Shown here: in pieces, positions 1-32,174 of the stretch
Layout of the letters: each line of letters opens with the position of its first letter
Numbering within the stretch: position 1 is the stretch's first letter
Assembly: GCA_001767435.1 (NCBI GenBank)
Contig: MEKT01000157.1
Coordinates: 1 to 32,174, forward strand
Length of the DNA: 32,174 bases
Direction: 5' to 3'
From: Acidobacteria bacterium RIFCSPLOWO2_02_FULL_65_29
GTDB taxonomy: Bacteria > Acidobacteriota > Vicinamibacteria > Vicinamibacterales > CAVVIG01
Translations under genes and position numbers: made by a program
The notes under the pieces: model-generated
The model's database searches: none
Told to the model about the DNA's origin: nothing
Seen by the model: only the letters and a program-made list of their open reading frames with translations

Positions 1-2
1 CA

Positions 3-335
3 ACCCTCGACGAGCAGCTCCGCCGATACGACGCCGTCATTCACTTGCGAACCCCTCCGCTGCAGCAGGGGTACAACCATCAGAATCCGCTGCGGACTGA
101 ATCCGCGGCCGAGGCGGCGAACGTCGACGTACGTATCGCGCAGGCATGGGAGCGGCACCCTCGACGGTTTGTCGTCGAGCCGTCATCCGACTTCCTCGAT
201 AAAGCTGCTCGCGCAGTCGAGATCTTGCGCGGCGAGATGCCCGAGTGCTGCAAGCGGCATGTCGTTCCAGTGCTTCGTGACCACCCGCAAGGAGATCATG
301 TCGAGCCAGTCGGGCCGAACAGGGACAGTGAGTGA
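3..335 (+). CDS. AAA-type ATP-binding protein, C-terminal part (5' truncated)
   Basis: The frame is open from the left edge of the window (first full codon at 3) and stops with TGA at 333-335, giving about 110 residues. Its composition is that of a real protein: a short strand (YDAVIHLR), a conserved-looking GYNHQNPLRTES block, a helix with DxRIAQAWERHPRR, and a strand ending FVVEPSSDF. This matches the C-terminal part of small P-loop ATPases of the AAA_28 type, where this block follows the Walker motifs; those motifs would lie outside the window. The substrate is unknown. It converges on the next gene with an 8-bp gap. The family call is from memory of the motif pattern; that the frame is coding is more certain than its function. 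Confidence 0.7.
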   Translation, partial: TLDEQLRRYDAVIHLRTPPLQQGYNHQNPLRTESAAEAANVDVRIAQAWERHPRRFVVEPSSDFLDKAARAVEILRGEMPECCKRHVVPVLRDHPQGDHVEPVGPNRDSE

Positions 336-343
336 CATGAGCC

Positions 344-1702
344 CTACGGATTTCTCTTCACAACGCCCTGCTCGACGACGAGCGTCGCGATCGCCTGCGA
401 GAGATCGGGCGGCGTGACACCAGCCAGTTCCACCGGCGGCGGCTCGATCCACACCTGCAGCTTGCCATCGGTCATCAGGAGCGCCGCGCGATCGGCAAGC
501 GGCCCGAACGCTTGCTCCGCTGTCGGCCGAGAAGTTCGGACATCGCGGATGACGACGAGACCGCCGGAGGGAGACGAGGCGGAAATGCGCGAAAGCTCCG
601 CGACGATGACCGCCGAGAGCTCCGCTTCCCGCACGTAGCGTGCGTTGCGCAGTCGATACACGGGCAGAAGCGCCGCAAACGCAACCAGCAGGACAAGGGC
701 CGCTCGCGCCAAGACGCGGGGCGCAACGGACGCCGCCACGCGCTCCGCGAGCGCCGCGACGATGATGGCCATGCCCACGCCGGGCATGACGCCGTAGAGA
801 CTCGAGCGAAGCGGCAGGAGAATCGTCGGCGCGAACCCGAGGGCGATCCACACGACGCCCTTGGCGACCAGGCGCCTGTGATCGGCATCGACGCCGGGAC
901 GCGGCATGCCCGCGGCCAGCCAGAAGACGAGCAGCGCGAGAAGCGGCGTCGTCCCGACGCGGTCGGCATACCCCGAGAGATTCCCCGCGAGCGTCGCCAG
1001 ATCGAACACGTATCTGTACAACGGCGGCGCCGACGCCGGGGTGAAAGCGCCTGAGTCGCTGCGCAAGACCAGCATCACGGCGAACGCCATCCACAGCAGC
1101 CACGTCTCGCGCGCGACGGTCCGGGCCGAATCACGGTGATTGCCGCCGCGTTGGCGGGCGTCGATGAACGCCCAGACCGTGAGGACCGCCGGAAGCATGA
1201 ACGCTTCCTCTTTGGACCCCATCGCCAGCGCCGCGAAAAGCGCTGCGGCGACGCGGTGCCGGAGGGTGAACGCCGACGCGGCGGCCACACCCCACAGCGT
1301 CAGAAGGAGCGCGGTGCGCCCGCTCGTCCACAGCACCGCCATGTTGATGCCCTGGAAATTCAGGGCCCAGAGGAGCGCCGAGGCCGTGGCAGGAAATGAT
1401 GCCAGCCCGAGCGCGCGCAACAGTAAGACGAGCGCGCCCAGGCAGGCATAGAGCATCGCCAGATTGGTGAGCCCGTAGCCGAGCGGCTCGAGGCCGAACA
1501 CCGCGTAATTGAGCGCAAAGCTCACCGACACGACCGGCCTGAAGAACCCCGTCGGGGCCTCGAGCAGTGTCGACCAATCGCGCGACGCCAGAATCCAGCC
1601 GAAGTCGTCTTTGACGAACCCGTGGCCGGCGTCGCACGCGTAGGCGGCGGCGATGAGACAGAGCGCGCCGCACGCAAGCGCACGGGTGAAGAGTCGCGAC
1701 AT
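344..1702 (-). CDS. Polytopic membrane protein, GT-C glycosyltransferase-like
   Basis: A 452-residue product read from ATG at 1702. The frame stays open far upstream, but that part is antisense to the PepSY gene and is not protein-like. The N-terminus is a hydrophobic segment (residues 5-20) followed by a loop with GHGFVKDDFGWI; an acidic pair in the first extracytoplasmic loop is typical of GT-C enzymes that use lipid-linked sugars. About ten further hydrophobic segments follow, then a soluble tail of about 110 residues (VVIRDVRTSRPT, VWIEPPPVEL). Length and layout resemble acidobacterial GT39-like or tetratricopeptide-less TMTC-like proteins. Substrate and acceptor cannot be inferred. It is divergent from the PepSY gene across about 66 bp. 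An SD-like GGAGGG lies about 25 nt upstream of the ATG, too far to be useful. Confidence 0.75.
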   Translation of the reverse strand: MSRLFTRALACGALCLIAAAYACDAGHGFVKDDFGWILASRDWSTLLEAPTGFFRPVVSVSFALNYAVFGLEPLGYGLTNLAMLYACLGALVLLLRALGLASFPATASALLWALNFQGINMAVLWTSGRTALLLTLWGVAAASAFTLRHRVAAALFAALAMGSKEEAFMLPAVLTVWAFIDARQRGGNHRDSARTVARETWLLWMAFAVMLVLRSDSGAFTPASAPPLYRYVFDLATLAGNLSGYADRVGTTPLLALLVFWLAAGMPRPGVDADHRRLVAKGVVWIALGFAPTILLPLRSSLYGVMPGVGMAIIVAALAERVAASVAPRVLARAALVLLVAFAALLPVYRLRNARYVREAELSAVIVAELSRISASSPSGGLVVIRDVRTSRPTAEQAFGPLADRAALLMTDGKLQVWIEPPPVELAGVTPPDLSQAIATLVVEQGVVKRNP

Positions 1703-1768
1703 CGAGGGGGCTAGAATAATTGCAATGACCCTCCATCGTCGACCGCGTCCAGGGCTGAGTTTCCCGTG

Positions 1769-3229
1769 ATGGCGTGGTTCCGCAAGTGGCTGATCCTCGG
1801 GCACCGCTGGCTCGGCATCGCGCTCGCGTTGCTGTTCCTGATGTGGTTCGTATCGGGCATCGCGATGATCTACGCGCGCGACATGCCCCGGCTGACGCCG
1901 GAGACGCGGCTCGCGCGCCTGCCAGCCCTCGATCTGTTGCGTGTGCGGGTCTCCGCCTGGCAGGCCGCCGAGCGCGCGGGGCTCGCCAGGAGTCCGGTGC
2001 GCGTGATGCTCCTGACGGTCCAGGATCGTCCCGCGTATCGTTTCGGTGGCGTGCAGCCGACGACGGTGTTCGCAGACACCGGCGAGCTGATGTCCCCGGC
2101 CAGCGAGCGAGACAGCGTGGCGATCGCCACTCGGTTCATGGGCGTATCGCCTCCAGCGCTTCGGTACGTCCGCCAACTGGACCGAGCCGACCAGTGGACG
2201 ATCGCCGAGCGCCGGCGGCTCCCGCTGCACAAGATCGCCGTCGACGACGCGGCGCGAACGGAGCTGTACGTGTCGGCCGGGCTCGGCGAGGTCGTGGTCC
2301 AGACGACGCGTGCGAGCCGCGCGCTCGCGTGGGTGGCGGCCATTCCCCACTGGCTGTATTTCGCGCCGCTGCGCCTGAACGACGCCGTGTGGCGGCAGGT
2401 GATCCTGTGGACGTCGGGTCTCGGCGCGATGTCGGTCGCCATCGGCCTCGTCCTCGCGGTCACGCAGTTCAGGGTGGCCTACGCCAGGTTGATGCGCTGG
2501 CATTACGTGTCGGGCGTCGCGTTCGGTGTGTTGACGCTGACGTGGGTGTTCAGCGGGCTCTTGTCGATGGAGCCGTTGAACTGGGCGGCGAGCGAACGGC
2601 CCGGGCCATCGATCGCCCCCGCGCTCGGCGGCGGCGCGCTGGACGTGTCGTCGTTCCCACCCATCGACGCGACCGCCTGGACGAGGGCGCTCGCCGGGCG
2701 CCGCGCCAAGGAAATCGACTTCAGGTGGATCCGAGGCGCGCCGTGGTTCGTCGCGCGGGGCGCCGCGGCCGAGCCGCTGCTCGTCCGGGCGCAGCCACTC
2801 GAGATCCGCGGCGAGCCGTTCAACACGCGAGGCATCGTGGACAGCGTCGCCGCGGCAAACCGTGACTGGGCGATCGTCGACGCCGACGTGATCTCGTCGT
2901 ACGACGCGTACTACTACGATCGCGACCGGCGGGCGCCGCTGCCCGCGCTTCGAATCCGGTTCGACGATCCCGACCGGACATGGGCGTACCTCGATCCGCG
3001 GATGAACGAGGTTGTCGCGCGGCTCACGCGGCGGCAGCGCGTCGAGCGGTGGCTCTACCACGGCCTGCACAGCCTCGACTTCTCGTTCTGGTACTACAGC
3101 CGCGCGTGGGACGTCGGCATGATCGCGCTGCTTTCGGGAGGCGCAATGCTCAGCGCGATCGGCGTGCTGATTGGCTGGAGACGAGTGCGGCGGAATTTGA
3201 GATCGTCCTCTACTGGAGCATGCCGATGA
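1769..3229 (+). CDS. PepSY-associated four-helix membrane protein
   Basis: The product has 486 residues from ATG 1769 (an in-frame GTG at 1766 is the alternative). It shows a PepSY/PiuB-type layout: TM1 at residues 8-30 (GHRWLGIALALLFLMWFVSG), a long periplasmic part, TM2 near 200-230, TM3 near 245-270 (RWHYVSGVAFGVLTLTWVFSG), a second periplasmic PepSY-like part, and TM4 near 450-475. Histidines sit at the helix ends (GHRW, PHWLYF, RWHYVSG, LYHGLHSL), as in members thought to bind haem or move electrons. Family members are linked to iron uptake and periplasmic redox reactions; the role here is inferred. The last 20 bp overlap the 3' end of the convergent DUF6644-like gene. Confidence 0.85.
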   Translation: MAWFRKWLILGHRWLGIALALLFLMWFVSGIAMIYARDMPRLTPETRLARLPALDLLRVRVSAWQAAERAGLARSPVRVMLLTVQDRPAYRFGGVQPTTVFADTGELMSPASERDSVAIATRFMGVSPPALRYVRQLDRADQWTIAERRRLPLHKIAVDDAARTELYVSAGLGEVVVQTTRASRALAWVAAIPHWLYFAPLRLNDAVWRQVILWTSGLGAMSVAIGLVLAVTQFRVAYARLMRWHYVSGVAFGVLTLTWVFSGLLSMEPLNWAASERPGPSIAPALGGGALDVSSFPPIDATAWTRALAGRRAKEIDFRWIRGAPWFVARGAAAEPLLVRAQPLEIRGEPFNTRGIVDSVAAANRDWAIVDADVISSYDAYYYDRDRRAPLPALRIRFDDPDRTWAYLDPRMNEVVARLTRRQRVERWLYHGLHSLDFSFWYYSRAWDVGMIALLSGGAMLSAIGVLIGWRRVRRNLRSSSTGACR

Positions 3230-3686
3230 GCCGTCCCTGCACGGCGATCATCACCCAGACGGCGATCGAGATCAGTCCCACGACCTTGCCCCAGACCGGG
3301 CCCAGCCGTGTTTCGTCCGCTTGCGTGACCTTGCGACGCACGGTGAGCGTGAAGGCCAATGCGAACAGGACGAGGTACATCTTGAGCCAGAACTGGTCGC
3401 TGTAATACGCCTTCATCGGGGTGGCCAGGAGCTGAAGGAGTCCCGTGGCGAGCATCGCCAGGAATCCGCCGATGAGCCACGGCTGGGCGTCGAGCGCCAC
3501 CTGGGCAAGCGGCTGCTCCCTGATCCCGCGTCCGAGCAGACGCAGGTCGACCATCAGCACCGCGCCCAGGAACACGGTCAGCGAGAGGAGGTGCGCGACG
3601 TTGACCGCCGCCACGAAATACCCGGACTCGTCGACCGCGACGCCGAACCGGAGGCTCTCGAGCCACTGGAAAAACGGAAGCAGCAT
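3210..3686 (-). CDS. DUF6644-like four-helix membrane protein (copy 2)
   Basis: A 158-residue product from ATG 3686. An upstream in-frame extension is possible but would overlap the preceding gene and does not look coding. Four or five hydrophobic segments are visible. The first region (WLESLRFGVAVDESGYFVAAVNVAHLLSL) leads into GAVLMVDLRLLG, the hallmark of this family. The middle has WLKMYLVLFALAF and the end has WVMIAVQGRLIG. It is a clear paralogue of the gene directly upstream, 8 bp away on the same strand. The function of the family is not established; similar proteins sit near cytochrome or redox membrane genes, which fits the PepSY gene next door. The 3' end overlaps the PepSY gene by 20 bp. 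Confidence 0.8.
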   Translation of the reverse strand: MLLPFFQWLESLRFGVAVDESGYFVAAVNVAHLLSLTVFLGAVLMVDLRLLGRGIREQPLAQVALDAQPWLIGGFLAMLATGLLQLLATPMKAYYSDQFWLKMYLVLFALAFTLTVRRKVTQADETRLGPVWGKVVGLISIAVWVMIAVQGRLIGMLQ

Positions 3687-3694
3687 GGGGCGAC

Positions 3695-4198
3695 CTACTC
3701 GAACGTCATCCAGTTGTAGGCGGTGATTCGTCCGAACACCACGACGCCCGCCCAGAGGACGAGAGAGAGGGCGCCAGCCAGTCTGGCGCCCAGGGGCACC
3801 CTTTGACTCGAATCCCACGCGGCGACGGTCCGATACGTGGTCAGGTGAAACACGAGGGCGTTCACGCCGGCCGCAACCATCAAGGCCATCTTCAGCCAGA
3901 AGAAGACCTTGCCGTAGTACCGCGTCGGCTGGCCGTACAGCAGCACGAATCCGCTGACGGAGGCGAGCCCCATGGTGAACATCTGCCAGGGGAACAGCTG
4001 TTTCTGGACCTGAGACAGCGCCGTCCGCCTGTAGGCGATCCCCAGCAGACGCAGGTCCATCATGACGATCAGCCCGGCGAACAGCGCCATGCTCACCGCG
4101 TGAAACGTCAGCAGGTAGGGATAACCGTAGATCGACTCACGGATGGCGACGCTCGAGGGGAACTCGTTGACCCACTCGAACCAGCTACGCAGCGACAC
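3695..4198 (-). CDS. DUF6644-like four-helix membrane protein (copy 1)
   Basis: A 167-residue product starting at GTG 4198 (SLRSWFEWVNEFPSSVAIRE). It has the same plan as its downstream paralogue: an amphipathic N-terminus, a histidine-bearing first helix (YLLTFHAVSMALFAGLIV), the MMDLRLLG signature at the end of that helix, FFWLKMALMVAAGVNALVFHL in the third segment, and LVLWAGVVVFGRITAY near the C-terminus. The conserved histidines could be haem ligands, but that is inference. No strong SD is present; a GAGG lies about 12 nt upstream. It probably forms a two-gene transcription unit with copy 2. The dispersed repeat at 4224-4413 lies just upstream, so the promoter would be within or beyond that repeat. 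Confidence 0.8.
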   Translation of the reverse strand: MSLRSWFEWVNEFPSSVAIRESIYGYPYLLTFHAVSMALFAGLIVMMDLRLLGIAYRRTALSQVQKQLFPWQMFTMGLASVSGFVLLYGQPTRYYGKVFFWLKMALMVAAGVNALVFHLTTYRTVAAWDSSQRVPLGARLAGALSLVLWAGVVVFGRITAYNWMTFE

Positions 4199-4223
4199 TA
4201 GGCGCTCGCCTCGCTTCTTATTA

Positions 4224-4413
4224 ACGTGGGGCTCCGCCCCACACCCCGGCTCGGTCGCTTGCGCCCTTCGACTGGCTCAGGGCGCCCCGAGCATCGTCGA
4301 GGGGCGGGGACCCCTACGCCCCGCGCCGCTCCCTCGCAGGCGCGCCGTGCGCGCCTCGCCCGCTATGCGGTACGAGGACAACATTCTCGTTTCGACCAGC
4401 ATAACGGGCCAAC
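4224..4413. repeat. Dispersed two-hairpin element, copy A (with about 43-bp insert)
   Basis: About 190 bp, nearly identical to 24328-24475 apart from an extra block of about 43 bp at 4264-4306 that starts CCTTCGACTGGCTCAGGG. The left end is a perfect hairpin (GTGGGGC-TCC-GCCCCAC, 4226-4242). The right end pairs CCCGCTATGC with GCATAACGGG (one mismatch) around an inner ACGAG/CTCGT pair. Open frames across it on both strands are low-complexity and not credible genes. It separates the minus-strand haem-protein genes from the DUF6644-like pair. No transposase gene and no convincing target-site duplication were seen, so its mobility is unknown. Confidence 0.85.
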
Positions 4414-4449
4414 TTCTAACTTCAGGTGGCCGGCTTTCTTGGCAACCTG

Positions 4450-4950
4450 CTAAGGCGTGCAGCGCGGCGGCGCGTCGCGGTACTTCGTGTGGCAGTTCTC
4501 GCATGCGCCCGCGACATCGTTGGTGGTTTCGCTCGCGAGGTCGCGGTTCTTGGCCTGCGCGGCCTTGAGCATGGCCTGCGAGGCCTTGCGGAGGTCCTCG
4601 ACAAACGGCGCCCAATCCTTTTGATTCACCGGGACCGGACGGCCGTTCTCGCAAGTGCGTCCGGGCACCATGAGCAGGCGCGCCGACTCATTGAGCGCAA
4701 TGGCGGCGTTCTCGACCACCTGCCAACCCGTGTAGATCCCGGAGAAGCTCGCGCTCGCGCCGCTGCCCTCTTCCTTCTTCCCAAACGTGTCGGGATCCTT
4801 CGACTGGACGTCGAACAGGATGTTGGAGTTGGGGAAGAGGATCCCGCGCATCACCTGCGCGAGGCTCCCGACCGGCTTCTGGGTGGGGGCCTGCGCGGCG
4901 GACGCGATCGTCAAGACAAACAGCGCGCACACAACCGTAAAGACTCGCAT
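4450..4950 (-). CDS. Small periplasmic protein with one C-terminal haem motif (A)
   Basis: A 166-residue product from ATG 4950. That start is chosen because AGGAGG lies 8 nt upstream; the in-frame GTG at 4959 overlaps this SD. Residues 1-20 form a Sec signal peptide ending AAQA. The mature part is mostly helical, and near the C-terminus ENCHTKYRDAP carries the only CxxCH. A single C-terminal CxxCH on a helical domain of about 140 residues is the plan of cytochrome c'-type proteins. It is paralogous in layout to the product of 5029-5499, encoded just upstream on the same strand. A likely role is electron transfer or gas/redox sensing in the periplasm. The electron partner is not encoded in an obvious way, though the nearby PepSY and DUF6644-like proteins are candidates. 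Confidence 0.8.
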   Translation of the reverse strand: MRVFTVVCALFVLTIASAAQAPTQKPVGSLAQVMRGILFPNSNILFDVQSKDPDTFGKKEEGSGASASFSGIYTGWQVVENAAIALNESARLLMVPGRTCENGRPVPVNQKDWAPFVEDLRKASQAMLKAAQAKNRDLASETTNDVAGACENCHTKYRDAPPRCTP

Positions 4951-4994
4951 GTCCTTCACCTCCTTGGTAAACGAAGCTTAGTCTCAAACCGACG

Positions 4995-5030
4995 AAAAAA
5001 ACGAAGTCTCTGGGTCGAAGAAGCTTCGTT
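4995..5030 (-). terminator. Intrinsic terminator after haem-protein gene B, with a competing hairpin
   Basis: On the minus strand AACGAAG (5030-5024) pairs with CTTCGTT (5006-5000), with an inner TCT/AGA pair, and is followed by a T-run (A-run 4995-5001 on the plus strand). The stop codon of the upstream gene (5029-5031) overlaps the first arm. A second complement, AAGCTTCGTT (minus strand, 4979-4970), pairs perfectly over 10 bp with the same first arm and would compete with the terminator. Confidence 0.75.
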
Positions 5031-5499
5031 ACTTGGCGTTGACGATTTCGTCGATGTACTTCTGGTGGCAGTTCGTGCAGGCGACGTAGACCTCCCCTCC
5101 CGCGTCGAAGAGCTTCTGGACGTCTTTCGCATCGGCGGCACGCCACGCGGCGGTTCCCGTGTCGACGAGCTCTCGAGAACGCTGCATCCACTCGCCTCCG
5201 TCCTTCGCGCGAGGCGCCATCATCAGCAGGTTGCCCGCTTCGGTGAGGGCGATCGCGTCATTGCGCACGGCCGCCCATTCTTCGTCGTTCTTGGGCTTGC
5301 GTTCCTCCTCGCCCTGAGCCGTCACGATCCACCCCGTGGCGTCCCAGATCTCGTCGGCGGCGGGATCGATCACGGCGTTCATGAGCTGTTTGACGTCGGC
5401 CACCGGTTTGAACGGGGGCGGTTCTGGCCCCCCGGTGCAGGCAGCGCCCGCGAGGATGGCGATCGTCACAAGCTGGAGCGTCGTGCGCCTGGCCTTCAT
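5029..5499 (-). CDS. Small exported protein with one C-terminal haem motif (B)
   Basis: A 156-residue product from ATG 5499, with GGAGAAGG about 7 nt upstream. The frame remains open far upstream, but that part is antisense to the secreted-protein gene. The N-terminus is a signal sequence with a cysteine after AGAA (LAGAACTGG), so it may be a lipoprotein although the lipobox is not ideal. The mature part is helical and charged, with the single haem motif near the C-terminus (ACTNCHQKYIDEI), as in cytochrome c'-like proteins. It is the first gene of a pair with the 4450-4950 gene and is divergent from the secreted-protein run starting at 5569. The 3' end forms part of an intrinsic terminator. 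Confidence 0.8.
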   Translation of the reverse strand: MKARRTTLQLVTIAILAGAACTGGPEPPPFKPVADVKQLMNAVIDPAADEIWDATGWIVTAQGEEERKPKNDEEWAAVRNDAIALTEAGNLLMMAPRAKDGGEWMQRSRELVDTGTAAWRAADAKDVQKLFDAGGEVYVACTNCHQKYIDEIVNAK

Positions 5500-5512
5500 C
5501 CCGTCCTTCTCC

Positions 5513-5540
5513 TTGACATTGGATTCAATTCCCGTATATT
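5513..5540 (+). promoter_or_regulatory. Sigma70-type promoter for the 5569 gene
   Basis: TTGACA at 5513-5518, a 16-bp spacer, then TATATT at 5535-5540. Transcription would start near 5547, about 20 nt before the ATG at 5569, which leaves room for the GGAGGGG SD at 5553-5559. It is the closest consensus promoter in the window. It lies in the divergent gap between the haem-protein gene and the secreted-protein run. Confidence 0.7.
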
Positions 5541-5568
5541 CGACCATCGGTTGGAGGGGTTTGTCAAA

Positions 5569-6441
5569 ATGCGAAAAAGGCTTAGCGGCGTCCTGGTCGC
5601 GATGGCGGCGACCGCCGTCGGCGCAACCTTTGCTCTGAATGCGGTGCCAACGGCCGGACAAGCGCCGGCCGCCTATCGCGCGCCCCGCGGGCAGGACGGT
5701 CATCCCGACTTGAATGGGATCTGGCAGGCGTTGAACACCGCGAACTACGATCTCGAAGCGCACGTCGCCAGACCGGCCATGGCGCTCAGGCCAGGCCCGT
5801 ATGGACCGCTGCCGGCGGCGCCGGTGCTCGCGCTCGGCGCGGTCGGCGCGGTGCCCGGCGGTCTGGGCATCGTCGATGGCGGCGAGATTCCGTACAAGCC
5901 GGAGATGCTCGCCAAGAAGAAAGAGAACCAGGAGAAATGGCTCGAGCGCGATCCGGAGATCAAGTGCTATCTGCCGGGCATCCCGCGCGCGACCTACATG
6001 CCGTTTCCGTTTCAGATCTTCCACAGCTCCAAGGCGATTTTCTTCGCGTACGAGTACGCGGGCGCCGTCCGCAACATCTACTTGAAGGATCCCGGGCCGG
6101 CGCCCGTCGATTCGTGGATGGGACAAGCGGTGGGCAGATGGGAAGGCGAGACGCTCGTCATCGACAGCACCGGCTTCAACGACCAGTCCTGGTTCGACCG
6201 CGCCGGCAACTTCCACAGCGACAAGCTCCATGTCGTCGAACGGTTTACGCGGACCGCGCCTGACCACCTCCTCTACGAGGCGACCATTGAAGATCCCGAC
6301 GTGTTCACGCGGCCGTGGAAGATCAGCATGCCGCTCTACCGGCGGGTCGAGCGGAACGCGCAGCTGATGGAGTTCAAGTGCGTCGAGTTCGTCGAGGAGC
6401 TGATGTACGGCCAGTGGCGAAAGAACCCGCTTCCCCGGTAA
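5569..6441 (+). CDS. Conserved secreted protein, acidobacterial 'HPDLNGIW' type (1)
   Basis: A 290-residue product from ATG 5569; GGAGGGG lies about 9 nt upstream. Residues 1-28 form a Sec signal peptide (VAMAATAVGATFALNAVPTAGQA). The mature protein begins with GQDGHPDLNGIWQALN, a short block that recurs in large paralogous sets in acidobacterial genomes. Later parts include CYLPGIPRATYMPFPFQI, RWEGETLVIDSTGFND and LHVVERFTR, which also occur in the next gene (RYEGDALVIETTNF, LKVTERFWR), so the two are paralogues. The fold and activity are not known to me. It is first in a plus-strand run with the 6465 and 7619 genes behind a good promoter. Confidence 0.85.
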   Translation: MRKRLSGVLVAMAATAVGATFALNAVPTAGQAPAAYRAPRGQDGHPDLNGIWQALNTANYDLEAHVARPAMALRPGPYGPLPAAPVLALGAVGAVPGGLGIVDGGEIPYKPEMLAKKKENQEKWLERDPEIKCYLPGIPRATYMPFPFQIFHSSKAIFFAYEYAGAVRNIYLKDPGPAPVDSWMGQAVGRWEGETLVIDSTGFNDQSWFDRAGNFHSDKLHVVERFTRTAPDHLLYEATIEDPDVFTRPWKISMPLYRRVERNAQLMEFKCVEFVEELMYGQWRKNPLPR

Positions 6442-6464
6442 AATAGGGGGCCTTGGAGGGTCTG

Positions 6465-7571
6465 ATGCGTGCTCGAGTCCTGGCCGTTTTTGGCGCCCTG
6501 GTGGTCGCGGCGGCGGGGGCGTCGCTGCTGACCGTATCGGTCGCCGGCCAGACGCCGGCCGCTGCGGCGAAAACGGCCAAGCCCGCCGCGGCGAAGTTCC
6601 GGACGCCTGAAGGTTATCCGGACTTGCAGGGGCTGTACAACACCGCGACGCTGACGCCGCTCGAGCGGGCCGATCCCGCCAAGCTGGTGATGACCGACGC
6701 CGAAGCGGCGGCCATCGAGCGGACCGAGGCGACGCGCATCGAGCGCGCGGCCCGGCCAAGCGACGGCGGGCGCGATGCGCCGCCCGTCGGCGGCGACGGA
6801 TCGACCGGCGCGGCCGGCAACGTCGGCGGCTACAACAACTTCTGGATCGACCGGGGCACGTCGGTCATCACGGTTGACGGCCAGCGCCGGACCTCGCTCG
6901 TGGTCGACCCGCCCAGCGGGCGCGTGCCCCAGGTGAGGGCCGAGGCCATGCGAAGAAACGCGGCCGCGGTTCGTGCGGCACCGACCTCCGACGCTCCGGA
7001 AAACCTCGAGACAACCGCACGCGGCGCGTACGACAACCCGGAGCAGCGGCCGCTCGGCGAGCGGTGCATCCTGGGATTCGGATCGACGTCGGGGCCGCCC
7101 TCGCTGCCGGTGCTCTACAACAACTTCAAGCAGATCGTGCAGACGAAGGATCACGTGATGATCCTCGTGGAGATGAATCACGACGCGCGCATCATTCCGC
7201 TCAACAAGCCTCACGCGCCCGCCAGCATCCGCAAGTGGATCGGCGACTCGGTGGCGCGCTACGAGGGTGACGCGCTCGTCATCGAAACGACCAACTTCAC
7301 CAACAAGACGCGGTTCCGCGGCGCCTCGGACAACCTGAAGGTCACCGAGCGGTTCTGGCGCGCCGACGAGAAAACGATCATGTACCGGTTCACGGTCGAG
7401 GATCCGACCACGTGGGCGACGCCGTGGACGGGAGAGTATCCGTGGGTGGCGGCCGAGGCCGACGACCGGCTCTACGAGTACGCGTGCCACGAAGGCAACT
7501 ACGCGCTCGGCGACATCCTGCGCGGCGAACGGTTGCTCGAAGCCGAAGCGGCGGCGGTCCAGAAGAAGTAG
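6465..7571 (+). CDS. Conserved secreted protein, acidobacterial 'HPDLNGIW' type (2)
   Basis: A 368-residue product from ATG 6465, with GGAGGG only 4 nt upstream; an in-frame TTG at 6453 is less likely. The signal peptide spans residues 1-29 and ends AGQ. It is a longer paralogue of the preceding product: YPDLQGLYNTATLTPLER replaces the DLNGIW block, and an extra Ala/Arg-rich segment of about 100 residues (70-170) follows. The shared core returns with CILGFGSTSGPPSLP, HDARIIPLNKPHAP, RYEGDALVIETTNF and VTERFWR. The C-terminus (YEYACHEGNYALGDILRG) resembles the first gene's end (EFKCVEFVEELM). The gap to the previous stop is 23 bp, so one operon is likely. Function unknown. Confidence 0.85.
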   Translation: MRARVLAVFGALVVAAAGASLLTVSVAGQTPAAAAKTAKPAAAKFRTPEGYPDLQGLYNTATLTPLERADPAKLVMTDAEAAAIERTEATRIERAARPSDGGRDAPPVGGDGSTGAAGNVGGYNNFWIDRGTSVITVDGQRRTSLVVDPPSGRVPQVRAEAMRRNAAAVRAAPTSDAPENLETTARGAYDNPEQRPLGERCILGFGSTSGPPSLPVLYNNFKQIVQTKDHVMILVEMNHDARIIPLNKPHAPASIRKWIGDSVARYEGDALVIETTNFTNKTRFRGASDNLKVTERFWRADEKTIMYRFTVEDPTTWATPWTGEYPWVAAEADDRLYEYACHEGNYALGDILRGERLLEAEAAAVQKK

Positions 7572-7618
7572 AGGTCGAACGGGAGTCGGTGTAGCTCAGA
7601 AAGCAGGGCGAGGGAGAC

Positions 7619-8071
7619 ATGAGAACAACGAGAAGTACGGTTATCGCAGTGCTGGCCGGCGCGGCCGTCTTGATGGCGGCGGCGGTGCCACTCGTGGCGC
7701 ATCACGCGTTCGGTGCGGAGTTCGACCCGAATCGGCCTGTCCTGCTCAAGGGGAAGGTCACCAAGGTCGAGTGGGTCAACCCCCACGCGTGGATTCACCT
7801 GGCCGTGACGAAGCCCGACGGCACGACGGAAGACTGGATGGTCGAAGGCGGAACGCCGAATACGCTCCTCCGCCGCGGGATCAACAGGAATTCGCTGCTC
7901 AAGGACACGGAGATCATCGTCGACGGCTATCAGAGCAAGGACCGGTCGAACCGGGCCAACGGCCGCGACATCACGTTCCCCGACGGCAAGAAGCTGTTCA
8001 TGGGATCGTCGGGCACGGGCGCGCCGCGCGACGGCCGCGACCCGACCGAGCTGCCACCTCCGGGACGATAG
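7619..8071 (+). CDS. DUF6152 family secreted protein
   Basis: A 150-residue product from ATG 7619 with GAGGGAG immediately upstream. A signal peptide covers about residues 1-29 and is followed by HHAFGAEFDPNRPVLLKGKV, the start of the DUF6152 domain. The conserved WVNPHAWIHLAV, WMVEGGTPNTLLRRG and KDTEIIVDGYQSKDRSNRANG blocks follow. The domain looks like a small beta barrel of the OB type. DUF6152 proteins are common in acidobacteria and proteobacteria next to proteins like the two upstream; the His-rich start suggests a metal, but this is not shown. It is the last gene of the run, 47 bp after the previous stop, and is followed by a hairpin-forming repeat. Confidence 0.9.
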   Translation: MRTTRSTVIAVLAGAAVLMAAAVPLVAHHAFGAEFDPNRPVLLKGKVTKVEWVNPHAWIHLAVTKPDGTTEDWMVEGGTPNTLLRRGINRNSLLKDTEIIVDGYQSKDRSNRANGRDITFPDGKKLFMGSSGTGAPRDGRDPTELPPPGR

Positions 8072-8086
8072 AGCCGGCGGCGCGAT

Positions 8087-8182
8087 ATTTCAGATTGTAG
8101 ATTTCAGATTTCAGATTTGATCGAACGATTGAATCTGGGAGCCCGGAGTCTGCAATCTGAAATCCAATCTGAAATCTGAAAT
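8087..8182. repeat. 7-bp-period array arranged as an inverted repeat
   Basis: The left arm reads as heptamers ATTTCAG, ATTGTAG, ATTTCAG, ATTTCAG, ATTTGAT (8087-8121). The right arm holds CTGCAAT, CTGAAAT, a 5-nt break, then CTGAAAT, CTGAAAT (8150-8182). The two arms are near-complements, so a long A/T-rich stem can form. It lies between the convergent DUF6152 gene (ends 8071) and TPR lipoprotein gene (ends 8327) and could stop transcription from both sides, although it lacks the usual GC-rich stem. Confidence 0.85.
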
Positions 8183-8188
8183 TCCCTG

Positions 8189-8272
8189 TATCGGTCGTGC
8201 ACGACGTGCCACATGCACTACCGGCCGAACTGTGGCCGGCGCCCGTCGCCAGAGCCTTCAACGCCTCGATAG
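8189..8272 (+). pseudogene. Orphan haem-motif fragment
   Basis: A short open stretch with no start codon of its own, stopped upstream in frame inside the heptad array and ended by TAG at 8270-8272. It translates to YRSCTTCHMHYRPNCG and then a basic tail. The CxxCH followed by a Tyr/Arg context resembles the C-terminal haem motifs of the two nearby haem proteins (CTNCHQKY, CENCHTKYRD). It may be the last piece of a third paralogue whose body was lost and partly replaced by the array. With only about 13 informative residues, chance cannot be excluded. Confidence 0.3.
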
Positions 8273-8329
8273 TCGATAGTCGTTAGTCGTTAGTCCCGAG
8301 CCCCGAATCCCGAGCCCCGAGTCCCGTCA
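8267..8329. repeat. 7-bp-period tandem array running into a stop codon
   Basis: Nine successive heptamers with no break: CGATAGT twice, CGTTAGT twice, then CCCGAGC, CCCGAAT, CCCGAGC, CCCGAGT and CCCGTCA. The unit changes from one sequence family to another half way while the 7-bp phase is kept. The last unit contains the stop codon of the TPR lipoprotein gene (minus-strand TGA, 8327-8329), so the array touches coding sequence. Confidence 0.9.
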
Positions 8330-9955
8330 GCGAGGGATTCGCCCAAGCAATTCCCGCGCTCGAACGCCGAACTGCCCATCGTCGGCGATCTGCTCGGCGA
8401 AGCCGCGCGCGTCGTCCCGGCGTCCCAGGTTGAAGCTCGCCGCGGCGGCGTTGAACCAGCAGTTGGCGCGCATGCGGGCGTTGGCGGCGATTTGCTGCTC
8501 GCGCTTCGCGATCTGGCGGTCGCGCCGCTCGGGCGTGAGATTCGCCGCCGTTTGGAACCGCGCGATCTCGCCGCGCAGCGCCGCTTCTTCCTTGTCGAAG
8601 CACCGGGCCGAGTCGCCGGCCACCTGCGCCGACAGATCCCACTCGCGCTGCTCGGACAGGACGATCTGCAGGTAGTGCCCCGTGTCGCAGTCTGCTCGCC
8701 GCTTCAACGAGACCTCGAGGCGCTGCCGCGCGACGTCGAGCTGCCGGCGATTGATCGCGATGATGCCGGCGAGCTTCGGCACGTCGGGGTTCACCATCAG
8801 ACGCTCGGCGAGCTCCACGTCTTCCCACGCCAGGTCGTGCTCGTCGAGCTGTTCTTCATTGAGCGCGCGCCAATAGCGGGCGTCGCCGGGATTCCGCCCG
8901 GTGGCCAGCAACTCGTCGGTCGCGGCAATGGCGTCGGTGTGGCGCGTGAGGTACGTGAGCGTGCGAATCCTTCCGAGAAGCGCATCGGCGTGCCCAGGCA
9001 CGAGCAGCAGTGTCTTCCCATAGAAATCGAGCGCGCGATCGAAGTCTTCGGCCGTCATCGCGGTATTGGCGATCGCGATCGTCACCGAGGGCCAGTGCGC
9101 GCGCCACTCGTACGCCGCGCGGAACGCCTTGTCGGCCGCCTCGAGGTCCGGCGTGCCGCCCGGCGCGCCCGGCCGCGGCTGCCCGGCGAGCGCCGCGAGG
9201 CCCAGATAGAAATGCACCTCGCCAAACCGCGGCTCCTGGTCGAGTAGCCGCTGCAGGACATCCACGCGTCCGCGCGCGCAGGCGACTGTGTCCTTGAAGG
9301 CCACGAGTGGCGCGCTCGCCGACTCGCCCACGATTGCGGCGCGATCGGCGCTGCCTGCAACCTGGGATCCGTAGACCCCACAAGCAAAGGACAGCCAGAA
9401 GTACGCCCCGACACGATCGCCGGGTATCCGCTCGCGCAAAAACTCCGTCCACGGTTTCTGACTCTGGGAGAGCCGGACCATCGACAGCGTCTGCGACTCG
9501 AGCGTGACGATGCTCATCGGCCCCGCGGGTCCGGCAACGATCACATCGGCCATCTCGGCGATCGGGGCCAGTTCGGGCGCCAACAGCGGAGCGGCGTCGA
9601 GCATCTGATGCGCGCTTCTCAGGTGCCCGCTGTCGAGGAAGCCGAGCTCCTGCTCGCGCACCGAGATGAGCATCCCGCTGCGAATGGCCGCCGCGGTCGC
9701 CGTCCCGCCCACGATCGGATCGTCTCGAAGCGTGAGGAAGTCGCGGTAGGCGTCGAGCAGGCAGTCGAGACATCCGGCCAGCATCTGCGAATTCGCCGCC
9801 TCGAGCCGCGCCGTTGGACTGGGGCCGGCGGTCGCGATGACGGCCGGCGCCTTCGGCGCGCACGCGCCGAGAAGGCTGGCGAGCGCTAACAGAGCACACG
9901 CGGTCCGGCTAAAGCCGGACCCTACGACGGCGCCTCGCTTTATGGCTACTCGCAC
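8327..9955 (-). CDS. TPR-containing lipoprotein
   Basis: A 542-residue product if read from GTG 9955. The start is uncertain because the 5' region carries a palindromic repeat and there is no clear SD. The N-terminus gives a lipoprotein signal, LLALASLLGAC, with an ideal lipobox; the cysteine follows about 35 residues after the GTG. The mature part is alpha-helical: a first region of about 180 residues (with LDCLLDAYRDFLTLRDDP), then TPR-like units from about residue 200 (WLSFACGVYGSQVAG, VHFYLGLAALAG, DFDRALDFYGKTLLLVPGHADALLGR, ARYWRALNEEQLDEHDLAW, GHYLQIVLSEQREW) to the end. It probably acts as a scaffold on the periplasmic side of a membrane; partner unknown. Confidence 0.75.
   Translation of the reverse strand: MRVAIKRGAVVGSGFSRTACALLALASLLGACAPKAPAVIATAGPSPTARLEAANSQMLAGCLDCLLDAYRDFLTLRDDPIVGGTATAAAIRSGMLISVREQELGFLDSGHLRSAHQMLDAAPLLAPELAPIAEMADVIVAGPAGPMSIVTLESQTLSMVRLSQSQKPWTEFLRERIPGDRVGAYFWLSFACGVYGSQVAGSADRAAIVGESASAPLVAFKDTVACARGRVDVLQRLLDQEPRFGEVHFYLGLAALAGQPRPGAPGGTPDLEAADKAFRAAYEWRAHWPSVTIAIANTAMTAEDFDRALDFYGKTLLLVPGHADALLGRIRTLTYLTRHTDAIAATDELLATGRNPGDARYWRALNEEQLDEHDLAWEDVELAERLMVNPDVPKLAGIIAINRRQLDVARQRLEVSLKRRADCDTGHYLQIVLSEQREWDLSAQVAGDSARCFDKEEAALRGEIARFQTAANLTPERRDRQIAKREQQIAANARMRANCWFNAAAASFNLGRRDDARGFAEQIADDGQFGVRARELLGRIPR
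9902..9921. repeat. Perfect 20-bp palindromic repeat inside a signal-peptide region
   Basis: GGTCCGGCT-AA-AGCCGGACC, with 9-bp arms and a 2-nt loop. It falls within the signal-peptide coding region of the TPR lipoprotein, where the minus strand reads GSGFSRT. Such GC-rich hairpins are often repeated many times per genome (REP-like). No second copy was seen in this window. Confidence 0.6.
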
Positions 9956-9980
9956 CAAGCCATGACTCCGTGCCAACGAA

Positions 9981-10001
9981 TGGCCGCGAGCGCAGCGGCC
10001 A
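9981..10001. repeat. Small palindrome between ADOP and TPR genes
   Basis: TGGCCGC and GCGGCCA, 7-bp arms around a 7-nt loop. It lies in the 124-bp gap between the ADOP permease gene (ends 10080) and the TPR lipoprotein gene. It could be a terminator-like hairpin or a repeat, but no T-run follows. Confidence 0.4.
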
Positions 10002-10079
10002 CTTGATACCGAGCAGCGCGGCGTGGAGAAATGTGCGCGACAGTCGGTTAGACACCGGTTGTTCCATTGTGGCCACGTC

Positions 10080-12578
10080 CTACTGACAGCGCAGCGCGAT
10101 CGACGGATCGACACGCGTCGCACGCCGCGCCGGAATGAACGCCGCCAATGCCGCAACGCAAGCGAAAAGCAGGGCCACGCCGAAAAACGTCGCCGGGTCG
10201 AGTGGCGTCAGACCGAAGAGCATCGCGTTCAGGTACCGCGTGACCGCAGCCGCACCGGCAGCACCCAGAACCATGCCAACAGCCGTCAACGCGATGCTCT
10301 GGCCGAGGACCAGCTTCATCACTTGTGAACGCCTGGCGCCAAGCGCCATCCGAATTCCAATCTCGCGCGTCCGCTGAGCCACTGAATACGCCAGCACACC
10401 ATAGATCCCGATGGCCGACAGCGCGGTCGCGACGCCGGCAAAGAGCGCGAGGAGAACGGCGTACATGCGCGGCCGCGAAATCGTGCTCGCCACGAGCTCG
10501 GTCATCTCGGCCACGTGGAACAACGCGGACCCAGCCTCGAGATCGCGAACGATGCCACGGATGCTGGCAGTCACGACCGCGGGATCCACCGATGTACGAA
10601 CCGCGAAGTAGGCGCCACCCGGAAACAGCGGGCCCGTCCCCGTCCATTGGCGGAGGTCGGCGAAGAACTGCGGCTCGGGTTCCCGGTCGAGGCCAAACTG
10701 CCGCACGTCGTCCACGACGCCGACGATCTCCCACGGAACGATATCGCGTCCCATGAAGACCGGGCGTCCAAGCGGATTCTCACCAGCGAATTCTCGGCGC
10801 GCGAGCAATTCGTTGACGAGCAGCGCGCGCGGCCGCCCGGCTCCGTCGGTTTCGTTGAAGCCGCGGCCGGCGGCGATGCGAATGCTCATCACGTCGAGAT
10901 AGTCTTTGCTCACGAATCGAGCGTCTGGCGCATCCGGCGTCGGCCGCCTGTTGGGATCGGGCCACTTCCACAATCCTCCGGCCGTGTCCCTCAGGCCGAT
11001 CATCGGGAGCTGGTTCGCATAGGCCGCCGAACTGACGCCAGGCACGAGCCGCAACCGCGCCACCAGCTCCTCGGAGAACGTTCTGAGCCGTGCGTCCGGA
11101 TAGCGATCGAGCGGTAGACTCACCTGAAACGTCAACACGCCGGCCGGGTTGTAACCGGGATCGACGCGCGAGAGGGCAACGACGCTCCGCACCAGAAGCC
11201 CGCCGCCGACGAGCAGCATCATCGCCATCGCGATTTCTGCGACGACGAGAGCGGATCGGACGCGCAAGTGACCCCAGGAGCCGAAGCTCGAATAGGCGGT
11301 CGCGGCGCTTTCTCGGAGGACATCCATCTGACTGGCGCGAGCCGCGTACAGCGCAGGCGCGAGCCCGAAGATCACTCCGGCGACCGTGGCGATGGCGGCG
11401 GTGAACGCCAGCACGTCCGTGTTGAGAACAACCTCGTCGAGCCGCGGCAAGCCGCCGGCAGGAAGATCGATGCGGGTCAGCGTCGTGCCCAGGTCCTTCA
11501 GGAGCGCGATGCCGCCCAGCGCCAGAAACGCGCCCGCGACGCCGCCGGCCGCCGACAGAATCAGGCTCTCGGTCAGCAAATGACGAATCAAGCGGCCGGG
11601 CCCCGCGCCGAGTGCCACGCGGATGGTCATCTCGCGGTGCCGCGATGCGCTTCGCGACAACAGCAGGTTCGCCACGTTCACGCAGGCGATGAGGAGGACG
11701 AAGCCGACGGCCACCGTCAGCGTCAGCAAAGCGGGCCTGACGGGCGCCACCAACGCGTCCTGCTCGCGCACGAGGTCGTAGGTGGTCGCCGGCGCATGTC
11801 CTCTGATAGCGCGGACGATCGGGCCGACTTCGGCCGCGGCTGCCGCGAGCGCGACCCCGTCCGACAGGCGGGCAACGATCGAAGCGCGAGGCGCGGCGCC
11901 GCCTGCGACAGCCTGAAACGGCGTCCAGAACTGCGTCTGACGGTTGGGAAACACGAAGGCAGGCGGCATCACGCCAACGACCAAGTAGCGGGTCTGACGC
12001 CGTGGGCCGAGCACCGAATCGAAGGTCAGCGTGCGGCCGACCGTCCGCGGGTCGGCGCCGAAATGCCGCTGCCACATCGAGTGGCTCAACAGCATGACCG
12101 CCTCGGCGCCTATAGCCTCGTCGGCCGGATTGAACGCGCGCCCGACGAGCGGCCGCACGCCGAGCATCGAGAGGATCGCGGCAGATACTCGTGTGCCATG
12201 CAGGCGGGCACCCTCTTCGGCGCCGTTCAGCGCAAGCAGGAACGCGCTCGCCGTGCCAATGTCCGAGAGCGTCCGCGTCCGCGACTGCAGGTCGGCAATC
12301 TCGGCGGCCGTCAGGCTGACCGCCGCCCGCAACGGCGCGCGTGTCGGCGAATCGGCCGCCGTCAGGTTCGCCATCACCCGCACGAACCGCTGCGAGTCCT
12401 TATACGGCAGCGGCTTCAGCAGGACGGCATTGACGACACTGAAGATGGCCGTGTTGGCGCCGATGCCCAGCGCGAGCGTCAGGACGGCGACCGTCGCAAA
12501 GCCGGGATCCCGGGCCAGAGACCGCAGCGCGTACCTGGTGTCTTGCCGGAGGTCGTCGAGAACGCCGAGCGCGGTCAC
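10080..12578 (-). CDS. ADOP-type orphan ABC transporter permease (MacB/FtsX-like)
   Basis: An 832-residue product from GTG 12578. The start is set by a GTGA overlap with the stop codon of the M56 gene; the ORF opens further upstream, but that part is antisense-like within the M56 gene. It begins with [21 protein letters not shown] and a first TM helix at about 25-50 ([27 protein letters not shown]), the signature of acidobacterial duplicated orphan permeases. A MacB-type periplasmic domain follows, then an FtsX domain near 290-410 ([31 protein letters not shown]), a second periplasmic domain, and a second FtsX domain at the C-terminus ([28 protein letters not shown]). No ATPase subunit is encoded nearby, as is usual for ADOPs. 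Substrate unknown; it is probably controlled by the BlaI-type repressor of the same operon. Confidence 0.92.
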
Positions 12579-14236
12579 GGCCGGATCACGAAATTTGCCG
12601 TCACCTTCATGCGCACTTCGATGGGCTCGCAGTTGAGCAGCGTCTGCGAGAATTCCCATCCGCGAACCGCTTCGACCGCCTCGACGCCGAGGTCGGGATC
12701 GGGCGTGTTGACGACCTGTACCTCACGAACCGTTCCATCGGTATCGATGCGCGCGTCGAGCACGACGACACCACCGGTGCCGGCGAGTCGCGCGTTCTCG
12801 GGGTATCGCGGCCGAACGTCAACGAGCTTCCGGGGCGCCTTGATGTTGCCGCCGATGGGTCCAGGCGAGCCGGCACACGCGGGCGCCTCGCGCGGAACGC
12901 GGGATGCCCCGCGCACAACGCGCACAACAGGCTTCCCAGCCGACGCGGCCGAGGCGCTTGCCGTAATGGTGATCGTCTCTTCCAGCGATCCGACTTGCAG
13001 GGCGAGGTCCCGCTGGACATCGCGACCGATGACGGTGACCGTCCCCTTGAGTTTGGCAAACCCCATGAGCTCCGTCTCCCACGTGTAGTCGCCAGGTGGC
13101 AGCCCGACGAACTCGAACCGGCCCGTTCCGTCGGTCTGCACCTCGTGTTTCGCCTGGCTCTGGCTGTTCGTGAGAACCAGCCTGACGCCCGGAAGAACTC
13201 GATTCGACGGGTCGAAGACCGATCCCGAGAAGGTCACGAACGTCTGCGCGGCGCCGAGGCCCGCGATAAGTACGGTCATGGCCACGACGGCCATCGTGGT
13301 GGCGATCCGCGCCGGGCGCGTGAGGGGACTGCGATTCGTGCTGCCGTTCAACATGGCGCTGAATCTCCTTTCGAGACTCGACGGGCGGGCCATTGCCGGT
13401 ACCGGAAACCAGGGCTGGCGCTCGTCCCGGATCGATCGGGCGAGATCCAGCAGATGCGTCGCGTACTCGGGAGCCTCGACGCCCCCGCCGAGCACGGCGT
13501 CGTCGCAGGCGTGCTCGCTTTCCTGACGGAGGCGTTTCGACGCCATCCAGATGAGCGGATTGAACCAGTACACCGCGCGCAGGCACTCGGCCGCGAGCTG
13601 CGTCAGCCAGTCGCCGCGCTGGATGTGCGCGAGCTCGTGCAGGAGCACCACGCGAATGCGATCGTCGGACCATTCGCCCGCCCCGGCCGGCAGGATCACA
13701 GTCGGTCGCCGGAAGCCCCAGGTGACCAGCAGCGTCGGATGGTCGCTCTGGAGGAGCCGCACGGGCCGGCGGAGTCCCCACGCGCGCGAGAGATCCGCGG
13801 CCAACTCGGCCCACGGCCCCTCAGTCACCCGCTGCGATCGCGTGGCGATTCTCGAGAGCCGCCAGAACCCGGCGGCCAGGACGAACAGACTCAGCCCGGC
13901 GCCTGAGGCCCAGACCCAGCCGATCAACCGGCCTGGATCGTCGACCCCGCCGGGTAACACGAACAGCTCGCTCGCGGAGCCCGGCGCTGCCGTCGACGAG
14001 GTGGCCGCGCCGATCGGATCGGCGGGCTGCGCGGCGCGGGACAACGCCGCGGGCGGGCTGACGTTCCACCGAGGCGCGAGAGGTCCGACAAACGGCGCCA
14101 CAGCTGCGCACACGACAGCCGCCGACAGCAGCCAGTGGCGCAAGGCCGCCGACCGGCGCCGCAGAAGAGCCGCTGCTGCGAGCGCGGCGGCGATGATGAC
14201 CGAGGCCTTGATCGCGCTTTCCAGCAGCAGACTCAT
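12575..14236 (-). CDS. M56 (BlaR1-like) membrane metallopeptidase with carboxypeptidase-regulatory and TonB C-terminal domains
   Basis: A 553-residue product from ATG 14236. Four hydrophobic segments (about 8-25, 36-52, 105-124, 310-330) frame a cytoplasmic zinc-peptidase loop with HELAH at 200-204 and the third-ligand region ESEHACDD at 239-246. After the last helix comes a carboxypeptidase-regulatory-like domain (about 334-415; [21 protein letters not shown]) and a TonB C-terminal-like domain (about 465-552; [28 protein letters not shown]). BlaR1-type proteins sense an outside signal and cleave the BlaI repressor. Here the sensor is not a penicillin-binding domain but a TonB-like one, so the signal must differ. 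ATG overlaps the repressor stop (ATGA), and its own stop overlaps the ADOP start (GTGA). Confidence 0.92.
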
Positions 14237-14619
14237 CGCGCACCTTCCTTTCGGGCTTTCGCAATCAACTCGGCGATGCGGTCGAGCTCCTCGTCGGACA
14301 ATCGCGCGCGTTCTCCACCCAAGAGCGCGGCCACCGTCTGCTCGGCCGACCCGTCGAAGAACGTCTCCATCAGGTGCTTGAGCGCCGACTTGCGCGCGGT
14401 GCGCCGGGTCACCGCGGGCGCGTACACGTAACGCAGTCCCTGCTCGTCGTGCCGAACGTGGCCCTTCTCCTCCAGCACGCGCAACTGGGTGCGCACGGTG
14501 GAATCGCTCGGGTCGCCCGGCAGGTCCCCCATGACTTCGCCCGCCGTGGCCTTGCCGCGCCGGTACAAGATGTCCATGATCTGCCGCTCGCGTCGCGTCA
14601 GGTGGATGGCTTTCGTCAT
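14233..14619 (-). CDS. BlaI/MecI/CopY-type repressor
   Basis: A 128-residue product from ATG 14619. An in-frame extension to GTG 14658 would run through the -10 region and operator and is rejected. The N-terminal winged helix reads LTRRERQIMDILYRRGKATAGEV, with recognition-helix region DSTVRTQLRVLEEKGHVRHDEQGLRYVYAP. The C-terminal dimerisation helix (ALKHLMETFFDGSAEQTVAALL, then SDEELDRIAELIAKARKEG) is typical of BlaI/MecI. Such repressors are inactivated by the partner M56 peptidase, encoded immediately downstream with a 4-bp overlap. It probably represses its own operon through the palindrome at 14619-14634. No SD is seen; the 5' leader would be only about 20 nt. Confidence 0.92.
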   Translation of the reverse strand: MTKAIHLTRRERQIMDILYRRGKATAGEVMGDLPGDPSDSTVRTQLRVLEEKGHVRHDEQGLRYVYAPAVTRRTARKSALKHLMETFFDGSAEQTVAALLGGERARLSDEELDRIAELIAKARKEGAR

Positions 14620-14634
14620 GTTACTTATATAACA
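14619..14634. promoter_or_regulatory. Putative BlaI-type operator overlapping the repressor start
   Basis: The imperfect palindrome TGTTA-CTTATA-TAACA has 5-bp perfect arms and ends on the A of the repressor ATG. A related half-site lies 20 bp upstream; the minus strand has GTGTTAT at both places. AT-rich dyads of this kind are bound by BlaI/MecI repressors. It sits between the transcription start and the start codon, a position where binding would block elongation or initiation. Confidence 0.6.
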
Positions 14635-14645
14635 CTTCGGCGATA

Positions 14646-14674
14646 TACATAACACCACCGCCGGCGTGTGTCAA
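14646..14674 (-). promoter_or_regulatory. Promoter of the repressor-M56-ADOP operon
   Basis: On the minus strand TTGACA (14674-14669), a 17-bp spacer, then TATGTA (14651-14646). Transcription would begin near 14640 and yield a leader of about 20 nt containing the operator palindrome. The -35 box overlaps the stop codon region of the upstream P-type ATPase gene (stop at 14671-14673). Confidence 0.7.
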
Positions 14675-17217
14675 GCGCCAGCTTCAGCGCTGCCAGCGCG
14701 GGCCGCGGGCAGGCGCCGGACCCGGAAAAACCACCGCTTGAGCGCCTCGGTCGCGACGACGTACAGACAGGCGATCGCGCAGAGCGTGAGGAGCAGCGAG
14801 CCCGGCAGCGGCACGAACCCGAGCAGTCCGACGAACGGCAGATACGGTATCGCCACCGCCACCGCGACGAGCACCGCCGTGGACGTCGCAAGCAATGTGC
14901 CCGGCCGGCTTCGGAAGAACGGCCGGCGCGTCCGCACCACAAGCGCGATCACGAGCTCGGTCAGGAGCGATTCGACGAACCACGCCGTGCGGAACAGGTT
15001 CGGCGCGGCCCGAAACGGCCCGAGCAGCACCAGAAACGTCATCACGTCGAAGACCGAGCTGAGCAGACCGTACTCGACCATGAACCGGCCGATGAACCGG
15101 ATGTCCCACCGCTCAGGCCGCGCGACGAGCTCCGGATCGACGCGGTCGTCGGCCAGGCCGATGGCTGGAATGTCCGACAGGAAGTTGTTGAGCAGGATCT
15201 GCCCGGCGAGCAGCGGAAGAAACGGCAGAAAGAGCGACGCGACCGCCATGCTGAGCATGTTGCCGAGATTGGCGCTCGTGGTCGTCAACACGTATTTGAG
15301 CGTGTTGGCGAACGTCCGGCGCCCTTCTTCGATGCCGCGGCGGATCACGTCCAGGTCTCGCGCCAGCAGCACGAAGTCGGCCGCTTCGCGCGCGACGTCG
15401 GACGCGTGCTCGACCGACAGGCTGGCGTCGGCCGCGTGCATGGCGGGCGCGTCGTTCACTCCGTCGCCGAGAAATCCGACGACGTGCCCTGTCTTCTTCA
15501 GGGCCAGGATGATGCGTTCCTTCTGATCCGGATCGACCTCGACGAACAGATCCGTCCGCTCAGCCTCGTGCCAGAGCGCCTCCTCGTGCATCTCGGCCAG
15601 ATCCGCGCCGGTCAGCACGCGCCCGGCGCGCAGCCCGACGAGCGCGGCCAGGTGCTGCGCAACACGCTTGCTGTCGCCCGTGATCAGCTTGACCGATACG
15701 CCGAGCCTCGCGAGATTCGCCACCGTCTCGGCGGCGCCTTCCTTCGGCCCGTCGACGAAGGTCAGGAATCCTTCGAACGTCAAATCGCGCTCATCCCCAC
15801 GGCCGTATGCCGGCTGCCGTTCGAGCACGCGCGTGGCGATGGCGAGCACCCGAATGCCACGACCCGCCCACTCCGCCGAGCGCGCCCGCAAGCGATCGCG
15901 TGCCTCCGCGTCCAGGTCCGCGCCGTCCGAGAATCGCGTGGAAGCCTCGAGGACGTGATCGAAGGCGCCTTTGGCGACGAGCAGACGCTGTCCATCGCGG
16001 TCGACGATGACGCTCACGCGCTTACGGACGAAGTCGAATGGAATCTCGGCGTGCTTGACGACGCGCGACAGGTCGGGCTGCCACGCCTGCGAGATGGCAT
16101 CGTCGAGTGGGCTGCCCAGACCGGTCTCGAGTGAGGCGTTGATGGCGGCGAGCGTCAGCACGCCGGCCGACCGGTTGCCGGAGGGATCGTAGGCGCCCTC
16201 GAGCTGTACCACGCCTTCGGTGAGCGTGCCCGTCTTGTCGGTGCAGAGGACGTCCATGCTGCCGAGGTTCTCGATCGCGTTCAGTCGCCGGACGATCACG
16301 CCGTGGCGCGCCATCATCTCGGCGCCACGCGCGAGGCTCACGCTCAGAATGGCCGGGAGCAGCTCGGGACTGAGCCCGACGGCGAGCGCGACAGAGAACA
16401 GCAGCGTTTCGACCGGTGGCCGCCCACGGATCATGTGCGCGGCAAACACAAGGAGCACCAGTACGAACATCGCGCTCGTGAGCAGGTATCCGAAGCGGCG
16501 GATGCCGCGGTCGAAATCCGTCTCGGGAGGACGGAGCGTGAGGCGATGGGCAATCGCGCCGAATTCGGTCGACGGCCCGGTCCGCACTACGAGGCACCGG
16601 GCCATGCCGCTGCGGACGTTCGTGCCGAGAAACACACAGTTGGTGCGATCGCGAACCGCGGCCGACACGGGCACGATGCCGGGCCTCTTTTCGACCGGAA
16701 AGCTCTCGCCGGTGAGCACCGCCTCGCTCACGAAGAAGTCGGCCGCCTCGAGGACGACGGCGTCGCCCGGAACGAGCGATCCGGCCGAGAGCACCACCAG
16801 ATCGCCCGGCACGATGTCTTCGAGCGGGACCGTGACGCTCATGCCGCCGCGCACCGCGGTGGTCCGCGTGCGCACCGTCGCCTGCAGCGCGGCGACGGCG
16901 GCGTGGGCGCTGTACTCCCTCGAGTAGCTGATGCCGACGCTCGCCACCACGATCACGAGCACGATGGCCGCATCGACGAGTTGGCCCGTCGCGACCGACG
17001 CAATGGCGGCGAATACGAGAATGAGCAGGAGAGGATTGCGCAGTTCGCTGGCAATCGCGCGCGCGCGCGAAAAGGACGAGCGGGACCGCAACTGATTGGG
17101 GCCGGCCGACCGCAAGCGCGTCTCGGCCTCGGCCTGCGACAGACCGTCTGGTCCCGACTGTAGGCGGTCGGTCAGCGTCTCGCGCGCGAGTGTCCAGTAC
17201 GCCTCGACGGGCGTCAC
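14671..17217 (-). CDS. MgtA-type (P-IIIB) magnesium-translocating P-type ATPase
   Basis: An 848-residue product from GTG 17217, set by the GTGA overlap with the preceding stop. Domain order: cytoplasmic N-terminus (1-60), TM1-2 (61-95), actuator domain with TGES at 169-172, TM3-4 with AVGLSPELLPAIL at 279-291, phosphorylation site DKTGTLT (Asp327), nucleotide-binding part with KGAFDHVLE (416-424), hinge GDGVNDAPA (584-592), then C-terminal helices. The M4 sequence and the C-terminal RPERWDIRFIGRFMVEYG block match MgtA/MgtB rather than Ca2+ or Na+/K+ pumps. The usual DPPK before the hinge is DGPK here. It would import Mg2+ across the inner membrane. It is the last gene of an operon with an L,D-transpeptidase and an unknown exported protein. 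Confidence 0.9.
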   Translation of the reverse strand: MTPVEAYWTLARETLTDRLQSGPDGLSQAEAETRLRSAGPNQLRSRSSFSRARAIASELRNPLLLILVFAAIASVATGQLVDAAIVLVIVVASVGISYSREYSAHAAVAALQATVRTRTTAVRGGMSVTVPLEDIVPGDLVVLSAGSLVPGDAVVLEAADFFVSEAVLTGESFPVEKRPGIVPVSAAVRDRTNCVFLGTNVRSGMARCLVVRTGPSTEFGAIAHRLTLRPPETDFDRGIRRFGYLLTSAMFVLVLLVFAAHMIRGRPPVETLLFSVALAVGLSPELLPAILSVSLARGAEMMARHGVIVRRLNAIENLGSMDVLCTDKTGTLTEGVVQLEGAYDPSGNRSAGVLTLAAINASLETGLGSPLDDAISQAWQPDLSRVVKHAEIPFDFVRKRVSVIVDRDGQRLLVAKGAFDHVLEASTRFSDGADLDAEARDRLRARSAEWAGRGIRVLAIATRVLERQPAYGRGDERDLTFEGFLTFVDGPKEGAAETVANLARLGVSVKLITGDSKRVAQHLAALVGLRAGRVLTGADLAEMHEEALWHEAERTDLFVEVDPDQKERIILALKKTGHVVGFLGDGVNDAPAMHAADASLSVEHASDVAREAADFVLLARDLDVIRRGIEEGRRTFANTLKYVLTTTSANLGNMLSMAVASLFLPFLPLLAGQILLNNFLSDIPAIGLADDRVDPELVARPERWDIRFIGRFMVEYGLLSSVFDVMTFLVLLGPFRAAPNLFRTAWFVESLLTELVIALVVRTRRPFFRSRPGTLLATSTAVLVAVAVAIPYLPFVGLLGFVPLPGSLLLTLCAIACLYVVATEALKRWFFRVRRLPAARAGSAEAGA

Positions 17218-18350
17218 CGCGCGCCCGCCTGCTCGCCGGGCGGGCGCCGGTCGGCGGCCGATGCGCGCGCGCAGATCTGGTCGATGCGCGCCAGCACGGC
17301 CGCCTCGTCGGCCGGATCGCGCGGCACGTCGAGTCCTTCCTCGAGTTGCAGCTCGATCTTGAACCACCAGTTCGGTTGAAAGGTCGCGTGGACGGGGACG
17401 TTCGCGAGCGCGTCGGTGAGACCGTGCGTCACCGAAAATCGCGTGACGTGGCCGGTCGCGCGGTTGCGGATCGCGTACTCGCCTTTGACGAGATCGCGGA
17501 ACGTCCGCGAACGCGTCCTCAGCTGGCCGACGCGCTCGAGCGTCTGGAGCCGCAGATCGTACTCGGCGCCCTTGTAGACGTACACGATTGGCGCGATCCG
17601 CGGCGGCCACGGCTCGCCGCCGCGGACGGCCTCGGTGCCCGCGTGAATCATTCGTTCGAGCGCGGTCAGCAGTCCAGGCGCGGCGCCTTCCGAGCGCGCG
17701 GTCTGCCGCCGCTCCCAGCGGCGGGACGTAGCCAGGACCTCCAGGAGACCTCCGAACTGCCGATAGGTCACGTCGCGCCCGGCCCGAACCGAGGTGACCC
17801 AGGCCTCAGCGGTCGCCAATCCCGTCATCGAGCAGATGGCTCCGTACAAGGCCGGACCGGCGCCCGATGCGAGCCTGGCCTCCGCTTCGTCGAGCGAATC
17901 GGCGTCCGTGATGCTGCGAACGCCAAACGCGACGGAGGCCTCGCCGCGCTCCTCTTCGCGGATGTAGCCCCATTCGTTGATGCCGCGAGGCGCCTTCGCC
18001 GGGTCCGATCCGATGAGGAGGGCGAGCGCCCGCGCCCCGTCCTCGCGGGTGCGGACGGTCGCGCGGGCGCCACCGACGTTGTCGCTGCTCACCCAGAAGA
18101 GCAGCAGCCGTACGCGTCCGACAATCCGGTAGCGATAGTCGGCCGAGACGGCGAACGCTCCACGCCCCTCCTGCGCGACCAGCGAAGGCGATCCACCGCC
18201 GGCGCCGGCCGCAGTCGTGGCTTGCAGCCGGGATTCCCCGCCCGAACGCTGGTCCTCGATCAGCGGGAGCCGGCCACCAAGCCCGGAGAGCGAAAGTGAC
18301 GCCGCCGTCGCGAGGCCGAGACATGTCCGGCAGACGCCAATGGCGATCAT
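17214..18350 (-). CDS. Unknown conserved exported protein in the Ldt/P-type ATPase operon
   Basis: A 378-residue product from ATG 18350, set by an ATGA overlap with the L,D-transpeptidase stop. An N-terminal signal (residues 1-26) suggests export. The body has a conserved-looking RVRLLLFWVSSDNVGGARATVR block, then LIGSDPAKAPRGINEWGYIREEE, a helical central part (GLLTALERMIHAGTEAVRG) and a C-terminal part with IVYVYKGAEYDLRLQTLERVG and PNWWFKIELQLEEG. No domain is recognised. No catalytic motif stands out; the overall look is of a binding or structural protein of the envelope. It overlaps both neighbours by 4 bp, so its amount is probably tied to both. Confidence 0.8.
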   Translation of the reverse strand: MIAIGVCRTCLGLATAASLSLSGLGGRLPLIEDQRSGGESRLQATTAAGAGGGSPSLVAQEGRGAFAVSADYRYRIVGRVRLLLFWVSSDNVGGARATVRTREDGARALALLIGSDPAKAPRGINEWGYIREEERGEASVAFGVRSITDADSLDEAEARLASGAGPALYGAICSMTGLATAEAWVTSVRAGRDVTYRQFGGLLEVLATSRRWERRQTARSEGAAPGLLTALERMIHAGTEAVRGGEPWPPRIAPIVYVYKGAEYDLRLQTLERVGQLRTRSRTFRDLVKGEYAIRNRATGHVTRFSVTHGLTDALANVPVHATFQPNWWFKIELQLEEGLDVPRDPADEAAVLARIDQICARASAADRRPPGEQAGAR

Positions 18351-20047
18351 CGCGGTGACAGGCCCTGATGGCTCGAGATCATCTGAGCGTCGAGTCTCGC
18401 ATCGTGACCGTAGATGTCTTCAGCAAACCTGACGGCGCCATCGGGCATGACCGCTGCCGTCGTGTAGAAGAGGATCACCTGAATGGGCCGCTTCACGGCC
18501 ACGTGGAGCGTCTGCGGACCCGCCATCGCCGACAGGATGCGGTCGCGGGTCCATTCCGGCTGCTCGGCCAGTACCCACTCGGCCAGCCTCACGGGATCCT
18601 CGACCCGCACGCAGCCGTGGCTGAAATCACGGCGGCTCCTGGCAAACAGCGCCTGTGCCGGCGTGGCGTGCATGTACACGTTCTCTGCGTTGGGAAACAC
18701 GAACTTGACCAGCCCCAGCGCATTCTGGGGTCCGGGACGCTGACGCAGCCTGAGGAGCCCCCGTGCGAGCCGCGCGAGGTTCTCCGGCGTCGCCTCCACC
18801 GGCGAGGCGTCGTCGCCTTCTCCGCGCACGATCTCCATGTTCTCTCGGCGCAGGTAATCCGGATCCCGGCGAATCGCCGGAAGCATGTCCTCGCGAAGGA
18901 TCGAGACGGGCACGTTCCAGTATGGCCTGAAGATCAGCTCCCGCATGTCTTCGACGAACACCGGCGTCTGGGTGCCGAGCGCGCGGCCCACGATGACGCT
19001 CATCATGAAGGACGGCGCGCCGTCCGGAGGAATCGAGTCCCACCCCCACAGCTGGAACATCGGAATATTGATCGCGACGAGACGTCGCTCGCCGATGTCA
19101 GGCAGCCATCGCAGCCGCTCGAGCGCCAGCTCGATCTGGCGCACGCGCCACGCCAGGGGAACTGCCAGGGCCGCGTGAGTCTTGCGGCCGAGGATGCCGT
19201 CTTCGTCGAGGCCGTGCCGGCGCTGAAATCGCCGCACCCCCTCCACGACTGCTCCTTCGTACAGCGCGGACGCCGCGGGTACGGGTGCGTCCGCAGGCAG
19301 GTCGCCCATGGAGACCAGCAGGCGAAAGAGCGACTGCACGCTCGCGAACGATTGCCCGGGCCGTACGACGCCGCCGGACGAAAGCGAAGCGATGGCCGAG
19401 GGAGGATTCTGAGCCAGCGATCGGTAGCGAAGCAGAGCGTTGCCCAAGCTGCGGTACTGGGCGAGCGGGGACTGGAGCGCCGACGCAGTTTCGCGGATTC
19501 CATGAGCCGCGAGACTGCTCAGTAGGAGTGCCGGAAAATCGTGTGCTTCGGCCGGAACATGCAGTCTGAAACCAATCGACCGTGGGTCGACGCGGCCCAG
19601 ATGCAGGTCGCTGAACAATCTGAGAACGCTGACGCTCAATGCCGCGTCGAATCGCGCCACGTCCCGGACTGGCGGCGTCGCTTCGCGCTGAAGCAACGAG
19701 GCCAGGCTCGCGAGCTCGCCATAGCGATAGTCGTCCCGGGCGAGACCATCGTCGGCTGCCCGCTCGACGAGCGCCAGGGCATCGCGCGCGTCCTCGTTCG
19801 GACGGCCGGGCGGCTCTGTCCACAGCGGCGAGTAGGCCTGTGGCTCATAGAGGGCCGCCAGAGCCGCGCGCTCGCTCGCTGCCGGCGCCCCCGATACATG
19901 GGCGTCGGCCACACTCGCCCGGATTGCGGCGGCCACCTCGTTGGAGAACGGCTGAGCCGCCGCGCGAGCTGGTTGAGGGAGCGGCGCGGTGTCGGAGCAG
20001 GCCGGCACGCCGAGCAGTGCCGCCATCAGCAACGGCTTGAGCATCAT
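18347..20047 (-). CDS. L,D-transpeptidase, YcbB/LdtD type
   Basis: A 566-residue product from ATG 20047 (a second ATG at 20044 is equally possible; GAGGG lies directly upstream). The N-terminus is a signal with a cysteine after VPA (LLGVPACSD), so a lipoprotein is possible. The order fits LdtD: an N-terminal scaffold (about 35-230) with QAYSPLWTEPPG, a peptidoglycan-binding-like part (about 255-295; AVVEGVRRFQRRHGLDEDG), and the YkuD catalytic domain (about 322-520) with YMHATPAQ (His460) and SHGCVRVEDP (Cys479). It would make 3-3 cross-links in the periplasm using tetrapeptide donors. First gene of a three-gene operon. Confidence 0.93.
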   Translation of the reverse strand: MMLKPLLMAALLGVPACSDTAPLPQPARAAAQPFSNEVAAAIRASVADAHVSGAPAASERAALAALYEPQAYSPLWTEPPGRPNEDARDALALVERAADDGLARDDYRYGELASLASLLQREATPPVRDVARFDAALSVSVLRLFSDLHLGRVDPRSIGFRLHVPAEAHDFPALLLSSLAAHGIRETASALQSPLAQYRSLGNALLRYRSLAQNPPSAIASLSSGGVVRPGQSFASVQSLFRLLVSMGDLPADAPVPAASALYEGAVVEGVRRFQRRHGLDEDGILGRKTHAALAVPLAWRVRQIELALERLRWLPDIGERRLVAINIPMFQLWGWDSIPPDGAPSFMMSVIVGRALGTQTPVFVEDMRELIFRPYWNVPVSILREDMLPAIRRDPDYLRRENMEIVRGEGDDASPVEATPENLARLARGLLRLRQRPGPQNALGLVKFVFPNAENVYMHATPAQALFARSRRDFSHGCVRVEDPVRLAEWVLAEQPEWTRDRILSAMAGPQTLHVAVKRPIQVILFYTTAAVMPDGAVRFAEDIYGHDARLDAQMISSHQGLSPR

Positions 20048-20092
20048 CCCTCAGAGTGTTCCGAGCGCCGGAATGTCGGCGCGGGCCGGCGC

Positions 20093-21523
20093 TCATCCTT
20101 TGATGCAGACAAGCGGCTCGAGCCTCGCCACCTTGCGAGACAAGCCCGCTCGATCCGCAGCGTCGACGACGGCTGTCACGTCCTTGTACGCGCCTGGCGC
20201 TTCCTCGGCGACGCCGCGCGCCGACGGACTTCGTATGAGAATGCCTCGACTCGCCAGCTCCTCGATCACCTGGCGGCCATTCCACTGTCTGAGCGCCTGA
20301 TGGCGGCTCATGCTCCGGCCAGCGCCGTGGCACGACGACCCGAACGATCGCGCCTCGCTGCCGCCGGCTCCCACGAGCACGTAGGAAGCGGTGCCCATGG
20401 TCCCGCCAATCAGAACCGGCTGGCCGATCGCCGACAGTGCGGGCGGCAGGTCGGGATGACCGGGGCCGAAGGCGCGCGTCGCGCCCTTCCGGTGCACGAA
20501 CAACCGCTGGGTGCGGCCGTCCATCTGGTGCGATTCCACTTTGCAGGTGTTGTGCGACACATCGTAGAGCAGCGTCAGCTGCGACCGCGGCACGACTGAA
20601 TCGAACGCGCGGCGCACCAGGTGCGTGATGATCTGCCGGTTCGCCAGCGCGCAGTTCGTCGCCGCCCGCATCGCTCCGAGATACGCCTCCCCCTCCGGAG
20701 AGTCGATCGGGGCACAGGCGAGTTCCCGATCGGGCACGTCGATGCCGTACCCCGGCGCCGCGAGCACCATGCGCTTGAGAAATTCCGTCCCGATTTGGTG
20801 GCCCAGCCCGCGCGATCCGCAGTGGATGCTGACAACGACGTCGCCCTCGCGGAGCGCGAAGGCCGACGCCGCCGCAGGGTCGAACACCTTCGCGACGTGC
20901 TGCACTTCGAGGTAGTGGTTGCCCGACCCAAGCGTCCCCATCTGGTCGCGCTGGCGCGTCTTGGCATGCTCGGACACCTCGCCCGGTTTGGCGCCCGACA
21001 TGCGGCCATGCTCCTCGATCCGTTCCAGATCGGCCGCCATGCCGTACCCCTGTTCCACGGCCCAGCGCGCGCCGCCGGCGAGCATGGCGTCCATTTCGGG
21101 GCCGTCGAGGTGCAGACGACCGCCGCGGCCGACACCGGCGGGCACGCTGCGAGCGAGCTCGTCGGCCAGCCGCTTCTTCAGCGGCTCGACGAGCTCCCTG
21201 GTCAATCCCGTTGACAGCAGACGAACACCGCATGAAATGTCGAAGCCGACGCCACCGGCCGAAATGACGCCGCCCTGGTCTGCATCGAACGCCGCCACGC
21301 CGCCAATCGAAAATCCGTACCCCCAATGCGCATCGGGCATGGCGTAGGAAGCCCGCACGATACCTCGCAGGGTCGCGACGTTGGTCACCTGTTCGTAGAC
21401 CTTCTCGTCCATCTCCTTGACGAGCGATTCGGTGCCGAACACGATGCCCGGCACGCGCATGCGCCCGTGTGGTTCGATCCACCACTCGACGTCGGACTTG
21501 CGAGAGAGCAGGGACAGATCCAT
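20093..21523 (-). CDS. rtcB: RtcB-type RNA ligase
   Basis: A 476-residue product from ATG 21523. Family motifs occur in order: ASYAMPDAHWGYGFSIGGVAAF, GVGFDISCGVR (91-101, metal-binding Asp95 and Cys98), GTLGSGNHYLEVQ, VSIHCGSRGLGHQ, YDVSHNTCKVE and SSCHGAGRSMSR with the guanylated histidine. RtcB joins 2',3'-cyclic phosphate and 5'-OH RNA ends using GTP and Mn2+, with archease as activator. The archease gene lies just upstream on the same strand, separated by a 7-bp-period array of 56 bp. No SD is visible; the array sits where it would be. The rtcB start is therefore either weakly translated or depends on read-through from archease. Confidence 0.95.
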   Translation of the reverse strand: MDLSLLSRKSDVEWWIEPHGRMRVPGIVFGTESLVKEMDEKVYEQVTNVATLRGIVRASYAMPDAHWGYGFSIGGVAAFDADQGGVISAGGVGFDISCGVRLLSTGLTRELVEPLKKRLADELARSVPAGVGRGGRLHLDGPEMDAMLAGGARWAVEQGYGMAADLERIEEHGRMSGAKPGEVSEHAKTRQRDQMGTLGSGNHYLEVQHVAKVFDPAAASAFALREGDVVVSIHCGSRGLGHQIGTEFLKRMVLAAPGYGIDVPDRELACAPIDSPEGEAYLGAMRAATNCALANRQIITHLVRRAFDSVVPRSQLTLLYDVSHNTCKVESHQMDGRTQRLFVHRKGATRAFGPGHPDLPPALSAIGQPVLIGGTMGTASYVLVGAGGSEARSFGSSCHGAGRSMSRHQALRQWNGRQVIEELASRGILIRSPSARGVAEEAPGAYKDVTAVVDAADRAGLSRKVARLEPLVCIKG

Positions 21524-21525
21524 GA

Positions 21526-21581
21526 GAGTTCAGAGTTCAGAGTTCAGACTGGCGACTTACGACTTGCGACTTGTGACTTCG
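21526..21581. repeat. 7-bp-period array between archease and rtcB
   Basis: Eight heptamers without a break: GAGTTCA three times, then GACTGGC, GACTTAC, GACTTGC, GACTTGT and GACTTCG. It fills the gap between the archease stop (21583-21585) and the rtcB start (21523) almost exactly and so replaces the place of the rtcB ribosome-binding site. The first unit family changes to the second after 21 bp with the 7-bp phase kept. Confidence 0.9.
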
Positions 21582-21582
21582 A

Positions 21583-22002
21583 TCACACGTCGACCACACA
21601 CTGCGCCAGCCAGGATCCGTCGTCGCGCTCCTCGACGCGGAGCGCCGTGTAGGTCGCCCCCTTGATCTCGACGGCCGGTTCGTGCCGCACCTGATCGATC
21701 GTCTCACCCCAGGCGGTCGCGTGCAATCGACCGCCGTCGATCGCGACGGTGAAGGCGCCGAACACAAGGCGTCGCGTGGCCATTTCATAGACGAGCGCGT
21801 TCAGCCAGTCGACCAGCAGCACGTCGGCGGCGGGCGCTTCGCACGCAACCTGCACGGCAACCTCGGGACGAACGGCCGCCGGGTCGGTGACCGCACCGGT
21901 CAACGCCAGCGCCGCCTGCTCGAACGCCGCTTCTTTCGTCGGTCCCATGCCCCGGATGCCGACGTCGGCGCCGTGCGGGAAATGCTCCCACGCTGCACGC
22001 AT
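21583..22002 (-). CDS. Archease, activator of RtcB
   Basis: A 139-residue product from ATG 22002; in-frame GTGs at 22005 and 22008 and a TTG at 22017 are alternatives, and no strong SD is present. It has the archease pattern: HFPHGADVGIRGMG near the N-terminus (the usual HTAD is HGAD here), AFEQAALALTGAVTD, LLVDWLNALVYEM in the middle and EIKGATYTALRVEE near the C-terminus. Archease binds a divalent metal and speeds guanylation and turnover of RtcB. The rtcB gene follows on the same strand, so the pair is a small RNA repair or tRNA-splicing-like unit. No RNA substrate is encoded nearby. Confidence 0.9.
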   Translation of the reverse strand: MRAAWEHFPHGADVGIRGMGPTKEAAFEQAALALTGAVTDPAAVRPEVAVQVACEAPAADVLLVDWLNALVYEMATRRLVFGAFTVAIDGGRLHATAWGETIDQVRHEPAVEIKGATYTALRVEERDDGSWLAQCVVDV

Positions 22003-22103
22003 CACCACGGGCTGCAAGCCGCCAGAGTCACTCGCGTGGGTTTCATGACGTGGCCTTCACCCTGCAGAAGAGCGACGAGCGGCTCGCCTCGGTCGTTCGG
22101 TCG

Positions 22104-22577
22104 TCACTCCGCGGCAACATCGAGCTGGCGATGCGCACAGATGCCAGCGAGCGCCGACACGACGTCCGTCGCGGCCACGCCCTTGGTGGCAAGGGCGATG
22201 TCGTTCAGCGAAATCACGCCCTGGAGTCGGCCGTTGGCATCGATGACGGGAAGGCGGCGGACTTGGAATGTCTTCATGGCGGCCAGCGCGTCGGTCACCG
22301 CGTCGTCGGGCAAACAGGCGTGGACATGGCTGCTCATCGCCTGCGCAGCCGAAATGTGCTCCGGAAGAAGCCGCCGCGTCGCCGTGGCCATACAGATGTC
22401 GCGATCGGTCACGACGCCTGCCACGGTGCCCGCCGCGTTGACAACGGGGAGGAACCCGCAGTCGTGATCCCACATCAGCTTGGCGGCCGCTGCGAGGTCG
22501 CTGTCCGGACGGCAGATGGCAGTCGGAGCCGACATCAGGTTTCGAACGATCGCGGTCTTGCCGGCAGTCTTTGCCAC
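22104..22577 (-). CDS. Two-CBS-domain protein (paralogue 1)
   Basis: A 157-residue product from GTG 22577, with GAGGAGG 5 nt upstream. Two CBS motifs: about 11-68 (VRNLMSAPTAICRPDSDL to GVVTDRDICMA) and about 78-135 (AQAMSSHVHACLPDDAV to GVISLNDIALA). CBS pairs bind adenosyl nucleotides such as AMP, ATP or NADH and usually control a partner; stand-alone CBS proteins are thought to sense energy state. It is closely related along its whole length to the protein encoded at 28902-29360. It is divergent from the winged-helix/TPR gene across about 260 bp, in which no other gene is seen. Confidence 0.92.
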   Translation of the reverse strand: MAKTAGKTAIVRNLMSAPTAICRPDSDLAAAAKLMWDHDCGFLPVVNAAGTVAGVVTDRDICMATATRRLLPEHISAAQAMSSHVHACLPDDAVTDALAAMKTFQVRRLPVIDANGRLQGVISLNDIALATKGVAATDVVSALAGICAHRQLDVAAE

Positions 22578-22838
22578 GGTGGCCTCCTCGGCTTCGAGAT
22601 CTCGGGGTTTCGAGCGGCAGACTCTCAGAACAAGACATCATGCGCTCAGCTGCCTTCATGGAGCAACGGTCATACCAATGTTGAAATCGCTTCGAAGATC
22701 GACGCGATCGAGTGCATCGAAGCGCGACCGGCCTCGCGTTCGGCGCCGGGCTCGGAGCATGGGAACTTTCTCGCGAGGTGGGGAAAAGTTCGCTCAGACA
22801 GAAAACTGCTTCATGTGTCACGATCGTGGCCTTAGAAG

Positions 22839-24326
22839 ATGTCTAGTGGCGCGCGCTTCGCCTTCGGCTCGTGCGAGCTCGATCCCGTCAGAAGGCGTCT
22901 GACCGCGTCCGAGGAGCCGGTCGCCATCTCCGACCGGCAACTGGACGTGCTCCTGCTGCTCGTCGCGCGGGCCGGTCAGATCGTGTCCAAAGACGAACTG
23001 CTGCAAGCGGGATGGAAAGACGTCGCGGTTGGGGATAACAGCCTGGAACAGGCCATCTCGAGCCTGCGCAAGATGCTCGGCCCCGGCCATGTCGAGACCG
23101 TCGCGCGGCGGGGCTACCGCTTCATCGCGGCCGTCGAGCGTCTGGCCGCGCGCGAAAGCGACGCGGCGCTCGACAATCTCCTGGCGCCGCATCGCGCGTT
23201 CATCGAAGGACGTGCGGCGCTCGAAACGCTCGAGGCCGGCAAGGTGGCCCACGCCCGCGAGGTCTTCGAAGGCGCGCTCGCGAGCGCGCCCGAGCACGCC
23301 TCGTCGCACATCGGGCTGGCCAACGCCTGCCTGATGCAGTTCGAGATGACGCGCGCCGACCCATCGCCAGACGCGGCGGCGCTCGCCGTGGCCGCTCATC
23401 ACGCGCGTGACGCGTGCCGCCTGGATCCGCAGTCTGGCGAAGCCTGGGCGACGCTGGGCTTCGTGCTCGACCGCACCGGCAACCGCGTCGACGCGATCGC
23501 GGCATCGAAACGCGCCACCACGCTCGAGCCCGACAACTGGCGGCATTATTTTCGTCTCTCGTACGTGAGTTGGGGGGAGGAGCGCCTCAGGGCGGCTCAC
23601 CGAACACTGACGCTTCTGCCCGATTTCCCGCTCGCCCATTGGCTGGCGGCGACGGTGCACGTGGCCAGGCAGGCGTTGCCCGAAGCCGAGCGCGAGCTGG
23701 CCGCCGCGCTCGCCATGAAGTTAGACGAGGACCGAACGAAATTCGCGGCCGTGGCCCTGCACTGGTTACATGGCCTGCTCCTCCTCGAGGATGGCGACGA
23801 GGCTCGCGCGATCGAGGAATTCGAGCGCGAGCTGGCGTCTGAACACGCCGGCCACTTGTACGCGCGCGAATGCTCGGCGAACACGTGGTACGCCCTGGGC
23901 GCCCTCAGGCGCCGGCAGGGCCACGCGGCCGAGGCTGCCGCGGCGTTCCAACAGGCCCTCGATCGCGTGCCCGCACACCCGCTGGCGCGCGTCGGCGTCT
24001 CCGCCGCCGGCGGCGCCGATCCCGCTCCGCCGCGCCTCCGGTCGATCGAGCATGCCGCGACCGACGGCGCGGCAGCGAGACGCGCCTTCGGCGCGGAGGT
24101 GGCGGCTCCGCCCGCCTTGTCAGTCGACAGCGCGCTGGTTCGAGCCGCGCAACTCGTCGTCGCCGGCGCACACGCCGACGCCGCCCGACTCGTCGATGAC
24201 GCGCTCGCGCAGGCGCCCGACGGCAATGCCGGGTGGCTGTTGCCCATCGAACCGCTCCTCCACGTGTCGACCCACCCCGATCTCTGGGCTCGCGCCCTCG
24301 CGCGCGTGCGCAATCGCGCATCCTGA
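22839..24326 (+). CDS. Winged-helix (OmpR/CadC-type) regulator fused to TPR
   Basis: A 495-residue product from ATG 22839 with a weak AGAAG SD. Residues 5-105 form an OmpR/PhoB-type winged helix (ISDRQLDVLLLLVARAGQIVSK, ISSLRKMLGPGHVETVARRGYRF), as in CadC and HilA. No transmembrane helix follows, so unlike CadC it is probably cytoplasmic. From about residue 110 TPR-like helices follow (AFIEGRAALETLEAGKVAHAR, AWATLGFVLDRTGNRVDAIA, YALGALRRRQGHAAEAAAAF). A Pro/Ala-rich linker lies near 395-425. TPR regions in such regulators sense a protein or small-molecule signal. Its target genes are not evident; the divergent CBS gene is a candidate. Confidence 0.88.
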   Translation: MSSGARFAFGSCELDPVRRRLTASEEPVAISDRQLDVLLLLVARAGQIVSKDELLQAGWKDVAVGDNSLEQAISSLRKMLGPGHVETVARRGYRFIAAVERLAARESDAALDNLLAPHRAFIEGRAALETLEAGKVAHAREVFEGALASAPEHASSHIGLANACLMQFEMTRADPSPDAAALAVAAHHARDACRLDPQSGEAWATLGFVLDRTGNRVDAIAASKRATTLEPDNWRHYFRLSYVSWGEERLRAAHRTLTLLPDFPLAHWLAATVHVARQALPEAERELAAALAMKLDEDRTKFAAVALHWLHGLLLLEDGDEARAIEEFERELASEHAGHLYARECSANTWYALGALRRRQGHAAEAAAAFQQALDRVPAHPLARVGVSAAGGADPAPPRLRSIEHAATDGAAARRAFGAEVAAPPALSVDSALVRAAQLVVAGAHADAARLVDDALAQAPDGNAGWLLPIEPLLHVSTHPDLWARALARVRNRAS

Positions 24327-24327
24327 G

Positions 24328-24475
24328 ACGTGGGGCTCCGCCCCACACCCCGGCTCGGTCGCTTGCGGGGACCCCTACGCCCCGCGCCGCTCCCTCGCAG
24401 GCGCGCCGTGCGCGCCTCGCCCGTTATGCGGTAACGAGTGCAAGATTCTCGTTTCGACCAGCATAACGGGCCAAC
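24328..24475. repeat. Dispersed two-hairpin element, copy B
   Basis: About 148 bp; matches 4224-4413 without the 43-bp insert of copy A. The left hairpin is GTGGGGC-TCC-GCCCCAC (24330-24346). The right hairpin is perfect: CCCGTTATGC (24420-24429) with GCATAACGGG (24461-24470), enclosing an inner AACGAG/CTCGTT pair. It begins 2 bp after the stop of the winged-helix/TPR gene. No coding sequence is credible inside it. Confidence 0.88.
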
Positions 24476-24600
24476 GCGGGGCTCCGCCCCACACCCCCCG
24501 CCTCCGCTCTTCGAGCTCCGGCGAGGCTCGCCGAAGCCTTCGGCGCAGGCGGCGGCTCGGTCGCTCCCCCTGTGCGCGCCTAGCCATTCTGCGAAAGATC
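24476..24600. repeat. Diverged third copy of the dispersed element
   Basis: Starts again with GGGGCTCCGCCCC and ACACCCC right after copy B, then has an insert of about 55 bp rich in CTTCGAGCTCCGG and CTTCGGCG words. It then resumes with CGGCTCGGTCGCT (24553-24565) and a degraded version of the CGCGCCT part. The right hairpin is not recognisable. The following bases to 24725 hold no gene that I can support. Confidence 0.55.
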
Positions 24601-24725
24601 AGGACTTTTCAGCTGACCCGACAGGACTTCCCCGAAACCGCGCGGCACGATGGTGGCTGGGACGAGGCGCACGATCGCACGCCTCGTACGCCGCGCGAAT
24701 GCGGCCACACTCTTTGGAGGATGTC

Positions 24726-25331
24726 ATGAAAGACCACTCGTCAGCTCTCAGCCGTCAGCTCTCAGCCATCAGCTCGAGCCTCTCGGTCCACGGTCGACCG
24801 ATGTTGGCGGGCACGGGCGCCGTCGGTCGGGCGACGTGCGCAGTCCTTCTTGTCCTGGGGCTCTCGGGATCCGCGATCGGTCAGACGCTTCCCCCCTACG
24901 CCAAGGAGGCCAACCTCTCCGGGCCCCGCTTCGGCCTCACGCTCCTGGCCGACGGCGTGGTCAAGAAACTGGCGGAGAGAGAGATCGAGGTCGGCCCGCA
25001 CATTTCGCAATTCGGCTGGCAGTTCGAGAAGCAGTTCTTCACGCGGGACGGCGGCGTCACGATGGTCACCGAATGGGTGGCGCTCGTCGGCGGGCTCGAG
25101 CAGAGTGTCGTGCTCCCCAGCCTGAGCTGGATCGTGGGCGTGCGGACGCGAGACGGAGCCGAGTTCGGGATCGGTCCTAACATCACGCCCGCCGGCACGG
25201 CTCTGGTGCTGGCAACGGGCATGACGTTCCGGGCGGGGGCTGTGAACGTGCCGGTGAATGTCGCGGTGGTGCCGGGAAAGTCGGGGACGCGCGTGAGCGT
25301 GCTCTCGGGTTTCAGTCTGCGAAGGAGATGA
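24726..25331 (+). CDS. Small exported protein of unknown function
   Basis: A 201-residue product from ATG 24726, with GGAGG 5 nt upstream. The N-terminal 25 residues are encoded by a 7-bp-period array and read as low-complexity Ser/Leu (SSALSRQLSAISSSLS). A normal signal peptide follows (about 26-52; TCAVLLVLGLSGSAIGQ), so ATG 24801 could be the ancestral start. The mature part begins LPPYAKEANLSGPRFGLTLLADGVVKKL and goes on with SQFGWQFEKQFFTRDGG, ALVGGLEQSVVLPSLSWIVGVR and FGIGPNITPAGTALVLATGMTFRAGAVNVPVNVAVV. The alternating hydrophobic C-terminal half suggests a beta-rich fold, possibly outer-membrane associated. I do not recognise a named family. Confidence 0.75.
   Translation: MKDHSSALSRQLSAISSSLSVHGRPMLAGTGAVGRATCAVLLVLGLSGSAIGQTLPPYAKEANLSGPRFGLTLLADGVVKKLAEREIEVGPHISQFGWQFEKQFFTRDGGVTMVTEWVALVGGLEQSVVLPSLSWIVGVRTRDGAEFGIGPNITPAGTALVLATGMTFRAGAVNVPVNVAVVPGKSGTRVSVLSGFSLRRR
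24741..24775. repeat. 7-bp-period array inside a coding start
   Basis: Five heptamers in phase: TCAGCTC, TCAGCCG, TCAGCTC, TCAGCCA, TCAGCTC; less regular units (GAGCCTC, TCGGTCC) continue to about 24789. It starts 15 bp after the ATG at 24726, between the SD and the signal peptide, and it does not break the frame. Confidence 0.88.
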
Positions 25332-25340
25332 CAGAACAGG

Positions 25341-25368
25341 GCCTCGGGCCTCGGGGCTCGGGGCCCGC
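25341..25368. repeat. Short 7-bp-period array at the proline dehydrogenase 3' end
   Basis: Four heptamers: GCCTCGG twice, GGCTCGG, GGCCCGC. It lies between the convergent stop codons of the small exported protein (25331) and the proline dehydrogenase (25368) and touches the latter. Confidence 0.75.
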
Positions 25369-26297
25369 TATCGCGCGAACACGTTCTTCACGACGAACCA
25401 CACGTTGGCGGGCCGCTCGGCCAGGCGCCGCATGTACCACGGGAACCAGTAGTCGCCATACGCGATGAGCACGCGCAGCGGTCGTCCCGCCTGTACAATC
25501 CGCTGCTGGAGCGGCCGCCGAATTCCGTACAGCATGGCGTATTCATACGCGGATGCCGGCACGCCGCGATCGCCGATGAAGGCCGCGAGTCGATCCACGA
25601 GGCGTGGATCGTGCGTGGCGATGTGCAGCAGCCCGCCCGGCTTCGAGCACGCGTGGCCAAGCACGCGGCAAGCCAGCGTGTAGAAATTCTCGTCGACGTC
25701 TTCTTTTCTCGAGAACGCGACAGACGCCGGTTCCAGGTACGCGCCTTTCACGAGGCGGACCGCCGCGCCCAGCGGCAGCAGGGATTCGAGATCCGTCGCC
25801 GTGCGACGCAGATACGCCTGTAGGGCGATGCCTATCCGGTCGGAGCACGCCCGCGTCTGCCGGAAAAGGGCGAGCGTCCGATCGACGTACGCCGAGCCCT
25901 CCATGTCGATCCACACAAGGTTGTCGCGCTCGGCGGCGCGATTGACGAGGCGCTGCAGATTCTGGAAACAGAGCCCGGCGTCGAAATCGAGCCCGAGCTG
26001 GGTCGGCTTCACGGAAATCTGCGCGCCGAGACCGGCCGCCTGGATGCGATCGAGCGCGTCGAGATACTCAAGGGTGACCCGATCGGCCTCGTCAGGCCGA
26101 ACGAGATTTTCGCCGAGCTTGGTGAAGATCGTCCCAACGCCCAGGGCCTGCTGCGCGGACGCGGCGGCCATGGCGTCCTCCAGCCGCTCGCCCGGCATGA
26201 AGGCCGACACCGACCGGCGGACGAACGCGGTCTTGACGGCGTACTCGCGCAACCAAGCATTGGTCGACGCGGCAAGGAGGAGGCGTCGCGCGAGCAC
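25368..26297 (-). CDS. Proline dehydrogenase (monofunctional)
   Basis: A 309-residue product from GTG 26297; no SD is evident, so the start is uncertain. The (beta/alpha)8 proline dehydrogenase motifs are in order: GTIFTKLGENL (55-65), QISVKPTQLGLDF (93-105), IDMEGSAYVDRT (130-141), AVRLVKGAYLEP (179-190), HIATHDPRLVDRL (225-237), YEYAMLYGIR (251-260) and the C-terminal YMRRLAERPANVW (288-300). It oxidises proline to pyrroline-5-carboxylate with FAD and passes electrons to quinone at the inner membrane. The length fits the short bacterial ProDH, not PutA; no P5C dehydrogenase is encoded nearby. It appears to be a single-gene unit. Confidence 0.93.
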   Translation of the reverse strand: MLARRLLLAASTNAWLREYAVKTAFVRRSVSAFMPGERLEDAMAAASAQQALGVGTIFTKLGENLVRPDEADRVTLEYLDALDRIQAAGLGAQISVKPTQLGLDFDAGLCFQNLQRLVNRAAERDNLVWIDMEGSAYVDRTLALFRQTRACSDRIGIALQAYLRRTATDLESLLPLGAAVRLVKGAYLEPASVAFSRKEDVDENFYTLACRVLGHACSKPGGLLHIATHDPRLVDRLAAFIGDRGVPASAYEYAMLYGIRRPLQQRIVQAGRPLRVLIAYGDYWFPWYMRRLAERPANVWFVVKNVFAR

Positions 26298-26388
26298 GCG
26301 CTACTATGTCTCAGCGCGCCACCGCAAGCGAAGCCCGCGCGGCATCACCTCCGGAGGCCGGTGATGCGCGTCTCGTATCCACCGAATC

Positions 26389-26631
26389 TCAGGTGGCGTG
26401 GGTCGCGACGGGGATGCTGGTCGGGGCGGGCTCGCCGACGGCCACCCGCGCGGGAAAGAATTGCGCAACCTTCCCTGCCGCGACCTCGAACTGCGCGGTG
26501 ATGATGGGTTTGTGCCCCCCTTCCACCTTCGGCGTGCAGCCGCGGATCAACTGTGCGGCCCGGAGCGTGGCCAGTATCACGAATTCGAAGGCGCCGACGC
26601 CGGGCGGACGCTGAATCACACGGACCTCCAC
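26389..26631 (-). CDS. rpoZ: RNA polymerase omega subunit-like protein
   Basis: An 80-residue product from GTG 26631; a second GTG four codons later, behind a GGAGG, is also possible. It has the omega core: FEFVILATLRAAQLIRGCTPKVEGG, then HKPIITAQFEVAAGKV. This matches the usual FE(F/V)..A..RA.QL..G..P.V and hK...A..E...GK pattern. The C-terminus is a short Pro/Ala tail. Omega assists beta' folding and can carry ppGpp response. It is not beside gmk, its common neighbour, but just after a cold-shock-domain gene (13-bp gap) and an RRM gene, so it could be a second, specialised copy. Confidence 0.8.
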   Translation of the reverse strand: MEVRVIQRPPGVGAFEFVILATLRAAQLIRGCTPKVEGGHKPIITAQFEVAAGKVAQFFPARVAVGEPAPTSIPVATHAT

Positions 26632-26644
26632 ATCGGCCCCATCT

Positions 26645-26947
26645 TCACTTCATGCGCCGCATCACGCGAAGCGCGCGCGCGCCGCTCACCGAGTCTTCGA
26701 GCACTTCGAACGCGACGGTGTCGCCGACCTGGAGATCGTTGAAGAGGGTGCCCTGCCTCAAGTCTCCGCGATGAAAGTAGACCTGGCGATCGTCGCGCAG
26801 TCGGATGTATCCATGGCCCTGGCCGACGAGGATCCGGGCCACACGTCCGGTTGCGGGCTTGCCCTGCGGATCGTGCGGCCGCGACGGCTTGCCGCCGCGC
26901 TTGCCCACGTCCACACGCCTCGCCCCGTAGAAATATTCAGCGCCCAT
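26645..26947 (-). CDS. Cold-shock-domain protein
   Basis: A 100-residue product from ATG 26947; an upstream in-frame extension to 26992 is possible but looks non-coding. A basic N-terminal tail (residues 8-32, rich in Lys, Gly, Arg) is followed by a cold-shock-like OB fold (about 33-98): GRVARILVGQGHGYIRLRDDRQVYFHRGDL, then LQVGDTVAFEVLEDSVSGARALRV. The YFHRGDL part stands where CspA has VFVHFSAI. It probably binds single-stranded RNA or DNA. It lies between an RRM protein gene and the omega-like gene, all on the same strand. Confidence 0.85.
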   Translation of the reverse strand: MGAEYFYGARRVDVGKRGGKPSRPHDPQGKPATGRVARILVGQGHGYIRLRDDRQVYFHRGDLRQGTLFNDLQVGDTVAFEVLEDSVSGARALRVMRRMK

Positions 26948-26997
26948 AGGGTTGAGAACGGGGCGGGGCACGAGCCCTGCCCCGACGTCCACAGCAG

Positions 26998-27318
26998 CTA
27001 CCAGCGGGGCTCGGACCGACGACGACGCGAATCGCCGCCGCCGCCGCCGCCGAACCCGCCCGAGCGCGCCGGCTTCGGGCGCGCTTCGTTGACGGTGAGC
27101 CCGCGGCCGCCAAGCTGATACGCGTTCAGCTCGGTGATGGCCTTCTGCGCCTCTTCGTCCGTGCTCATCTCGACAAACGCAAATCCTCGCGCTCGCCCGG
27201 TGGCCATGTCGCGCATCACGGTGACCGTTTCGACGGTCCCGGCGCGGGCGAAGAGCTCGTGGAGCTCCGTTTCGCCTGTTTCGTACGGGAGGTTGCCGAC
27301 GTAGAGCTTCCGACCCAT
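26998..27318 (-). CDS. Single-RRM RNA-binding protein
   Basis: A 106-residue product from ATG 27318, with GAGGAG about 8 nt upstream. An RRM fills residues 3-80: RNP2 is LYVGNL (5-10) and RNP1 is RGFAFVEM (44-51), both with the aromatic residues needed to stack on RNA. A Gly-rich and Arg-rich tail (86-106) follows. This is the Rbp type known from cyanobacteria and other bacteria, often cold-induced. The neighbouring cold-shock-domain gene fits that role. The region upstream carries a perfect 18-bp palindrome that may fold in the leader. Confidence 0.95.
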   Translation of the reverse strand: MGRKLYVGNLPYETGETELHELFARAGTVETVTVMRDMATGRARGFAFVEMSTDEEAQKAITELNAYQLGGRGLTVNEARPKPARSGGFGGGGGGDSRRRRSEPRW

Positions 27319-27662
27319 GAACCTACTCCTCTGTCGCTATTGCGACCGCGGCGCCGCCAGGGCGGCGCACGCATCAGACGGTCCACCACGGATCCGTCCG
27401 TTGGATTTCGTCTCGTTGCTAGGCAGAACGTCAGGAGGAGCGAGTCAGGAAAGGCTCGTCACGCCCTCAGGCGGCACAGCACGTGGCTAGATCCGACCAT
27501 GTGATTCTATCACCTTTCCCGATCGGACCGACGCCTTCGCCGGACCGCGCCGGCAGCGCTGGCCGTATCCCGCGTCGCCGGTCCTTGGCGGCGCCTGGCC
27601 AGCGGCTCGCGGCGAACAGGCACGGCGCGGGCCGCGCGGCTACAATATCGTGAAGGACCCTG
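27319..27662. other. Divergent intergenic region with a leader palindrome
   Basis: 344 bp without a credible gene between the RRM gene (minus) and the helical-repeat gene (plus). It holds the palindrome at 27351-27368, a TACAAT (27641-27646) that could be the -10 of the plus-strand gene, and an AAGGA SD at 27653-27657. No good -35 box was found on either strand. Confidence 0.5.
27351..27368. repeat. Perfect palindrome upstream of the RRM gene
   Basis: GCGCCGCC-AG-GGCGGCGC, 8-bp arms and a 2-nt loop, starting 33 bp before the RRM start codon. If transcribed it makes a strong hairpin just before the SD; it could also be a protein-binding site. Confidence 0.55.
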
Positions 27663-28556
27663 ATGCGCCGCTCCATTCTCCTGGCTCTCTGCCTTGCAAC
27701 CGTGACGACCTCTAGTCAAGCGGCCGGTCAGCAGCCCGACCAGACACGCCCGCCGGCGCCGACGTTGCCCAGCGAGAGCGCGCCGTCGCACGTCGGGGAC
27801 CGCGCGGTCGCATCCGATGGCCTCACCCTGTCGGATGCGCAGAGCCTGTTCTACACCGGCCGATACGGCTCGGCAGCCGACCTCGCGCTCGGGCTGCGCT
27901 CGGTGGACTCCGAGAATCTGACGGCGTACGAGCTCCGGACCTCGGCGCTGCTCTTCCAGCTCAAAGCCGCTCTCGACCGTCAACGCGACAAGGAGAAGGC
28001 GTTCAACGCGTGCGCCGCGTGCCCGGAGCTGATGGCGGCGTTCCAGACCGAGACGACGCTGGGCCAGAAGGTGGCGCGCTCGAAGCTACGCGCGACACCG
28101 GGGAATGAAGACGCCCTGTTCTTTCTTGGCAAGCTCAATCTGAATCACGTCTGGCTGCATCTGGGAACGCTCGGCCGCAGAACCGGATGGGACGAGTACT
28201 GGGAAGCCAGGCGGTCGCTCGACACCGTTCTGAAGCGCAATCCCGGCCACGTCCGCGCGCTCGTCGCGCGCGCCTGGATCGATTACATCGTCGACACCAA
28301 GATGCCGTGGGGCACGGGCTGGCTGCTCGGGGGCGGCAACAAGAAGCGCGCGATCCGGACATTGCACGAGGCGGTGAGCATCACGTCGGACTTCTTCGTC
28401 CACGCGGAAGCGGAGTTTGCGCTGTGGGACATTCAGGTGCGCGAGAAGAACATCGCCGACGCGACCGTCGTCGCCCGACGGCTGGCACGCGACTTTCCTG
28501 AAAATCTCGAGGTCGCGAAATTCCTCGAAACCCACGATAGGGCCGCCCAGCCGTAA
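27663..28556 (+). CDS. Exported helical-repeat (TPR-like) protein
   Basis: A 297-residue product from ATG 27663, with AAGGA 5 nt upstream. A Sec signal covers residues 1-22, ending QAAGQQ. A Pro-rich linker (25-45) leads into helical repeats: TLSDAQSLFYTGRYGSAADLALGL, NLTAYELRTSALLFQLKAAL, then a conserved-looking LNHVWLHLGTLGRRTGWDEYWEARRSLDTVLKRNPGHVRALVARAW and WGTGWLLGGGNKKRAIRTLHEAVS. One CAACPE pair of cysteines is present without a haem histidine. This kind of protein is common in acidobacteria with unknown role. It converges with the small coiled-coil gene at 28583. Confidence 0.8.
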   Translation: MRRSILLALCLATVTTSSQAAGQQPDQTRPPAPTLPSESAPSHVGDRAVASDGLTLSDAQSLFYTGRYGSAADLALGLRSVDSENLTAYELRTSALLFQLKAALDRQRDKEKAFNACAACPELMAAFQTETTLGQKVARSKLRATPGNEDALFFLGKLNLNHVWLHLGTLGRRTGWDEYWEARRSLDTVLKRNPGHVRALVARAWIDYIVDTKMPWGTGWLLGGGNKKRAIRTLHEAVSITSDFFVHAEAEFALWDIQVREKNIADATVVARRLARDFPENLEVAKFLETHDRAAQP

Positions 28557-28582
28557 TCGGGCCGCGCACGCTGGGTGAGATC

Positions 28583-28843
28583 TCAGTCCTTCTTGGCTGC
28601 TGCCGCGCCCTTCAACTCGTCGATCCTGTCGTCGATGTCGGCGATCTCGTCCTCGAGTCGCTTCTTGACCGCCTCCAGTGCCTCGATCTCCGCCCGGCGG
28701 CCGTAGAAACGACGGCCGCTCGTCATCCCGCAGCTCATGAAGTCGGAGCCCATTCGCATCCATTCGGTTGGGTCGCAGCTCAGTCTCCACCATTCGGCAG
28801 GACTCCAAGCCAATCTGGCCCACTCCGAGTATGTGCGGTACAT
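28583..28843 (-). CDS. Small protein with three EW decapeptide repeats and a coiled coil
   Basis: An 86-residue product from ATG 28843, with AAGGGG about 5 nt upstream. Residues 6-31 hold a decapeptide repeated three times, with Glu-Trp at 7-8, 17-18 and 27-28 and Arg at 10, 20 and 30 (SEWARL, PAEWWRL, PTEWMRM). After a Cys/Gly-containing loop (GSDFMSCGMTSG) comes RRFYGRRAEIEALEAVKKRLEDEIADIDDRIDELK (44-78), a strong coiled coil that resembles the end of DUF5320-type proteins. It may oligomerise and bind another protein through the EW part. It follows the CBS gene by 58 bp and is the last of the presumed stress operon. Confidence 0.75.
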   Translation of the reverse strand: MYRTYSEWARLAWSPAEWWRLSCDPTEWMRMGSDFMSCGMTSGRRFYGRRAEIEALEAVKKRLEDEIADIDDRIDELKGAAAAKKD

Positions 28844-28901
28844 GACGCCCCTTCTGAGACTCATCGATGTGACGGATATCGATCGAGGCGACCGGGTCTG
28901 T

Positions 28902-29360
28902 TCAGACGGCGATCGGCTCAATCGATCGGTGCGCGCAAATGCCCGCCAGGGCCGAGACGATGTCCTTCGCGGCTGGCTCACCCTTCCGTTCCGACGCGAG
29001 CACGATGTCGTTCAGGGAGATCACGCCCCGCAGGTGCCCGTCCTTGTCGATGACCGCGAGACGACGAATTCTGAACTGCTTCATGGTGGCCAGAGCCTCG
29101 CTCGTCGTGTCGGTCGGCAGGCAGGCGTGAATCGGGCTCGACATCGCCTGCGCCGCCGAGATGTGTTCGGGCAGCAGACGCCGCGTGGTGGTGGCGATGC
29201 AGATGTCGCGGTCAGTGATCACGCCGACGAGAGCGCCCGCCGCGCCGACGACCGGTACGAAGCCACAGTCGTGATCCCACATCAGCTTGGCCACGGCCGC
29301 CAGGTCGGTCTCCGGGCGACAGGTTTCCGCAGGGGCGGACATCACATCACGGACTCTCAT
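28902..29360 (-). CDS. Two-CBS-domain protein (paralogue 2)
   Basis: A 152-residue product from ATG 29360, with AAGGGA 7 nt upstream. A GTG at 29378 that overlaps the Hsp20 stop by 4 bp (GTGA) is the alternative and matches the style of other junctions here. CBS1 runs from VRDVMSAPAETC to GVITDRDICIA and CBS2 from AQAMSSPIHAC to GVISLNDIVLA. It shares long identical blocks with the 22104-22577 product (KLMWDHDCGF, RRLLPEHISAAQAMSS, GVISLNDI, VSALAGICAHR), so the two arose by duplication. It lies between Hsp20 and the small coiled-coil gene. Likely role: adenylate sensing during stress. Confidence 0.92.
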   Translation of the reverse strand: MRVRDVMSAPAETCRPETDLAAVAKLMWDHDCGFVPVVGAAGALVGVITDRDICIATTTRRLLPEHISAAQAMSSPIHACLPTDTTSEALATMKQFRIRRLAVIDKDGHLRGVISLNDIVLASERKGEPAAKDIVSALAGICAHRSIEPIAV

Positions 29361-29374
29361 CGCGGTTCCCTTCC

Positions 29375-29824
29375 TCACGATACATTCACATTGATGGTCT
29401 TGGGCTGTGCAGTCGCCGACTTTGGCAAGTGCACCTTCAACACGCCGTCCTTGAATTCCGCCGCCACTTTCTGCGCGTCGACCTCGGACGGCAACGCGAG
29501 GCGACGCTCGAACCGGCCGTAGGCGCGTTCGATGCGGTGAAACTTCTTGCCTTTTTCTTCTTTTTCCTGATGTCGCTCGCCGCGAACGCTCAGCATCCCG
29601 TCCTGGATGTCCACGGCGACGTCTTCCTTCTTGACCTCGGGGAGATCGGCCTTGACGAGATACTCCTTGTCGGTTTCCTGGACGTCGACCGCCGGGGCCC
29701 AGTCGGCCGACAAGGAGTCGCCGTCATCGGCTGTCCGGCGAGCGAGAGGCTGGCTGAAGAGCCGATTCAAGCGCGTGGACATGTCTTCGAGCTCGCGGAA
29801 CGGATCCCATCGCATGAGTGACAT
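29375..29824 (-). CDS. Small heat-shock protein, Hsp20 family
   Basis: A 149-residue product from ATG 29824, with AGGAGG 4 nt upstream. The N-terminus is SLMRWDPFRELEDMSTRLNRLF. The alpha-crystallin domain runs from about 42 to 140 (WAPAVDVQETDKEYLVKADLPEV, then GKKFHRIERAYGRFERRLALP and VAAEFKDGVLKVHLPK). The C-terminal INV stands for the I-x-I/V motif used in oligomer assembly. It holds unfolded proteins in the cytoplasm until refolding. It follows the BON gene by 51 bp. No CIRCE or ROSE-type element was seen in front of it. Confidence 0.96.
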   Translation of the reverse strand: MSLMRWDPFRELEDMSTRLNRLFSQPLARRTADDGDSLSADWAPAVDVQETDKEYLVKADLPEVKKEDVAVDIQDGMLSVRGERHQEKEEKGKKFHRIERAYGRFERRLALPSEVDAQKVAAEFKDGVLKVHLPKSATAQPKTINVNVS

Positions 29825-29875
29825 ACGGCCTCCTTGTGAGCACGTGGGCTGAAGTGTTCGATGCTGCCGCCATGG

Positions 29876-30526
29876 CTACGGCGTAATCGCCAGGCGGTCG
29901 TCGACCTGCGTCACGCCTGGTGCCGCCCAGGCGGCCCGCTCGGCCTCCCGGCGCTCGGCCCACGACCGTACGTTGCCCGTGAGGAGGACCTTGCCATCCT
30001 GGGTGGTCACGCTGATCCGGCGTGCATCGATTCCGGCGCTTCGCGTAAAGGCTTGCTCGATCTTGGCTCGCACGTCCGCGGTACTGACGCGAGGTTTGAC
30101 CACGATCTCGTTCGTGATCCCTCGCACACCGGCGAGGTCCCGAACGCTGCGCGCTGCGGCGTCCTTCTGGTACTGCCACTCCAAGGCGCCCTTCAGCGTG
30201 ATCCACCCTTGGCTGACGGTCGGCGTGACGCGATCGGTCGGGATGACCGTGTTCCACGTCAACGCTGCCACGGCGGCCTGCGCCAGATCCGTGTCGGTGC
30301 GCTCGTCGCCCACCCCGAGTCGTACGCTGAGATCGTTGGCCACGGCCTTCACGCCGTACATCCGCAGCGTCACCCGTTCGGCCGTCGCCTTCTCGGCATG
30401 CGAGCGCACATTCCCCCGCAGCGTCACGACCCCATCGTCGACCGACACGCCCACGTCGCTCTGATCGATGCTGGGTTCCCATTCGAGGGCATTCTCGACT
30501 CGCTGCATCAGTTCTCTGTCCGTCAT
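29876..30526 (-). CDS. Triple BON-domain protein
   Basis: A 216-residue product from ATG 30526, with GGAGAG 7 nt upstream; upstream in-frame sequence is antisense-like. Three BON domains: 3-70 (VSVDDGVVTLRGNVRSHAEKATAE), 80-145 (PTVSQGWITLKGALEWQYQKDAA) and 148-215 (VTTQDGKVLLTGNVRSWAERREAE). There is no signal peptide, unlike OsmY, so it is probably cytoplasmic. BON domains bind lipids or envelope parts and are linked to osmotic stress. Its ATG overlaps the stop of the preceding gene (ATGA). Confidence 0.93.
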   Translation of the reverse strand: MTDRELMQRVENALEWEPSIDQSDVGVSVDDGVVTLRGNVRSHAEKATAERVTLRMYGVKAVANDLSVRLGVGDERTDTDLAQAAVAALTWNTVIPTDRVTPTVSQGWITLKGALEWQYQKDAAARSVRDLAGVRGITNEIVVKPRVSTADVRAKIEQAFTRSAGIDARRISVTTQDGKVLLTGNVRSWAERREAERAAWAAPGVTQVDDRLAITP

Positions 30527-30822
30527 GGCTTCTCTCCTATGCCCGGCTCCTTCGAGCCTGGCGTCATGGCAGCCTGGCGCACGATCGGCGACGAAGCCGC
30601 GCGAACGTGGTGGCCCACGAGTTGAAGACCGCGTGCATCCGCGTACCAGACGCGGGCGCGCGACTGCTCGGCATACGAGAGGCTCCGCGCCTCGGCCTCG
30701 GCATACGTCCGGCACGCCAGTTGAGGGCCGCAGCGGCCGTGCACCACATACCGCGATCCGTTCGTCGTCTCGTCGCGAACGATCACAACGTCACCATCGG
30801 CGAGGGTCGAGGGCCAGTCCAT
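30523..30822 (-). CDS. Small protein of unknown function, coupled to the BON gene
   Basis: A 99-residue product from ATG 30822, which sits 1 bp after the preceding stop (TGAcATG). A GTG at 30852 is possible but would overlap the previous gene by 29 bp. It starts MDWPSTLADGDVVIVRDETTNG and goes on with RYVVHGRCGPQLACRTYAEAEARSLSYAEQSRARVWYAD. The beta-beta-alpha-beta pattern with a central YAEAE helix resembles small DUF2188-like domains, but I cannot assign it. Tight spacing on both sides shows it is part of the same unit as the BON gene. Confidence 0.7.
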   Translation of the reverse strand: MDWPSTLADGDVVIVRDETTNGSRYVVHGRCGPQLACRTYAEAEARSLSYAEQSRARVWYADARGLQLVGHHVRAASSPIVRQAAMTPGSKEPGIGEKP

Positions 30823-30823
30823 G

Positions 30824-31087
30824 TCAGCCCAGATCCGCGCGTACGTAGGCACCCTGGCGGGTACGTTTGAGAAATTTGATATCGAGGAGCGCCGAAAGCA
30901 GCGCCTCGGACGTCATGGAATCGAGGCCCCAGAGCCGCTCCACTTCTGGCTTCGTCAAGTGCAGGCCGGGGATTTCGAGGTACTCGGCCCGTATCAGCCG
31001 GAGCCAATCGGGCATGGTTGTTTCAGCCGGCAGCCTGTCGGCCCCTGCGGGAGATCCAGCTGCTGGAGAAATCATCGTCACGCTCAT
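30824..31087 (-). CDS. Small winged-helix-like protein, first gene of the stress operon
   Basis: An 87-residue product if read from ATG 31087; ATGs at 31075 and 31015 are alternatives, and none has a good SD. The conserved-looking part is MPDWLRLIRAEYLEIPGLHLTKPEVERLWGLDSMTSEALLSALLDIKFLKRTRQGAYVR in the C-terminal 60 residues: three helices followed by a short strand pair, as in small DNA-binding winged helices. It may control the operon it heads (winged helix, unknown, BON, Hsp20, CBS, coiled coil), but this is inference from position. It is divergent from the CheB/CheR-like gene across 163 bp, in which nothing else was identified. Confidence 0.65.
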   Translation of the reverse strand: MSVTMISPAAGSPAGADRLPAETTMPDWLRLIRAEYLEIPGLHLTKPEVERLWGLDSMTSEALLSALLDIKFLKRTRQGAYVRADLG

Positions 31088-31250
31088 CGCCGTATCGTGT
31101 CGCGAGCGCGACGGCGATTCAATCGGGTGATCCTGTCGGCGTCGTGTCGGGGATTCCCCCACAACCCACCAGCCGTCCATTTGTCCATCGCACCCGGGCG
31201 CGATCATGTGGCTCTTCGCTCGCAGCCAGTTGATAAGATGAGCCACGCAT

Positions 31251-32174
31251 ATGCGCAAGGCAGCGACGAAGACACGGCCAAGAACACCGCGGTCCGCCGG
31301 CGCTCATCGGCGGCCAGTCGCCTCAGTCGAGGCTGGCCCGCGGGATGCTCGCGCTCCAGGTTCCCATCGCGTGCCGGCGGAGGACGACGCGTTTCCTGTG
31401 GTCGGGATCGGCGCGTCCGCCGGCGGGCTCGACGCGTTCAAGAAACTTTTCAGTGCGATGCCAGTTGACAGCGGAATGGCCTTCGTGCTGATCCCGCACC
31501 TGGACCCCACTCACGAAAGCTTGATGGCGGAGCTGCTCTCGAAGCAGACCGCGATGCCGGTCAGCGAGGCTCAGGAGGGCGTGCGCGTGGAGCCCAACCA
31601 CGTGTACGTCATCCCGCCGAACGCCGACCTCACCATCGAGCACCGGCTGCTGCATGTCGCGCCCCCCCCGCCGCGACGCGGGTCGCAGACGGCCATCGAC
31701 GTGTTCTTGCGATCGCTGGCGACCGACCAGCAAGACGACGCGATCGGCATCATCTTGTCGGGAACCGGCAGCCACGGCGCGCTCGGCATCAGAGACATCA
31801 AGGCCGCCGGCGGGATGGTGATCGCCCAGGCGCCGGAATCGGCCGAGCACGATCAGATGCCGCGCAGTGCCATTGCCACTGGCGTGGTCGATCGCGTTCT
31901 GTCTCCCGAGCAGATGCCGGAAGCGCTCGTGCGCCATAGGGCGGAGGTGTCCGCCCCGGTGACCGACGTCTCGCCGGAGGATGTCAGCCAGATCCTGATC
32001 CTGCTGCGCGCACAGACGAAACGCGACTTCCGCGGCTACCGCAGGACCATGCTGGTCAGGCGCGTGAAGCACCGCATGGGGGTGTGCCACGTCGATCGCC
32101 TCGCCGGATACATCGAGTACCTGCGCGCGCATGCAGACGAAGTACAGGCGCTTGGCAAGGACCTGTCGATCGGC
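31251..32174 (+). CDS. CheB/CheR fusion protein, 5' part (3' truncated by the window)
   Basis: 308 residues are visible from ATG 31251; no clear SD. After a basic, Pro-rich tail (1-48) comes a CheB methylesterase domain: VVGIGASAGGLDAF with Ser56, IPHLDPTH with His83, and LSGTGSHGALGIRDI at 169-183. In CheB the third catalytic residue is Asp in GxGxDG; here it is His175, so the esterase may be inactive or altered. From about 240 the CheR N-terminal domain begins (VSQILILLRAQTKRDFRGYRRTMLVRRVKHRM). Larger members of this family continue with a methyltransferase, coiled coil and PAS/histidine kinase; those parts would be outside the window. It is a signalling protein, probably not part of a flagellar chemotaxis cluster. 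Confidence 0.9.
   Translation, partial: MRKAATKTRPRTPRSAGAHRRPVASVEAGPRDARAPGSHRVPAEDDAFPVVGIGASAGGLDAFKKLFSAMPVDSGMAFVLIPHLDPTHESLMAELLSKQTAMPVSEAQEGVRVEPNHVYVIPPNADLTIEHRLLHVAPPPPRRGSQTAIDVFLRSLATDQQDDAIGIILSGTGSHGALGIRDIKAAGGMVIAQAPESAEHDQMPRSAIATGVVDRVLSPEQMPEALVRHRAEVSAPVTDVSPEDVSQILILLRAQTKRDFRGYRRTMLVRRVKHRMGVCHVDRLAGYIEYLRAHADEVQALGKDLSIG

Follow-up and report, generated by a model that had tools for sequence, protein, structure and literature searches.

An overlapping three-gene run in an acidobacterial genome and the predicted EipB-like fold of its middle protein

Three neighbouring genes in the genome of Acidobacteria bacterium RIFCSPLOWO2_02_FULL_65_29 overlap one another by four bases, which raises the question of whether they form a functional system or are simply adjacent, and of what the middle gene, whose product has no Pfam match, might do in the cell envelope. 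The stretch of DNA analysed (hereafter the window) is 32,174 nucleotides long and corresponds to positions 1–32,174 of contig MEKT01000157.1. The minus strand carries all three genes: a YcbB-like L,D-transpeptidase of 566 residues (18347–20047), the middle protein, an open frame of 378 residues (17214–18350), and an MgtA-type Mg2+-translocating P-type ATPase of 848 residues with a GTG start (14671–17217). An ATGA (18347–18350, minus strand) joins the transpeptidase stop to the start of the middle gene, and a GTGA (17214–17217, minus strand) joins the stop of the middle gene to the ATPase start; both overlaps and all three frames, as described in the initial annotation, were confirmed by reading the sequence. 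The mechanical open reading frame of the ATPase begins further upstream, at 17610 within the middle gene, and the GTG at 17217 was taken as its start. Judged from the sequence, the three frames are above chance as open frames, since homologues of all three exist elsewhere.

In the order of transcription the genes on this strand are archease (21583–22017), RtcB (20093–21523), the transpeptidase, the middle protein, the ATPase, BlaI (14233–14619), an M56 peptidase (12575–14236) and a MacB/FtsX permease, with gaps of 45 bp between RtcB and the transpeptidase and 51 bp between the ATPase and BlaI. A perfect 9-bp inverted repeat with a 14-nt loop (20063–20094, minus strand) lies between RtcB and the transpeptidase and overlaps the RtcB stop; it is possibly a terminator, and a T run is absent. 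Scans for promoters and terminators gave one match each, none at the relevant gene borders and none tellingly above shuffled sequence. Exact 4-bp overlaps were found in 60 of the 412 same-strand neighbour pairs at loci of relatives (called with a simple gene caller), and the MacB/M56 and M56/BlaI pairs of the window share them too. Because they are so frequent, such overlaps alone are weak evidence for a special system; they hint at coupling, and in this one genome the three genes would probably share a transcript and be coupled in translation.

The outer genes can be named with some precision. The transpeptidase scores over the cut-offs for Scaffold, PG_binding_1 and YkuD, i.e. the YcbB-class domain set, and its best match in the PDB is YcbB itself (6ntw, E 1.7e-47). 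Read by eye, it contains an HX15-SHGC which we take to be the catalytic motif and a possible lipobox ending at Cys17. It thus has the three domains and the SHGC of YcbB (LdtD), and no unusual feature was seen. The ATPase scores 733.2 bits against TIGR01524 (magnesium-translocating ATPase), well over the curated cut-off of 610.75, and the PDB entries closest to it are Mg2+-transporting ATPases (8uy7, E 6.4e-175). These results bear out the earlier assignment of the outer genes to wall cross-linking and Mg2+ transport. In contrast to MgtA, no known Mg2+-sensing leader was found: an Rfam search of 9500–23000 at E up to 1 found no Mg2+ riboswitch, and its sole match, to the miRNA-like mir-1781, was dismissed as chance.

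From these assignments the initial annotation had proposed an operon responding to low Mg2+ or envelope stress, in which 3-3 cross-links and Mg2+ import would cooperate and the middle protein would be the new part, and had named conservation of the gene order as a check, with an order confined to one genome as the refuting outcome. That all three products probably act in the envelope, and that the overlaps could couple their translation, speaks for this proposal. We therefore turn to the check itself, for which 60 genomes were searched, comprising the window's own genome, 26 more of its family (27 in all) and 33 of its order; the genus is represented by this genome alone, and no homologue of the middle protein exceeds 48% identity. 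The middle protein is present in 24 of the 60 genomes (its own included), the transpeptidase in 20 and the ATPase in 18 (E up to 1e-150). Neighbourhoods were compared at 33 loci of the middle protein (24 from the 60 genomes plus nine more on named contigs), 17 of the transpeptidase (from 16 of the 19 other carriers, leaving out G008, G017 and G038, which gave partial matches) and 19 of the ATPase. The three-gene order is kept at 0/33, 0/17 and 0/19 of these, so that it is unique to the window among the loci examined, and nowhere are any two of the three genes adjacent. At least 2.5 kb of sequence was available on each side at 18/33, 15/17 and 17/19 loci respectively, and some neighbours will lie beyond view. 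The nearest approach is in G041, where about 5 kb separates a transpeptidase from an ATPase on the other strand. At locus L030 the ATPase query found a weak match (26% identity, E 2e-12) some 7 kb away from the middle gene; its low score points to another P-type ATPase, and it was excluded from the count.

Co-occurrence across the 60 genomes tells the same story. The middle protein is found together with the transpeptidase in six genomes (8.0 expected) and with the ATPase in six (7.2 expected), no better than chance, and the two outer genes coincide in nine against 6.0 expected (p 0.13). All three genes are present only in the window's genome (G000) and in G015, where they are on the separate contigs C51, C41 and C80. 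A conserved operon of the three genes was accordingly rejected, and with the order absent from every relative examined, the only other genome with all three carrying them on three contigs, and no Mg2+ riboswitch in the region searched, a functional low-Mg2+ or envelope-stress operon now seems improbable to us. A somewhat better than even case can be made that compact genes simply fell side by side without a functional link: the order is kept nowhere else, 4-bp overlaps are common, and the homologues nearest to the middle protein (48% identical in G015, 40% in G019) have neighbours other than those in the window. Set against this, two overlaps in a row may reflect some selection for joint expression, and the comparison covers a single genome of the genus. 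Such an accidental arrangement is compatible with what we propose below for the middle protein, and the run itself carries little weight unless it is found elsewhere.

The genes to either side do not extend the unit. RtcB is present in 17 of the 60 genomes, and ten RtcB loci, drawn from the 16 other genomes with RtcB, were examined. Archease adjoins RtcB at nine of them (among L158–L166 and L151), the tenth, L159, having no upstream sequence; L158 has two copies of the archease gene. In the sequence available at these ten loci neither the transpeptidase nor the middle gene was seen, and archease-RtcB was rejected as part of the unit. MgtA and RtcB co-occur in nine genomes against 5.1 expected (p 0.027, uncorrected), and lie about 5 kb apart in G026 and less than 2 kb apart in G016, with other genes between. 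On the other side, the gap between the ATPase and BlaI holds a BlaI-operator-like site (14620–14655, minus strand), made up of a near-palindrome (14620–14633) that, with three mismatches allowed, has no second match in the window, and TAYATAACAC occurring twice, 20 bp apart. If this candidate is a BlaI operator, as its sequence would lead us to infer, its position ahead of BlaI suggests that BlaI and M56 form a unit of their own. In the table of neighbourhood clusters BlaI lies near the middle-protein family at 5 of 24 loci and M56 at 6 of 24, and by tblastn both are near it at five loci, beside a radical-SAM gene; this proximity was not counted as support. The window's own BlaR1-like M56 peptidase, beside BlaI and the MacB permease, has C-terminal CarboxypepD_reg and TonB_C domains.

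We now consider the middle protein, whose family is undescribed and was found here in Acidobacteriota. A scan with two conserved patterns, taking one genome per species, returned 29 loci, 28 of which are titled Acidobacteria, Acidobacteriota or (two) Vicinamibacterales. A Limnobacter match (L138, 26% identity over query residues 101–194) was dropped as a member; with E up to 1 the family profile has no match in that genome, although an empty answer of this kind proves little. An alignment of 29 rows, which took in 19 of the 24 homologue loci and the window, contains 15 invariant columns, including a P-x-W-W located towards the end of the barrel described below. Locus L045 of G003 was left out of it: the homologue there (L045:8519–9373) is interrupted by three stop codons and was treated as two pieces in the neighbourhood tables, and the radical-SAM, M56 and BlaI set beside it is apparently intact. 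The N-terminus of the window's protein is hydrophobic, N-termini across the family resemble signal peptides when read by eye, and relative L048 has an LGAC which, read by eye, we take to be lipobox-like; from these N-termini the protein is probably exported. In the family tree the window protein groups with just two others, L110 and the long-branched L137 (SH-aLRT 97). Cys173 and Cys360 are common to these three of the 29 rows only, and no column has cysteine in more than four rows. A search of the PDB by sequence returned a single match, Runx1 at E 0.76, which is chance.

AlphaFold2 models were made of the window protein (17214–18350; pLDDT 84.3, pTM 0.79) and of a distant member of the family (L113, 7947–8906; pLDDT 87.2, pTM 0.85). 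Both are predicted to contain 14 strands with three helices between strands, and in the window protein these form a beta-spiral over residues ~67–336 that resembles the fold of EipB (DUF1849), followed in the model by an additional C-terminal helix (350–366) which is extra relative to EipB. Fold comparison with the PDB matched the EipB structure 6ntr to the window model with Z 14.6 over 210 residues at 3.8 Å and to the L113 model with Z 14.8 over 211 residues at 3.7 Å. Level with EipB is 9fqr_Xh (Z 14.8 and 14.3 for the window and L113 models respectively), a chain of a bovine sperm axoneme structure. Both lists then drop to the OmpG porin, a 14-strand outer-membrane barrel, at Z 8.3, and this third place leaves some room for a membrane barrel as the true form of the middle protein. 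Foldseek alone placed 6ntr first for the window model (E 1.3e-4) and not among the best 50 for the L113 model. LolA/LolB/LprG-type carriers of lipids and lipoproteins, whose half-barrel beta architecture the middle protein may share, are listed at Z of about 4 to 7.4, the LolA/LolB rows at about 4.7 to 7.4; these scores are in the range of common arrangements, and the barrel of the middle protein is longer.

A review describes EipB, from Alphaproteobacteria, as 14 antiparallel strands in a spiral with three helical connectors; cells that lack it become sensitive to compounds that disrupt the envelope, and the review gives its biochemical role as unknown (PMC10787603). The two models share this architecture, and like EipB the middle protein is probably exported; its relatives, moreover, are often near envelope-lipid genes. 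By sequence the two families differ. The EipB_like profile (PF08904) matched 0 of the 29 family members at E up to 1 and nothing in 21 genomes of the group, the control genomes being silent as well; hhalign of the family against 16 EipB_like proteins gave a probability of 9.6% over 66 columns only. The cysteine pair of EipB_like proteins is invariant in 16 of 16 aligned rows (16 of the 25 loci returned, the profile having matched 45 of 299 genomes), whereas the middle-protein family, found here in Acidobacteriota rather than Alphaproteobacteria, has no family-wide counterpart, Cys173/Cys360 being private to one clade. The middle protein is therefore not EipB by sequence, and the likeness is one of predicted fold; neither the profile, nor hhalign, nor the cysteine pair provides a sequence link that would speak for common descent. 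A fold shared with EipB shows no function by itself. The predicted fold can also be counted in favour of the proposed low-Mg2+ operon. If the models are right, the middle protein is of moderate interest in that it would point to an EipB-like fold among Acidobacteriota. Among the matches listed in the open-access literature, the accessible text mentions neither such an operon nor an EipB-like protein in Acidobacteria.

What the family does may be reflected in the genes around its members. Within 4 kb and on the same strand, a CDP-alcohol phosphatidyltransferase is found at 6 of the 33 loci, an ArnC-like GT2 at 6 (five of which add a YdjC/HpnK-like deacetylase and a PMT-type transferase) and a VTT/DedA protein at 2; lipid-handling genes occur at 14 loci in total, a B12-radical-SAM gene at 7 others, and 12 have none of these neighbours. 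The context queries were picked from the same 33 loci, so that the resulting 21/33 is descriptive and not an independent test. The neighbours identified are genes other than the bamA and lpx expected beside an EipB_like gene. At 8 of the 33 loci an HpnL-like LPG_synthase_TM gene is found no more than 4 kb away, with gaps of 51 to 3013 bp and in two separate contexts; at ~4.1 such genes per genome ~0.1 would be expected near 33 loci, a comparison in which loci of the same clade are not independent. The nine context queries had no match near the transpeptidase (0/17 loci) or the ATPase (0/19). The contexts follow the family tree, with 9 changes against a mean of 19.6 after shuffling, and are stable within clades. 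The window's three-row clade has none of the recurrent ones, and the role of the window protein may differ, since it belongs to a divergent clade that lacks its relatives' contexts.

Two readings of these neighbours deserve mention. ArnC-type genes respond to low Mg2+ in enterics, and the ArnC-like genes near the relatives could be taken in favour of the low-Mg2+ operon weighed above. Alternatively, the resemblance of neighbouring genes to HpnJ, HpnK and HpnL might indicate that the middle protein handles hopanoids, and squalene-hopene cyclase was indeed found in 4 of the 24 genomes carrying the family against 0 of the 36 others (p 0.022, uncorrected for kinship). The NCBIfam scores of the ArnC-, HpnJ-, HpnK- and HpnL-like proteins are, however, all below the curated cut-offs, and the cyclase occurs in only four of the 60 genomes, leaving 20 of the 24 family carriers without it. 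In the window's own genome (97% complete) no cyclase matched at E up to 1e-20, and the hopanoid reading consequently largely fails for this genome; overall we regard it as very unlikely.

Taken with the fold, the neighbourhoods are consistent with the initial annotation's description of the middle gene as encoding an uncharacterised envelope protein. Our own reading, about which we are evenly divided, is of a private gene run, not a conserved system, whose middle product is a periplasmic protein of predicted EipB fold that helps to maintain the envelope via lipid handling. The protein would be exported, fold as a beta-spiral and, as the neighbours of its relatives suggest, handle a lipid or lipid-linked precursor in the periplasm between the inner membrane and the outer layers; alternatively, it might aid envelope assembly, as supposed for EipB. 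Such a separate family, with an EipB-like predicted fold and with lipid-synthesis and flippase-like genes nearby in many relatives, offers a testable role. A narrower version, in which this is a second, sequence-unrelated family of EipB fold that acts as a periplasmic carrier of a glycolipid or phospholipid flipped by HpnL- or DedA-type proteins, is speculative and rather unlikely; if true, it would supply a biochemical role for a fold that in EipB is still unexplained.

Two gene sets at the loci of relatives may be recorded here. A set that recurs in Acidobacteriota, seen for example at L046:4959–10060, comprises BlaI, M56, a B12-radical-SAM protein, the EipB-fold protein and in some cases FKBP; the score of its radical-SAM protein does not reach the cut-off for HpnJ. 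At L113:7262–12406 a cassette encodes an outer-membrane barrel, the EipB-fold protein, a CDP-alcohol phosphatidyltransferase, an NTP transferase, an HpnL-like protein and a weakly Ig-like protein, and this cassette, whose scores are below the NCBIfam cut-offs, may specify a pathway for an exported inositol-type phospholipid.
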